Assembly (NCBI GenBank): GCA_022571985.1
Contig: JACZWU010000001.1
Location: forward strand, 343,501 to 407,500
Length of the DNA stretch: 64,000 nt
Origin: Candidatus Zixiibacteriota bacterium
Lineage (GTDB): Bacteria > Zixibacteria > MSB-5A5 > GN15 > FEB-12
Reading direction: 5' to 3'
The position numbers and the translations under genes were made by a program. Below the pieces are notes generated by a model. That model was not told where the DNA came from. It was given only the letters and a program-made list of their open reading frames with translations, and made no database searches. Positions within the stretch are counted from its first letter, which is position 1. Each line of letters begins with the position of its first letter. Positions 1-64,000 of the stretch are shown here, in pieces.

Positions 1-2299
1 TGAAATTATATCTGCGGCCGTCGATCGGACCTGAAATATCCCACAGAGAGTTATCATAGACCCAGCTGACGTAGTTTGTCAGCAGAAAAGTTTCGCGGCT
101 TTTGATTCCGAAGCGGAAGTCGCGCTTGGAATATCTGGCGGTGGTGGTAAAATCGACCCGGTGAAATTTCGACATCGGATAGCTGAAGAGCGAAAGTGCG
201 CCGACCTGCCTTTCAAAAAAGAAAAGGTCGAAGTCGTTATAATATTCGTTGTAGAGATGAAAAAAGCCGACGCCCCAGTTTAACTGATTTTTGCGGTTGA
301 TATAAGTTACACCGACATTAAATGATTGCAGCAGCTGATCTTTGGTTCGGGCAGTGTTACTCAGCAGAAAATGATAAGCATGATTTCCCAGCATATCGGA
401 TATAGCCACCTGCATCCCTCCCTGGGAACCATAGACCGGGTCAAATCCGATAGCGGACTGGGCGATATCAAAGGAGAAGTCGGTATCGTATTTTATCGAA
501 GTATTTGAGACTGCCCTCGATATTTTTTTGGGCTGCCAGCTGTTTTCTTTTGATGCCAGCGGCTGGGATATTTCTATTGGCTCAGGCGCTATTTCCATCT
601 GGTAAATTTGAAATGACATATCCTGGTAGCCGGTGTAGAATAGTTTGCTTTTATCGGGCGAAAGGCGCGGGTCGAATGCTCCCGTTACATAGGTTGACTG
701 CTGTGTCAGGGTGCCGTCGTTTGACAGCTTGAACAGGTTAAAAGTACCGCCGCGATCCGATGAAAAATAGAGACCGTCCTCGGCCGCTTCCGGCGACTGG
801 TCGCGAAAAGGACCGAAGGTCAGCTGCCTGATAGTCGATGTCGCCAGATCGTATTCAAAAATATTGAGCGCACCCGCCGGGCCATCAATAGCTCTGTCTG
901 AAGAAAATAAAATTGAACTGCCATCGAACGAAAAAGCCGGGTCGATGTCATAGTATATGTCCGCTATCAGTCTGTCGTAGGCGCCTGTTTCCAACTCGAG
1001 CAGATAAATATCTGAGATGCCGTCGGTGCCCATGCCTGTAAATACTATTCTCGTGCCGTCGGGTGAGAATCTGGGAGAACGAGCGGCCGCCAGAGAATCA
1101 AATTCAAAGCGGCGGACAACTTTACTTTTGTGAATATCATAAAGGTAAATGACATCTTTTTCTTTTGATTTTGATGAAAAAACTATCAGCCCTGAATTAT
1201 TGGCGTCGATTCCCGAACGAAGCAGATGCAATGATTCAAAATCCGAAGAGCGCTCTCCTTTGATGAGGGTCTTGATCTTTCGCTTTGGTCCGTCAAGCGA
1301 CAACAGATAAAGCCCCGAATAGCCGAGCTTGTTGGCTTTGAAAACAAGATAATCTTTTTCTGTATCATCTCTAGTCAGCCGGATGGGAACACCTTTGACT
1401 GCGAAGCCATCTCTGACAACTCGCCTGGAGTCCATCTTGGGCAGCCCCAGCTCTGCTATCTGCGGAAAATATTTTTTCTTCAGGGAATACTCCCACTTCT
1501 TCGAGAGCGTGGCCAGATTATCCCCGAGTGTTATCTGAACTACCTGATCAAAAGTTTTGCCTTTGTACCAGTTATCAAAAATACGAGCAAGTTTATCTTC
1601 GCCGTAGGCGGAGTCTATAAACTGGCAGATAGATTCACCCAGCTTATACATAAAGAATGTGCCTTGCACCCGCCACAACTGGGGAATAGAAAACAGTCTG
1701 CCGCCTACCACCATATCTTTGACTATCATGTCAGCCTCGGTATCCCATTTTTTCGACCAGAACTCGGCTAAGCCTTCGGTGAACCAGAGCGGCGGCCTGG
1801 CTACGCGTCTCGATGTCTGCCGGTTGTAGGCGGCATCAAGCAGGTCCAGCGTAAAGACATGCACTAACTCGTGTCTGATGACATGGTCAAAATCGTGGTA
1901 AGAACCGTGGAAAGGCAGCACTACCCTGCCTTTGATAAATTCCGTAAATCCGGCTACACCTTCGGGGAGAATTCCGGGCACTATGTTTGTCTGCGAAAAA
2001 TAGTTGGGTGACGAATAAATAATAAACGGCGTCTTATGCTTCAGTTCATGATTGAATCTGATTGCTAATTCGCGGTAGGAGTCTTCTGCAATCTGAGCGG
2101 CAATCTGGGCGATTTCGTGTTCGTCTGTATAAAAGTAAATCCTGAAATGCTCGGTAGTCATTATTTGCCAGTCAAAATCAGTATACTGGACCTTGTTTTT
2201 GCCGAAGTAGAATTGTGCTAAGACAGCGGAAGGACAAAATGATATAGCTGTGATCAGAGCCAGAATCAGAGTCAGAAATTTGAGTTTTAATTTGCACAT
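1..2299 (-). CDS. Peptidase MA-like / WD40-like propeller / outer-membrane barrel protein (3' end cut off by window)
   Basis: This gene is absent from the ORF track because it runs off the left edge. I translated it from ATG at 2299 without meeting a stop. The N-terminus is a signal peptide (MCKLKLKFLTLILALITA). A zinc-protease-like domain follows, with HELVH and a downstream WFTEGLAEFW that would give the third ligand, as in peptidase MA/gluzincin families. Next come TolB/PD40-type propeller blades (SPRFSPDGTRIVFTG, DPAFSFDGSSILFSSD, DPRLSPDKSKLFYTG). The remaining part alternates aromatic and polar residues like an outer-membrane beta-barrel. It is probably a cell-surface or periplasmic protein; the substrate is unknown. 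The family calls rest on motifs only. Confidence 0.8.
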   Translation of the reverse strand, partial: MCKLKLKFLTLILALITAISFCPSAVLAQFYFGKNKVQYTDFDWQIMTTEHFRIYFYTDEHEIAQIAAQIAEDSYRELAIRFNHELKHKTPFIIYSSPNYFSQTNIVPGILPEGVAGFTEFIKGRVVLPFHGSYHDFDHVIRHELVHVFTLDLLDAAYNRQTSRRVARPPLWFTEGLAEFWSKKWDTEADMIVKDMVVGGRLFSIPQLWRVQGTFFMYKLGESICQFIDSAYGEDKLARIFDNWYKGKTFDQVVQITLGDNLATLSKKWEYSLKKKYFPQIAELGLPKMDSRRVVRDGFAVKGVPIRLTRDDTEKDYLVFKANKLGYSGLYLLSLDGPKRKIKTLIKGERSSDFESLHLLRSGIDANNSGLIVFSSKSKEKDVIYLYDIHKSKVVRRFEFDSLAAARSPRFSPDGTRIVFTGMGTDGISDIYLLELETGAYDRLIADIYYDIDPAFSFDGSSILFSSDRAIDGPAGALNIFEYDLATSTIRQLTFGPFRDQSPEAAEDGLYFSSDRGGTFNLFKLSNDGTLTQQSTYVTGAFDPRLSPDKSKLFYTGYQDMSFQIYQMEIAPEPIEISQPLASKENSWQPKKISRAVSNTSIKYDTDFSFDIAQSAIGFDPVYGSQGGMQVAISDMLGNHAYHFLLSNTARTKDQLLQSFNVGVTYINRKNQLNWGVGFFHLYNEYYNDFDLFFFERQVGALSLFSYPMSKFHRVDFTTTARYSKRDFRFGIKSRETFLLTNYVSWVYDNSLWDISGPIDGRRYNF

Positions 2300-2470
2300 A
2301 TCGTTATTTATCCGGCGGCGGTAAAGATAATGCTATAACGCTCTCTTATAGCTATAGGTTTCGACATTAGCAACCGCCAGAAGCCTTTGCCGGACTGCAT
2401 ATAATTTATAATCGACCTTTTTCTAACAGATTAAACCAGCCCATGCTGATAGCTATAACTTACCAAAAAA

Positions 2471-4060
2471 TCATTTATGAACATACTTATTTTCCAGAGT
2501 TTCAACCCTGGCCACAGCCGCCAAGAGGTTGTCGCATAGTAAGTTACCAAGCCCTTCCTGGTCCTGCGGCAGTTTCCTGCTATTCTCCCGGCCCTGACCT
2601 GTCAAGACCAGAAAATGACCCGCTCCGATTACCCGGCCAAGATTGAGATCGTCCAGTTTATCACCAATAACGTAAGATTTGCGCAGGTCAATATTATGCT
2701 CCAGAGCGGCCTTCTCTGCCATGCCACCGGCCGGTTTTCTACAATCACAGCTAAACGAGTATTCTGCTACCGCTCCGCCGGGATAGTGTGGGCAATATTC
2801 GATGGCATCGATTTTGATATTTTGCTCTGCCAGTTTTTGCTCTAAAGCAGCATTGAATTTTTTCATCTTATCAATGCCAAAGTATCCCCGGGCCACACCT
2901 GACTGGTTGGTGACGATTATTAATTTAAATCCTAACTCCTGAGCCTTTTTAAGAGCTTCAATCGAGCCGTTTTCAAATTCAATGTTGGCCGGGTCCGAAT
3001 CAAAGGGCTTATCTACTATAACAGTACCGTCGCGGTCAACGAACAGAGCTTTGGTCATCTTCAAACGCATTGCAATCAGCCTGCCTGCTTTTTTAATGAC
3101 CTCCGGCGGTTCAATCTGAGTAAAACAGTATTGTTCTTTTTGGAAGCAGGCCTTATCGCCATGCAAAGAACAGGGACGGCAGGAAACATCAGCTTGAATA
3201 ATTTCATCAAGCAGCCCCCTTGGCTCGAAGCCCAGCGCCGGATGGGTCGGACCAAAAATTGAAATCACCGGCGTTCCGACTGCCGAAGAAAGATGAGCGA
3301 TGCCTGAATCATTGGCGATTGTAATAGTCGCTTCGGAAATTATTGAAGCCAGCTCTGCTATCGGATGATTGCTTAACAAGCTAAGCTTGTCTTCGGGGAT
3401 TTGTTCTTTGAGACTGGCCGGAGTTTCGTCTTTCTCGGTGGCAGCCCAGATGATTTTTGCCTGATGGGAATGGTGAAGTTTAACGGCAACCTCGGCGAAT
3501 TTCTCAACCGGCCATTGTTTGTTTTTAAAAGCGGCACCGGCAGCAATTACAACCGTGGGATGCTCGGCTGCGATTATTCCCTTGATTTCTTGAAAAACCG
3601 GCCGGCGGGCAGGCGCTGCCAGACCGAGCTCTAGCAGGCAATCGTTATACTTGTCTATTGAATGGGTATGGGTATTGCCGTTTGTTGCGGTGAAATCTTT
3701 GAACCGTACAATACGCTGTCTGGCGCTGCGATTTCTGGGGTAAACAACTTTTTGTCCGGCAGTCAGAACTGTTCTGGCCAGTGATGACCTGAAATTGCCG
3801 TGCAAATCTACTATGATATCGAAGTTCTGCTGCTCCAGATATTTCAGGAGCAATAATTGTTCTGTAAACTTTCCTGATTCCGGCAGCAGCGCAATTTCAT
3901 CGACGGTGCCAAACATTTTTACTATCTGCCGGTACTTAGGTTTGGTCAGAAAAGTTATATGACTCTGCGGATATCCGATTTTCAGATTGAGGACTGTCGG
4001 GGAGGATAGAATGATGTCGCCCAGCGAACTGAAACGAATTACTAAAATTTTTCGGTTCAT
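2471..4060 (-). CDS. Fusion: glycosyltransferase family 9 (heptosyltransferase-like) + D,D-heptose 1,7-bisphosphate 7-phosphatase (GmhB-like)
   Basis: Residues 1-330 are a GT9/ADP-heptose:LPS heptosyltransferase-type domain, starting MNRKILVIRFSSLGDIILSS and carrying NDSGIAHLSSAVGTPVISIF in the C-terminal nucleotide-sugar lobe. Residues ~335-515 are a HAD phosphatase of the GmhB type. They show the catalytic VDRDGT (Asp342/Asp344), IIVTNQSG, a zinc-like cluster CPHYPGG...CDCRKP, and GDKLDDL. GmhB dephosphorylates heptose 1,7-bisphosphate on the way to ADP-heptose, and GT9 enzymes transfer heptose to the LPS core. One polypeptide could therefore hold an early and a late step of inner-core synthesis. 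The gene begins 1 nt after the uppP stop, so the two are probably co-translated. The exact acceptor sugar is inferred. Confidence 0.88.
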   Translation of the reverse strand: MNRKILVIRFSSLGDIILSSPTVLNLKIGYPQSHITFLTKPKYRQIVKMFGTVDEIALLPESGKFTEQLLLLKYLEQQNFDIIVDLHGNFRSSLARTVLTAGQKVVYPRNRSARQRIVRFKDFTATNGNTHTHSIDKYNDCLLELGLAAPARRPVFQEIKGIIAAEHPTVVIAAGAAFKNKQWPVEKFAEVAVKLHHSHQAKIIWAATEKDETPASLKEQIPEDKLSLLSNHPIAELASIISEATITIANDSGIAHLSSAVGTPVISIFGPTHPALGFEPRGLLDEIIQADVSCRPCSLHGDKACFQKEQYCFTQIEPPEVIKKAGRLIAMRLKMTKALFVDRDGTVIVDKPFDSDPANIEFENGSIEALKKAQELGFKLIIVTNQSGVARGYFGIDKMKKFNAALEQKLAEQNIKIDAIEYCPHYPGGAVAEYSFSCDCRKPAGGMAEKAALEHNIDLRKSYVIGDKLDDLNLGRVIGAGHFLVLTGQGRENSRKLPQDQEGLGNLLCDNLLAAVARVETLENKYVHK

Positions 4061-4834
4061 TTAGGAGAAAAGATACCAGCCTGAGGCACCGGCAGCAAAG
4101 CAATAATAGGCAAAATATTGGAATCGTCCTTTTCTGATAATTGACAGCAGCAGACGAATAGCTGCCAGAGAAGAAACAAAAGCCACCATAGCGCCGGCCA
4201 GATAAGCCAGCATCATATCAGAGTCACTGGCCAGTATATCGTCAAACTTAAAGATAGTCGCTCCGATAATTGCCGGAATCGCCAGCAGAAAAGAAAATTC
4301 TGCCGCTTTGGATGGCTCGATTTTAAGCAGCATGCCAATTGCAATAGTTGAACCTGAACGAGAGATTCCCGGCAAAATAGCCAGCGACTGTGCCAGGCCT
4401 ATCAAAATGGCTCGTTTGCCGTCGACCTCTTGACTGCCGGTATTGGTCAGCCTTGTCGAAAGAAGAATAAAGCCTGTTACAATCAGCATTGACGAAGTAA
4501 AGAGAGCCGACGAAAAAACAGAATCGATAAAACTCTCAAAAAAAACTCCTGCCATAGCAGCCGGCACAGTGGCCATTGCCAGAAAAAGAATCTCTTTTTT
4601 GTGGCTGACTTTATCTTTCGAAAAAAGTGACAAGGTCAGTGACCAGAGTTTACTCCGAAAATAAATGAAAATAGCCAGCAGTGAGCCTAAGTGTACTAAA
4701 ATTTCGAAAGTTACTCCTTCGGAATTAACACCGAGAAGTTCCTGAGCCAGGACTAAGTGTCCGGACGAAGATATCGGCAGAAACTCTGTCAGCCCCTGTA
4801 GTAGCCCCAGTATTATAGCGTCAAGATATGACAT
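4061..4834 (-). CDS. uppP: Undecaprenyl-diphosphatase
   Basis: BacA/UppP-type integral membrane phosphatase that recycles undecaprenyl pyrophosphate to the monophosphate carrier for peptidoglycan and LPS. Both family signatures are present: LLQGLTEFLPISSSGHL near the N-terminus and LPGISRSGSTIAIG in the second half, with about eight hydrophobic segments. I take ATG at 4834 (MSYLDAII, 257 aa) rather than the TTG at 4870. The extra 12 codons of the longer frame are simply the stem and T-run of a terminator hairpin. No good Shine-Dalgarno is visible other than the hairpin's own GGGG. It pairs with the downstream LPS-type fusion gene. Confidence 0.93.
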   Translation of the reverse strand: MSYLDAIILGLLQGLTEFLPISSSGHLVLAQELLGVNSEGVTFEILVHLGSLLAIFIYFRSKLWSLTLSLFSKDKVSHKKEILFLAMATVPAAMAGVFFESFIDSVFSSALFTSSMLIVTGFILLSTRLTNTGSQEVDGKRAILIGLAQSLAILPGISRSGSTIAIGMLLKIEPSKAAEFSFLLAIPAIIGATIFKFDDILASDSDMMLAYLAGAMVAFVSSLAAIRLLLSIIRKGRFQYFAYYCFAAGASGWYLFS

Positions 4835-4860
4835 AAAAAAGCCCCGCTTAGCGGCGGGGC
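4835..4860 (-). terminator. Rho-independent terminator directly abutting the uppP start codon
   Basis: On the minus strand, GCCCCGC-CGCTAA-GCGGGGC is followed by TTTTTT and then immediately by the uppP ATG. It lies 25 bases after the stop of the small barrel protein gene (4886-5611), so it most naturally ends that transcript. uppP must then be transcribed by read-through or from a promoter inside or just upstream of the hairpin. Confidence 0.85.
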
Positions 4861-4885
4861 CTTGGTGCAAAAATTATTGTCAAAA

Positions 4886-5611
4886 TTACATTACCTTAAA
4901 ATCTACTCCGATAAACAGGCCGTCGTTGCCGTCCATCTGGAATTCGCCATAAATATTCATAGTATTGGTAAACTGGTAAGAAACTCCGCTATTAAAACCA
5001 ATCTCAATATCTGAACTGGAATTTTTGACGCTGTTGACAGAAAAATTCGTGTTTTCCATTCTTACATTAAAACGAGCATAAGGCGTAATCATTTTGCCGC
5101 CACTGGTCACGAACGAATGAGAGCCCAGCAAAAATCCGCCAAATTGAAAAATTGATACGCTGGATTTGTTCTGGACACCTCCCAATATGAAATCATTATC
5201 GAATGACAGATATTCGGTCATGATTCCGATAGAAAGGTCGAAAGGTTTCTGGTTGGCCTTCCTGGTCAAATCAGCTTTTCTGTTCTTATTGCCTCTACCA
5301 GCCATGGAACTGGCTACTGACCAGACTTGCCAGCGGATTTCACCGCCAAGTGAAATGGCCATATCCGAATTGTTGGCATCGGCAAAACCAAGTTTCATAC
5401 GGACGGTAGTGAATTTTGACATACCGTAGTCAAATGTTCCGACAAACGAAGTGATGTCAGCCAATCCCAGAGTAATGGCGCCATTGGCATTCCCCTGGCC
5501 TAAAGCAACAGCTGTGCTCTGGGTGCCAAAGACAGAGCCGCCAGCGGCCGCTACTGGCTGGGCTGAAAGTGCCAGAGCCAGCATTGCTACTGTTAACATA
5601 ATTTTTTTCAT
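4886..5611 (-). CDS. Secreted small outer-membrane beta-barrel protein, function unknown
   Basis: 241 aa. A clear signal peptide (MKKIMLTVAMLALALSAQPVAAA, cleavage near residue 23) is followed by alternating hydrophobic/polar strands ending in an aromatic-rich C-terminal segment (MDGNDGLFIGVDFKVM). That is the usual look of an 8-12-strand outer-membrane barrel. A Lys/Arg-rich stretch (GRGNKNRKADLTRKANQK) in the middle probably forms an extracellular or periplasmic loop. I recognise no specific family. The gene is monocistronic, closed by the terminator at 4835-4860. Confidence 0.75.
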   Translation of the reverse strand: MKKIMLTVAMLALALSAQPVAAAGGSVFGTQSTAVALGQGNANGAITLGLADITSFVGTFDYGMSKFTTVRMKLGFADANNSDMAISLGGEIRWQVWSVASSMAGRGNKNRKADLTRKANQKPFDLSIGIMTEYLSFDNDFILGGVQNKSSVSIFQFGGFLLGSHSFVTSGGKMITPYARFNVRMENTNFSVNSVKNSSSDIEIGFNSGVSYQFTNTMNIYGEFQMDGNDGLFIGVDFKVM

Positions 5612-5862
5612 TTCAAAATCCCTTCTTTCTTCTTCTAAATTGCTAAGTTAACAACTTCTCTTTATAAACAGCAATCAACTAAAAACCTATTCTGGCTATT
5701 TCTTCTTGACTTATAGGGATAATTATCGATTGTTTTAGCCCGTTGTGCCCTAATAATTAGCAAAAGAAGCCACCTTTGATACTAAGTAATTATCGGCTCA
5801 AACTACAGGTATCTTAGAGTTTAAAGTATATTTGAGCATTTCAAGCACGGAGAGGTCGGTTT

Positions 5863-7239
5863 ATGAGCAGTAATGAGATTATTGAAAGCAGCCAGGGAAG
5901 CTCCAGGGGTAGAGCACATTGGTCATCAAGAATAGGATTTGTGCTGGCTGCGGCCGGTTCTGCCATCGGATTAGGAAATATCTGGAAATTCCCTTATATC
6001 ACCGGAGAATTCGGCGGCGGAGCTTTTGTACTAGTCTATCTTGGCTGCGTTTTGCTGCTGGGGCTGCCTTTGATGGTGGCCGAGCTTATGATCGGACGCA
6101 GGGCTCAGACAAACCCCGTAGGAGCCTTTCAGGTTTTACACAGGCAAGGAAGTCTCTGGCAGACAGCTGGCTGGCTGGGAGTAGCCTCCGGCTTTCTAAT
6201 CCTCTCATTTTACAGCGTAATAGCCGGCTGGGCCATAGCCTACGTTTTTAAGTCTCTGGCAGGATTTTCCGGCACAGCTGAACAAATACAGGGTCAGTTT
6301 GTAGCGCTGGTTACCGATCCGGTACAATCGATTTTCTGGCACACCCTGTTTATGGGTTTGACCATTGCTATTGTAGCCGGCGGTATAAAAAATGGAATTG
6401 AGCGCTGGTCGAAAATTCTGATGCCAACTCTGTTTGTCCTTTTGACAGGCTTGATGTTTTACGGTCTCTTCGGAACCAGCGGCGGCTGGCAGGCGGTTTC
6501 ATTTTTGTTCAACCCGGATTTTTCAAAACTAACCGCTACTGGTTTTCTCTCAGCATTGGGGCATGCCTTTTTCACGCTTTCGCTGGGCATGGGCGCCATG
6601 ATTACCTACGGCAGTTATATGGGACGCGGAGCCAATATAGTAAGAGACGCTATTACTATTTCTATTCTGGATACTGTCATTGCTCTCATGGCCGGCATTG
6701 CAATTTTTTCGCTGGTCTTTCATTATGGCATGGAACCGGGGCAGTCGGTCGGTTTGATTTTCAAAACTCTGCCAGTTTTATTTAAAGAAACCGGGCGCTT
6801 GATATCAGTACCGTTTTTTGTACTGCTTACTTTTGCCGCTTTAACTTCGGCGATTAGCTTGCTTGAGGTGGTTGTTTCCTATTTCGTCGACCAGTTAGGC
6901 TGGAGAAGAATTAAAGCTACAATCATCATGGGAACTGTGACTTACCTGATAGGAATTCTTTCGGCTGTAGTTTCATGGCAGGTTTCTTTCAGAGGAGAGC
7001 AGCAAGGTTTTCTGGACATTTTTGACTATCTGACTACCAATTACATGCTGCCCATAGGTGGTGTCCTGACCTGTCTGTTCGTCGCCTGGGTCATGAAAGA
7101 AAAGGAAGTACAGGAAGAATTTGGTTCAGCGGGAATCGCTTACAAAGGAATGAGAATTTTGCTCGGTTATGTAACACCGGTGGCAGTACTGCTGGTATTG
7201 CTTCACGGCTTAGAGCTATTGCCGTTTGTCAGCTACTAA
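5863..7239 (+). CDS. Sodium-dependent transporter, NSS (SNF) family
   Basis: 458 aa with about 11-12 membrane segments. The TM1 region (AAAGSAIGLGNIWKFPYIT) and the following GGGAFVLVYL are the hallmark of LeuT-fold neurotransmitter:sodium symporters, which import amino acids or related solutes with Na+. The glycine-rich unwound part of TM1 is intact. The substrate cannot be read from sequence. ATG at 5863 is preceded by GGAGAGG at good spacing. It is the only plus-strand gene in the first 10 kb and converges on the response-regulator gene, with 15 bases between the stops and no obvious terminator. Confidence 0.93.
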   Translation: MSSNEIIESSQGSSRGRAHWSSRIGFVLAAAGSAIGLGNIWKFPYITGEFGGGAFVLVYLGCVLLLGLPLMVAELMIGRRAQTNPVGAFQVLHRQGSLWQTAGWLGVASGFLILSFYSVIAGWAIAYVFKSLAGFSGTAEQIQGQFVALVTDPVQSIFWHTLFMGLTIAIVAGGIKNGIERWSKILMPTLFVLLTGLMFYGLFGTSGGWQAVSFLFNPDFSKLTATGFLSALGHAFFTLSLGMGAMITYGSYMGRGANIVRDAITISILDTVIALMAGIAIFSLVFHYGMEPGQSVGLIFKTLPVLFKETGRLISVPFFVLLTFAALTSAISLLEVVVSYFVDQLGWRRIKATIIMGTVTYLIGILSAVVSWQVSFRGEQQGFLDIFDYLTTNYMLPIGGVLTCLFVAWVMKEKEVQEEFGSAGIAYKGMRILLGYVTPVAVLLVLLHGLELLPFVSY

Positions 7240-7254
7240 TGAAATGACAGGGAA

Positions 7255-8688
7255 TTAGTAAAGATCGTAACGGGAGATTCTGTCTCTGAGTGTATTGCGG
7301 GAAATACCGAGCGACTCAGATGTCTTAACCTGATTGCCGTTAAAAAGCTTGAGGCATGACGATATGATAGCGCGTTCGAAAGCTGATTCAAGAAACTGAT
7401 ATATCTGTCCCGGCGAATTTAAGATTAACTTGGGCATGACCGGCTCGATAATATTCTTGAATGAATCGGTGTAATCACTTTTTATTTCAGAATTTTTCTT
7501 GCCGTTGGTGACATTCCTCTCAGTATAAGCAGGGAAATCATCAAGAGTCAGTATATCGCTGCGAGCCATCATGACTGCACTCTGTATATTGTTTTCCAGT
7601 TCGCGGACGTTGCCCGGCCAGTCATAGCCCGATAGATACTGCATTGCTTCTTTAGAAATCCTTTTGGGATTATCTGATTCTTTGACCGAATACTTACCTA
7701 AAAAATAATCAACTAAAAGCGGAATATCGTTGCGCCTGTCGCGCAGAGGCGGAATGTAAATAGAAGCTACTTTGAGCTTGTAAAATAGATCTACTCTAAA
7801 CGACCCTTCTTTCATGGCTTCCACCAGCGAACCGGTTGAGGAAACAATCAGACGGGTATCGACGTCAATACTTTCTTCTCCTCCGACACGTTCAAACTTG
7901 CCTTCCTGAAGAACGCGCAAAAGTTTTGACTGTGTCAGCATCGAAGCCTTGCCTATATCTGCCAAGAAGAGAGTGCCTTGATTGGCCTGTTCAATTTTAC
8001 CAATTCTCTTATAATAGGCGCCGGTAAAAGCTCCCTTTTCATGACCAAAAAGCTCAGATTCCAGAAGAGATTCCGGCATCGCAGCACAGTTAATAGCCAG
8101 GAACTGATTCGAACTCAGCAGAGAATTTCGGTGGATCGCTCTGGCTACCAGCTCTTTGCCTGTGCCCTGCTCCCCTACTATAAGTACCGGGACATTGCTT
8201 CTGGAAAGCTGGCCGACCATCTTGGCAATTTCCACGATTTCAGGAGCTTTACCAATCATTTCCCCAACTTCACCAGAAGAAATCTGATTAGCGTGGGAAA
8301 CTGGCGGGGCTTCGGCCGGCTGTGCGCTCAGGCCGCAGGCTCTGTTGACTGTGGCCACCAGCTTCTCTAATTCGAAAGGCTTAGTCAGATATTCAAAGGC
8401 GCCTTCGCGAATTGCCTGTATGGCATTTTCAGTAGAAACGAAACCGCTGATAACTATGACCGGGACAGTTTTGTTTACTTTCTTAATTTCCTTTAAGACT
8501 TCCAGACCGGACATCGTTGGCAAATTCACATCAAGCATGATCAGGTCATACTTTGAATTGCCAGCTACGATTTTTTTGACTTCGCTGCCATCTTCAAGAA
8601 AATCAAAATTGAAATCCTGAGCATCGAACAGATTAGCCAAAGAACGAGAAAGATTTTTGTCGTCGTCTACTAATAGTATCTTTTTCAT
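7255..8688 (-). CDS. NtrC-type sigma54-dependent response regulator with non-canonical Walker B
   Basis: 477 aa. Receiver domain (residues 1-~120) has the acidic pocket DDD near the N-terminus, phospho-acceptor Asp in LIMLDVNLP, and Lys in YLTKPF. The central AAA+ domain has Walker A (GEQGTGKE) and the sigma54-contact loop GAFTGA. The C-terminal Fis-type helix-turn-helix ends SLGISRNTLRDRISRY. Oddities: Walker B, normally LFLDEIG, reads LFLADIG; the segment usually ending FREDLFYRL reads FRVDLFYKL; the sensor-I stretch is VSSTGSL. It may be a weak or altered ATPase, or act as a repressor or adaptor. No histidine kinase is adjacent, so it is an orphan here. The DNA at about 7960-7975 confirms the A-D residues. 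Confidence 0.92.
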   Translation of the reverse strand: MKKILLVDDDKNLSRSLANLFDAQDFNFDFLEDGSEVKKIVAGNSKYDLIMLDVNLPTMSGLEVLKEIKKVNKTVPVIVISGFVSTENAIQAIREGAFEYLTKPFELEKLVATVNRACGLSAQPAEAPPVSHANQISSGEVGEMIGKAPEIVEIAKMVGQLSRSNVPVLIVGEQGTGKELVARAIHRNSLLSSNQFLAINCAAMPESLLESELFGHEKGAFTGAYYKRIGKIEQANQGTLFLADIGKASMLTQSKLLRVLQEGKFERVGGEESIDVDTRLIVSSTGSLVEAMKEGSFRVDLFYKLKVASIYIPPLRDRRNDIPLLVDYFLGKYSVKESDNPKRISKEAMQYLSGYDWPGNVRELENNIQSAVMMARSDILTLDDFPAYTERNVTNGKKNSEIKSDYTDSFKNIIEPVMPKLILNSPGQIYQFLESAFERAIISSCLKLFNGNQVKTSESLGISRNTLRDRISRYDLY

Positions 8689-8967
8689 ATTACCGATTTT
8701 TAATTATATTACGTATTGATTTATGTCGGTGAAAATGGCAGTTTGTTAAGAGCCGAAGCGCATAATAAATGAGTTATTTCAGCTATGAAACGCGGCTGCG
8801 CAAAGTTGAATTCTTTTGCAGTTGTAAAACAAAAAAACGAAACAGTAAAAGAAAAAACTTCAGCAAATGTTTCAAAATGAAATGAACAAATCGAGTTCCG
8901 CCCATAGCGGATGACTGGCATTTTTGTACTGTTAGAATTTAAGTCGAAAGAAGAAAAAAGTTGAAAA

Positions 8968-9897
8968 TTAGTGCGCACCTTTTCCGGTAAGAACAACCTT
9001 GACGGTCTTAAAAAGTATTACAATATCCAGCCAAATCGACCAGGTCTTAATATAGTTTAAGTCGTAGCCCAGTTTCCTGGTAACTGTTGCTTCAGAGGAA
9101 TCATAGCCGCCTTCTATCTGAGCCAGTCCGGTAATGCCCGGCTTAACAAGCAGTCTCAGAGAATAGCCGTCTATTCTGTCAGTCAGGTCAGTCACAAATT
9201 TAGGCCTCTCAGGTCTCGGACCGACCAGAGACATTTCGCCAGACAGGACGTTTAGAAATTGCGGAAGTTCATCAAGACGCATCTTTCTTAAAACAGCTCC
9301 GAACCTGGTGACTCTTTTGTCGTCCGGCTTAGCCCAGACCGGACCCGATTCTCTTTCGGCGTCATGAATCATAGTCCGAAATTTGAATAAAGTGAATGTC
9401 CTGCCATAACAATTTTCACGACGACGCTCTCTGCTGCGGCTGTTACCCACGCTGTCTTCGGAGCTGGTCCGTCTCCTGTCTCTTCTTTGGTTTTTGCCTA
9501 CTCTGGTCTGACAATAAAAAACAGGTCCCTGAGAATCCATCTTTATTAAAATTGTGATAATCAGACACAGTGGCAAAGTCAGTACGATGCCCAAAATAGC
9601 ACCAACTACATCGAACAGTCTTTTTACAATTCTAAAACCCAATCTGTCCAATGGTGTAATAATACTGTCCACTCGAATATCCGGCTTAGCTGAGTCAGCT
9701 ATTTCTTCACCCGTTACCATATTAAGAGAATTCCCATGACCAAAGTAATCTTTTCTGTTTTTAAATGTCAAGGTAACAGATTCCCTGCAGGCAGGAATAA
9801 CCTGTCTTGAACTGATTCTTTCCAGTTCATCAAGCAAGGTGTTTTCTTCTCTAACTAACTTCATAAGTGTATTCTCATAGTTTTTACGCTTAATCAT
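8968..9897 (-). CDS. Undecaprenyl-phosphate sugar transferase (polyprenyl glycosylphosphotransferase) with an Arg/Ser-rich insert
   Basis: About 309 aa. Bacterial sugar transferase core: membrane segment (FDVVGAILGIVLTLPLCLII), GPVFYCQTRVGKN, FTLFKFRTM, RLDELPQFLNVLSGEMSLVG with PRPERP, and KPGITGLAQIEG. Such enzymes load the first sugar-1-phosphate of an exopolysaccharide, O-antigen or glycan onto undecaprenyl phosphate. Between RVGKN and FTLFKF, where the family has only a few residues, there is a roughly 30-residue Arg/Ser/Glu-rich insert (RRDRRRTSSEDSVGNSRSR). The N-terminal ~90 residues are soluble and unfamiliar. I take ATG 9897 over TTG 9906. No other glycan genes are adjacent. Confidence 0.88.
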   Translation of the reverse strand: MIKRKNYENTLMKLVREENTLLDELERISSRQVIPACRESVTLTFKNRKDYFGHGNSLNMVTGEEIADSAKPDIRVDSIITPLDRLGFRIVKRLFDVVGAILGIVLTLPLCLIITILIKMDSQGPVFYCQTRVGKNQRRDRRRTSSEDSVGNSRSRERRRENCYGRTFTLFKFRTMIHDAERESGPVWAKPDDKRVTRFGAVLRKMRLDELPQFLNVLSGEMSLVGPRPERPKFVTDLTDRIDGYSLRLLVKPGITGLAQIEGGYDSSEATVTRKLGYDLNYIKTWSIWLDIVILFKTVKVVLTGKGAH

Positions 9898-10108
9898 AGC
9901 GAGCAAGAAAACTGCCAGCTATCCGGCTATTTTGCCTTTGTAACTCTATGCGCGACAACGGCAAGTTTAGGACCAAAAGCATTCTGCAATAATTTGTCAC
10001 TAAAATGACTGCTTTCTTGCAATATAGCTGCATATCTGTGGCTGCTTATTTGGTTGCTGAATCAGTAAATCTAACTGGACAATTTCCGCGGTGATGTTTA
10101 ATTGAGAG

Positions 10109-11191
10109 ATGCTTAGTGAATTTACAAATGCGGCTTTTAAAGACATTCCGATTGAGAGACCGCAGCCGGATGTAGTCAATTTTAAGAAATTTGGCAATTT
10201 CCCCTGTGCCGGACAAACCCTGCAAAAAAATATGACCCATTTCCGGCTGGACGATTCAGGTTATATCGCTTATCAAAAACTTGGCAAAGACAGATTTATC
10301 ATCGGTGATCCTGTTATTGCCGGTGACAGGTTTGAAGAAATCTTAAGCGCGTTTTTGTCCAGATATCCGCTCAGCAGTTTTGTGCAATGTTCAAAAAAGA
10401 CTGCTCTTATTTTGAAATCACTAGGCTGTTATCTGACTCCACTGGGAATCGAAACATTCCTGGAGCTGCCCTACCGGCTCGAAGGCGCCGGCCGCTGCGA
10501 TATCAGACATCTGGCAAACTGCGCAAAAAGAGCGGGGCTTAAAATCCGGGAGCTCCAAATATCTCAGCTGAGAGGCGACTGGCTCTGTTCTACTTTTGCA
10601 GGACTGACCAACGGAGCTGTCAGATTTTCCGGAGAACTAAAATTCTTGGCTGTCAGCAGTCTCAATGAGCAAATACCAGGGTCCAGAATTTTTGCCGGAT
10701 TTGATAATAACAGACTGGTCGGAACATCATTGTTTTTCCCTATGTATGACAATGAAAAAGTTTTCGGCTATAGCGAAGTTGTGCCTAAACGAAATCCGGC
10801 TTCTCCCAAAGGAACCAGGGTGGGCGTTCTGCTTGGCGCTATCAGACAATTTGAATCCGAGGGCGTAAAAGTTGTCAGCCTCGGTCTCTCACCTTTTTAT
10901 AAAGTCAAAGAAACTTATGATAGCTGCTCTGTCGGTAACTGCCGGGAGTCTGCCAAATTATTTGAAATGATTTACAAATATGCTGATATTTCGTTCAATT
11001 ATAAGGGCTTGTCATTTCACAAAAGTAGATTCCGGGGCATCGAAAAAGCGGCTTACTTTGCCAGTAAAAAGAAGCTGCCGGTTGCAGAGCTTCTTAAAAT
11101 TTACAGGTTAACAACCGGCAGGTGGCTGCCACCGGTATTCAAACGAAAAGTTCGAGAAATCAGTATTAGTCAGCTGCCGTCATTTTTTTGA
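10109..11191 (+). CDS. DUF2156 / phosphatidylglycerol lysyltransferase C-terminal-like (GNAT fold) protein
   Basis: 360 aa, soluble. The arrangement HFRLDDSGYIAYQKLGKDRF-IIGDPV near the start and FNYKGLSFHKSRFRG near the end matches the DUF2156 domain found at the C-terminus of MprF/LysX-type aminoacyl-lipid transferases, which has two GNAT-like halves. There is no membrane flippase domain. It may therefore use aminoacyl-tRNA or acyl-CoA donors on a soluble or membrane-surface acceptor; the substrate is unknown. It overlaps the convergent M48 gene by 22 bases at the 3' ends. Confidence 0.75.
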   Translation: MLSEFTNAAFKDIPIERPQPDVVNFKKFGNFPCAGQTLQKNMTHFRLDDSGYIAYQKLGKDRFIIGDPVIAGDRFEEILSAFLSRYPLSSFVQCSKKTALILKSLGCYLTPLGIETFLELPYRLEGAGRCDIRHLANCAKRAGLKIRELQISQLRGDWLCSTFAGLTNGAVRFSGELKFLAVSSLNEQIPGSRIFAGFDNNRLVGTSLFFPMYDNEKVFGYSEVVPKRNPASPKGTRVGVLLGAIRQFESEGVKVVSLGLSPFYKVKETYDSCSVGNCRESAKLFEMIYKYADISFNYKGLSFHKSRFRGIEKAAYFASKKKLPVAELLKIYRLTTGRWLPPVFKRKVREISISQLPSFF

Positions 11192-12000
11192 GGCAGTCGT
11201 TTCAGCATGAGCTGATATTTATCTTTACCTAAACTGAGATGTTTTGGCAGCGGCTGCTGCTCACTGATCTGACTTCTGGCATTGGCAATTCTTTCCTGCG
11301 TTTCAGGGTGAGAGCTGACCAGTTTTTCAAAAACATTTCCTGATCTTTCGCCGCCCAGTCTGCCCAGAGTTTCAAACATGTCTACTGCCCCGGCCGGGTC
11401 ATAGCCAGCCTTTATCATATAATGAATACCATACTGGTCGGCTTCCCTTTCGGCGCCGCGGGAATAGCCCGCAAATAGTAAACCCATCCCCAGACCGATT
11501 CCGGCATTCACGGCCGCACCGGCATCGTCGCCGCCAAAGACCAGAGCGTAGGCTAACTGAATACCCAAAGCCTGCTGCACTCTTTTTATGCCGTGTCTGG
11601 CTACAACATGGGAAATTTCATGAGCCATAACTGCTGCCATTTCTGCCTCTGAATTCATTTCTCTGAGCAGTCCCGTATAAAAGTAGATGAAGCCACCTGG
11701 CGCTGCAAAAGCATTTATCTGATCAGACTCAATAACTGTAAAGTGATATTTAATATCTTTGCGGTCAGAAACTCTGACTATCCTCTGGCCTACTTCGTTC
11801 AGATAGTTTTGCCAGACGCTGTCAGCCAGGGTCTTTTCTGTCTTTGCTACCTCTTCGGCCATGCCTGAGCCGATAGCAACTTCCTGCGAAGTAGGAATAA
11901 TTATCAACGATGTTTTACCGCCGGGACCGGTGGTGGCACAGGCACAGAAAGAGAGCGAAATGATAATAAAAAGCAGAATATGTTTAGATAAAGCGCGCAT
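11170..12000 (-). CDS. M48-family metalloprotease, lipoprotein-like
   Basis: 276 aa. The N-terminal hydrophobic stretch ends LSFCACATTG, a plausible though imperfect lipobox, pointing to outer-membrane or periplasmic anchoring. The zinc site is MAHEISHVVARHG with a third ligand in GAEREADQYG, as in M48 Ste24/LoiP/BepA-type proteases. The C-terminal part holds SSHPETQERIANAR, a conserved M48C ending. The length fits LoiP/YcaL-like periplasmic quality-control proteases acting on misassembled outer-membrane proteins; that role is inference from family. It lies 13 bases downstream of the DUF4870-like gene, likely one transcript. Confidence 0.9.
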   Translation of the reverse strand: MRALSKHILLFIIISLSFCACATTGPGGKTSLIIIPTSQEVAIGSGMAEEVAKTEKTLADSVWQNYLNEVGQRIVRVSDRKDIKYHFTVIESDQINAFAAPGGFIYFYTGLLREMNSEAEMAAVMAHEISHVVARHGIKRVQQALGIQLAYALVFGGDDAGAAVNAGIGLGMGLLFAGYSRGAEREADQYGIHYMIKAGYDPAGAVDMFETLGRLGGERSGNVFEKLVSSHPETQERIANARSQISEQQPLPKHLSLGKDKYQLMLKRLPQKNDGS

Positions 12001-12013
12001 CTGTTTTCGTCTG

Positions 12014-12427
12014 CTACAATTTGGTTTTGTCTATCAAATCCCCGATGACAGGCAGCTTGTAGTTTTTCCCCTGGGCAGCGAAAATCAACCCCGCCACGGA
12101 CAGCGCGACTGCAAAAATCAGGATAACTTTAAAGAAAAAATCCGAGACCTGGTCTATAAGGAAAAGCGCAGCTACCAGTTCTATTATAAAGAGAATCACT
12201 CCCTGTCGGGCATGGAAACGGACATCTTTGCTGCTGCTGACATTCAACAGCGGCACAAAGCACAAGAATGGAATGTAGGCCATGATTGAGGCCATTTTTA
12301 TATCTTCAGCAGGCATTTCCTCAGACAGGTCGATATTATCAGAATTCTTATCTGAACCGGACTCTGTCTGGCCTGGCTCGGCCTTATGCTCTTGTTTTGA
12401 TTTATCGCTGAAAAATGGTTCAGTCAT
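12014..12427 (-). CDS. DUF4870/Tic20-like small membrane protein
   Basis: 137 aa from ATG 12427. I chose this over GTG 12442 because AGGTGA sits a few bases upstream. An acidic, Ser/Glu-rich disordered head (~45 residues) is followed by ASIMAYIPFLCFVPLL, then DVRFHARQGVILFI, then further hydrophobic segments. The ARQG motif between the first two membrane segments is typical of DUF4870-type proteins, whose function is unknown. It probably shares a transcript with the M48 protease. Confidence 0.72.
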   Translation of the reverse strand: MTEPFFSDKSKQEHKAEPGQTESGSDKNSDNIDLSEEMPAEDIKMASIMAYIPFLCFVPLLNVSSSKDVRFHARQGVILFIIELVAALFLIDQVSDFFFKVILIFAVALSVAGLIFAAQGKNYKLPVIGDLIDKTKL

Positions 12428-12710
12428 TGTGTCACCTGTCACTTATTGTTTCTGCTCTTATATCAGCATAATTCTTTGTATTGTAATACAATAGGACTAA
12501 AGCCTTTAGTCTACAAGAACTTTCCGTCGATTATCTATTCTCAGAAAGTGGTCTGCTTCTTCTTCCTGCGACAAAGAATTGCTATTTTTGATAGCGGCAG
12601 CAAGAACTGTCGATAGAATTCACCATGCAGTCGTGAACAAAACTGAAACTCAATAAAGTTTTTTTTGAAGCTAGTTAAATTGCTGGAGTGCTCAACCTTG
12701 CCAATCTAAA

Positions 12711-14078
12711 TTAACAGGGTCCTGGTGCGGGGCCGGCTCTGAATATCCAGTCTACCAGGTAGGTCAGGTCCAATATATTTGAACTATTTCCGTCAGAGTT
12801 AATATCGTTCTCTGTTGGGCAAAATCCTGAAATTCCGCTGCCTCTGAAAATGTAGTCTACGAGAAAAGTCAGATCCAGAATATTTGCATCATCACTATCT
12901 CCATTATAATCGCCTCTAATGCCATCGCAACAGTTTACACGAACAATTATTTCACAGCTGTCAGCATCAGACCCATCAGTGACGAATATCAAGAAGGTGT
13001 AATCAATCCCACTATCGGCATAGGTTGAACTGAAGGTAAACAGTCCTGTGGCACTATCAATTCCGTAGCTGCCGGCCGGTGTCGTGTTCACGCCCCCTAT
13101 GTAAAATATATTTGTGTCACAGTCACCGGCACCAACATCAAAATCAACTACGGCTGACTCAGAATACTCGAGCACTACCAGAGTGTCACATCCGGAAGAA
13201 AACTGAGGTGCAATATTAGTAAAGTTAAGGCTTATAGTACAAGGATACCAACTAAAGTTAGCCCCGGTAGTATCAATGGCGGCAACTTCTATGGATAGAG
13301 CCGTTCCAACATCATTAATAGTAGGAGAGTATGTCCACAGTCCTGTCAATGAATCTATTTCACCGGGACCACTTATAAGCTGGAAAAAGACCGCCGGCGT
13401 ATCAACTTGAGAGCTTATTTGAAATTGATATGCAACATCAGAGCAGTGGTCAAAGTTCAGGCTGGCGGGACATAGCGGGGGTGGGTGTGGTCCAGGATAA
13501 ACAATTGTATAGCAATGAGGGCCACTCCAATCAGGTCGTACTTCGCCAACAGTTGTTGACCACAGCCACTCGTTTACCCAATAATAGGAAGAATCGAGAC
13601 AAATCAAGGCACCGTGATACTTGTGGTGAATACCCGGAAAAGGAATTCTAATCTCCAGTACGTCTCTATCAAAGCCATCTTCAAACCCAATTCCATTCAA
13701 GTTGAAGCTCCCAATTCCTAATGTGTCAGAGCCCGAGCCGGTAACTGCGCTATACATAGAGACTATACCGTCCATTCTTTTTTTCCAGCCACCTCCCGGC
13801 TCAAAAGAGAAATCAAGTGTATCAATAGTCGGCAGCGGCCACTCTATTCCGGAGTTTGAATAAATTCGAAAACCGTTGGTATGGCCGAGCAAAGTACCTC
13901 CGCTATTGTTTCTAAGTGCGATTCTCCAAATAATTGGCGAATCTGTATAGACGGTGTCAACCAAGGGAAAACTGACATAGATTTCACTGTTCTGGCTTTT
14001 GACCGAACCGGCAATTTGGCTTAAAGCTAAGAAGATTGAAAAAATTATTGAATACTTTAAAAATCTAGTACACTGCAC
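12711..14078 (-). CDS. Secreted Ig/cadherin-like protein with C-terminal dockerin-like calcium loops
   Basis: 455 aa. Signal peptide is MQCTRFLKYSIIFSIFLALSQIAGS. The N-terminal ~200 residues look beta-rich. Two Ig/cadherin-like repeats follow, each with a D-S-x-T-G-L-[WF]-[TF] element (DSLTGLWTYSP and DSATGLFTFSS). Residues ~383-455 carry two calcium-loop helices, GDYNGDSDDANILDLTFLVD and NDINSDGNSSNILDLTYLVD, ending in PAPGPC. Each loop is one residue longer than a standard dockerin loop. Probably a cell-surface or extracellular protein; no catalytic motif seen. It stands alone between gaps of 268 and 212 bases. Confidence 0.8.
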   Translation of the reverse strand: MQCTRFLKYSIIFSIFLALSQIAGSVKSQNSEIYVSFPLVDTVYTDSPIIWRIALRNNSGGTLLGHTNGFRIYSNSGIEWPLPTIDTLDFSFEPGGGWKKRMDGIVSMYSAVTGSGSDTLGIGSFNLNGIGFEDGFDRDVLEIRIPFPGIHHKYHGALICLDSSYYWVNEWLWSTTVGEVRPDWSGPHCYTIVYPGPHPPPLCPASLNFDHCSDVAYQFQISSQVDTPAVFFQLISGPGEIDSLTGLWTYSPTINDVGTALSIEVAAIDTTGANFSWYPCTISLNFTNIAPQFSSGCDTLVVLEYSESAVVDFDVGAGDCDTNIFYIGGVNTTPAGSYGIDSATGLFTFSSTYADSGIDYTFLIFVTDGSDADSCEIIVRVNCCDGIRGDYNGDSDDANILDLTFLVDYIFRGSGISGFCPTENDINSDGNSSNILDLTYLVDWIFRAGPAPGPC

Positions 14079-14290
14079 TATAAGCTTATCCTTAGAATTA
14101 GCTATTTGCTAACTTACCAACAACTCCGCTAAATCAGCTGGCCAGCAGTAACTGTACTAACAAGAATAAAGATATAACTTTGAATTTACGCAATACCTAA
14201 TAGTACTTTGAATTCAGATGTCTGGTAGAATCTGTCTGAAAGAGAAGTGCAGCAACAGACAGAAAGACATGTCTCATGCGGCTTAAATTA

Positions 14291-14971
14291 TTAAGATGAG
14301 GCTGTAGATTTTTCGTAGAACAGTCTGGCCGCCCTGTTGGCGGTCTCTGACCCCTCGAAATTTTCCGTTATATATTCGAAATGCGGACGTGCTTTTTCTA
14401 CGTTATCGACTTTCAGATAGTTACGCATGGCGCCAAAGCGAAGACTCTGCTGAAGCGGGCTCTCAGGCAATTCCATAGTTCCCTTTTCAAAGGCTTCGGC
14501 AGCTTCGAGAAAATTGCCCTGATTCTCCATGGCCGTTCCGAGTCCGGTATATGAGGAAGCCCGATTAAGCAGATTTCTTGAATACTTCTGCAAATACATT
14601 TCAAATAATCTTATTGCTTCGGAATAGTTTCTGGTCTGAAGATAAACTTTGCCGAGCATAAAAGTAGCCTGTTCGGCTGACTTGGTGCCGCCATAATTGT
14701 TGATTATGTCGTTAAAGGTCAGCAGTGCCACCTGGCTGTTGCCGCCGCGATATTCCAGATTTCCCTTCGATAGATTGGCTGCAGCCTGACGGGAAGTCTC
14801 TTTAACAGAATCCAGATAATAAACAGAACCAACAACTCCCAGTATGACTACGATTACGGCAATAGCCAGATACTGCCAGTTCTCCTCAACCTGCTGCTTG
14901 GAGCTAAGCATAAAGGTAGTAAACTTATCTTCTTTAATCTGACGCTTTGTTAGTTTTACTTTTCCGTACAT
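14291..14971 (-). CDS. Membrane-anchored tetratricopeptide-repeat protein
   Basis: 226 aa. A cytoplasmic basic head (KVKLTKRQIKEDKF) precedes one membrane helix (YLAIAVIVVILGVVGSVYYL) at about 53-72. The rest is TPR-like helical repeats (QVALLTFNDIINNYGG, NYSEAIRLFEMYLQKYS, NFLEAAEAFEKG, NVEKARPHFEYI). The topology resembles YfgM/BamD-associated TPR proteins that act as scaffolds at the inner membrane. I cannot assign a partner. Confidence 0.8.
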   Translation of the reverse strand: MYGKVKLTKRQIKEDKFTTFMLSSKQQVEENWQYLAIAVIVVILGVVGSVYYLDSVKETSRQAAANLSKGNLEYRGGNSQVALLTFNDIINNYGGTKSAEQATFMLGKVYLQTRNYSEAIRLFEMYLQKYSRNLLNRASSYTGLGTAMENQGNFLEAAEAFEKGTMELPESPLQQSLRFGAMRNYLKVDNVEKARPHFEYITENFEGSETANRAARLFYEKSTASS

Positions 14972-15093
14972 ATCTTTTCCAGTTAAAGGCTATTTCAATT
15001 ATATCGGACAATTATCCCCTGAATTAGAGCTGCCTGGTATGCTTTTTTAGGTTTTCTCTGAATTATCTTAAAGTTTTTTAACTATACCAATAA

Positions 15094-16521
15094 TTAGAAG
15101 TATCCCGTAAAGCTGGCTGTCAGAAAATGATTTCTGTTGTTCGACTGTGCTGCAAATCCGAGGCTCTCAAGGCTCAAAGTAGAGTAATTATAGGCCAGGT
15201 CCAGTTTGATCAGCTCCCAGTGAATTCCGGTGCCGAGCGAAAACTCATAGCTGACAGCAGTAGTACGGACGCCATTTATATCTGTATCCGGAGTAGGCAC
15301 CGGCACGTATCCGATACCTGCTCTAAAGGGGATTGTCCCGATACCCGTTTCATTGAGATATTCGGTACCAGCCCGAACAATAAAGACATTGCTCCACTGC
15401 CACTGTTCTTCTGAAAGAATCAGAAATTCTTCTATATTATCTGCGCCGGGAACAAGCGTAATACTCTGGCGAATCTTAATCTGCTGCGCACTAAAATGGC
15501 GATATTCGGCATCAAATGCCAAAAGCAAGCTTTCAGAAACGTTATAGCCAATTCCAAATCCGACCATTAGAGGAATCTCATACTTTGTCAGAAGGTCAAT
15601 AGTAATAGTGGTATCAGTTTCAGCCACAACGCCATTTATCTTAAATATAAAGGCATTATAATTCAGGCTCTTTTGGTTCAAAGAAAAAGGTGTTCTCAAA
15701 ACAAGCCCGGCATCGAATCTTTCGCCATCATGTTTAAGTCCGATGGTAAAATTAAATCCGCCAAAACTACTGCTGTCTGCAGATAATGTAGTCAAATTCA
15801 AAGATCCGTTCTGGAAATTATTTACAGGAATATTGTCACCTGTGATTAAAAAATTGGTATGTCTCTGAACGGCTCCGCCATAGATATTCAGGCTGAAGCC
15901 AAAGGCAAGATTGCCGCTTAATCTTGTTCCAAAACCGAAGTTGACAGCATCAATGCCTCCTTCAAGCTCACTCGTAACACCAACCAATGCAATTACCGTA
16001 TCCTGATCTATCAGAACGCCGACTTCGTTAAATATCGGGAATATTTCAATCAGGTCAAATTCTACGTTAGAGAACTGGTACTCATCGGATACTCTGGTAT
16101 AAGATGCGGATGCAACAAACGGATGTCCCTTGATTCTTATAGGGGCTACAAAGTTTGCCGAACTAAGCGCTCCGAAAGTTCCGGTATGATCACTTGAAAT
16201 TCTTTCGTCGGCACTAAGCAGATTAAATTTGTCGCTGCTGAAATTTCCACGCGGCCTCAATGAACTAAAACTGAGTCCCAGCACAGGCGATTCCATTTTG
16301 TACAGTCCGGCAGGATTCCAGCCGATTGCAGTTATGTCGTCAGATACTCCCAAGTAGGCGTTGCCCATTCCCCGGGCGCGGGCGCCATTGCCAGTAAACT
16401 TAAAGTCGAATGGTTCAAACCGAATAATCTCATCTAGAAATTCTACCTGTGCGTTTGTGCTGAAAAACGGAATTAAAAGTACTCCCAAAACCAGTAAGAT
16501 TCTCTGAATCGATAATTTCAT
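15094..16521 (-). CDS. FadL/PorV-like outer-membrane beta-barrel protein
   Basis: About 475 aa from ATG 16521, which has AGGAG 9 bases upstream; the TTG at 16542 is unlikely. Signal peptide is MKLSIQRILLVLGVLLIPFFSTNA. The segment GARARGMGNAYLGVSDDITA followed by WNPAGL is the signature start of OmpP1/FadL/TodX and PorV-like barrels. The rest is long beta strands ending in an aromatic residue (LTASFTGYF). FadL proteins move hydrophobic molecules across the outer membrane, while PorV-like members serve secretion. Which applies here is not decidable from sequence. Confidence 0.85.
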   Translation of the reverse strand: MKLSIQRILLVLGVLLIPFFSTNAQVEFLDEIIRFEPFDFKFTGNGARARGMGNAYLGVSDDITAIGWNPAGLYKMESPVLGLSFSSLRPRGNFSSDKFNLLSADERISSDHTGTFGALSSANFVAPIRIKGHPFVASASYTRVSDEYQFSNVEFDLIEIFPIFNEVGVLIDQDTVIALVGVTSELEGGIDAVNFGFGTRLSGNLAFGFSLNIYGGAVQRHTNFLITGDNIPVNNFQNGSLNLTTLSADSSSFGGFNFTIGLKHDGERFDAGLVLRTPFSLNQKSLNYNAFIFKINGVVAETDTTITIDLLTKYEIPLMVGFGIGYNVSESLLLAFDAEYRHFSAQQIKIRQSITLVPGADNIEEFLILSEEQWQWSNVFIVRAGTEYLNETGIGTIPFRAGIGYVPVPTPDTDINGVRTTAVSYEFSLGTGIHWELIKLDLAYNYSTLSLESLGFAAQSNNRNHFLTASFTGYF

Positions 16522-16715
16522 TCCCAAAACTCCTATAGCCAAATTCTTAATTTGTTACAGCCCTTAGACGCAGTAGCTGCTCAAAATAAGCAATGAATAT
16601 ATACCCCTTTTTTGGCCGTGTCAAACGTTTTGGAGGAGCTTTTCCGGGATTATAAGCTGTTGAGGTATGAGCGATTACTGGCAAGGAGGCTGGTTTTGAT
16701 GGTAATTTCGTGGGC

Positions 16716-16734
16716 GGCCCGCCTCAGGCGGGTC
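16716..16734. other. GC-rich hairpin downstream of the beta-helix gene
   Basis: The perfect stem CCCGCC-TCA-GGCGGG lies 31 bases beyond the beta-helix stop codon. There is no T-run on either strand, so it is a weak terminator candidate or a short palindromic repeat. Confidence 0.4.
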
Positions 16735-16764
16735 CCTATCTAGACCAACAAGCAATACTGTCGA

Positions 16765-19700
16765 TTACTCCGCACAACACGGCGGGGCGCCGGTGCCGTT
16801 TATATAGGCGGCCAGATAGGTGATGTCAGCTATATTTACTGAACCATCACAATTTAAGTCACTCGCCAGGTAAGGGAAAGGCGTAGCACCGCCATAGAAA
16901 TAGAAGTTCAAAAGAAATTCAACATCGTCAACATTTACCAGCGAGTCGCCATTAGCGTCGGCACAGAGAAATCCGAGGTCACAACTCAAGTCAAGCGCTC
17001 CGATCAATGTCCCACAAGTGCTGTACTGTGCCAGACATTGAGAAAAGTTACTGAGATGAAAGTCACCAGCCGCAGTATCGCAGAAAAGTGGGTCGGCTGA
17101 GAAGTTGTCGTTGATATCTGCTTGGTCAGCTATGCAACCTACCCAGTCACCATCTTCATTGCCATAAACATCGCAGCAGGTGAGAGTGGGAACAGAGGTC
17201 TCGTCATTGCACCAGATTAGTTCACTGCCTCTGTTGAAAGCAAAAACAGTATTTTCGACAGATGGGGACGAATTTGTTCGCAAGGACAGGCCGCAGCCTA
17301 AGATGGCTGTATTATCTGTGATAGTGCTGTTGATAATAGAAGGATTGGAACTAATGCAAGAAATCCCGCCGCCGCGGAAGGCTGAATTTCCTGTGATGGT
17401 GTTGTTGCTGATTACTGGATTAGAATTAGACCCACAAACAATCCCGCCGCCAAAGCCATCGTCGGCTGAATTTCCGCTGATGGCGTTGTCGCTGATTGTG
17501 GGACTGGAAGCCTGGCAATAAATCCCGCCGCCAAAGCTAATGCCACTGACAGAATTTCCGCTGATAATATTGTTGATAATGGAGGGACTGGAATTAAGAC
17601 AATAGATTCCGCCGCCAGCCCGAGAGGCTGAATTTTTTATGATGGAGTTGTTAATGATTTTGGGGTTGGAATTATTGACACAAGAAATCCCACCACCACT
17701 TGAGGCTGAAGTTGATGTGTTTTCACTGATTATGTTGTTGCTAATAGTGGGGTTGGAATTTGTGACACAAGAAATCCCGGCCCCACTTGAGAGGGAAGTC
17801 GATGTATTTCTGCTGATAATGTTGTAGCTAATGGTGGGATTGGAATTATCGGTACAAGTAATGCCGCCCATATTTCCATTCGTAATTGTAAACCCTGATA
17901 CTACTGTTAGACTGTCACAACCAATAAGAGTTATCACGGTAAAAGCTGAGTCCCCGTCGATTACAGTATTCTTGATATCAAGAGAGTCGTCAGAATACAG
18001 GTAATTTGAAGTCAACAGAATACTTTTGCCCGAGACAATTATATTCTCAACATATGTCCCATTATCCACAACGACCGTATCACCTGAAAAGGACAGGTCA
18101 ACAGCGTATTGTATCGTTCTGAAAGGGTTCCCCGGAGTGCCGTCGCCGGCGCCATTACTGCCACCAACAGATACATACCAGATATTTCCAAACGAACATC
18201 CCGGATGATCCGGGAAGAACAGGCCAATATCGGAACGGCTTCCATCGGGATCGAGTATAGAAGGGTCGCCTGCATCGATGCAGGGAGATTGAAAGCATAC
18301 ATTGCCGTTAAAGGGACCTACGAAAAGAGGGTCAGTGTCAATGTTTCCCTCGCCTGTCCAGCCATCCTGAATACAACAATAAGTGATCATTGGTAATGAC
18401 GAGTTATTGGTATCAACTTGAATACCGGCGTTTGACCAGATTATTGTGTTTACGATAGCAGGACTGGAATTAGTTAAGTAGACCCCGCTACCAAAATTAG
18501 CAGTAATTGTGTTGTTGCTGATGTCGGCAATTGAAGAAGCGCAAAATATTCCGCCGCCGTTGCTAGCTGAATTCCTGCTGATATAGTTGTTACTGATGGT
18601 GGCATTAGAAGAAGTACAATAAATCCCGCCGCCGTTGCCAGTGAAGCCACCAGCTGAGTTTCCACTGATGGTGTTGTTACTGATGATGGGATTGGAAGAG
18701 CCGCTATATATCCCGCCGCCGGAGTTGTTGGATGAATTTTCAGTGATAGTGTTGCTGCTAATAGTAGGACCTGATTGAACACAAAAAATGCCAGCGCCAC
18801 GTAAACTGGCTGAATTTAATGTGATAATATTGTTTCTGATAGTGGGATTGGAATTTATGCAATAAATTCCGCCGCCTTCTAAAGCATTCCCATTCCTGAT
18901 AGTAAAGCCCATTATCCCTGTCGGGCTATCTTCGCTGCCATCAATGGTTACTACTGTTGAAACAGAATCGCCATCAATAATGGTACTATGGATATCAAGA
19001 CTGTCTCCAGTAAATATATACTCTGAAGTTACCAGAATGCTTTTACCACCGAAGTTGATGTTTTCTATATACGTGCCATTTTCAACAATAACAGTATCAA
19101 GGTGATAGGAAACGTTAATAGTGTGCTGAATTGTTCTAAAAGGATTGCCGGTTGAACCGTCTCCAGCGCCGTCACTGCCGCCAACAGATACATACCAAAT
19201 ATTTCCAGATGAACACACCGGGTGAGCAGGATAAAACACTCCCATATCCGAGCGGGTGCTATCGGGATCCAGTATAGAAGGGTTGCCGGAGTCGATGCAG
19301 GGAGATTGAGAACATATGTTATAGTTGTTGCTATTCGGACCAACAAAAGCAAAAAGAGGGTTGGCATTGATATTTCCCTCACCTGGCCAGCCACCCTCGA
19401 TGTCAGAGTACGTAATTATCAGCGAATTTACTCTCTCCGGAGAAATCTCAGGTCCGATGTTTGCCCAGATGATGGAGTTGCTGATATTAGGAGATGAGAA
19501 TGATCCGCAATAAACTCCAGCGCCGGAGCTGTCAGCTGAGTTTTCTGAAATAGTGTTGCTGCTTATTGATGGACTCGAGGAATCACCGCAATAAATCCCG
19601 CCGCCCGAGATGTTAGCGGAATTCCCTGTGATACTGTTGTTGCTAATACTTGGGCTTGAGAAATCAAGGCAGTAAATTCCACCACCTGACTCGGCTGAAT

Positions 19701-20442
19701 TGTTGCTGATGACGTTGTTGTAAATTGTGGGATTTTCTTTGCAATAAATCCCGCCGCCGACGCCAAAGGCTGAATTGTTGCTAATCGTGTTATTGCTGAT
19801 AGTAGGATTAGAAATGTCTTTGCAATAAATCCCTCCACCTGAGCCTAAGGCTGAATTGTTGCTGATAGTGTTGTTGTTTATTATGGGATTGGAGTTAAAG
19901 AAGCAGTTAATCCCCCCACCGGGTCCCAAGGCTGTATTGTTGCTGATAATATTGTTGCTGATGGTGGGATTAGAATTGTTGCGACAAAAAATCCCGCCGC
20001 CTCGGGAACTTGAATTACTGCTGATGGTGTTGTTGCTGATAGTGGGACTTGAGAAATTGCAATAAATCCCACCGCCGTCGCCAGCTGTATTTCCGCCCTG
20101 AATCGTAAACCCATCAACAACAGCTGTAGAATCTTCCCCGCTGTGAAAGTGGAATCCGCGATGAGGTTCTGATTCAGTTCCCTGACAGTCGATAATCGTG
20201 AAGTCCGCTCCATTTTCAGACTTCAGCAATACTCCCTTGCCGCCAAAGTCAATATCTCTGTTTCCCAAGCCGGTGTAGATTCCATCCGCAACCAGAACTG
20301 TGTCTCCAGCAATCGTGGCATCAATACCGGCTTGAATAGTCGGCTGGTCTGCCGGAATGTGGATTGTGGCAGATTGGGCAGTAGAAACAGCTACAATAAA
20401 AATAATTATGAATAGTGGGAAAATAAGATTAAAGAATTTCAT
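16765..20442 (-). CDS. Giant secreted parallel beta-helix protein, three tandem modules, C-terminal dockerin
   Basis: 1225 aa with signal peptide (MKFFNLIFPLFIIIFIVAVS). Three homologous modules begin near residues 25, 412 and 752. Each has an entry domain (IWYVSVGGSDGAGDG-type DUF1565 segment in modules 2 and 3; IHIPADQPTIQAGIDATIAG in module 1) followed by right-handed beta-helix coils. The coil repeat is about 22-24 residues, of the form NPTISNNTISNNSALGSGGG-IYC. Modules 1 and 2 close with a matching CIDSGNPSILDPD-type ending. Residues ~1160-1225 carry two standard 12-residue dockerin loops (DANGDSLVNVDD, DLNCDGSVNIAD). A regular Cys in IYC coils suggests a Cys ladder. Probably an extracellular adhesin or polysaccharide-interacting protein; no lyase catalytic residues recognised. 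Confidence 0.88.
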   Translation of the reverse strand: MKFFNLIFPLFIIIFIVAVSTAQSATIHIPADQPTIQAGIDATIAGDTVLVADGIYTGLGNRDIDFGGKGVLLKSENGADFTIIDCQGTESEPHRGFHFHSGEDSTAVVDGFTIQGGNTAGDGGGIYCNFSSPTISNNTISSNSSSRGGGIFCRNNSNPTISNNIISNNTALGPGGGINCFFNSNPIINNNTISNNSALGSGGGIYCKDISNPTISNNTISNNSAFGVGGGIYCKENPTIYNNVISNNSAESGGGIYCLDFSSPSISNNSITGNSANISGGGIYCGDSSSPSISSNTISENSADSSGAGVYCGSFSSPNISNSIIWANIGPEISPERVNSLIITYSDIEGGWPGEGNINANPLFAFVGPNSNNYNICSQSPCIDSGNPSILDPDSTRSDMGVFYPAHPVCSSGNIWYVSVGGSDGAGDGSTGNPFRTIQHTINVSYHLDTVIVENGTYIENINFGGKSILVTSEYIFTGDSLDIHSTIIDGDSVSTVVTIDGSEDSPTGIMGFTIRNGNALEGGGIYCINSNPTIRNNIITLNSASLRGAGIFCVQSGPTISSNTITENSSNNSGGGIYSGSSNPIISNNTISGNSAGGFTGNGGGIYCTSSNATISNNYISRNSASNGGGIFCASSIADISNNTITANFGSGVYLTNSSPAIVNTIIWSNAGIQVDTNNSSLPMITYCCIQDGWTGEGNIDTDPLFVGPFNGNVCFQSPCIDAGDPSILDPDGSRSDIGLFFPDHPGCSFGNIWYVSVGGSNGAGDGTPGNPFRTIQYAVDLSFSGDTVVVDNGTYVENIIVSGKSILLTSNYLYSDDSLDIKNTVIDGDSAFTVITLIGCDSLTVVSGFTITNGNMGGITCTDNSNPTISYNIISRNTSTSLSSGAGISCVTNSNPTISNNIISENTSTSASSGGGISCVNNSNPKIINNSIIKNSASRAGGGIYCLNSSPSIINNIISGNSVSGISFGGGIYCQASSPTISDNAISGNSADDGFGGGIVCGSNSNPVISNNTITGNSAFRGGGISCISSNPSIINSTITDNTAILGCGLSLRTNSSPSVENTVFAFNRGSELIWCNDETSVPTLTCCDVYGNEDGDWVGCIADQADINDNFSADPLFCDTAAGDFHLSNFSQCLAQYSTCGTLIGALDLSCDLGFLCADANGDSLVNVDDVEFLLNFYFYGGATPFPYLASDLNCDGSVNIADITYLAAYINGTGAPPCCAE

Positions 20443-20770
20443 ATTTTGTTCTAATTTACAAGATTGACCTAATATACTGATATCCTAATATCAGACTGCA
20501 AAAGTGTATTTCTTGATGTAATTTCAGCAGCCTAATAGATTTGTAATACAAGAATTTACTCTCCAATTTACAAAAAAAGGGGTTTTTGTCAAGTCGTTAG
20601 GGGGCGTTTTCGGAAGTTTCAGGACAGTTCCTGTAGGTCAGGACCCCTGTCCTGAGCGAAGTCGAAGGGCTCGTGGTCCTGACGAATCAGACACAAAAGT
20701 CAGGAGTACAAGCCCTTCGGCTCCGCTTAGGATTGTAAACTCCTGACCTACAAAAGCAAAGATTTAGATA
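20443..20770. other. Gene-free stretch holding palindromic element A
   Basis: No coding frame is supported here. The left half is AT-rich upstream DNA of the beta-helix gene, where its promoter must lie. The right half is the imperfect palindrome listed at 20632-20752, ending just before tRNA-Arg. Confidence 0.6.
20632..20752. repeat. Palindromic repeat element A (MITE/REP-like)
   Basis: About 121 bp. Outer arms TGTAGGTCAGGA / TCCTGACCTACA are perfect inverted repeats of 12 bp. Inside them, CCTGAGCGAAGTCGAAGGGC on the left pairs with the right arm AGCCCTTCGGCTCCGCTTAG with three mismatches. The GAGCGAAGTCGAAGG core resembles small repeats scattered in many bacterial genomes. It is non-coding and sits beside tRNA-Arg. 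Confidence 0.75.
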
Positions 20771-20844
20771 TACCCCCGGCAGGAATCGAACCTGCGACCT
20801 TTGGTTTAGGAAACCACTGCTCTATCCAACTGAGCTACGAGGGC
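20771..20844 (-). tRNA. tRNA-Arg (anticodon CCT)
   Basis: Full cloverleaf on the minus strand: acceptor GCCCTCG/CGGGGGT, D-arm GCTC...GAGC, anticodon loop TTCCTAA giving CCT (reads AGG), T-arm GCAGG-TTCGATT-CCTGC, discriminator A. The top pair of the anticodon stem is a G-A mismatch. CCA is not encoded. Confidence 0.95.
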
Positions 20845-20947
20845 ATTCATTTTTGATATGCTAAATGAAATCAGAATCGGAACAAAAGACAAGTGGGATT
20901 AAGTGGTATTGAGCGTCACTCTTTGACCCCCTCTGGCTCTCGGATAA

Positions 20948-20988
20948 ACGAAATCTTTAGATTTCGTCATTCTCGCACATGCGAGAAT
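20948..20988. repeat. Double-hairpin repeat element B
   Basis: Two adjacent perfect hairpins: ACGAAATCT-TT-AGATTTCGT (9-bp stem) and ATTCTCGC-ACAT-GCGAGAAT (8-bp stem), followed by CCAG. About 105 bases on there is an inverted partial match, TGGATTCCAGTCTTCGCAC (from 21094), so the mobile unit may reach to about 21117. The pattern resembles dRS3/NEMIS-type small repeats with a GCGAGAAT core. Confidence 0.65.
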
Positions 20989-21138
20989 CCAGCCATTGAT
21001 ACGGCCGCAGAAGTTCGATTGGAAGTAAAATAAGGGCATACCTTGCGGCATGCTCAGGACTGTGCGAGACGTCTGCTCTAAGTTAAGGCAAGATGGATTC
21101 CAGTCTTCGCACGGGACTAAAGCTGGAAAGGCAATTAT

Positions 21139-21663
21139 CTATTCGGAGTCGTATGTTATCAGATAGTTGACATCGTAATCTTTTAGCAGGTCTTGCCAGG
21201 GCAGAAATGTCAACCCGATAATAGTCGAAATCCCGACCACTTCCCCGCCCAGCCTTTCAATCAATTTGCAGGTGGCGGCGGCGGTTCCTCCGGTTGCTAT
21301 CAGATCATCGACTATGACAACCCGCTGGCCGGAACTGATGGCATCAGAGTGCATTTCGACATGGTCAGTGCCGTACTCAAGCGTGTACTCCTGCGAAATT
21401 TTGTCTGAAGGCAGTTTACCAATTTTTCTGGCCGGCACTAATCCGAGATTTAGCCTGTCGGCTAAGGCGGCACCAAAAATGAAGCCGCGAGATTCTATAG
21501 CTACTAAAACATCAGGTTTGCAGCTGCGGACATACTTTTCCATGCCGTCAAGCGCCTGTTTAAAACCCTTGGGATCCTGCATTAGTGTGGTAATGTCATA
21601 AAAGCGGACTCCCGGTTTGGGAAAATCCGGCACTTCGCGGATATACGATGTTAAATCTGACAT
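21139..21663 (-). CDS. apt: Adenine phosphoribosyltransferase
   Basis: 174 aa, normal length. Converts adenine plus PRPP to AMP in purine salvage. The PRPP-binding loop VVIVDDLIATGGTAAA is intact, and the N-terminal FPKPGVRFYDITTLMQDP is the conserved Apt start. It is last in a minus-strand group with acyP (22 bases upstream) and the LOG-family gene. Confidence 0.96.
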   Translation of the reverse strand: MSDLTSYIREVPDFPKPGVRFYDITTLMQDPKGFKQALDGMEKYVRSCKPDVLVAIESRGFIFGAALADRLNLGLVPARKIGKLPSDKISQEYTLEYGTDHVEMHSDAISSGQRVVIVDDLIATGGTAAATCKLIERLGGEVVGISTIIGLTFLPWQDLLKDYDVNYLITYDSE

Positions 21664-21685
21664 AGCTGCCTCGATTCTGTTGAAG

Positions 21686-21964
21686 TCATCTCTCTACCCT
21701 GAACGATTCATACTGTCCGTTAAATTCGGTCCAGCGGACTCTGACATTCTGTACATTAGAGAATGATGGTCCAACATTCAAGGATTTAATAAACGATTCG
21801 ATCTGACTTTTGTCACCCTCGGCAATGACCAGGACAGAGCGGTCCGGCTCGTTTCTGACAAAGCCGGTCAGGTTCAAGTCTTTGGCTGTGCGATAGCAGA
21901 AATGCCTGAATCCGACTCCCTGGACGAGCCCAGTCAGTTTAATTTCAGCGGCGACATTACTCAA
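21686..21964 (-). CDS. acyP: Acylphosphatase
   Basis: 92 aa. Small ferredoxin-like enzyme hydrolysing acyl phosphates. The catalytic loop LVQGVGFRHF (phosphate-binding Arg) and the catalytic Asn in GFVRNEPD are both present. Its ATG overlaps the stop of the upstream LOG-family gene by 4 bases (ATGA), indicating translational coupling. Confidence 0.95.
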   Translation of the reverse strand: MSNVAAEIKLTGLVQGVGFRHFCYRTAKDLNLTGFVRNEPDRSVLVIAEGDKSQIESFIKSLNVGPSFSNVQNVRVRWTEFNGQYESFRVER

Positions 21965-22440
21965 TTTTGTTTTCTGGCAAGCTCCATCGCAATTTTAGCT
22001 GCCTCTAAGGGATCTTCGACCTGCTGTATTTCCTCGCCAAGTTTCCAAGCCTGAACTGAAATAATCGGTTTGCCCGATACCAGCGCAAAGGCCATTTCAG
22101 ACAAGGTGCCGTATTTCCCAGGCAAAGCCACGATGGCATCAGCAGCACGTACTACCAGTACGTTTCGGGCCTGGCCGAATCCAGTCGGGATGACATAGTC
22201 GATGAATTCGTTGGCATCAGTCTTGTTTTCTGAGGGAATAATTCCAATGGTCGTCCCTCCGGCTTCTTTGGCACCTCTGGCTGCCCCTTCCATTACTCCT
22301 CCCAATCCTCCGCAAAGGAGAACTCCACCGTTTTCCGCTACATATTTGCCAATTTCGGCTGCCATGTCGCGCAGTTTTTTGGAGCATTTTCCTGCGCCTA
22401 TAACGGCTATTACAGGTTTTCTGTCAGTGTTGTCACTCAT
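21961..22440 (-). CDS. LOG-family / TIGR00725-type nucleotide-binding protein
   Basis: 159 aa Rossmann-like protein. It carries LLCGGLGGVMEGAARGAKEA and a PGKYGTLSEM segment that occupies the place of the PGGxGTxxE motif of lysine-decarboxylase-like/LOG proteins. Some relatives release nucleobases from nucleoside monophosphates. The neighbouring apt would recycle adenine from such a reaction, but this functional link is inference. First gene of the LOG-acyP-apt unit, beginning 86 bases downstream of tRNA-Pro(CGG). Confidence 0.82.
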   Translation of the reverse strand: MSDNTDRKPVIAVIGAGKCSKKLRDMAAEIGKYVAENGGVLLCGGLGGVMEGAARGAKEAGGTTIGIIPSENKTDANEFIDYVIPTGFGQARNVLVVRAADAIVALPGKYGTLSEMAFALVSGKPIISVQAWKLGEEIQQVEDPLEAAKIAMELARKQN

Positions 22441-22525
22441 GCTGTCCTACCTAATAAAGTGTTTTTTTGCGGCTACAATCCGCAAATGTTACTGTCAATT
22501 CAATGTAAAAAAATTTGAAAAAATA

Positions 22526-22599
22526 TCGGGGCGACTGGAATCGAACCAGCGACCTCTTAGTCCCGAACCAAGCGCGCTACCAATCTGCGCCACGCCCCG
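22526..22599 (-). tRNA. tRNA-Pro (anticodon CGG)
   Basis: Minus strand: acceptor CGGGGCG/CGCCCCG, D-arm GCGC...GCGC, anticodon loop TTCGGGA giving CGG, T-arm GCTGG-TTCGATT-CCAGT, discriminator A. CCA is not encoded. Confidence 0.95.
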
Positions 22600-22707
22600 A
22601 GTAAACGCTTACGCCAGTAGTTTATAATACAAAATTCGGAAATTAAGTCAACTATTTTCGAATCAAATTTGCTGGCTGTTAAGTCAAGAATAAAGCTCAA
22701 CCTGTAC

Positions 22708-22844
22708 TATAGGAACTGTTGAAAACTCCCGTTACGTAATTGCGAGGAGCGAAGTGACGAAGCAATCTCCTGGTGCCGCAACAATTGAGATTGCCGCGCT
22801 GCGCTCGCAATGACTGATATGGAACTTTATCAACATGACCTATA
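22708..22844. repeat. Palindromic repeat element C overlapping the surE stop
   Basis: Imperfect palindrome of about 137 bp. The outer arms TATAGGAACTGTTGAAAA and (complement of the right end) TATAGGTCATGTTGATAA match at most positions. The inner arms ATTGCGAGGAGCGAAGTGAC-GAAGCAATCTC and GAGATTGCCGCGCTGCGCTC-GCAAT form the main stem. This core resembles a common bacterial intergenic repeat. The right arm includes the surE stop codon (22840-22842). Confidence 0.8.
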
Positions 22845-23619
22845 ATTTTAAATCGGTTTCACTCAGCTTTTTAAGTGACTCTGTGTCTAAAAAATCAGGC
22901 TTCATAGGGGAAATTGATACTTTTCCACTCTTTACTACGGCAAAATCCGTACCCGAAGTTTTTTGCCACTTTGGCTTACCACCAATCCAATAGTAGGACT
23001 TGCCTCTGGGGTCTGTCTTATGAATCACGATATCTTTGTATTTTCTGACACCTGGTTTTGTGAACAGAAAATTTTTATAAGGCCGGCCGTTGTCCGGCGG
23101 CAGATTCACATTCAAGAATACTGATGGCTTCAGTTCAAACTTTGGATAGGCCTTGATTAGCTTAGATACAAACTTGGCAGCTCTTGTCATGGGCATATCA
23201 GGCTCATAGTCAGACATGGAGACAGCAATTGATGGAATCTGTAATATGGATCCTTCAATGGCAGCAGCCACAGTTCCGGAGTAAGTAATATCATCACCCA
23301 TATTGGGGCCGTGATTTATTCCTGATACGATCAAATCCAGTTTGACGGACTTGAAGAAAAGATGAATCGCCAGCATGACACAGTCGGTGGGGGTACCGTC
23401 TATGGCGAAGCAGTTATCAGAAATCTTTTGTGCTCTAAGCGGTCTATTAAGCGTAAGAGAGTGCGAACTGGCTGATTGTTCCCGGTCGGGTGCTACTATA
23501 TAGACATTGGCGGTCTTGCCAAGTTCCCTGGCTAACACTTTTATGCCGTCGGAAAAATAGCCGTCGTCATTGGTGACTAAAATATTGAGTTTCTTCTTCT
23601 GCCCCGCTGCTTTTTTCAC
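22840..23619 (-). CDS. surE: 5'/3'-nucleotidase SurE
   Basis: 259 aa, typical length. Metal-dependent phosphatase on nucleoside monophosphates, linked to stationary-phase survival. Conserved NILVTNDDGYFSDGIK at the N-terminus, PDREQSASSHSLTL, and VSGINHGPNMGDDITYSGTV supply the metal and substrate residues. It follows the GT2 gene by about 30 bases. Its final codons and stop lie in the arm of repeat element C. Confidence 0.95.
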   Translation of the reverse strand: MKKAAGQKKKLNILVTNDDGYFSDGIKVLARELGKTANVYIVAPDREQSASSHSLTLNRPLRAQKISDNCFAIDGTPTDCVMLAIHLFFKSVKLDLIVSGINHGPNMGDDITYSGTVAAAIEGSILQIPSIAVSMSDYEPDMPMTRAAKFVSKLIKAYPKFELKPSVFLNVNLPPDNGRPYKNFLFTKPGVRKYKDIVIHKTDPRGKSYYWIGGKPKWQKTSGTDFAVVKSGKVSISPMKPDFLDTESLKKLSETDLKL

Positions 23620-23650
23620 TCTGCCATCTTACCAAAGTTATCTGAAAGAA

Positions 23651-24346
23651 TCAACACCAGATTCGTTTCCAAATTTGTCTTATAAATCTCCCTGAATCGA
23701 CCAGCGGATTAATATAGGAATGGGAGCCATCGTAGACAGTCGAAATGGAAACTTCATCAATTCTATAACCAGCGGCGCCAGCCTTAAAAAGCATTTCGGA
23801 TTCTAAATCGTAGTTGATGGTCTTTAGCTCGATTGATTTTAACAGACTTACCGGCAGCAGCCTGAAGCCTGACTGGCTGTCTCGTATTCTGCAGCAGGAA
23901 AAAATAGAAATGATAATTGATGTCAGGTTGTTGGTCAGCCAGCGGTCCCAGGGCATAATTTTTGAATCGATATTGCGGGTACCCATAATTAATTTTTGGC
24001 CGTTGTCTTTGGCAAAAAAAGCAGGAATCTCTTCGGGCAGATGCTGCAGGTCGGAGTCTATGGTCAGCACCGAGCGATAGCCGTTTTCTTTGGCATAGTT
24101 AAAACCAGCTATCAGGGCAGCGCCTTTGCCTCCGTTTTGCTTAAAGCTCAGATATTTCACGCCCAGTTCTTTTAATATTTCCAGAGTGTTATCTGCGGAG
24201 CCATCGTTTACAAATAATAAATTTTCATCGCAGACGTACTGGCGAAGTCTGGGAATCAGGTCTCTTAGATATGGCGCCGCGTTATAAGCCGGGACTAAAA
24301 CGAGCACCGCATTTATTCTAAGTAAGGAATCTTTTGGAACTGTCAC
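23651..24346 (-). CDS. Glycosyltransferase family 2 (polyprenyl-phosphate mannose/glucose synthase-like)
   Basis: 231 aa. GT-A fold: VLVLVPAYNAAPYLRDLIPR, then FVNDGSADNT, NGGKGAALIAGF, and the metal-binding TIDSDLQHLPEEIPAF. The layout is that of dolichyl/polyprenyl-phosphate sugar synthases. It has no membrane segments, so it would need a separate membrane partner if it makes a lipid-linked sugar. It lies just downstream of tRNA-Pro(GGG) and upstream of surE. Confidence 0.88.
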   Translation of the reverse strand: MTVPKDSLLRINAVLVLVPAYNAAPYLRDLIPRLRQYVCDENLLFVNDGSADNTLEILKELGVKYLSFKQNGGKGAALIAGFNYAKENGYRSVLTIDSDLQHLPEEIPAFFAKDNGQKLIMGTRNIDSKIMPWDRWLTNNLTSIIISIFSCCRIRDSQSGFRLLPVSLLKSIELKTINYDLESEMLFKAGAAGYRIDEVSISTVYDGSHSYINPLVDSGRFIRQIWKRIWC

Positions 24347-24376
24347 AATTGTTGCCGTTCTGCCTTAGTATTAAAA

Positions 24377-24453
24377 TGGTCGGAGCGAGCCGATTTGAAC
24401 GGCCGACCTCTCGCACCCCAGGCGAGTGCGCTACCTAGCTGCGCCACGCTCCG
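24377..24453 (-). tRNA. tRNA-Pro (anticodon GGG), CCA encoded
   Basis: Minus strand: acceptor CGGAGCG/CGCTCCG, D-arm GCGC...GCGC, anticodon loop CTGGGGT giving GGG, T-arm GGCCG-TTCAAAT-CGGCT, discriminator A followed by an encoded CCA. It is the only one of the five tRNAs here with CCA in the DNA. Confidence 0.95.
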
Positions 24454-24489
24454 ACTTATGGTGAAAATCTACTCTAAATAAATCTGAAC

Positions 24490-24840
24490 TCAAGAGAAAA
24501 GTTCAAGAAGGTCCAAAACGTCTTTTCTGATGTTGCCTATCAGTGTTTTGGCTTTGGCAAAGGCGACCATTCCTGTTTTTTCTTCTCCCTGACGTTTCAT
24601 CATCAGCTTTGACCGTGCACCCGGGATAGTCAGTTTTTCTTTGGTACGCAGGTGTTTTATGCGGTTTACGACTTCGATATCTTTGACAGTATAAGTCCGG
24701 TTGCCCCCTCTGTTTTTGCGGGGCTGAAGAATGGGGAATTCTTTTTCCCAAAACCTCAGGACATAAGGAGCCAGTCCGGTCATTTCGGATACTTCGCTGA
24801 TAGAATAATAAAGTTTTTCGTTTTTGGTAGCGGTAGTCAT
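24490..24840 (-). CDS. MerR-family transcriptional regulator
   Basis: 116 aa. N-terminal winged helix-turn-helix YYSISEVSEMTGLAPYVLRF-WEKEFP, followed by the wing (NRGGNRTYTVKDIEVV) and a helical region with TIPGARSKL. The short length leaves no effector domain. It resembles the short MerR-like regulators common near core metabolic genes. Begins 22 bases after gpsA, probably the last gene of plsY-gpsA-merR. Target unknown. Confidence 0.9.
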   Translation of the reverse strand: MTTATKNEKLYYSISEVSEMTGLAPYVLRFWEKEFPILQPRKNRGGNRTYTVKDIEVVNRIKHLRTKEKLTIPGARSKLMMKRQGEEKTGMVAFAKAKTLIGNIRKDVLDLLELFS

Positions 24841-24862
24841 AATGTTATCCCTCTTGCTATAA

Positions 24863-25870
24863 TCAACTCCAGATTTCTGATTTTAGTTCGCGCCCCATTA
24901 ATTCCCAGATCGCCTCTCCGGGAGGTTTATTTTCAAATAAAACTTTGTAAACTTCTTTTGTTATAGGCATTTCTACGGATTTTAGCCGTGAAAGTTCATA
25001 GCCGGCCCTGGTTGTTTCCACACCTTCTGCAACCATGGTCATGCCCTCTAAGATTTCTTCGAGATTTCTGCCTTTGCCGATTTCTACTCCGACATAACGA
25101 TTACGGCTGTGTTTGGAGACGCAGGTGGTAATCAAATCGCCGACCCCTGAAAGTCCCGCAAAGGTTTCGGCGCTGGCGCCCATTGAAATACCCAGCCGGG
25201 ATATTTCTGCCAGACCTCTGGTAACTAAGGCGCCGGTAGTATTATCTCCCATACCCAGTCCGAAAATTATACCGGCGGCTATGGCGATAATGTTTTTTAA
25301 GGCTCCGCCCATTTCTACTCCGACGAGATCGTCGGATTTATAAACCCGAAAATAGCTATTGCTGAAAAGCTCCTGAAGATTTCTGTTAAGACGGTCATCA
25401 TGACCGGCTACTGTGATGGTAGTTGGCATGCGCTTGGCTACCTCTTCGGCATGCGAAGGTCCCGACAGAGTTGCAAACGAAAATTTCGAGTCCCCTAAAA
25501 CATCTTCGACTACTTCAGACATTCGTTTCAGTGTCTTATTCTCTATGCCTTTGGCCAGATTAAGAAGCCTGGGCTTCTCTCCAAAATAACTTTTAGCCTG
25601 ATTCAGTACAACCCGCAGGTTTTGAGACGGAATAGCCAAGATGACCAGACCGGTATTGCTCAAGGCATTTTCTAATGAGCTCGTAACTGTTACTGAATCG
25701 GACAGCTTAAATGAAACAAGTTTCTCGACCCTGGTTCTTTCGGATTCAAGCCTGCGGGCCTCTTTAGGATTGTATTCCCAGAGAGTTGTCTGGCAATCAT
25801 TATCACTGAGAATCTGAGACACAGCCATCCCCCAGGAACCGGCGCCGAGTATGGTTACGCCTTTTTGCAT
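24863..25870 (-). CDS. gpsA: Glycerol-3-phosphate dehydrogenase [NAD(P)+]
   Basis: 335 aa, normal length. Reduces dihydroxyacetone phosphate to sn-glycerol-3-phosphate for phospholipid synthesis. Dinucleotide-binding VTILGAGSWGMAVSQIL at the N-terminus, LSGPSHAEEVAKRMPT, and the catalytic-Lys region VEMGGALKNIIAIAAGI are all present. It starts one base after the plsY stop, so the first two steps of phosphatidate synthesis are made together. Confidence 0.96.
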   Translation of the reverse strand: MQKGVTILGAGSWGMAVSQILSDNDCQTTLWEYNPKEARRLESERTRVEKLVSFKLSDSVTVTSSLENALSNTGLVILAIPSQNLRVVLNQAKSYFGEKPRLLNLAKGIENKTLKRMSEVVEDVLGDSKFSFATLSGPSHAEEVAKRMPTTITVAGHDDRLNRNLQELFSNSYFRVYKSDDLVGVEMGGALKNIIAIAAGIIFGLGMGDNTTGALVTRGLAEISRLGISMGASAETFAGLSGVGDLITTCVSKHSRNRYVGVEIGKGRNLEEILEGMTMVAEGVETTRAGYELSRLKSVEMPITKEVYKVLFENKPPGEAIWELMGRELKSEIWS

Positions 25871-25871
25871 G

Positions 25872-26522
25872 CTACCTGATATTCTCTGTCTTTGTCGAGA
25901 ACGAAAACACTTTCTCGTTGCCGGAAATTATTCTTGAGATATTTTTACGATGGGCAAAAATTACCAAGACTGTCAGGATTGAGGTCATAACTAAATAAAC
26001 ATTGCTGACAGCGTGTCCTAAAATATATTTTTCAAAGGCAAGACCCAATGAAAGCACCGTAGCACCTATAATCGAACCGAGAGATACGTATTTAGTCACC
26101 ATCAGAACTGCCAGGAATACTGACAAACAGATCAAAGAATGTATCGGAAGCAAGGCCGCCGCCACGCCTAAAGTAGTGTTGGCACCTTTGCCGCCTTTAA
26201 ATTTCAAAAAGACCGGAAAGATATGACCAATCACGACTGCTGCTCCGCAAGTTGCCAGAAACAAATCCAGCGAATAAAAGGACAAGTTAAAATTGTTATA
26301 GGCAGCTTCTGCCATCAAGATTGCCACCGCACCTTTTCCGATATCTGCGATAAAGACCCAGACAGCAGCTTTATATCCGGCAACACGCCAGACATTGGCA
26401 GCGCCAATGTTTCCAGAACCTTCATTCCTTATATCCTTGATTCCAAAAATCCGGCTTATGATAATACCGAAAGGAACCGCACCTACCAAATAGGCCATTA
26501 AAATTGTCAACGAAATCAGCAT
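25872..26522 (-). CDS. plsY: Acyl-phosphate:glycerol-3-phosphate acyltransferase
   Basis: 216 aa integral membrane protein. Transfers an acyl group from acyl phosphate to glycerol-3-phosphate. The three PlsY loop motifs are visible: EGSGNIGAANVWR, KFKGGKGANTTLG and GHIFPVF. The product of gpsA is its substrate, matching the tight gene coupling. The C-terminal 20 residues extend slightly past the last membrane helix. Confidence 0.95.
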   Translation of the reverse strand: MLISLTILMAYLVGAVPFGIIISRIFGIKDIRNEGSGNIGAANVWRVAGYKAAVWVFIADIGKGAVAILMAEAAYNNFNLSFYSLDLFLATCGAAVVIGHIFPVFLKFKGGKGANTTLGVAAALLPIHSLICLSVFLAVLMVTKYVSLGSIIGATVLSLGLAFEKYILGHAVSNVYLVMTSILTVLVIFAHRKNISRIISGNEKVFSFSTKTENIR

Positions 26523-26581
26523 CTAACGCTGCTACTCAAATTCATTTTCAGAAAAACCAACTTAAACGATTGTCAATATGA

Positions 26582-27034
26582 CTACTGAGAGGCAGCTGAA
26601 CTGTCAGTCTCCTCTGTCATATTATCCGTTCCTTCACTATTTTTGTACTGGTCAAGATCCGGGAAACTTTCTACCATGGCATTCAGAAAAGCAACTGCTT
26701 CGGCCGAATCTACTTTTTCATCCAGTCCACTCTGCTGAACAAATCCTATAAAAGGAAATAATTCTCCCTGAGAATATCTTGCAGTATCGACTTTGGCAAG
26801 AAATTCACCTGTTATGCGGTTAAGCAGGGTCGTATCAATTCCCGGTAAGTCAGCCTCGGTTATTAGTCTCATTTCATTTATGGCTGCCTTACTATGAATC
26901 CAAGCTGCAACTTCATTTTGTCTAGCTATGAACAAGATGACCAATGCGACTACCAAAACAAAAATTACACCGCCGACTATGAGAGCGATGGTGCAGCCTT
27001 TTGATAATCCTTTTTCTTGAATTTGTTCAGTCAT
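26582..27034 (-). CDS. Hypothetical single-pass membrane protein
   Basis: 150 aa. A short head, then GCTIALIVGGVIFVLVVALV as a membrane helix (about residues 14-37), then a soluble, acidic helical domain ending in a Ser/Glu/Asp-rich tail (TDNMTEETDSSAASQ). No recognisable family. It lies between the alpha-operon terminator and plsY and seems to have its own transcript. The predicted topology is N-in with the domain outside the cytoplasm. Confidence 0.65.
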   Translation of the reverse strand: MTEQIQEKGLSKGCTIALIVGGVIFVLVVALVILFIARQNEVAAWIHSKAAINEMRLITEADLPGIDTTLLNRITGEFLAKVDTARYSQGELFPFIGFVQQSGLDEKVDSAEAVAFLNAMVESFPDLDQYKNSEGTDNMTEETDSSAASQ

Positions 27035-27142
27035 ATTTTAGGTCAGTTAAACAGCTAATGGAATGGTTTATTATATAGTCTTATCACACAACCAGTCAAC
27101 GGTTTTCTACGAAAAATTTAGAAGGCTTGCCATCTTTGATAA

Positions 27143-27173
27143 TAAAAAAAACCCGCTTTGTCGGCGGGCTTTT
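27143..27173 (-). terminator. Rho-independent terminator of the ribosomal cluster
   Basis: On the minus strand, AAAAGCCCGCCGACAAAGCG-GGTTTTTTTT forms a GC-rich stem (GCCCGC/GCGGG(T)) followed by a T-run. It begins 27 bases after the rplQ stop. It closes the long minus-strand cluster that begins at tRNA-Thr. Confidence 0.9.
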
Positions 27174-27199
27174 GATTTGAACTCGGCTTAGTCGTTATC

Positions 27200-27664
27200 T
27201 TATTTAGCTTTGGCTGCTTTTTTAGTCTTAGCAAGTTTGCTCTTTGAAGTCGCCTCAGCCTTTTTACTTTTCTTGCCTTTTTCATCTTTCTTGTCTTTAG
27301 TCTCAGGAGCTTCTATTAATAGCTCAACTATAGACATCGGTGCTCCGTCGCCTCGTCGCACGCCAAGTTTTAAAATCCGTGAAAAGCCGCTGGTGCGTCC
27401 CTCAAACTGAGGCACTATTTCATCAAAAAGTTTCTTAAAAACTTTCTTGTCTTTTACCTTTTTGGCCACCTGACGCATGGCCGACAGGTCATTTTTCTTG
27501 GCAGTCGAAATGATTCTGTCAATGACCGGCTTTAAGGCCTTGGCCTTGGCATCAGTAGTGCGAATGATGCGATGCATAAGCAGCGACATGGCCATATTTG
27601 AGAGCATTGCTTCGCGGTGTGGTTTTGTGCGGCCTAATTTTGCCGTTTTATCTCTATGTCCCAT
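27200..27664 (-). CDS. rplQ: 50S ribosomal protein L17, with lysine-rich tail
   Basis: 154 aa. Core residues 1-~118 carry the L17 signature (HREAMLSNMAMSLLMHRIIR). The last ~36 residues are a Lys/Ala/Ser tail (KDKKDEKGKKSKKAEATSKS) absent from the short bacterial L17. Last gene of the alpha operon, 15 bases after rpoA. Confidence 0.97.
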   Translation of the reverse strand: MGHRDKTAKLGRTKPHREAMLSNMAMSLLMHRIIRTTDAKAKALKPVIDRIISTAKKNDLSAMRQVAKKVKDKKVFKKLFDEIVPQFEGRTSGFSRILKLGVRRGDGAPMSIVELLIEAPETKDKKDEKGKKSKKAEATSKSKLAKTKKAAKAK

Positions 27665-27679
27665 AGTAGCTTATTATCT

Positions 27680-28672
27680 CTATCCGTTACCGTTTTTTTC
27701 TGATTCAAGATATTGACCAATATCCATTCCAAAATGGAGTCCCATTTCTTCTAAGATAGAGCTTATCTCGTTAAGTGATTTTCTGCCGAAGTTTCTGAAC
27801 TTAAGCATTTCTGACTCTGATTTCGTTACCAATTCCTGAATAGTCTGAATATTGGCTGCTCTAAGACAGTTTGACGACCTTACAGACAGCTCAAGTTCAT
27901 CTACCCGTGTGTTCAGCAGATTTCTCACACGCTGGGTAGCTTCATCTTCTTCAGGTACTTCCTCTACTACAACTTCTTCATCAACCTGAATAAACAGATG
28001 CAGGTGGTTCTTGATAATTTTGGCAGCCCCGCTGAGAGCATCTTCGGGGGATATAGAACCATCGGTTGTAATTTCCAGAACCAGCTTGTCAAAATCTGTC
28101 TTTTGTCCGACACGCGTATCCTGCGTAGAGAAGGCGACTTTGGTAACCGGAGAATAGAGCGCGTCAATAAATACCGTGCCGGTGGGGGCATCGGGGTATT
28201 TATTAGATTCAGCAACCGCATAACCACGGCCGCTGGCGACATCTATTTCCATTTCAAAGTCTATATCTTCCGTCAGCTCACAAACAAGATGATCCGGGTT
28301 TAGAATTTCTACGTTCGCATCTGCTTCAAACATACCGGCAGTTATTTTCCCTTTGCTGCTCTTTTTAAGTCTGAGTGTTTTGACTTCGTCAGAGTGAGAC
28401 CTGGTAATAATGCCTTTTACGTTTAAGACTATCTGGGTGGAATCTTCAAAGACGCCTTCTAAAGCAGAGAACTCATGCAGGGTTCCGGCTATTCTCATAG
28501 CTATCGGGGCCGAGCCCTGAATAGATGAGAGAAGAACTCTGCGCAAACTGCTTCCCAGGGTAGTACCAAACCCTCTTTCAAGCGGTTCAATAATGAAGCG
28601 TGAATAGTTTTCGCCCGCAGACGACTGGTCGTTGACAACCTCTTTCGGAATTGACAGCGGCTTTAATTTCAT
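27680..28672 (-). CDS. rpoA: DNA-directed RNA polymerase subunit alpha
   Basis: 330 aa. The N-terminal dimerisation/assembly domain shows [20 protein letters not shown]. The C-terminal DNA- and activator-binding domain (~255-315) retains [17 protein letters not shown] and [14 protein letters not shown], the residues that contact UP elements. An acidic linker ([14 protein letters not shown]) joins them. It directly follows rpsK with only 69 bases between, leaving no room for rpsD. Confidence 0.98.
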
Positions 28673-28741
28673 CTTTACAAAGCCTCCTGAAACTGATATT
28701 GACTCATTAATAATCTTAATACCCTCGTTTACTATATTTTA

Positions 28742-29137
28742 TCACACCCGGCGCCGCTTTGGAGGACGACAGCCGTTATGTGGAATTGGGGTCACATCTC
28801 TGATCATGGTCACTTCTAACCCGGCCGCAGAAAGCGAGCGAATGGCTGCCTCGCGTCCGGAACCCGGTCCTTTGACCCATACTTCAACCTTGCGCAGTCC
28901 CATATCCATAGCTTCCTTGGCCGCAGTGGCAGCAGCCTGCTGGGCAGCAAAGGGAGTGGATTTTTTTGAACCCTTAAATCCGGCACGACCGGCGCTGGCC
29001 CATGATAGCACCTGACCTTTAGTATCAGTTATACTGATAATCGTGTTATTAAAAGTAGCTTTAATATGAGCCACTCCGTTGGGGTCGCTGACACGCGATT
29101 TCTTTTTAGACCTTGATTTTTTCTTGGGATCCGCCAA
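28742..29137 (-). CDS. rpsK: 30S ribosomal protein S11
   Basis: 131 aa. Binds the 16S platform near the E site. Conserved [20 protein letters not shown], and the C-terminal [19 protein letters not shown] is the standard ending. The first ~16 residues are a basic extension ([12 protein letters not shown]). Sits between rpsM and rpoA. Confidence 0.97.
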
Positions 29138-29162
29138 ATCTCTACTCCATTAAATTTTAATT

Positions 29163-29546
29163 TTAACCCTTGAGGGGTTTCTTTTTCATGCCGCCAATCG
29201 GACGACTCGGTCCCTTGCGGGTACGAGCATTTGTTTTGGTACGTTGCCCCCGGCACGGCAAACCTCTGCGGTGACGCAGTCCCCGATAGGAGCCAATGTC
29301 AATAAGTCTCTTTATGTTCATCGTGGTCTGACTGCGAAGAGCGCCCTCGACGTCGTAATCATTTTCGATTACAGAACGAAGTTTGGCAACATCTTCATCA
29401 GTCAGTTTATTCACCCGTACGTCCGGATTTATTTTTGTCTTATTTATAATCTCCTGAGCCCGAAAAGGACCGATACCAAAAATATAAGTAAGCGCAATTA
29501 TTACACGCTTAGCATTTGGTAAATCTACACCTGAAATTCTTGCCAC
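29163..29546 (-). CDS. rpsM: 30S ribosomal protein S13
   Basis: 127 aa, starting with GTG (29546). Head protein contacting P-site tRNA and the B1 intersubunit bridges. [20 protein letters not shown] and the basic tail [20 protein letters not shown] are diagnostic. Confidence 0.97.
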
Positions 29547-29573
29547 TATTTATCTCCCAAAAACTGCTTCATC

Positions 29574-29690
29574 TTAACCCTGACGCTGCTTATGGCTCGG
29601 ATTTTTTGAACAGATAACTCTCAAAATTCCGTGCCTCTTTATAATCTTGCAGTGGTCACAGCGTTTTTTTAGTGCTGAACGTACTTTCAT
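29574..29690 (-). CDS. rpmJ: 50S ribosomal protein L36 (zinc-binding form)
   Basis: Too short for the ORF track; translated by hand: 38 aa, [20 protein letters not shown] at the start and [12 protein letters not shown] at the end. The CxxC...Cx4H zinc site is complete, so it is the zinc-dependent paralogue. Lies between infA and rpsM in the standard order. Confidence 0.97.
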
Positions 29691-29710
29691 AACAATCTAT
29701 CTCCAAAAAC

Positions 29711-29929
29711 CTATTTGTACCTGTAGGTGATTCTGCCGCGTGACAAGTCATAGGGAGAGAGCTCCATAGTGACTTTATCTCCCGGCAGTATCTTGATAAA
29801 ATGCATACGCATCTTACCAGATATATGAGCCAGAACAACATGGCCGTTGTCGAGTTCCACCTTAAACATAGCATTTGCCATTGTTTCTATAACTTTTCCT
29901 TCAACCGTTATAGTTTCTTCTTTGGCCAT
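29711..29929 (-). CDS. infA: Translation initiation factor IF-1
   Basis: 72 aa, the canonical length, one OB fold. Binds the A site of the 30S subunit during initiation. ALDNGH-type core reads [20 protein letters not shown], ending [15 protein letters not shown]. Follows map by 10 bases. Confidence 0.97.
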
Positions 29930-29939
29930 ATACTCCTTC

Positions 29940-30686
29940 TCAGCTCAACGTCAAAATATCGGGGTCACCCGAAGTTATCGCTACCGTATGTTCAAAATGC
30001 GCCGAAGGTTGACCGTCGGAAGTTACCACCGTCCAGCCATCGGGCATTGTTTTTACATCAAATCCGCCGGCGTTTATCATCGGCTCAATAGCCAGAACCA
30101 TGCCTGCCTGAAGCTCCGGTCCATCATCAGGCGAACCGAAATTCGGAACTTGCGGCTCTTCGTGCATGCTGCGTCCGATTCCGTGACCGACTAATGAGCG
30201 GACAACGCCATAGCCGTTTGATTCGGCGGTGCCCTGCACCGCTGCAGATATCTCGCCCAATTTATTGCCGGCGCGGGCTTTGTCAATGCCTGCTTTGAGG
30301 CACTTTTGGGTGTATTCCATCAGAGTCTTTTTAGATTCTGATACTTCTCCGACGGCATAAGTCCGGGCAGCATCGCCATAGAAGCCATCGACAATAGCGC
30401 CAATATCAACCGAAACTATCTCCCCTTCTTTGAGAACCCTGTCTCCCGGAATGCCGTGAACGACTTCCTCGTCTATAGAGATACAAGCCGAAGCCGGAAA
30501 ACCGTGGTAATCCTTGAAAGCAGGAACGGCCCCGCAGGACAGAATAAATTCTTCCACCAGCTTATCCAGTTGCTTGGTGGTAATACCCGGCTTGATATTA
30601 TCACCGACCATATCAAGAGTACGTGCTACCACCCGTCCCGCTTTGCGCATTATTGCTATATCTTCTTTGGTTTTCAAGTTTTTCAA
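29940..30686 (-). CDS. map: Methionine aminopeptidase (type I)
   Basis: 248 aa. Removes the initiator Met from nascent proteins. The dimetal ligands are all present: two Asp in [18 protein letters not shown], His in [13 protein letters not shown], Glu in LAIEPM and Glu in HFEHTV. Its start overlaps the adk stop by 4 bases (ATGA). Confidence 0.97.
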
Positions 30687-31327
30687 TTTTTCACCGCAGC
30701 CAGAATGTCTTCAAAGACCGAATCTGGCTGTTGCTCACCTTTAATTTCTTTCAGGATAGACTCCTGACGGTAAAATTCTTCAATTGGCTGAGTCTGCTTT
30801 TTGTAAACGTCCAATCTGTTTTTTACGACTGCTTCTTCATCGTCGGGTCGTCGTAAAAGCTCCTCGCCATCACTGTCACACAGCCCCTCTTGCTTTGGCC
30901 TGTTACTGGGATAGTTATAGCCGGCGTTGCACTTCGGGCAAAACCAGCGTCCCGATAATCTTTTAACAACTTCTTCATCGCTGACTTCTAACAGGACAGC
31001 ACTATCAAGATGTTCCTGATTTTGCTCAAACATTTTTTTGAGGCTTTCGGCTTGAGGAATTGTTCTGGGGAATCCATCAAGAATAACGCCGTTGCCTTTA
31101 TTTCCATTCGAAATTTTCTCTTCTATCAATTTCACAATCAATTCATCGGGAACAAGATTACCACTTTTCATGAACTCTTCTGCCTGCCGGCCGAGTTCAG
31201 CCTTATTTTTGACAGCCTCACGAAGCAAATCTCCGGTGGAGATATGAGTCAGGTTCAATTCTTTGGCCACTCTTAGTGCTTGTGTCCCTTTGCCTGATCC
31301 CGGAGGACCTAAAAAAACGAGATTCAC
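30683..31327 (-). CDS. adk: Adenylate kinase (zinc-type LID)
   Basis: 214 aa. Interconverts ATP+AMP and 2 ADP. P-loop GPPGSGKGTQALR; LILDGFPRT-equivalent GVILDGFPRTIPQAE. The LID carries WFCPKCNAGYN and GLCDSDGEE, a Cys3-Asp-type structural zinc site rather than the zinc-free enterobacterial LID. Three bases after secY. Confidence 0.97.
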   Translation of the reverse strand: MNLVFLGPPGSGKGTQALRVAKELNLTHISTGDLLREAVKNKAELGRQAEEFMKSGNLVPDELIVKLIEEKISNGNKGNGVILDGFPRTIPQAESLKKMFEQNQEHLDSAVLLEVSDEEVVKRLSGRWFCPKCNAGYNYPSNRPKQEGLCDSDGEELLRRPDDEEAVVKNRLDVYKKQTQPIEEFYRQESILKEIKGEQQPDSVFEDILAAVKN

Positions 31328-31329
31328 GA

Positions 31330-32637
31330 TTACATCGACCTCCCGCGAATCTTACCCTTTTTCATAAATCCTTCGTAGTGGCGCATCATCAGATGTGATT
31401 CTATCTGCTGCAGGGTATCTAAGGCAACACCGACCACGATGAGCACACTGGTACCGCCAAAGAAGAAGTTTACGTTCGCCCGCGATATCAAAAGCCAGGG
31501 TAAAACAGCTATGGCTGCAAAGAATATGGCACCAGGAAGTGTGATTCTTGTCAAAATTCTTTCTATATATTCAGAAGTATTTCTGCCGGGTCTTATGCCC
31601 GGTATATAACCGCCATTGCGACGCATGTTGTCGGCGATTTCCATCGGGTTAAACACAATTGCCGTATAGAAAAAGGCAAAAAATACAATAATCAAGCCGT
31701 AGACCAGAGAATAGACGCCACTGCCCGGAGCCAGCCAGACACCAACCAGGTTTTGTATCCAGTCTGTTTCGGGAAAGAGCTGTGCCACAGTCGCCGGCAA
31801 AAACATTATCGATTGAGCAAAGATAATTGGTATTACGCCGGCCGAGTTAACTGATAACGGCAGGTGCGTCGAGGTTCCGCCGAAAACTTTTCGGCCGACA
31901 ATCTTTTTAGGGTATTGAACCGGAATTTTTCTCTGCGCTCTGGTTACCAAAATTACCGCGGCAATAACGAGCACCATCATAACGACCATTACCATCTCCA
32001 GCCAGATTGGCCGCACTCCGTAATACACGAGCTGTGCTTCTTCGACAATCGCCTCAGGGAATCTTGCGATAATGCCAATGAATATTATAAGGGAAATTCC
32101 ATTGCCGATTCCATTCTCAGTAATTTTTTCGCCCAGCCACATTATCAGAATGCAGCCGGAAGTAAATGTCAGCACGGTTAAGGGAATAAAGCTGATGTGT
32201 TCCATGAACACCGCCGAGACACCGTTGATATTGATTGAGGTCAGAAATATAGCGGTAGCCCAAGCCTGCATGGAGGCAATCATTACTGTCAAATAGCGGG
32301 TGTACTGGGTAATTTTACGTCGTCCATCTTCGCCTTCGCGTTGTAGTCTTTGCAGATACGGCACAACAGCGCCCATGAGCTGCATCATAATCGAAGCTGA
32401 GATGTAGGGCATTATGCCCAGCGCAAAAATAGTGGCTTTGGCAAAAGCTCCACCGGCAAAAAGGTCAAGCAGTCCAAAAATAGTGTTTCCTGACAGGGCG
32501 GCTGTAAGAATTGAACCGTCGATTCCGGGAGTAGGGATGTGCCCGCCAATACGGTAAACAACCAGAATCATCAGAGTATAAAAAATTCTCTTGCGAAGCT
32601 CTTCGACCTTAAAAACTGACGCGAATTTGTCGAACAC
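31330..32637 (-). CDS. secY: Protein translocase subunit SecY
   Basis: 435 aa, ten membrane segments, channel of the Sec translocon. Plug/TM2 region (FALGIMPYISASIMMQLMGA), GEKITENGIGNGISLIIFIG and the C-terminal MKKGKIRGRSM are typical. It starts with GTG at 32637 and shares one base with the rplO stop (TAGTG), a translational coupling arrangement. Confidence 0.97.
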   Translation of the reverse strand: MFDKFASVFKVEELRKRIFYTLMILVVYRIGGHIPTPGIDGSILTAALSGNTIFGLLDLFAGGAFAKATIFALGIMPYISASIMMQLMGAVVPYLQRLQREGEDGRRKITQYTRYLTVMIASMQAWATAIFLTSININGVSAVFMEHISFIPLTVLTFTSGCILIMWLGEKITENGIGNGISLIIFIGIIARFPEAIVEEAQLVYYGVRPIWLEMVMVVMMVLVIAAVILVTRAQRKIPVQYPKKIVGRKVFGGTSTHLPLSVNSAGVIPIIFAQSIMFLPATVAQLFPETDWIQNLVGVWLAPGSGVYSLVYGLIIVFFAFFYTAIVFNPMEIADNMRRNGGYIPGIRPGRNTSEYIERILTRITLPGAIFFAAIAVLPWLLISRANVNFFFGGTSVLIVVGVALDTLQQIESHLMMRHYEGFMKKGKIRGRSM

Positions 32638-33074
32638 TAAACTACCTCGGCCTTACCGCCGGCCTTTTCGATTTTCTCTTTGGCTGATTTGGAAAAGGCC
32701 TGTACTTTTATGGTTAAGGCTTTTTCTATTTTGCCGTTACCCAGAATTTTGACTGGTTCTTTAATTTTTTTTATCAGACCTGCTGCTCTTAAGCTTTCCC
32801 TGGTTATTTCGCTGGTATCGCATCTGGACAAATCGGTCAGATTCACAACCTGATAGGAGACCCTGAAGATATTAAAAAATCCCCGCTTGGGAATTCTTCT
32901 GTAAAGAGGCATCTGTCCGCCTTCACGACCCGGACGGCTGGACCAGCCGCTTCTGGAACCGGCGCCATTTTCTCCTCTGCCCGAGGTCTTGCCAATGCCG
33001 CTGCCGGTACCGCGTCCGACTCTGCGTCGGTTTCTCTTGGAGCCTTTGGGCGGTCGTAAATTGTGTAGTTCCAT
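32637..33074 (-). CDS. rplO: 50S ribosomal protein L15
   Basis: 145 aa from ATG 33074 (MELHNLRPPKGSKRNRRRVG). The track's longer frame begins with TTG inside rpmD and is less likely. Glycine/arginine-rich N-terminal extension that threads through 23S rRNA. Overlaps secY by one base. Confidence 0.96.
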   Translation of the reverse strand: MELHNLRPPKGSKRNRRRVGRGTGSGIGKTSGRGENGAGSRSGWSSRPGREGGQMPLYRRIPKRGFFNIFRVSYQVVNLTDLSRCDTSEITRESLRAAGLIKKIKEPVKILGNGKIEKALTIKVQAFSKSAKEKIEKAGGKAEVV

Positions 33075-33078
33075 TATA

Positions 33079-33261
33079 TTACTTAACCTCTTCAACTGTG
33101 ACCAGGTGAATTACTGCCTGAACCATGCCTCTAATCTGAGGTGTGGCGTTATGTATGACCGTTTTGCGAATCTTACCCAGGCCGAGGGCAACTATAGTTC
33201 TTTTCTGTTCTTTAGGCCGCTTTATTGTGCTGCGAACCTGAGTTATTTTTAGCTTTATCAT
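33079..33261 (-). CDS. rpmD: 50S ribosomal protein L30
   Basis: 60 aa, the usual bacterial size. MIKLKITQVRSTIKRPKEQK and LGLGKIRKTVIHN are the L30 signature. Lies between rpsE and rplO, 15 bases from the former. Confidence 0.96.
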   Translation of the reverse strand: MIKLKITQVRSTIKRPKEQKRTIVALGLGKIRKTVIHNATPQIRGMVQAVIHLVTVEEVK

Positions 33262-33276
33262 TGCTTTATTCTGTTC

Positions 33277-33756
33277 TTATTCTCTAAATTTCAGTTCTTC
33301 TTCACGGGTGCGCAATCTAAGGAGACCGTCCATAGTAGCCTTGACTACGTTAAACGGATTGCGACTCCCCAGCGCTTTTGCCAGAATATCACTTATACCG
33401 ACTGCTTCCAGAATCGCCCTGACCGCACCGCCTGCGATAACACCTGTACCCGGTGAGGCTGGTCTCATTACGATAGTAGTTGCGCCGAATTCACCGTTTA
33501 TGCGATGAGGTATAGTACCGTCTACCAGACTGACGGCTTTCATAGCTTTCTTGGCCGCTTCGGTAGCTTTGCGGATAGACTCGGCAACTTCGGGCGCTTT
33601 ACCATGTCCGACCCCGACTTTACCTTTTTTATCACCGACAGTTACCAGGGCTGCGAAACTAAAACGACGTCCGCCTTTAACTACTTTTGCAACTCGATTT
33701 ATGTGAATTACTTTTTCGACGAATTCACTATCTGCTGCGTCATATCTTCTGGCCAA
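33277..33756 (-). CDS. rpsE: 30S ribosomal protein S5
   Basis: 159 aa, TTG start (33756). Fidelity protein at the mRNA entry/back of the 30S. Double-stranded RNA-binding-like N-domain ([20 protein letters not shown]) and C-domain with [18 protein letters not shown]. Confidence 0.96.
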
Positions 33757-33787
33757 ATTCTACCTCTTAATACTCTATATTCTAAAA

Positions 33788-34162
33788 CTAAAATTTAAGA
33801 CCGCCACTGCGGGCGCCTTCGGCTACGGCTTTAATCCGTCCGTGATATATATATTTATTTCTGTCGAACACTATTTTTTCAATGCCTTTTTCTCTGGCAA
33901 TTTTAGCTATTACTTCTCCGACTATTTTAGCAGCCTCGACTTTTGACAGATCCTTTTTCAAATTGTCTTTAACAGTGCCGGCGTTGGTTGCTGCCGAGGC
34001 AATTGTAGCACATTTCTGGTCATCAATGAGCTGGGCAAAAGTGTTTTGTGCCGATTTGGAGACAGTCAAACGCGGAATGGCGGCACTGCCTTTAATTTTG
34101 GAACGTACCCGGCGGCGACGTCGCTCTGCTTTTTTGTTTTTTACTATGTTTCTATCTGCCAT
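33788..34162 (-). CDS. rplR: 50S ribosomal protein L18
   Basis: 124 aa. 5S rRNA-binding protein. Basic N-terminus (KKAERRRRRVRSKIKG), then IPRLTVSKSAQNTFAQLIDD and FDRNKYIYHGRIKAVAEGAR, diagnostic of L18. Confidence 0.96.
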   Translation of the reverse strand: MADRNIVKNKKAERRRRRVRSKIKGSAAIPRLTVSKSAQNTFAQLIDDQKCATIASAATNAGTVKDNLKKDLSKVEAAKIVGEVIAKIAREKGIEKIVFDRNKYIYHGRIKAVAEGARSGGLKF

Positions 34163-34174
34163 TTTTTATCTCGA

Positions 34175-34726
34175 TTAGGCGGCACCGCTTCCGGCAGTCT
34201 TACCGGCTTTGGTCCGTACATATTCATCTGAGTAGCGGATACCCTTGCCTTTGTATGGCTCCGGCTTTCTAAATGAGCGAATCTTGGCAGCTGCCTGACC
34301 GACCATTTCTTTGCTTATTCCGCTAATTGTTATTTTGTTTGCTTTGCCATCTACTACTAAATCTACACCTTCGGGCGGATTAAAGATTATGGGGTGTGAA
34401 AAGCCCAGGTTGAGTATCAAAGTTTTGCCTCTTAGCTCTGCTTTATAACCGACGCCTATGATCTTCAATTCTTTTTGGAAGCTGCTGTTAACACCCACCA
34501 CCATATTATTTATCAGAGCCCGGGTTAGGCCGTGCAAAGCCCGCTGAGATTTTTCGTCGCTTGAGCGAGTCACCAGCAGCTGATCGCCGTCTATGGCGAC
34601 AGAGATACCGGGTAAAGTCTCATAAGACAAAGTACCTTTGGGACCTGTTACCGTCACCAATCTGTCTTTCAAATCGACCTTTGTCTTATCCGAAAGTTTT
34701 ATAGGCTGTTTACCAATTCTCGACAT
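34175..34726 (-). CDS. rplF: 50S ribosomal protein L6
   Basis: 183 aa. Near the factor-binding centre next to the sarcin-ricin loop. MSRIGKQPIKLSDKTKVDLK and the conserved RKPEPYKGKGIRYSDE are present. Confidence 0.97.
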   Translation of the reverse strand: MSRIGKQPIKLSDKTKVDLKDRLVTVTGPKGTLSYETLPGISVAIDGDQLLVTRSSDEKSQRALHGLTRALINNMVVGVNSSFQKELKIIGVGYKAELRGKTLILNLGFSHPIIFNPPEGVDLVVDGKANKITISGISKEMVGQAAAKIRSFRKPEPYKGKGIRYSDEYVRTKAGKTAGSGAA

Positions 34727-34741
34727 TCAAAAAATTCCCAT

Positions 34742-35143
34742 CTACCAGCACTTTAAGAGTACTTCGCCGCCTATCCCTTTTCTGGCAGCATCAAAATTTG
34801 TCATCAACCCCTGTGAAGTGGAAATAACCATCATGCCACGGGAGTTATGTATAGTCTGTTTAACTTTTTTCGAATCAAAATAAGAGCGCAGTCCGGGGCG
34901 TGACACCCGCTGGATGCCTCTGATAATGGGCACATCGCCGGCGCTATAGCGCAGATAAACGCGCAAGATACCCTGTTTATTATCTTCGAGCTCTACTAAG
35001 TCTTTTAAATATCTCTCATTCATGAGAATTTTTATAATCTCTTTCTTGAGATTGGAAGCCGGCACATCAATCGCGTTTTTATTTGCTTTGGCGCCATTTC
35101 TGATTCTGGTAAGTAAATCCGCTACCGGGTCAGTCATTGTCAT
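34742..35143 (-). CDS. rpsH: 30S ribosomal protein S8
   Basis: 133 aa. Binds the central domain of 16S rRNA; in some bacteria its product represses the spc operon. DPVADLLTRIRNGAKANKN at the start and HNSRGMMVISTSQGLMT near the end are the family marks. 22 bases after rpsN. Confidence 0.97.
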   Translation of the reverse strand: MTMTDPVADLLTRIRNGAKANKNAIDVPASNLKKEIIKILMNERYLKDLVELEDNKQGILRVYLRYSAGDVPIIRGIQRVSRPGLRSYFDSKKVKQTIHNSRGMMVISTSQGLMTNFDAARKGIGGEVLLKCW

Positions 35144-35165
35144 ATCAAACTATCTCCGTCTTTCA

Positions 35166-35351
35166 TTACCAGCTGGCTTTTGTAACGCCGGGGATTTCTC
35201 CGAGCAGCGCCATTTCTCTAAAGCAAATTCGGCAGAGTCCAAAGCGGCGCATAAAGGCTCTGGATCTGCCGCATCTGCGGCAGCGGCTATAAGCACGAAC
35301 ACCAAATTTGGGCTTGCGCTTTTGTTTTTCAATTAAGCAAGTTTTGGCCAT
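35166..35351 (-). CDS. rpsN: 30S ribosomal protein S14, zinc-binding type
   Basis: 61 aa, the short type-Z form. Two CxxC pairs ([10 protein letters not shown] and [11 protein letters not shown]) bind zinc. Ends [11 protein letters not shown]. Together with L36 and L33 this indicates that only zinc-dependent paralogues are used in this cluster. Confidence 0.97.
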
Positions 35352-35356
35352 ATCTT

Positions 35357-35896
35357 TTATTTCCTGAACGGCACGCCCAGTTCCGTCAAAAGCTTTTTGG
35401 CTTCTTCGTCTGTATTTGCCGTCGTAGTAAATGTTATACTCATTCCTCTCACCTTATCGATTTTATCAATATCGATTTCAGGAAAGATGAGTTGCTCTGT
35501 CAGTCCGAAATTATAGTTTCCCCGGCCGTCAAAGGAAGTCGGCTTAAGTCCTCTAAAATCACGAATTCTGGGAATGGCCACGTTCACCAGTCTGTCGAAG
35601 AATTCGTACATGGTATCACGGCGAAGTGTGACTGCGCAACCGATGGGCATGCCCTGCCTGAGCTTAAAGTTTGAGATACTCTTCTTGGCGCGCCTTATCA
35701 GCGGTTTACGTCCGGTTATCCGGGAAAGATCATCAACTGCCGCATCCAGAGATTTGGGAGTCTGAGTTGCTTCGCCGACGCCGATATTGACCGTAATTTT
35801 GGTCAATTTGGGCACCTCCATTGCAGAAGAATACTTGAACTCTTCCATCATTTTGGGCACAACTTCTTCTTTGTATTTTTTAAATATACTTGTCAT
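35357..35896 (-). CDS. rplE: 50S ribosomal protein L5
   Basis: 179 aa. 5S rRNA-binding protein in the central protuberance. [36 protein letters not shown] and the [20 protein letters not shown] ending are diagnostic. Five bases after rplX. Confidence 0.97.
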
Positions 35897-35901
35897 TGCT
35901 T

Positions 35902-36219
35902 TTATATTTCTTCACCGGTTTTCTTGCAAATCCTGATTCTTTTGGTCTTGCCGCCTTCTGTAATTTCTCTTGAAGAAATCTTTGTCGGTCCGTTTAGTGC
36001 AGGATTATATAAGCCGACATTGCTGATATTTATTGGTCCTTCAATAGTGATAATTCCACCCTTTTGACTTTTCTGAGTCGGGCGCTGGTGCTTTTTACGC
36101 ATGTTGATGCCTTCAACCAAAATAGCCTTCTTCTTAAAATTCAGATTAAGAACTTTCCCTGTTTTTCCTTTATCAGCTCCGGAGCGGATATAAACGGTGT
36201 CGCCTCTTCTGATTCGCAT
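35902..36219 (-). CDS. rplX: 50S ribosomal protein L24
   Basis: 105 aa, KOW fold. [20 protein letters not shown] and [20 protein letters not shown]. Assembly initiator protein near the exit tunnel. It starts directly at the rplN stop with no gap. Confidence 0.97.
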
Positions 36220-36585
36220 TTATATAACCTCTGGGGCCAGAGATATGATTTTCATAAATTGTTTTTCTCTAAGTTCTCTGGCTACCGGTCCAAAAATGCG
36301 CGTCCCCAGCGGTTCACGCTGGTCATTGATAATTACGGCGGCGTTGTCTGAAAATCTTATCAAAGAACCGTCTTTTCTGCGAACCGGCGCTTTGGTTCTG
36401 ACAATTACAGCTTTGCAGACTTCTGACTTTTTTACGGTGCCGCCGGGTATGGCTTCTTTAATGGCTACCACGACTATGTCGCCAATCCGGGCAGTTTTCT
36501 TTCTGCCTCCAAGTATTCTGAAGCACATGGCTTTGCGTGCTCCGGAATTATCCGCCACTAACAACATTGTATATTCTTGAATCAT
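36220..36585 (-). CDS. rplN: 50S ribosomal protein L14
   Basis: 121 aa. Intersubunit face protein. [20 protein letters not shown] and [20 protein letters not shown] plus [20 protein letters not shown] are typical. Confidence 0.97.
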
Positions 36586-36602
36586 CAGTAATATTCCAGT
36601 CT

Positions 36603-36872
36603 TTACTTAGCTTTCTCAACAATTTCGACCAGCCGCCAGCGTTTGGTGGCCGACAATGGTCTGGTTTCCATAATTTTTACGACGTCGCCGATATTTGCTT
36701 CATTTTTTTCGTCATGAGCATAATACTTCGAGAATGTTCCCACAGTTTTTGCATACAGAGGATGTTTCATTCTTCTGTCCACTCTGACAACAATACTCTT
36801 GTCGGCCTTGTCGGAAATAACCCGGCCAACTCTGGCTTTTCTATAATTTCTTTGTGCGCTGTTTTCTGGCAT
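36603..36872 (-). CDS. rpsQ: 30S ribosomal protein S17
   Basis: 89 aa OB-fold protein binding the 5' domain of 16S r[23 protein letters not shown] and [10 protein letters not shown] are conserved. Confidence 0.97.
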
Positions 36873-36890
36873 CTTAATCTTCTCTATTCG

Positions 36891-37151
36891 CTATTTCTTT
36901 TTATCCTTGGCCTTGACATCAGCTAAGACCGTAGTAGTTGTTACAGCAAGTTTTCTTATGTTGGATTCGTCCTCTCGCAATATGGTCATGACCTGCGCCA
37001 CTTCTCTTCTGATTTGTCTTAAGCGAAGTGGATTATCCAGCGCCCTGATAGACTGCTGCATCCGCAGATTAAATTTTTCATCCATCAGCTCAGCTCTTTT
37101 CTGCTCAAGCTCTGCCCTGGTCAACTCTCTAAATTGCGGAACTTTATTCAC
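36891..37151 (-). CDS. rpmC: 50S ribosomal protein L29, with short C-terminal extension
   Basis: 86 aa, longer than the usual 60-70. Core [20 protein letters not shown] and [16 protein letters not shown] are typical. The final ~20 residues ([16 protein letters not shown]) are an extra basic tail. Located at the exit tunnel; starts 2 bases after rplP. Confidence 0.96.
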
Positions 37152-37153
37152 TT

Positions 37154-37576
37154 CTATACACCTTCTGTATCTTCTCTGCGGACAAACCTTGTCTTAATAG
37201 GCAGCTTTCTGGAGGCCAGACGCATGGCTTCTCTGGCCAGTTCTTCAGAGACTCCTTCAACTTCAAACATAATTCTGCCGGGCTTAACAACTGCCACCCA
37301 ATATTCCGGGGCGCCTTTACCTTTTCCCATTCTGGTTTCTGCCGGTTTTTTAGTCACCGGTTTATCCGGAAATACCCTGATCCAGATTTTACCGCCACGT
37401 TTGATATAGCGCGTCATAGCCACCCGAGCTGCTTCAATCTGACGGTTTGTCATCCAGCAAGGCTCAAGGGCTTTCAGTCCATATTCACCAAAATCGATAT
37501 TAAATCCGCCTTTGGCTTTGCCGCCTCTGCGGCCGCGCTGCTGTTTACGAAACTTTGTTTTCTTTGGCATTAACAT
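37154..37576 (-). CDS. rplP: 50S ribosomal protein L16
   Basis: 140 aa. Positions A-site tRNA in the 50[21 protein letters not shown], the [20 protein letters not shown] region and [18 protein letters not shown] are diagnostic. Either ATG 37576 or ATG 37570 could be used; GGATAG is better spaced for the former. Confidence 0.97.
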
Positions 37577-37609
37577 AAGTTTATCTATCCGGAAATCTTA
37601 AAGTTTTCC

Positions 37610-38626
37610 TTATTTCTCCTTAGAGTCATCCTTAGCTTTTACAGCCGGTTTGTCAGCTGCCGGCTTTGAATCGGTTTTCTTCGGCATTGCTGTCTTTGGC
37701 CCGGTCGCTTTTGCAGGCGCGTCAGGTCGATGCCCTTTTGGAGCTTCACCGGCTGCCGGCTTAGATTCGATTTTCTTCGGCATAGTTGTCTTTTGTCCGG
37801 TCGGTCTTGAGGGCGCATCAGGACGGCGACCTTTAGGAGCCTGGTCACCTGCTCCGGCTTTACGAACACGACCGCGAGGACGTTTGCCGTCACCACCGCC
37901 TCTGGGCCTGCGCTGGTCAGGACGGCGTCGCGAGGCCTGCTGCTCGTCTGATCGCTCAGTATCACGCTGCTGTTCTGGCTGACCGACAAAGTTTCCTTTT
38001 CCCATAATTTCGCCACGGCAAATCCAGACTTTGACTCCTATGCAGCCATAAGTGGTGTGAGCGGTCGCGATAGAATAATCGATGTCAGCACGCAGAGTAT
38101 GTAGAGGAACTCTGCCGGCGTGATATTTTTCCGAACGTGCAATCTCGGCACCTCCCAGACGCCCACCACATTGAATTTTTATGCCAACTGCTCCCATTTT
38201 CATAGTAGCAGCCAGAGATTTTTTCATAGCTCTCCGGAACGACACCCGGCCTTCAAGCTGTCTGGCGATTGAATCTGCCACTAAAGCAGCATCCAGTTCC
38301 GGCTTTCTTACTTCCACAATGTTCAAAACAATATCTTTGCCGGTCAAAAGTTTAAGTTCATCGCGCAGTTTATCTACCTCGGCTCCTTTTCGACCAATGA
38401 CGATTCCAGGGCGCGAAGTATGAATATCTACCGATACTCTTTTGGGGACACGTGCAATCTGAACGCTTGAAATGCCGGCATTTTCCAGACGGCGTTTTAC
38501 ATATTTTTTTATCTGAATATCTTCGTACAGCAGATCTGCAACTTTGTACCCCGGCGCAAACCAGCGGCTGTTCCAGGTGCGAATTATGCCCAGTCTAAAC
38601 CCTATTGGATGTGTCTTTTGACCCAA
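37610..38626 (-). CDS. rpsC: 30S ribosomal protein S3 with long repetitive C-terminal tail
   Basis: 338 aa, about 110-125 longer than usual S3. Normal KH domain ([20 protein letters not shown]) and C-domain ([36 protein letters not shown]) end near residue 212. A Gln/Arg/Gly-rich linker follows, then two tandem 32-residue repeats of the form APKGxRPDAPxxxTGxKTxM-PKKxxSKPAA, then [10 protein letters not shown]3 lies at the mRNA entry channel, so a basic tail could touch mRNA or membrane; that is inference. Confidence 0.97.
37656..37847 (-). repeat. Two-copy 96-bp tandem repeat in the S3 tail
   Basis: Copies at 37656-37751 and 37752-37847 share the spacing of GCTGCCGGCT, TTCTTCGGCAT and GGTC landmarks at exactly 96 bases, encoding two 32-residue units. 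They are diverged at many positions, so the duplication is not recent. Confidence 0.85.
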
Positions 38627-38644
38627 AACTAAATTCCTAACCTC

Positions 38645-39193
38645 TTACTTATCATCTTTTTTAACAGTCTTTGTTGTCGTTTTTTTGGCTGTGGTAGTTT
38701 TAGCCTTAGCTGCCGTAGCTTTGGATTTTCCACTTTTCGCCTTGGCTGTCTTCTTAGTACTAATTTTTTTCTTCTTCTTTACTGCAGCAGTCTTCGTGCT
38801 GCCTTCGGAGGACTTGCCTGCCTTGACTGCCGGCTGGACTATGTCTGCTTCACCTTCGAGATGTATGGTCAGGTGGCAGAAACGTTTTCTGATTCTGAAA
38901 ACACGTCCCATTGATTGAAATCTCAACCTCTTGGCAGTAGGGGCCGCGTCAACTATTACATTTGTTACCACTAAGTCTTCCGGTTTCAGGTGGTCGGTCC
39001 CTTGAATAGACAGAGCATTGGCTGCGGCAGACTTAACAGTTTTAGCGATATGCCTGGCTGCGATACGGGGAGTGAAGTTAAGCACGTTAAGTGCTTTTTC
39101 AACCGGCATACCTTTTACCATATCACCTACTAAGCGCATTTTGCGCGGCGGGATGCTGACATATCTTAATCTTGCTGTTGAGCGCACAATCAT
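38645..39193 (-). CDS. rplV: 50S ribosomal protein L22 with long lysine-rich tail
   Basis: 182 aa against ~110-120 typical. Core: RYVSIPPRKMRLVGDMVKGM, AAAN(A)LS, then PTAKRLRFQSMGRVFRIRKR, whose loop lines the exit tunnel. From about residue 120 a Lys/Ala/Thr tail (KKKKKISTKKTAKAKSGKSK) resembles histone-H1-like tails. The start overlaps nothing; rpsS is 8 bases upstream. Confidence 0.97.
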   Translation of the reverse strand: MIVRSTARLRYVSIPPRKMRLVGDMVKGMPVEKALNVLNFTPRIAARHIAKTVKSAAANALSIQGTDHLKPEDLVVTNVIVDAAPTAKRLRFQSMGRVFRIRKRFCHLTIHLEGEADIVQPAVKAGKSSEGSTKTAAVKKKKKISTKKTAKAKSGKSKATAAKAKTTTAKKTTTKTVKKDDK

Positions 39194-39201
39194 AGCTTTT
39201 C

Positions 39202-39501
39202 TTATCCTGTACTTCTTTTTATAGAAGATCCACGTTCGGTTAATTTGCCGGCATGACCGCGAAACGTTCTGGTTGGAGAAAATTCACCGAGTTTATGTCC
39301 GACCATATTTTCAGTTACGAAAATAGGCACAAATTTCTTGCCGTTGTGAACCGCAAAAGTATGCCCCACAAATTCCGGCAGGACGGTTGAGCGCCGCGAC
39401 CAGGTCTTGATGACTTTCTTTTCATTCGATTCGTTAAGAGCCTCAACTTTTTTCTGAAGCTTCTCGTCTACAAACGGTCCTTTTTTTAATGAGCGTGGCA
39501 T
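39202..39501 (-). CDS. rpsS: 30S ribosomal protein S19
   Basis: 99 aa. Head protein, partner of S13. [20 protein letters not shown] and [17 protein letters not shown] are diagnostic. Confidence 0.97.
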
Positions 39502-39517
39502 AAGTTCAATCTACTCC

Positions 39518-40351
39518 CTATTTTTTCGCTCTGCGATCTTCCACTAAGTGGGCCAGTGATTTTCTTTTACTTCTTGTTTTATAGCCTTTAGTCGGCTTAC
39601 CCCAGGGTGTACAGGGATGACGTCCACCCGAGCTGCGGCCTTCACCACCACCCATAGGATGGTCAACCGGGTTCATAGCCACACCCCTGACCGACGGTCT
39701 TCTGCCTCTCCAGCGCGAGGCACCGGCTTTGCCCCAGGTAACGTTTTTATGAAACAGGTTGGAAACCTGACCATAAGTCGCAAAGCATGAGGTCGGCACT
39801 ATGCGAACTTCACCGGAAGGCATTTTCAATGTCGTTTTGTTTCCTTCGCGAGCCACCAGCTGAACAAACGCGCCTGCCGAACGAGCCATCTGAGCGCCTT
39901 TGCCCGGACGCAATTCGATATTGTGACAGATTGTTCCCAGCGGCATATGCTGCAACCTGGTGGCATTGCCAATTTTGTTGTCAACATTTTCACCCGAGAC
40001 AATCATAGTGTCGACTTTGAGATTAGCCGGAGCTACAATATATCTTTTTTCACCGTCAAGATAATGAAGCAGGGCGATTCGAGCCGAGCGATTCGGGTCG
40101 TATTCTATGGAAGCTACCCTGGCCGGTACATCAAACTTGTTCCGCTTAAAGTCGATTAAGCGGTAGCGGCGCTTGTGTCCGCCGCCTCTGCAATAGGCTG
40201 TAATGCGACCTTTGTTATTGCGGCCACCTGATTTTTTCAGCGGTCTGATTAATGATTTTTCCGGTACGCTCGACGTAATTTCTTCATCAAACACAGGCAC
40301 AGTTCTGAACCTGAGCGACGGTGTAACCGGTCTAAACTTTTTAATAGCCAT
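39518..40351 (-). CDS. rplB: 50S ribosomal protein L2
   Basis: 277 aa. Essential for subunit association and peptidyl transfer. [20 protein letters not shown], and the conserved [18 protein letters not shown] (contains the functionally key His) near the C-terminus are intact. Confidence 0.98.
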
Positions 40352-40372
40352 CTTATATATCTGCCCTAATCA

Positions 40373-40666
40373 TTAACCTTCAAATATCGAAATTACTTCG
40401 CCTTCTTTAAGCCTGACAAATGCTTTTTTCCAGCTTAAGGTTCTGCCCTCTGGATGCCGTCCTACTCGGCGAGTTTTCCCGGGGACGACCAGTGTGCGGA
40501 CATCTACAACTTTTACCTTGAAAGCATTTTCTACGGCTTTTTTGATAACGTGCTTATTAGCCTTTTTATCAACCCTGAAAACATATTCATTATTTTTGGC
40601 ACGCAGATCGGTTGTGCGCTCTGTAGCAATATGAGAATAAATCAGCTGGCGTGAATCGTGGCTCAT
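40373..40666 (-). CDS. rplW: 50S ribosomal protein L23
   Basis: 97 aa. Docking site for trigger factor and SRP at the tunnel exit. YVFRVDKKANKHVIKKAVEN and the ending WKKAFVRLKEGEVISIFEG are conserved. ATG overlaps the rplD stop by 4 bases (ATGA). Confidence 0.97.
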   Translation of the reverse strand: MSHDSRQLIYSHIATERTTDLRAKNNEYVFRVDKKANKHVIKKAVENAFKVKVVDVRTLVVPGKTRRVGRHPEGRTLSWKKAFVRLKEGEVISIFEG

Positions 40667-41286
40667 ACGAACACCTCCTGAACCTTGTCAAGGCCGGCTT
40701 TGGTCATCACCAGTACATCAGCATTGATCAAGTCGTAGCCATTGGCCAGTGAAGCGCGCGTATATTTGGTGCGCTGCAGATTCCTGCAGGACATGACCAG
40801 GTTTTCGTTTTTGCCTTCATCGAGCACCAGACACTTCTTATTTTCCAATCCCAGATTTGCCAGCATATTCACCATCGCCTTGGTTTTAGGCTCATCGAAT
40901 GAAATCTTATCCAGCACTTTAATTGACTTACTCTGAGCCTTATCTGAAAAAATTGACTGAAAAACTTTTCTCTTCATTTTCTTAGGCAGTTTAGAGCCAT
41001 AGGACCTTGGCTGAGGTCCGAAAACGGTACCGCCGCCCCTCCAGAGAGGCGAACGAATAGTACCTGCCCGGGCACGTCCTGTGCCTTTCTGACGATAAGG
41101 CTTTCTGCCGCCACCGCGAACTTCGCCGCGCTGTTTGGTCTTGGCAGTACCCTGTCTCTGGCGAGCCAGATAATTGACTACATACTGATGCACCAGGGAC
41201 TCGCTTGGCTCGACACCGAAAACTTCCGGCTTGAGTGTTACCTTGCCGACTTCTTTGCCATCCTGATTGTATACCGTAACGTTCAT
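40663..41286 (-). CDS. rplD: 50S ribosomal protein L4
   Basis: 207 aa. Constricts the exit tunnel; in enterobacteria it also autoregulates the S10 operon. GGGRKPYRQKGTGRARAGTI and SPLWRGGGTVFGPQPRSYG form the extended loop. Confidence 0.97.
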   Translation of the reverse strand: MNVTVYNQDGKEVGKVTLKPEVFGVEPSESLVHQYVVNYLARQRQGTAKTKQRGEVRGGGRKPYRQKGTGRARAGTIRSPLWRGGGTVFGPQPRSYGSKLPKKMKRKVFQSIFSDKAQSKSIKVLDKISFDEPKTKAMVNMLANLGLENKKCLVLDEGKNENLVMSCRNLQRTKYTRASLANGYDLINADVLVMTKAGLDKVQEVFV

Positions 41287-41292
41287 CTAAAT

Positions 41293-41919
41293 TTATCTTC
41301 TGTTCGAGTTTCTAATTTTTAGCAGCGAACCATTAAAACCGGGTACAGGGCCTTTAACAAGAATCAGATTTTCATCCGGTATAACCCGCACAACTTCTAA
41401 GTTCAGAACGGTTACTTTATCTTTTCCCATCCTGCCGGACATCTTCATGCCCTTGAACACTCTCGAAGGATCTGATGACTGGCCGATAGAACCAGGCGCC
41501 CGCCAGCGGTCCGACTGACCGTGTGTCTTATCTCCGCCGGAAAAATGGTGACGCTTCATCGTACCTGAAAAACCGAGCCCACGCGAAATACCGGTAACAT
41601 CAACCCTCTCGCCTTCTTTGAAAATATCAGCCTTGATTTCAGCTCCGGCCTCAAGCTCACTTTCGTCGAACTTGATTTCCCGAAGGTAGCGTGTCGGCTT
41701 TACGTTGGCATTTTCAAATCTTTTTTTCGAGGGCTTGTTGAAGCGACTTTCTTTTTGCGCTCCGAAGCCTACCTGAATGGCGCTGTAGCCATCTTTTTCT
41801 ATTGTCTTGACCTGAACGACATAGCATGGCCCCGCTTCTATGACGGTGACCGGCACAACTTCGCCGTCTTCGCGAAAGATTCGTGTCATTCCAAGTTTTT
41901 TTCCGAGAATTTCTTTCAT
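41293..41919 (-). CDS. rplC: 50S ribosomal protein L3
   Basis: 208 aa from ATG 41919; the track's extra Met is an upstream TTG. MKEILGKKLGMTRIFREDGE and GDKTHGQSDRWRAPGSIGQS with the Gln that is methylated in relatives. Central to 50S assembly. Confidence 0.97.
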   Translation of the reverse strand: MKEILGKKLGMTRIFREDGEVVPVTVIEAGPCYVVQVKTIEKDGYSAIQVGFGAQKESRFNKPSKKRFENANVKPTRYLREIKFDESELEAGAEIKADIFKEGERVDVTGISRGLGFSGTMKRHHFSGGDKTHGQSDRWRAPGSIGQSSDPSRVFKGMKMSGRMGKDKVTVLNLEVVRVIPDENLILVKGPVPGFNGSLLKIRNSNRR

Positions 41920-41930
41920 CAAATCATCTA

Positions 41931-42239
41931 TCAGGTTTTTATTTCGACATCCACACCAGCCGGTAAATCGAGCTTCATCAAAGCGTCAACTGTGGCCGGG
42001 GTCGATTCGTAAATATCAATTAATCTTTTATGTATTCTGGTTTCAAATTGTTCGCGCGACTTCTTGTCTACGTGCGGAGAGCGCAACACAGTATAAACCG
42101 TGCGCTTGGTCGGAAGCGGCACAGGTCCGATAATACGCGCACCAGTACGCAGCACCGTGTCAGTTATCTCTTTTGTCGAACGGTCTAAAGCGTAATGATC
42201 GTATGCTTTCAGCCTGATTCTTATTTTTTGTGCTTCCAT
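41931..42239 (-). CDS. rpsJ: 30S ribosomal protein S10
   Basis: 102 aa. Head protein and NusE of antitermination complexes. [20 protein letters not shown] and [20 protein letters not shown] are diagnostic. In this cluster it is 12 bases after tuf, so the S10 and str operons appear continuous. Confidence 0.97.
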
Positions 42240-42251
42240 TGTTCTTTCTAC

Positions 42252-43466
42252 TTATCCTTCAATCACTTCACTGACAACGCCGGCGCCGACTGTCTTGCCG
42301 CCCTCGCGGATGGCAAATCGAAGCTCTTTCTCAATTGCTATGGGCATTATCAACTCTACATCCATGGTTACATTATCGCCGGGCATGACCATCTCGACTC
42401 CGCTGGGAAGCTGAGCTATGCCGGTTACATCCGTTGTCCTGAAATAAAACTGGGGACGATATCCCGTGAAAAACGGGGTGTGACGACCACCCTCTTCTTT
42501 GGTCAATATATATACTTCTGCCTTAAACTTGGTGTGAGGCTTGATAGATCCCGGCTTGGCTAACACCATACCGCGCTCGATATCATCGCGATCTACTCCC
42601 CTTAAAAGAAGCCCGACATTATCGCCGGCACGACCCTCATCAAGAAGCTTACGAAACATCTCAACTCCGGTTACTACCGTCTTGGTGGTGTCTTTGATAC
42701 CAACCACTTCGACTTCTTCACCTACCTTGATAATGCCGCGATCTATGCGGCCGGTGCCCACTGTGCCGCGACCCGTTATCGAAAAGACATCTTCAATCGG
42801 CATCAAAAAGGGCTTGTCTATCTCACGCTTGGGATCCGGGATATAATTATCTAAAGAGTCTATCAACTCAACTATCGATTTGAAAGCCGGATCATCAAGA
42901 CTCTTCGATTCATCCAAGCCGGCTGTCATGGCCTGCAAGGCTGAACCACGGATTACAGGTATATCATCACCAGGAAACTCATAGACGCTTAAAAGCTCTC
43001 TGACTTCAAGCTCGACTAAGTCCAGCAGCTCCGGGTCATCGACCTGGTCGACTTTATTCATATAAACTATGATATAAGGAACGCCTACCTGACGAGCCAG
43101 AAGAATATGCTCGCGGGTCTGAGGCATTGGACCATCGGAAGCCGATACCACCAGAATGGCTCCATCCATCTGAGCCGCGCCGGTTATCATATTCTTGACA
43201 TAGTCCGCGTGACCGGGACAGTCGACGTGGGCATAGTGACGATTCTCTGATTCGTATTCTACGTGAGAGGTGGCAATGGTGATGCCCCGTTCACGTTCTT
43301 CGGGAGCGTTATCTATCGAGTCGAACGAACGGACCTCTGTGTTACCGCTCTTGCGTGACAAATACATGGTCATCGCCGCGGTCAGAGTTGTCTTTCCGTG
43401 ATCAACATGACCGATAGTACCTACATTTACATGTGGTTTCGTGCGCTCAAATTTCGCCTTGGCCAT
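42252..43466 (-). CDS. tuf: Elongation factor Tu, copy 1
   Basis: 404 aa. GTPase delivering aminoacyl-tRNA. G1 GHVDHGKT, G3 DCPGHADY, G4 NKVD; switch I reads [18 protein letters not shown] strong double Shine-Dalgarno (GGAGGTAATAAGGA) precedes ATG. Its protein differs from copy 2 at ten positions, half of them in a cluster near residues 196-216 (for example [19 protein letters not shown] against [19 protein letters not shown]). Last gene of the str segment. Confidence 0.98.
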
Positions 43467-43483
43467 TTTCCTTATTACCTCCG

Positions 43484-45571
43484 CTAAACCTTAACTTTTT
43501 CCAGCATTTTTTGTGAAACTTCTGTCGGCACCGGGGCATACTTGGAAAACTGCATTGTAAAAGCAGCACGCCCCTGTGAAATATTTCTCAGTGTATTCGC
43601 ATAACCGAACATCTCCGAGAGCGGCACGGCTACAGCGATGACAGTAGCCGAATCACGCGGCACCATGCCAATGATTTTTCCACGTCTTGAATTTAAGTCT
43701 CCCACAACGGCTCCCATATAAGTCTCAGGGACCACAACTTCAACATCCATCATTGGCTCCAGGAGTTTAGGGCCGGCCTTTCTGGCGGCCGACTGAAAAG
43801 CCATAGAACCTGCAATTTTAAACGCAATTTCGCTGGAGTCAACTTCGTGAAATGAGCCGTCCAGTAATTCGCAATAAATTCCGGTCATATCATATCCGGC
43901 CAAAATACCATTTTGCATAGCTTCCTTGATGCCTTTTTCCACAGCCGGAATATATTCTCTGGGAATTGCACCGCCAACAATCTTATTGACAAATTCAAAT
44001 TCGGTGCCATCTTCGGCCGGTCTGACTTTTAAGACGACATGGCCAAACTGACCGCGTCCACCAGACTGGCGTATGAATCGGCCCTCGGCCTCGACCTCTC
44101 TGGAGATTGTCTCTTTATAGGCCACCGACGGACGTCCGACAGTAGCTTCTACATTAAACTCTCTCATCATCCGTTCTACCAGTATTTCGAGATGAAGTTC
44201 TCCCATACCACTTATAATGGTCTGACCTGTTTCTTCATCATATTTAACTATAAAAGTGGGATCTTCTTCGGCCAACTTAATCAAAGCTTCAGTAAGTTTT
44301 TCCTGATCAGACTGAGTTTTTGGTTCGATGGAGACTGAAACAACCGGTTTGGGGAAAGTCATCTTTTCTAAAACTATCGGATGCTTGACGTCACAGAGAG
44401 TGTCACCGGTAGTGGTTTTTCGCATTCCGATAATAGCCACAATGTCACCGGCGGCTGCTGATTTTATATCTTCGCGCTTGTTTGAGTGCATCCTCAAAAT
44501 CCTGGAGATTCTTTCTTTTATATTCGAATTCGGATTCAAAAGATAAGAGCCTGCTTTAATTTCGCCGGAATAGACCCGGACAAAAGTCAGCTTGCCAACA
44601 TAAGGGTCGGTCATAATCTTGAAAGCAAGTGCCGAGGTTGCCTCATCTATGCTTGCTTTTCTGGTCAAAATCTTAGTGGTATCGTCAGGGTCGTGGCCTT
44701 CGATTGCTGGTTTATCCAGAGGTGAGGGCAGGAAATCGATAACCGAGTCAAGAAGTTTTTGAATACCTTTGTTCTTAAAAGAGGAACCGCAGAGCACGGG
44801 AATCATGTGACCGCTGATAGTGGCCTTGCGAACCGCGGCCTGTACCTCAACAAGGTCGAGCTCTTCTTCGTTTAAGAACTGCTCCAACAGGTGGTCATCA
44901 TATTCGGCGACTGCTTCGAGTAATTTTTCACGATAATGCTTGGTGCTTTCGAGCATGTCATCCGGGACTTCCAGGTCTTCGTATGTCATCCCATGGGAGT
45001 CTTCATGGAACACCCGGAATTTCATAGAGAGCAGGTCGATAATCCCGGCAAACATCTCCCCTTCACCGGCCGGAATGCTGACCGCCACACAGTTCGACCC
45101 GAAGCGTTCATTCATGGCGTTTATAGTGCGGTCAAAGCTGGCACCGGTTCTATCCATTTTATTGATATAAGCGATTCTGGGAACGCCATATTTATCTGCC
45201 TGCCTCCAGACAGTCTCAGATTGCGGCTCAACCCCGCCAACTGCACAGAAAAGAGCTACTGCACCATCAAGAACCCGTAGCGAACGTTCTACCTCGACTG
45301 TAAAATCTACGTGACCGGGAGTATCAATTATATTGATAGTGTGATCGCGCCAAAAACAGGTGGTTGAGGCCGAAGTGATAGTAATACCACGCTCTTTTTC
45401 TTGCTCCATCCAGTCCATAGTGGCGGCACCTTCATGCACCTCACCGAGTCGGTGCGTCTTGCCTGTGTAAAACAGAATACGCTCCGTGGTGGTGGTTTTG
45501 CCGGCATCAATATGAGCCATAATGCCGATATTTCTTACTTTCTTAAGGTCCATTTCACTCTTTTTGGGCAT
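43484..45571 (-). CDS. fusA: Elongation factor G
   Basis: 695 aa from ATG 45571 ([12 protein letters not shown]); the track's TTG 45607 adds 12 unlikely residues, and ATG 45553 with AGAGTG upstream is also possible. Translocation GTPase: [31 protein letters not shown], and the domain IV tip region with [20 protein letters not shown]. Gap of 166 bases to rpsG is the second largest inside the cluster. Confidence 0.97.
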
Positions 45572-45737
45572 AAAAAAGCCCTGACTGATTGTAGCAACTC
45601 TAAGCAACGGCTTTTAGAAAAGCTCCACACCCGGTCAATAAATCAGTAGGGTTCTACCAAGGGGGAAAAGCTGATCAAAATCACCTAAGCCAGATTATTA
45701 ACTCCCATTTTGTAATACAACAACCTCATTTCGTAGA

Positions 45738-46208
45738 CTACCATCTGAAATGTGCAAAAGCCTTATTAGCTTCTGCCATTTTGTGGGTGTCTTCTTTTTT
45801 CTTAATTGCCGAGCCTTCACTATTGGCTGCGGCCAAAAATTCAGAGGCCAATTTATCGGCCATCGTTTTATCATTTCTTGTTCCGGCATAATGAATAATC
45901 CATCTGATTGACAGAGCCGTGCGACGCTCTGGACGAACCTCTATCGGCACCTGATAAGTAGCGCCGCCCACTCGACGGGAACGAACTTCCAGTACCGGCT
46001 TGACGTTGCTGACAGCCTTATGGAAAAGGTCCAGTCCCTCTTCACCGGCTTTCTTGCTCAGCGTCTCAATGGCATCATACAAAATACTCTCAGAGATAGA
46101 TTTCTTTCCCCGCTTCATGAGATAATTGACAAACTGCGAAACCAGCTTGTCATTAAACTTGGGGTCCGGCATTAGCCGTTTTCTCTGTGCTTTACTTCTT
46201 CTTGACAT
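45738..46208 (-). CDS. rpsG: 30S ribosomal protein S7
   Basis: 156 aa. Nucleates assembly of the 30S head. MSRRSKAQRKRLMPDPKFND, GGATYQVPIEVRPERRTALS and ANKAFAHFRW at the end are typical. Confidence 0.97.
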   Translation of the reverse strand: MSRRSKAQRKRLMPDPKFNDKLVSQFVNYLMKRGKKSISESILYDAIETLSKKAGEEGLDLFHKAVSNVKPVLEVRSRRVGGATYQVPIEVRPERRTALSIRWIIHYAGTRNDKTMADKLASEFLAAANSEGSAIKKKEDTHKMAEANKAFAHFRW

Positions 46209-46228
46209 ATTGTATCAGTTACAATTTT

Positions 46229-46603
46229 CTATTCTTTAGGTTTTCTGGTGCCGTACTTTGAACGGCCTCTTTTTCTGTCGGCAACTCCGGCGGTATCCAT
46301 GGTTCCTCTTATGATGTGATATCTCACACCCGGTAAATCCTTGATACGACCACCACGAATAAGAACAATCGAGTGTTCCTGTAGATTGTGACCTTCTCCC
46401 GGAATATAAGCCGTTACTTCCATCTGATTAGTAAGCCTGACACGGGCTACTTTTCTAAGAGCCGAGTTCGGCTTTTTGGGGGTTGAAGTGTATACCCTGG
46501 TACATACCCCACGTTTTTGGGGACATGAGTTCAATGCCGGAGTATTCCCTTTTTGCTTCTTGAGCTTACGCCCTTTTCTAATCAGCTGGTTTATTGTTGG
46601 CAC
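46229..46603 (-). CDS. rpsL: 30S ribosomal protein S12
   Basis: 124 aa. Decoding-centre protein. [20 protein letters not shown] keeps the Lys that is changed in streptomycin-resistant mutants, and KDLPGVRYH contains the Asp that is methylthiolated in some bacteria. It follows rpoC with 80 bases between, joining the rif and str segments. Confidence 0.97.
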
Positions 46604-46683
46604 TTTTCTTTCAAATTCCTCTTAGTCGTTTTCAAATACAGACTTGCATTATATCTAATAATAATGCCCTGTCAAGGCTTTTA

Positions 46684-50802
<4,119 letters not shown>

Positions 50803-50832
50803 CTATTTCCACTCCTTATTATATCATTAGCC

Positions 50833-50854
50833 GCGGTTCAATTAAATAAACCGC
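50833..50854 (-). other. Hairpin in the rpoB-rpoC gap
   Basis: GCGGTT-10-base AT loop-AACCGC lies in the 77-base gap. It has no T-run, so it is more likely an RNA-processing or stability stem than a terminator. Confidence 0.4.
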
Positions 50855-50879
50855 AGGAAACTTTTTTCAAGAATATCAG

Positions 50880-53800
50880 CTAACTCTTCAACAGCCTGAC
50901 GTCCAGACCCAAAGCCTGAAGCTCTTTTATCAATACATTAAAAGCTTCGGGGTAACCCGGCTCCGGTGGATTCTCTCCCTTTACAATAGCTTCGTAAACA
51001 CGACTTCTGCCCTGCACATCGTCTGATTTTACAGTCAGCATCTCCTGTAGAGTATAGGCCGCACCGTATGCTTCCAGCGCCCAGACTTCCATTTCTCCAA
51101 AACGCTGTCCACCAAACTGTGCTTTACCGCCCAAAGGCTGCTGAGTTACCAGGGAATATGGCCCGATCGATCGGGCGTGAATTTTGTCATCTACCAAATG
51201 CGACAGCTTCATCATATAGATATAGCCGACAGTTACCGGATTATCCATGGCTCGGCCGGTCAGGCCGTCATAGACTGTAACTTTTCCGCTTTCTGGCAGT
51301 CCGGCCTCTTTTAGTTTTTCTCTTATCTGGTCCATTGAAGGAGCCTCGAAAGCAGGCACGGCCACCTTTTCATTTAGCTTTGAGGCCGCCCAGCCAAGAT
51401 GAGTTTCGAGAATTTGTCCGATATTCATACGAGAAGGCACACCCAGCGGATTTAAAACAATATCAACCGGAGTCCCGTCGGCCAGATACGGCATATCTTC
51501 AACAGGTACTATTTTTGAAACAACACCTTTGTTGCCATGACGTCCGGCCATTTTGTCGCCGACCGAAATCTTGCGGCGTATCGCCACCGAAAGTTTGACC
51601 AGCTGCTTAACTCCCGGAGACAACTCGGCACCGCGGATGACTTTGTCAATCTGCAATTCCAGCATCTGGTTCTTTTCTTTTAAGAGCGCCGCCGCTTCAT
51701 TTATGATGCTTTCCACATGCTTGTTAGTCGCTGGGTCTTTGCAGTAGCCCTGTGAGGCAACAGCGTTATCGAAATCGAAGTCTTCAAATAATTCAACGCT
51801 ATATTTATGACCGGAACGAATCAGGATTGTATTATCTATGGCAGAGCGTACCGTCTGGGAAGTTTTGCCTTCCAATAATTTGGCTACTGCCTGGCTGCGA
51901 AGTTTACCGATATCAAAAATCTTCTTGCCAAAATCTTTTCTGAGTTCAGCAATATCTGTCTTCTCCTGCTTCTTGGCCTCTTCGGTGCGCTCTTTACGTG
52001 AAAAGACCGAGGTCTTGATAACTATACCCCTCATTCCCGGAGGAGCTTTCAGGCTGGCATCTCTGACATCACCTGCTTTTTCGCCGAAAATCGCGCGAAG
52101 CAGACGCTCCTCAGGAGAAAGCTCTGTCTCTCCTTTTGGAGTAACTTTACCAACCAATACGTCACCGGCTTCCACCTCGGCACCAACTCTGACAATTCCC
52201 CGTTCATCAAGATTAAGCAGAGCTTCTTCGGAAACATTGGGAATTTCGCGGGTAATCTCTTCTGAGCCGCGCTTTGTATCGCGAACCTGAAGTTCATATT
52301 GTTCAATGTGAACAGAAGTATAGATATCGTCCTTGACCAGTCTCTCGGAGAGAATTATTGCATCCTCAAAGTTGTATCCCCTCCAGGGCATAAACGCTAC
52401 CAGAACATTGTATCCCAGAGCAAGTTCACCTTGGTCGACTGCCGGTCCGCTGGCTATTATGTCACCTTTGTTGATCTTGTCGCCGATACGGACAACCGGG
52501 GAAAAGTTAATACAGGTATCCTGATTCGAGCGGCGAAATTTTGTCAGCTTGTATTCAATGTTTTCCACATAGCCCAGATGTCCAGCCCTTGACTTTATAT
52601 CGGGCTTGATTACAATTCTGGTAGAATCTACTTTAACAACTTCGCCATCTTCATTGGCAACTAAAACAGCACCTGAATCCCTGGCGACTTTGACTTCCAT
52701 ACCGGTACCAACAATAGGAGCCTGAGTCCTCAGAAGAGGCAGCGCCTGCCGCTGCATGTTTGAACCCATTAAGGCGCGGTTGGCGTCATCGTGTTCCAAA
52801 AAGGGAATCATCGAAGCTGCTACAGAGATAATCTGGCGCTGGGAAACGTCCATGTACTCAACCTCGTCGCGGCTGACCATCGGGTAATCCGAGCGCTTAC
52901 GGGCCATGATATGTTCATTTGTTAGCTTGCCGTTTTTGTCCCGGGGTTCGTTGCTTTGAGCGATAAAGCAGCGGTCTTCCTGGTCAGCTGACAGATAGAC
53001 TATTTCATCTGTCACTTTGCCTTTCTTGACTTTGCGATAGGGTGTTTCAAGAAAACCGTATTTATTTATTTTGGCGAAAGTTGCCATCGAGGTTATCAGT
53101 CCGATGTTTGGTCCTTCAGGTGTTTCGATAGGACACATCCGGCCGTAGTGAGTGTGATGAACGTCACGAACTTCAAAGCCGGCTCTTTCGCGGGTAAGGC
53201 CGCCGGGTCCCAGAGCACTTAACCGGCGCTTATGAGTCAGATCCGAAAGCGGATTAGTTTGGTCCATAAACTGTGAAAGCTGTGAAGAACCAAAGAAAGT
53301 ATCAATTACCGATGAAACCGTTCTGGCATTAATCAACAGCTGCGGCGTCACGTTCTCCTGGTCTTTCAGCGACAGACGTTCACGTATCGTCCTGCCAACC
53401 CTGGAAAGACCGACTGAAAACAGATTCGACAGCAGCTCTCCGACAGTTCTGGCGCGGCGATTGCCCAGATGATCAATATCGTCGGTGAAACCCTTGCCGT
53501 TTACCAGGCCGACCAGATACTTTATAATCGCAATGAAGTCATCTTTGACCAAAGTAGTAGTATCGAGCGGGGTTTTCAGGTCAAGACGCTCGTTAATCAT
53601 ATAACGTCCTACCGCACCCAAATCATAGCGCTTGGAATTAAAGAAATAGCGGTCAAGTAAGGCTTCAGCCATTTCCATTGTCGGCGGTTCGCCCGGACGC
53701 AGCAAGTTATATATCTTTACCAGCGCTTCTTCTTTCGAAGTCGTAGGATCTTTGCGAATAGTGTTAAGAATTACATAAACTTCGCGTTTTTCCTCTTTGG

Positions 53801-54695
53801 GAATAATTTTCACCGAGGTCTGCCCGTTTGCACGAAGTGATTCTATTACTTCCCCAGAAAGTTGCTCACCGGCGGGGAAAAGAACTTCGCCTGTCTCTTT
53901 ATTAACCACAGTCTCTGCCAAAAATTCGTTTTCATGGTCGACGGCCTGCTTGCCTTTGAGCGAAAACTTGGTGGTTTTATAAAAAAGGTCTATGAGTTCT
54001 TCGGTTGTGGAATAACCCAGTGCACGCAGCAAAATGGTGACCGGCATTTTACGGCGAGAGTCGAGATAGACATTCATTACACTATTTATGTCTGTAGAAA
54101 ATTCTACCCAGCTGCCCCGGTAAGGGATAATTCTGGCCGAGTGTAATTGGGTACCGTTGGGATGAATGCTGTTGCTGAAGAAAACGCCCGGGCTGCGGTG
54201 CAACTGGCTGACAATGACTCTCTCAGCGCCATTTATTATGAAAGTTCCCCATTGTGTGATTATTGGCAGCTCACCCAGATATACATCCTGCTCAATGATG
54301 TCTTTAACTTCTTTTTTGTCGCCCTCTCCTGCATAAGATATCAAACGCATGGTAACTTTCAGGGGCGCGGCATGGCTCATATTTCTTTCGCGGCATTCAT
54401 CAATAGTATAGCGCGGCTGGCCAAGGTAATAGTTTACGTATTCCAGCTGATACATCTCTTTTACATCGTTTATCGGGAAGATATCGGTAAATATCTGATG
54501 CAGGCCTTTCATCTCTCGCTTGTCGGGCGCAATATCCGCCTGAAGAAAGCTGTCATACGAAACTAACTGTATGTCCAGAAGGTTCGGCATTTCTGTTGCA
54601 TCAGCAATTTTACCGTAACTTTTTCTCAAATTTCCGTTCGTCTGCACCAAGGGAAATCCCTCCTTATATAACAGAGCATACCCAGCGGAAGCCAC
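50880..54695 (-). CDS. rpoB: DNA-directed RNA polymerase subunit beta
   Basis: 1271 aa. The rifampicin pocket ([20 protein letters not shown] and [20 protein letters not shown]) keeps the residues of sensitive enzymes (Asp516, His526, Ser531 in E. coli numbering). ERPG-like [19 protein letters not shown] and [17 protein letters not shown] are intact. The immediate DVHHTHYGR shows His where E. coli has Pro, a minor difference. Confidence 0.98.
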
Positions 54696-54763
54696 TGCTC
54701 CCGTTGAGCGTATTAATAATAATTTTCATCACACAAGCTGATTCTGCCACCTATTTCAATTTT

Positions 54764-54788
54764 CTCCCCATTTTTTCTATGCGGGGAG
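54764..54788 (-). other. Hairpin in the rplL-rpoB gap
   Basis: CTCCCC and GGGGAG form a 6-bp stem around a 13-base AT-rich loop, in the largest gap (199 bases) of the cluster. In enterobacteria this gap holds an attenuator and an RNase III site. Without a T-run this stem is only a candidate counterpart. Confidence 0.4.
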
Positions 54789-54894
54789 CCTTACATGCAG
54801 TTAATCAACCTTCAAAACAAAAAAGGGGATTAATATTTATTTCTCCAACCAGTACAAATAAAATTGGTTCCCGATTATCTGAAAACCAACTCAA

Positions 54895-55278
54895 TTACTT
54901 TAAGTCTACGCTGGCACCAACCTCTTCGAGCTTGGCTTTGGCCTTTTCAGCTTCTTCTTTAGATACGCCTTCTTTGACCGCCACCGGAGCGCTTTCGACT
55001 AAGTCTTTGGCTTCTTTAAGCCCCAGCGAAGTCAGCTCTCGGACAACTTTAATAACCTGAATTTTCTTGTCACCTGCAGCCAGCAGCTGAACTGCAAATT
55101 CAGTTTGCTCTTCAACAACAGCAGCACCAGCAGCCGGTCCGGCCGCAATCGCTACCGGAGCAGCAGCAGTTACGTTAAACTTGTCTTCGATAGCCGTCTT
55201 TAAATCAGACAGCTCCATGGCATTCAATGTACCAATCTTATCAACAATTTCTTCAACAGCAGTAGCCACTTGTTTCAC
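54895..55278 (-). CDS. rplL: 50S ribosomal protein L7/L12
   Basis: 127 aa. Stalk protein recruiting GTPase factors. N-terminal dimerisation helix pair, Ala-rich hinge ([17 protein letters not shown]), and C-domain [20 protein letters not shown] with [13 protein letters not shown] are standard. Confidence 0.97.
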
Positions 55279-55316
55279 CTCACACTTTATTCAATTAATG
55301 TTTCAATTTTCTAAGT

Positions 55317-55841
55317 TTAATTTTCGCTCTTTTTCTTTTCTGCAAGCGCCTCAATCACGCCCAAAAGACCCTGGAAGAAAGCATCAACCAACATTGCCAC
55401 ATTCTTGACAGGAGCTTCGACTACCGAAGCAATCATGCCCAGTAGCTCGTCTTTAGAAGGCAGATCTGCGAGTTTCTGAATATCGCCGCCGGAAAATACT
55501 TCTTCTTCGACAACAAAAACCTTCATTCTCGGCAGCTCGCGCTCCTTAAATGAATCGTGCAGAATCTTGGCCGCCACAGCAGCATCTTCTTTGGTGAAAG
55601 CTATCGCCGTGGGACCGATCAGATGCTCGGCAATACCGCTAACTCCGGCCTGCTCTGAGGCAACCTTGACCAGAGTGTTCTTGGCTATAATAAATTTAAT
55701 ATCCTGCTCACGCAGTTTTTTGCGCAGGATTGTCATTTCAGCCACATTCAAACCCTGATAATCAGTTACGAAGTAAGCATTATTGCCAACAAACAACTCT
55801 TTGATGCGGGCAACTTCTTCTAATTTTTGTGCATTCGGCAT
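55317..55841 (-). CDS. rplJ: 50S ribosomal protein L10
   Basis: 174 aa. Stalk base protein that binds L7/L12 dimers by its C-terminal helix. VTDYQGLNVAEMTILRKKLR and the conserved KNTLVKVA are visible. 38 bases before rplL. Confidence 0.96.
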   Translation of the reverse strand: MPNAQKLEEVARIKELFVGNNAYFVTDYQGLNVAEMTILRKKLREQDIKFIIAKNTLVKVASEQAGVSGIAEHLIGPTAIAFTKEDAAVAAKILHDSFKERELPRMKVFVVEEEVFSGGDIQKLADLPSKDELLGMIASVVEAPVKNVAMLVDAFFQGLLGVIEALAEKKKSEN

Positions 55842-55870
55842 TTTCTAATAGCTCCGTTCAATAACCAATT

Positions 55871-56563
55871 TTATGACGTAAGTGAACTTTGGTCTAATTT
55901 TATTCCCGGACTCATTGTCGAGCAAATAGAAGCATTTAGCATATAGGTGCCCTTTGAAGTTGTAGGCTTGGCTTTTATGATAGCCTCTGCCAGAGTCCGC
56001 ACATTTTCAATTAACTTTTCTTTTTCGAAAGACATTTTGCCAACTGCGGCTGCAATATTGGCCTGCTTATCAACTCTAAACTCGATACGTCCGCCCTTGA
56101 GCTCCTTGACCGTCCGGCCTATGTCCATTGTAACCGTGCCTGCTTTGGGATTTGGCATCAGTCCCTTGGGGCCGAGTACTTTTCCGAGCTTACCGACAAC
56201 TTTCATCATATCCGGCGTTGCCACACAAACATCAAATTCTGCCCAGCCGCCTTTTATTCTATCCCCCAAATCTTCAGCTCCGACAACATCAGCACCTGCT
56301 TCGGTGGCCTCGGCAGCTTTTTCGCCCTGGGCAAAAACCGCTATGCGAATTGTTTTACCGGTTCCGTGAGGTAAAGCAACTGTGCCGCGAACCATCTGGT
56401 CAGCATGCTTGGGATTTACACCCAACCTGAATGCCACCTCCAGGGACTCATCAAATTTGCCTTTATTACCCTCTTTGAGAATATCCAGTGCTTCTTCCAA
56501 AGTGAATGACTTCAGAGGGTCAATCTTTTCACGATAAGCTTTGTATCTTTTTGATCTTTTCAT
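55871..56563 (-). CDS. rplA: 50S ribosomal protein L1
   Basis: 230 aa from ATG 56563 (MKRSKRYKAYREKIDP), preceded by AGGGAG; the track's 10 extra residues are unlikely. L1-stalk protein. VRGTVALPHGTGKTIRIAVF and LGKVLGPKGLMPNPKAGTVT are diagnostic. Confidence 0.97.
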   Translation of the reverse strand: MKRSKRYKAYREKIDPLKSFTLEEALDILKEGNKGKFDESLEVAFRLGVNPKHADQMVRGTVALPHGTGKTIRIAVFAQGEKAAEATEAGADVVGAEDLGDRIKGGWAEFDVCVATPDMMKVVGKLGKVLGPKGLMPNPKAGTVTMDIGRTVKELKGGRIEFRVDKQANIAAAVGKMSFEKEKLIENVRTLAEAIIKAKPTTSKGTYMLNASICSTMSPGIKLDQSSLTS

Positions 56564-56621
56564 ATCTCTTTCTCCCTGAAAGTCAAAATGCAATCAGGTG
56601 CAAACGAATATTTATTCGGCT

Positions 56622-57047
56622 CTAGTTGCCAACTACGATCCCCATGGAGCGGGCCGTTCCTTCTATTATGAGCATAGCCTGACTTATTGAAGAGGCGTTT
56701 AAGTCGACCATCTTTGTCTTGGCAATTTCTTCTACCTGCTCTTTGGTTACTTTGCCAACTTTATCCTTGTTGGGCACCCCGGAACCTTTTTGAATTTTTG
56801 CTGCTCTCTTTAACAACGTTGACGCCGGCGGTGTTTTGGTTATAAACGAAAACGACTTATCCGTATAGACCGAAATTATGACCGGGGTCAGTATCCCCTC
56901 TCCGTCCTTGGTTCTGGCGTTAAATGCTTTGCAAAATTCCATAATGTTAACGCCACGCTGACCCAAAGCCGGACCCACCGGAGGAGCCGGAGTTGCCTGG
57001 CCGGCCGGAATTTGAAGCTTAATATATCCTGTTACTTTTTTACCCAT
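56622..57047 (-). CDS. rplK: 50S ribosomal protein L11
   Basis: 141 aa. Stalk-base protein sensing GTPase factors and stringent factor. [20 protein letters not shown] with [14 protein letters not shown] is the conserved thiostrepton-region N-domain. Confidence 0.97.
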
Positions 57048-57060
57048 TTTCCTATAACCA

Positions 57061-57636
57061 CTAATTTTTTCCTTTGGCTGCCTCTACCTGCAGAAAATCA
57101 AGTTCTACAGGAGTAGGTCTGCCAAAAATTGAGACCATTACTTTTATCTTCTTGCGTTCCAAATTTACTTCGCTGACCGTACCTGAAAAATCATTAAAAG
57201 GTCCGTCGATGACCTTTACTGCATCACCCGCCTGATAGGGCACATTGGTCGGCTCTTCGGTGCGACTGCGGTCAATCTGACCGACAATTCGCTCGACTTC
57301 AACCTCTTTTAACGGCACCGGCTTGCCGCCGCCACCGACAAAATTGGTTATTCCGGGTGTATTAATTACCAGGTCCTGGGTACGCTTGTCCAGAGCTACT
57401 TCAATCAAAATATAACTTGGCAGAAACTTCTTATTGGAAGTCGTCCTTTTGCCATGCTTCATTTCAGTAACTTCTTCAGTCGGAACCAGAATCTGGCCGA
57501 ATTTTTCCTGAAGTCCGGCGTTTTCCACGTTTGACTCCAGATACCTCTTAGCTTTCTGCTCGTGGCCGGAATAGGTGTGTATGGCGTACCAGCGCAGAGT
57601 CGTTGTAGTTTTCTCAGCCTCCACTGCCACCGCCAA
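57061..57636 (-). CDS. nusG: Transcription termination/antitermination protein NusG
   Basis: 191 aa at most. NGN domain [23 protein letters not shown] domain [20 protein letters not shown]. Couples RNA polymerase to the ribosome and Rho. No ATG exists at the start: candidates are TTG 57636, GTG 57630 and GTG 57624, all inside the 3' end of secE. The first ~14 residues ([12 protein letters not shown]) before the domain make the exact start immaterial to function. Confidence 0.96.
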
Positions 57637-57811
57637 AAATAGTTGTGACTATCAGTGTTAAAACCTTGTCCACAATTCCAATAAAGATAGCCACGATAAA
57701 TGAGACTATGATTACGACTATAGTCGAACCAGTAAGCTCGTCCTTGGAAGGCCAACTGACCTTCTTCAGCTCCACAGAAACTTCTTTTAGAAAACGTTTG
57801 AATTTATTCAT
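57614..57811 (-). CDS. secE: Protein translocase subunit SecE
   Basis: 65 aa, single-helix short form. [20 protein letters not shown] then [20 protein letters not shown]. Stabilises SecY. The 3' end (GGGSGG) overlaps the possible nusG starts by up to 23 bases. It follows tRNA-Trp closely. Confidence 0.96.
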
Positions 57812-57832
57812 TTCAACTCAATCTATAGATTT

Positions 57833-57906
57833 CAGGCCAGGGGGGACTCGAACCCGCAACATCCGGTTTTGGAGACCGGCGCTCTACCAATTGGAGCTAC
57901 TGGCCT
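57833..57906 (-). tRNA. tRNA-Trp (anticodon CCA)
   Basis: Minus strand: acceptor AGGCCAG/CTGGCCT, D-arm GCTC...GAGC, anticodon loop CTCCAAA giving CCA, discriminator G. The T-stem GCGGG/CCCCC has one C-C mismatch. Sits between rpmG and secE, the classic position for tRNA-Trp. Confidence 0.95.
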
Positions 57907-57920
57907 ATTCAGCATCTTTA

Positions 57921-58073
57921 TTATCTCGTCTCCTTGTGCTTCGTATGCTTATTGCAAAACGAGCAATACTTTCTATTTTCAACGCGGTCAGGATGTGTCC
58001 GCTTATTTTTGGTCGAATTATAGTTGCGGCGCTTACACTGTTCGCACGCTAAAATTATTATATCCCTCGTCAT
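57921..58073 (-). CDS. rpmG: 50S ribosomal protein L33 (zinc-binding form)
   Basis: Not in the ORF track; translated by hand: 50 aa, [20 protein letters not shown] at the start and [16 protein letters not shown] at the end. Two CxxC pairs give the zinc form. Located between tuf and tRNA-Trp, as in many bacteria. Confidence 0.96.
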
Positions 58074-58094
58074 AAATTATTCTCTCTGTTCTAC

Positions 58095-59309
58095 TTATCC
58101 TTCAATCACTTCACTGACAACGCCGGCGCCGACTGTCTTGCCACCCTCGCGGATGGCAAAACGAAGCTCTTTCTCAATTGCTATGGGCATTATCAACTCA
58201 ACATCCATGGTTACATTATCGCCGGGCATGACCATCTCAACTCCACTGGGAAGCTGGGCTATGCCGGTTACATCCGTTGTCCTGAAATAAAACTGTGGAC
58301 GATAACCTGTGAAAAACGGGGTGTGGCGACCACCCTCTTCTTTGGTCAATATATATACTTCTGCCTTAAACTTGGTGTGAGGCTTGATCGATCCCGGCTT
58401 GGCCAGTACCATGCCGCGCTCGATATCTTCACGATTGACGCCTCTTAAAAGAAGACCAACATTATCGCCGGCACGACCCTCATCAAGAAGCTTACGAAAC
58501 ATCTCTACGCCGGTTACGACCGTCTTAGTGGTGTCTTTGATACCAACCACTTCGACTTCTTCGCCGACCTTGACTATGCCGCGATCTATACGGCCGGTGC
58601 CCACTGTGCCGCGACCCGTTATCGAAAAGACATCTTCAATCGGCATCAAAAAGGGCTTGTCTATCTCACGCTTAGGCTCCGGGATATATTCATCTAAAGC
58701 CGTTATCAACTCAACTATCGATTTGAAAGCCGCATCATCAAGACTCTTCGATTCATCCAAGCCGGCTGTCATGGCCTGCAAGGCTGAACCACGGATTACA
58801 GGTATATCATCACCCGGAAACTCATAGACGCTTAAAAGCTCTCTGACTTCAAGCTCTACTAAGTCCAATAGCTCCGGGTCATCGACCTGGTCGACTTTAT
58901 TCATATAAACTATGATAAAAGGAACGCCAACCTGACGGGCTAAAAGAATATGCTCACGGGTCTGAGGCATAGGGCCGTCAGATGCTGATACCACCAGAAT
59001 GGCTCCATCCATCTGAGCTGCGCCGGTTATCATGTTCTTGACATAGTCCGCGTGACCGGGACAGTCAACGTGGGCATAGTGACGATTCTCTGATTCGTAT
59101 TCTACGTGAGAGGTGGCAATGGTGATGCCTCTTTCACGCTCTTCGGGAGCGTTATCTATCGAGTCGAACGAACGGACCTCGGTGTTACCGCTCTTGCGTG
59201 CCAAATACATGGTCATCGCCGCGGTCAGAGTTGTCTTTCCGTGATCAACATGACCGATAGTACCTACATTTACATGTGGTTTCGTGCGCTCAAATTTCGC
59301 CTTGGCCAT
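58095..59309 (-). CDS. tuf: Elongation factor Tu, copy 2
   Basis: 404 aa, ten substitutions from copy 1 (all mild: S/A, Y/F, I/V, D/E and similar). All GTPase motifs are intact, so both copies should work. First protein gene of the cluster, 48 bases after tRNA-Thr. The sequence identity with copy 1 continues at DNA level and 6 bases past the stop. Confidence 0.98.
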
Positions 59310-59357
59310 AACAGCTATATTCCTTTCGTTTACCTACTTAACTTCAAAATTTAAACA

Positions 59358-59430
59358 AGCCCAGAACCAGGATTGAACTGGTGACCTCATCCTTACCAAG
59401 GATGTGCTCTACCAACTGAGCTATCTGGGC
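59358..59430 (-). tRNA. tRNA-Thr (anticodon GGT)
   Basis: Minus strand: acceptor GCCCAGA/TCTGGGC, D-arm GCTC...GAGC, anticodon CATCC-TTGGTAA-GGATG giving GGT, T-arm ACCAG-TTCAATC-CTGGT, discriminator T. CCA not encoded. First gene of the cluster, upstream of tuf. Confidence 0.95.
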
Positions 59431-59443
59431 CGAAATTTCTTCA

Positions 59444-59470
59444 GCCAAAAAAAATGCCTTTTTATAGGCA
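59444..59470 (-). promoter_or_regulatory. Small hairpin plus T-run in the tRNA-Thr leader (possible attenuator)
   Basis: Minus strand TGCCT-ATAAAA-AGGCA followed by nine T. It sits between the promoter and tRNA-Thr. The stem is only 5 bp, so termination would be weak. Confidence 0.35.
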
Positions 59471-59479
59471 AGATGGCAA

Positions 59480-59507
59480 TGTATAAGTATTTACAAGATT
59501 TTGTCAA
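59480..59507 (-). promoter_or_regulatory. Sigma70-type promoter for tRNA-Thr-tuf-rpmG...
   Basis: Minus strand: perfect -35 TTGACA (59502-59507), 16-base spacer, -10 TATACA (59480-59485), about 50 bases before tRNA-Thr. It is the natural start of the 32-kb cluster. Confidence 0.6.
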
Positions 59508-59766
59508 GCGCATTTTCTATCGAATCACAAATTTAATATCAAAAAACCGGACATTCTTTGCCATTTGCTTATTTCGGCAAAAAACTGTTCAAATTTAGCA
59601 CAATTTGTGGTTTTTCCGCACAGGCAGAACGCCACCCGACCCGTTAAACATTTGAGACACAACAGTTTAAACTAGAACAGATGCTGCTGAACAGAAATTT
59701 TAGGCAATTCGCTAATTTTCTCTTTTTTTTCATAATCTCGCCCCTGGTAAAGAGCAAGAAATCATA

Positions 59767-59857
59767 CTTGTATAATTTGACGGATTTTCTATCTTATTAT
59801 GATATTTACAGGCATTAAGTACACTCTAAACTTTCCTAATTGAAAGGTTGATTTATG
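59767..59857 (+). promoter_or_regulatory. Conserved leader of SBBP gene 1 (copy 1)
   Basis: CTTGTATAATTTGACGG, then CTATCTTATTATG, CTCTAAACTTTCC and GAAAGGTTGATTT before the ATG. It matches the leader at 62298-62390 along its length and includes the -10-like TATAAT and the Shine-Dalgarno. Confidence 0.6.
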
Positions 59858-62242
59858 CCTAGAGGTAATCCATTTGCATTGCAACAGCTTACTATTCTTC
59901 TCGTTGTTTTAGTTTCTCTAACAGCACAAACAGCATATTCACAAAAACCAATCAAATCAATGGATTTGAATGATAATCTGTCAAATGTCCGGATAACTAA
60001 AAATATCACCTCAATGCCCTTGGCTTTTACTGCCAATCAGGGTCAATGGGACGATAAGGTTAAGTTTAGGGCCAATGCCGGTGGAGCTACCATGTGGTTC
60101 GGTCCCGACGGTGCCTACTACCAATTCAGTCGCAGAATCGAAACTGAGGATAAAGCTCCATACTCTATTGCGGAAAAACGGTATGGTTTGATGCCAGATG
60201 AAATGATGGATAGACAATCGTACTCTGTAGAAACTATGATGATCAAAGCCACATTTGTGGGAGCCAATCCAAATCCACAAATGACCGGCGTTGATATGAT
60301 GGAGTACAAATGTAACTACTTCATCGGCAATGATCCGAACGAATGGCATACCGATGTTCCCAACTACTCTGCCGTATTGTACGAAGAAATATATGACGGT
60401 ATAAACTTGAAGTACTACGGCAACGGCAGGCAGATGGAGTATGATTTTATCGTCTCCCCCGGCGCTGACTATTCGCAGATAATGATACAGTATGAAGGCG
60501 CTGAATCCATCTCGATTAATACAAGTGGAGAGCTGGTAGTTACAACAAAATGGGGTAAAGTGATTGAGCAACGCCCTGTTATTTATCAGATAGAAAACAA
60601 CTCCCGTATTGCTGTCACCGGTGAATATAAAATGATGGATGATAATTCATTCGGGTTTGAGCTCAGTAGCAGCTATAACCCGGCGTTGCCACTGGTAATT
60701 GACCCTCTGTTATCTTACAGTACATACCTAGGGGGGAGCGACACTGATGCTGGTTATGGCATTGCGGTGGATGGTTCCGGCAACGCCTATATTACCGGCT
60801 CGACAGTTTCCGCGGATTTCCCAAGCGAAGGAGAATATCAAGCAGATCAGAGCGGTCAGGACGCCTTCGTGACCAAATTAAATCCTTCTGGCAATGCATT
60901 GGTTTACAGCACCTACCTGGGGGGAACTAGTGACGAATATGGCTATAGAATCGCCGTAGACCATTCCGGCAACGTCTATATTACCGGCGCGACGATTTCC
61001 TCGGATTTTCCAACCAAGGAAGAATACCAAACCTATCAGGGTGCTGTTGATGGCTTTGTAACAAAACTAAATAGTACCGGTGATTCTTTAGTCTACAGCA
61101 CTTACCTGGGGGGAACTAGTGACGAATATGTCTCGGGCATTGCAGTGGACGGTTCCGGCAATGCCTATATTACAGGCGTCACTTTTTCCACCGATTTTCC
61201 AATCGAAGGAGCATACCAAACCTATCAGGGTGACTGGGATGCTTTTGTAACCAAACTGAATCCTGCCGGTAGTGCTCTAGTATACAGCACCTACCTGGGG
61301 GGAAGTGGTCTTGATTTTAGCGGTGGCATTGCTTTGGACGTATCCGGCAATGCCTATATTACAGGCGTCACTTTTTCCACCGATTTTCCAATCGAAGGAG
61401 CATACCAAACCTATCAGGGTGACTGGGATGCCTTTGTTACGAAACTAAACAATTCCGGCGATTCCTTAGTGTTCAGCACCTACCTTGGGGGAAGCAGTAG
61501 TGATGTTGGCCAAGACATCGCCGTGGACAGTACAGGTAATGTTTATATAACTGGTCTTACTCTTTCCACCGATTTCCCAATCGAAGGAGCATTTCAGGCC
61601 ACTCCGGGTGGTCAGGATGCCTTCGTAACAAAACTGAATTCTTCCGGCAATGCTTTAGTTTATAGCACCTACCTGGGGGGAGGTGGTAATGACGAAAGCT
61701 TCGGTATTACAGTCGATGGTTCCGGCAATGCTTATATTACCGGCTATACTCGTTCAACCGATTTTCCAACCGAGGGTACAAACCAAACTTATCAAGGTGA
61801 ACAAGATGCCTTCGTGACCAAACTAGATTCTTCCGGTAGTGCTTTGGCTTACAGCACATACCTAGGGGGGGGTGGTAGAGACAATGCCTGGGACATCGCA
61901 GTGGATGGTTCCGGCAATGCTTATTTAGTAGGAAAGACTTGGTCCACCGATTTTCCAACCGAGGGAGAATTCCAGACCTTTCAGGGTAGCTCTGATGTTT
62001 TTGTGTCCAAATTTACTACCAATTGCTGTGTCGGCAATCGTGGTGACTTAAACGGCGATGGAGATGACGCCAATATTCTCGACCTGACATTCGCAGTTGA
62101 CAGAATTTTCCGAGGCGGGTCGGCGTCTCTCTGCCCGGAAGAAGGAGATGCTAACGGAGATAGCGACCCAACCAACATCCTGGACTTGACGTTTCTGGTA
62201 GACAGAATATTCCGCGGCGGCCCGCCACCGGGATCATGCTGA
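59855..62242 (+). CDS. Secreted SBBP-repeat protein with C-terminal dockerin-like module
   Basis: 795 aa. Signal peptide LQQLTILLVVLVSLTAQTAY. The N-terminal domain (~45-275) starts FTANQGQWDDKVKFRANAGG and is the domain that often precedes SBBP repeats (DUF7948 type). Seven SBBP beta-propeller repeats of ~63 residues follow (YSTYLGGSxxDxxxxIAVDG, GNAYITGxTxSxDFPxxGxY, DAFVTKLNxSGxxLV). Residues 724-795 are two calcium loops, GDLNGDGDDANILDLTFAVD and GDANGDSDPTNILDLTFLVD, ending GGPPPGSC. Likely an extracellular, multi-domain surface protein; no enzyme motif is seen. Start chosen for GAAAGG upstream. Confidence 0.88.
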   Translation: MPRGNPFALQQLTILLVVLVSLTAQTAYSQKPIKSMDLNDNLSNVRITKNITSMPLAFTANQGQWDDKVKFRANAGGATMWFGPDGAYYQFSRRIETEDKAPYSIAEKRYGLMPDEMMDRQSYSVETMMIKATFVGANPNPQMTGVDMMEYKCNYFIGNDPNEWHTDVPNYSAVLYEEIYDGINLKYYGNGRQMEYDFIVSPGADYSQIMIQYEGAESISINTSGELVVTTKWGKVIEQRPVIYQIENNSRIAVTGEYKMMDDNSFGFELSSSYNPALPLVIDPLLSYSTYLGGSDTDAGYGIAVDGSGNAYITGSTVSADFPSEGEYQADQSGQDAFVTKLNPSGNALVYSTYLGGTSDEYGYRIAVDHSGNVYITGATISSDFPTKEEYQTYQGAVDGFVTKLNSTGDSLVYSTYLGGTSDEYVSGIAVDGSGNAYITGVTFSTDFPIEGAYQTYQGDWDAFVTKLNPAGSALVYSTYLGGSGLDFSGGIALDVSGNAYITGVTFSTDFPIEGAYQTYQGDWDAFVTKLNNSGDSLVFSTYLGGSSSDVGQDIAVDSTGNVYITGLTLSTDFPIEGAFQATPGGQDAFVTKLNSSGNALVYSTYLGGGGNDESFGITVDGSGNAYITGYTRSTDFPTEGTNQTYQGEQDAFVTKLDSSGSALAYSTYLGGGGRDNAWDIAVDGSGNAYLVGKTWSTDFPTEGEFQTFQGSSDVFVSKFTTNCCVGNRGDLNGDGDDANILDLTFAVDRIFRGGSASLCPEEGDANGDSDPTNILDLTFLVDRIFRGGPPPGSC
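60230..60474 (+). repeat. 245-bp block identical to 62769-63013 (copy 1)
   Basis: Every base matches the second copy, within coding sequence of the two SBBP genes, while the flanking sequence of the same domain is clearly diverged. Confidence 0.95.
61154..61431 (+). repeat. 89-bp identical tandem segment, period 189 bp
   Basis: 61154-61242 and 61343-61431 are identical. They encode the same stretch of SBBP repeats 3 and 4, a recent unit duplication or conversion. Confidence 0.9.
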
Positions 62243-62297
62243 CGGGTGCCCAATTGGGTTTATATGGTCCATTCTCAAAAGGATTTAAAAAGAAAAA

Positions 62298-62390
62298 TCT
62301 TGCATAATCTGTCGTAATATCTATCTTAATATGTCAATTTATAGGCTTTAAGTTCGCTCTAAACTTTCTTAGCAGAAAGGAAGATTTATG
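62298..62390 (+). promoter_or_regulatory. Conserved leader of SBBP gene 2 (copy 2)
   Basis: CTTGCATAATCTGTCG, CTATCTTAATATG, CTCTAAACTTTCT and GAAAGGAAGATTT mirror the leader of gene 1, so the promoter region was duplicated with the gene. Confidence 0.6.
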
Positions 62391-64000
62391 CTTAAAGGTA
62401 ATTCGTCCTATCGCGGATTTTTCAAAAAAATCAATCTAATCATTATCTTTGTCATTCTTCTTGTCTCTTCAGCAGTTCAAACAGCTTCTTCAAAAGAATC
62501 AATCGTAAAAGATAATTTGTCAAACGTCCAGATAAACAGAAGTATTGCTTCACTGCCGCTGGCTTTTACTGCCAATCAGGGTCAATGGGACGATAAGGTT
62601 CTGTTTCGGGCTAATGCCGGCGGAGCCACAATGTGGTTTGCATCCGACGGCGCCTACTACCAATTTATTAGAACAATTGAATCAGAAGATGGTGATCCCA
62701 TTTCTATTGTAGATAAGCGTTTCGGCATGGTACCGGACGATATTTTAGATAGAAGGCCGAAAGCTGTTGAAACTATGATGATCAAAGCCACATTTGTGGG
62801 AGCCAATCCAAATCCACAAATGACCGGCGTTGATATGATGGAGTACAAATGTAACTACTTCATCGGCAATGATCCGAACGAATGGCATACCGATGTTCCC
62901 AACTACTCTGCCGTATTGTACGAAGAAATATATGACGGTATAAACTTGAAGTACTACGGCAACGGCAGGCAGATGGAGTATGATTTTATCGTCTCCCCCG
63001 GCGCTGACTATTCCCAAATAATGATACAGTATGAGGGGGCAGAATCAATCTCAATAAATGATAATGGTGATCTCGTAGTTGAAACTAAATGGGGTGAAGT
63101 AGTCGAACAACGCCCTCTGATTTATCAGTTAGAAAATGACTCCCGTATTGCAATTGCCGGTGAATACCGAATGATGAGTGACAATTCTTTCGGGTTTGAG
63201 CTCAGCAGCAGCTATAACCCGGTGTTGCCACTGGTAATTGACCCTCTGTTATCTTACAGCACTTATCTGGGAGGCGATGCATATGATTACGGAGTTGACA
63301 TTGCAGTGGACGGTTTTGGCAATGCCTATATCACCGGCCAGACTTATTCAACCGATTTCCCAACCGAAGGAGCATATCAAAGCACCCTTCAGGGTGGAGA
63401 TAGAGATGCCTTTGTGACCAAACTAAATTCTTCCGGCAACGCATTGGTATACAGTACTTATTTAGGAGGCAGTATTTATGAACATGGCAAGAGCATCGCA
63501 CTGGACAAGTTTGGCAATGTTTATATTGCCGGCATTACTTATTCCTCCGATTTCCCTGTCAAGAATGCTTATCAAAGATATAAAAGTGGTAATGAAGAGG
63601 GTTTCGTGACCAAACTCAATTCAGCCGGTAATGCTTTGGTTTACAGCACCTACCTGGGGGGTAGAAACGCTGATATGTGCTGGGATATAGCACTGGACTC
63701 TGCCGGAAATGCCTATATCACAGGCCATACTACTTCCAACGATTTTCCCACCAAAGGAGCGTATCAAGCCACCTATCAGGGTGGCACCGATGCCTTTGTA
63801 ACCAAACTAAATTCTACCGGCGACTCTTTGGTTTACAGCACATATCTGGGCGGAAGTGACTCAGAAATAGGCTTTGGCATCGCTGTGGACGGTTCCGGTA
63901 ATGCTTATGTTGCAGGCCGTACTTATTCCACCGATTTCCCAACCCAGGGAGAATATCAATCCAATCAGGGTGACCTGGATGCTTTCGTAACCAAACTAAA
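62388..64000 (+). CDS. Second SBBP-repeat secreted protein (3' end beyond window)
   Basis: Not in the track because it has no stop inside the window; I translated it from ATG 62388. Signal peptide INLIIIFVILLVSSAVQTAS. The N-domain FTANQGQWDDKVLFRANAGG matches gene 1, and at least four SBBP repeats follow (YSTYLGGDAYDYGVDIAVDG and later copies) before the sequence ends. By analogy it should end in a dockerin-like module, but that lies outside. It is a tandem paralogue of the previous gene. Confidence 0.88.
   Translation, partial: MLKGNSSYRGFFKKINLIIIFVILLVSSAVQTASSKESIVKDNLSNVQINRSIASLPLAFTANQGQWDDKVLFRANAGGATMWFASDGAYYQFIRTIESEDGDPISIVDKRFGMVPDDILDRRPKAVETMMIKATFVGANPNPQMTGVDMMEYKCNYFIGNDPNEWHTDVPNYSAVLYEEIYDGINLKYYGNGRQMEYDFIVSPGADYSQIMIQYEGAESISINDNGDLVVETKWGEVVEQRPLIYQLENDSRIAIAGEYRMMSDNSFGFELSSSYNPVLPLVIDPLLSYSTYLGGDAYDYGVDIAVDGFGNAYITGQTYSTDFPTEGAYQSTLQGGDRDAFVTKLNSSGNALVYSTYLGGSIYEHGKSIALDKFGNVYIAGITYSSDFPVKNAYQRYKSGNEEGFVTKLNSAGNALVYSTYLGGRNADMCWDIALDSAGNAYITGHTTSNDFPTKGAYQATYQGGTDAFVTKLNSTGDSLVYSTYLGGSDSEIGFGIAVDGSGNAYVAGRTYSTDFPTQGEYQSNQGDLDAFVTKL
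62769..63013 (+). repeat. 245-bp block identical to 60230-60474 (copy 2)
   Basis: See copy 1; base-for-base identity, bounded by a T/A difference upstream and a C/G difference downstream. Confidence 0.95.

Follow-up and report, generated by a model that had tools for sequence, protein, structure and literature searches.

Fusion of a GT9 heptosyltransferase domain and a GmhB phosphatase domain in one predicted protein in an order of Zixibacteria

The fused gene and its surroundings

The window, a stretch of 64,000 nucleotides from a Candidatus Zixiibacteriota genome, harbors a minus-strand gene in which a GT9 glycosyltransferase domain is followed by a HAD phosphatase domain of the GmhB type. 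GmhB and the LPS heptosyltransferases are normally separate proteins. The features considered here are the following:

2..2299, minus strand: conserved gene downstream of the fusion, an ORF running off the window; assigned to cluster 0 in all 18 loci compared
2471..4060, minus strand: fused GT9-GmhB gene, a single open frame of 529 aa with its ATG at 4060 and its stop at 2471-2473
2474..3058, minus strand: C-terminal GmhB phosphatase domain, residues 335-529 (NCBIfam, phmmer, Foldseek, residue check)
3050..3124, minus strand: junction, residues about 313-337 (model, DNA, 27 orthologue junctions)
3071..4060, minus strand: N-terminal GT9 heptosyltransferase domain, residues 1-330 approximately (Pfam, PDB relatives, alignment A1)
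3125..3181, minus strand: four-cysteine loop in the GT9 domain, residues 294-312 (alignment A1, residue check, motif count)
4061..4870, minus strand: uppP/bacA, undecaprenyl-diphosphatase, directly upstream of the fusion (NCBIfam, DNA, gene order)

No internal stop is present anywhere in the 529-aa frame (4060 to 2471 of the window, minus strand), and inspection of the DNA at the GT9/GmhB junction revealed no relic of one. The first-pass annotation had located a HAD domain straight after a GT9 domain in one unbroken frame at 2471-4060; these coordinates are correct, the strand, which had not been given, is minus, and the uninterrupted frame is borne out. An AlphaFold model of the fusion, with a 27-sequence alignment as input, reaches a mean pLDDT of 88.5 and a pTM of 0.90, and in it a helix (residues 318-334) leads directly into the first HAD strand (338-342). 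The junction sequences of the 27 orthologues are almost constant in length within the host order. An internal start that would yield a free GmhB was considered and rejected: Met335 is kept in the genus but is absent from the majority of host-order sequences, and inspection by eye revealed no clear ribosome site.

The stop of uppP abuts the start of the fusion (TAAATG), and uppP adjoins the fusion in 17 of the 18 loci compared. On the other side, the homologue of the 2..2299 gene in locus L036 carries Peptidase_MA-like and PD40 repeat matches in Pfam. In 14 of the 18 loci the fusion is immediately followed by a radical SAM gene of the AmmeMemoRadiSam type (8760-9749, minus strand, in L036), which is missing in the host genus; it was discarded as a functional partner, since its family has no evident link to the fusion and the genus does without it. 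No heptose genes occur among the uppP, peptidase/PD40-type and radical SAM neighbors of the 18 loci.

The GT9 domain

Glyco_transf_9 (PF01075) matches residues 71-298 with an E-value of 9.8e-30 and 104.1 bits, compared to a gathering score of 22. Residues D15, K181, N250-D251-S252 and H256 are unvarying in the 27 orthologues (alignment A1), and we take them to be catalytic and donor residues from what is established for GT9 enzymes; the donor-site/catalytic region was aligned with WaaC. Sequence relatives in the PDB are 3tov, WaaC (2gt1, 6dfe) and WaaF (1psw), and Foldseek places the domain on 3tov, WaaC and WaaF, so that the GT9 name given earlier is supported by Pfam, by conserved residues and by both sequence and fold relatives. 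The domain falls below the NCBIfam cut-offs of all three heptosyltransferase models: I (TIGR02193, its best-scoring model; 107.6 against 185.3 bits), II (85.2 against 134.6 bits) and III (73.3 against 170.2 bits); the acceptor, and strictly the donor too, are thus putative. The host genome encodes three more GT9 genes, one of them over the heptosyltransferase II cut-off.

The domain also contains a loop of four cysteines (C294-x2-C297-x7-C305-x6-C312), kept in the 27 orthologues, one of which has a shifted cysteine in the first pair. A motif count showed the loop to be common to fused and split GT9 domains of Zixibacteria, and the identical pattern was not found in the Nitrospirota and Desulfobacterota rows. 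The pLDDT of the AlphaFold model is low at this loop.

The GmhB domain

The second half has HAD matches at residues 341-497 (Pfam), and the GmhB model PRK08942 covers residues 335-518 (E 4.6e-45; 153.4 bits with respect to a cut-off of 178). The other GmhB model, TIGR00213, gives 149.7 bits with a cut-off of 149.6, a margin of 0.1 bit. Escherichia coli GmhB (2gmw) matches residues 334-489 by phmmer (E 6.6e-35), and Foldseek aligns the half with E. coli GmhB 3l8e at a TM of 0.90. The HAD motifs are complete, D342/D344 in motif I (DxDGT), T384-N385 in II, K442 in III and G466-D467 in IV, with D342, D344, N385, K442 and D467 unvarying in the 27 orthologues (alignment A1), and the CxH...CxC zinc site is present (C423, H425, C438 and C440); these are presumably the catalytic and zinc residues, as established for GmhB. 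The earlier naming of the HAD domain as GmhB agrees with the motifs, the zinc ligands and the fold, and with two NCBIfam models of which one is barely cleared and the other missed. The zinc ligands are partly or wholly lost, with the DxDG motif kept, in the fused relatives L037, L038, L065, L211, L214 and L217 and also in the split L204-L206 and L210. In L092, L106, L117 and L120 a GmhB domain ends longer frames with no GT9 match, which may be GmhB fusions of another kind or frames whose start was set too far upstream.

The heptose pathway in the host genome

No other TIGR00213 match was found in the host genome, which is 97.6% complete, so that a search for another gmhB, proposed on first pass together with one for hldE, returned nothing besides the fusion. 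The HldE functions are split between two neighboring genes on contig 17, HldA and HldC, both above cut-off. A GmhA candidate on contig 2 is slightly below its cut-off (179 compared to 209 bits), as is the top-scoring match for HldD, on contig 9 (263 compared to 275 bits), which is probably HldD. WaaA (the Kdo transferase) and LpxC both exceed their cut-offs on contig 6. The LPS heptose set found thus comprises GmhA, HldA, HldC, HldD and the Kdo transferase, with GmhA and HldD under cut-off, and HldA above cut-off suggests the beta-anomer pathway. In this pathway HldC and HldD act between GmhB and the heptosyltransferase.

Distribution and origin of the fusion

In a search of 61 genomes most relatives gave full-length matches to the fusion, those of three congeners being 83-92% identical and those from the family and order about 37-52%. 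In a survey of GmhB frames covering 111 genomes of the phylum, GmhB is fused in all 63 host-order genomes that have a GmhB match (families f1-f4); one of these fusions is cut by a contig end with both domains still within the frame. Four host-order genomes gave no GmhB match in the 111-genome survey, and for one of them the separate 61-genome search had located the beginning of the fusion, where a contig ends. The fusion is real, and it is the rule of the host order rather than an oddity. The first-pass annotation had named two findings that would speak against it, a sequencing-merged stop and absence of the fusion in close relatives; the full-length matches in congeners and across the order show that no stop was merged by sequencing, in line with the intact junction, and the close relatives carry the fusion. 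Two further results lay beyond its reach: elsewhere in the class the two genes stand head to tail, and the fusion probably has more than one origin.

Outside the host order but within its class, gmhB follows a GT9 gene head to tail in 18 genomes of families f5, f8, f9, f10, f17 and f18, mostly with a spacing of -14 to +49 bases and often with overlaps of 4-14 bases; two f17 genomes show longer overlaps that depend on the start codon taken. In 14 genomes (f6, f12, f14, f15 and f16) gmhB is not directly beside such a GT9 gene, and in one further genome (f18) the locus is cut by a contig end. Fused frames reappear in f7, f11 and f13, and three f11 genomes (G089, G090 and G091; L207-L209) possess a second, free gmhB in addition to the fused gene. 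In a plasmid search, separate GT9 and HAD genes were among the best annotated matches.

In a tree of the joined GT9 and GmhB domains, made by a quick method, the host-order fusions form one clade (SH-aLRT 100) beside split pairs, the f11 and f13 fusions fall together with a split pair of f8, and the Nitrospirota fusions group with split pairs from Desulfobacterota/Myxococcota MAGs. A single event for all Zixibacteria fusions was rejected by an AU test of one clade (p-AU 0.0003; 0.003 when f7 is left out), the tested group having been chosen after the quick tree was seen. Five changes between the fused and split states are required by the tree, which by itself does not separate gain from loss. 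The rejection of a single clade implies either that fusion occurred several times, independently in the host order, in further Zixibacteria families and in Nitrospirota, or that fused genes were split again in some lineages. Other arrangements are also seen in Nitrospirota, the reversed order HAD-GT9 in L074 and a GmhB domain between two GT9 domains (GT9-HAD-GT9) in L082.

Proposed function

The best explanation, to which we give a probability of roughly 0.8, is that the protein is a bifunctional LPS-heptose enzyme that arose when a translationally coupled waa-gmhB pair fused, with the usual step retained in each half. We infer both enzyme activities from sequence: the GT9 half would use ADP-heptose as donor to add heptose to the growing LPS core, and the GmhB half would carry out the usual heptose-bisphosphate phosphatase step. 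The ancestor would have been a head-to-tail, translationally coupled GT9-gmhB pair that became a single gene, the fusion taking over from coupling and fixing a 1:1 ratio of the halves, and the plainest account of its retention would be that both halves still function. Since HldC and HldD act in between, the halves would work independently on different intermediates, and direct hand-over of a product from one to the other is unlikely. A functional reason for the physical coupling of the halves is possible, and its benefit might be, for example, equal dosage or heptose assembly at the membrane.

One addition to this explanation, rather than a replacement for it, is that the GT9 half keeps GmhB, and by way of GmhB also HldC and HldD, close to the membrane and so brings the synthesis of ADP-heptose to its site of use. 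More than one origin of the fusion would fit such a metabolon, as would the almost constant junction and the confidently predicted two-domain arrangement of the model, but the two steps do not follow one another, the genes for HldA/HldC, HldD and GmhA are located on other contigs, neighboring genes can fuse by chance, and this pair was adjacent beforehand; we regard it as unlikely. Repeated fusion might likewise reflect selection for coupling of phosphatase and transferase, either for membrane heptose assembly (flux control or less leakage of intermediates) or because the GmhB half also acts on the LPS core, a reading that we also regard as unlikely.

It is more improbable still that the HAD half is no longer a GmhB and acts on another substrate, such as histidinol phosphate or an LPS-core phosphate near the GT9 acceptor site. 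GmhB is related to histidinol-phosphatase, HisB models match the half at lower scores, a core phosphatase would suit fusion to a core transferase and, as noted, some relatives lack zinc ligands; nevertheless, GmhB models score 153 bits compared to 88 for HisB, the catalytic and zinc residues are all retained here, and the genome has no other gmhB and yet possesses HldA, the maker of the GmhB substrate. An artefact of assembly or sequencing, in which a missed stop or a frameshift joined two genes, is conceivable on paper through one indel because the pair is separate and overlapping in sister families, but with the fusion recurring in 63 host-order genomes, a junction of almost constant length and a single clade, its probability is negligible.

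The bifunctional heptose enzyme favored here ties an unassigned GT9 branch to LPS heptose metabolism, and a single phylum displays separate genes, an overlapping pair and a fused protein for two enzymes whose pathway steps do not follow one another. If the coupling is functional, it would be a new way of organizing heptose synthesis. No paper on a GT9-GmhB fusion was found by title or abstract in the open-access literature, and the domain arrangement may already be recorded in protein-domain databases.

Comparison with known systems

Each half is a known enzyme. The HAD half shares its fold, HAD motifs and CxH...CxC zinc site with E. coli GmhB (2gmw/3l8e) at about 35% identity; however, the latter is a free enzyme, whereas here GmhB is the C-terminal domain of a larger protein. 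The GT9 half resembles WaaC, WaaF and 3tov (2gt1, 1psw) in the two-lobe GT9 fold and in the donor-site motif (N-terminal Asp, Lys and NDSG..H), with 14-21% identity in structural alignments, and differs from them by the four-cysteine loop, the C-terminal GmhB and scores below the HepI, HepII and HepIII cut-offs. TibC carries iron-finger cysteines (PMC4358343) in a layout similar to that of the loop with a different spacing, and by this analogy only the loop is possibly a metal knuckle.

Among the Nitrospirota GT9-GmhB fusions (L071-L073 and L075-L083) the two domains likewise share one frame, but these proteins differ in their separate tree branch, their short zinc loop and a GT9 domain that does not have the four-cysteine loop and, as far as tree and sequences indicate, they are of another origin. 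Fusions within the heptose pathway are known from HldE, the bifunctional heptose kinase/adenylyltransferase, which likewise combines two enzymes from one pathway, a kinase and an adenylyltransferase whose steps precede and follow that of GmhB. Unlike HldE, HldA and HldC are separate genes here, and the fusion pairs GmhB with the final transferase.
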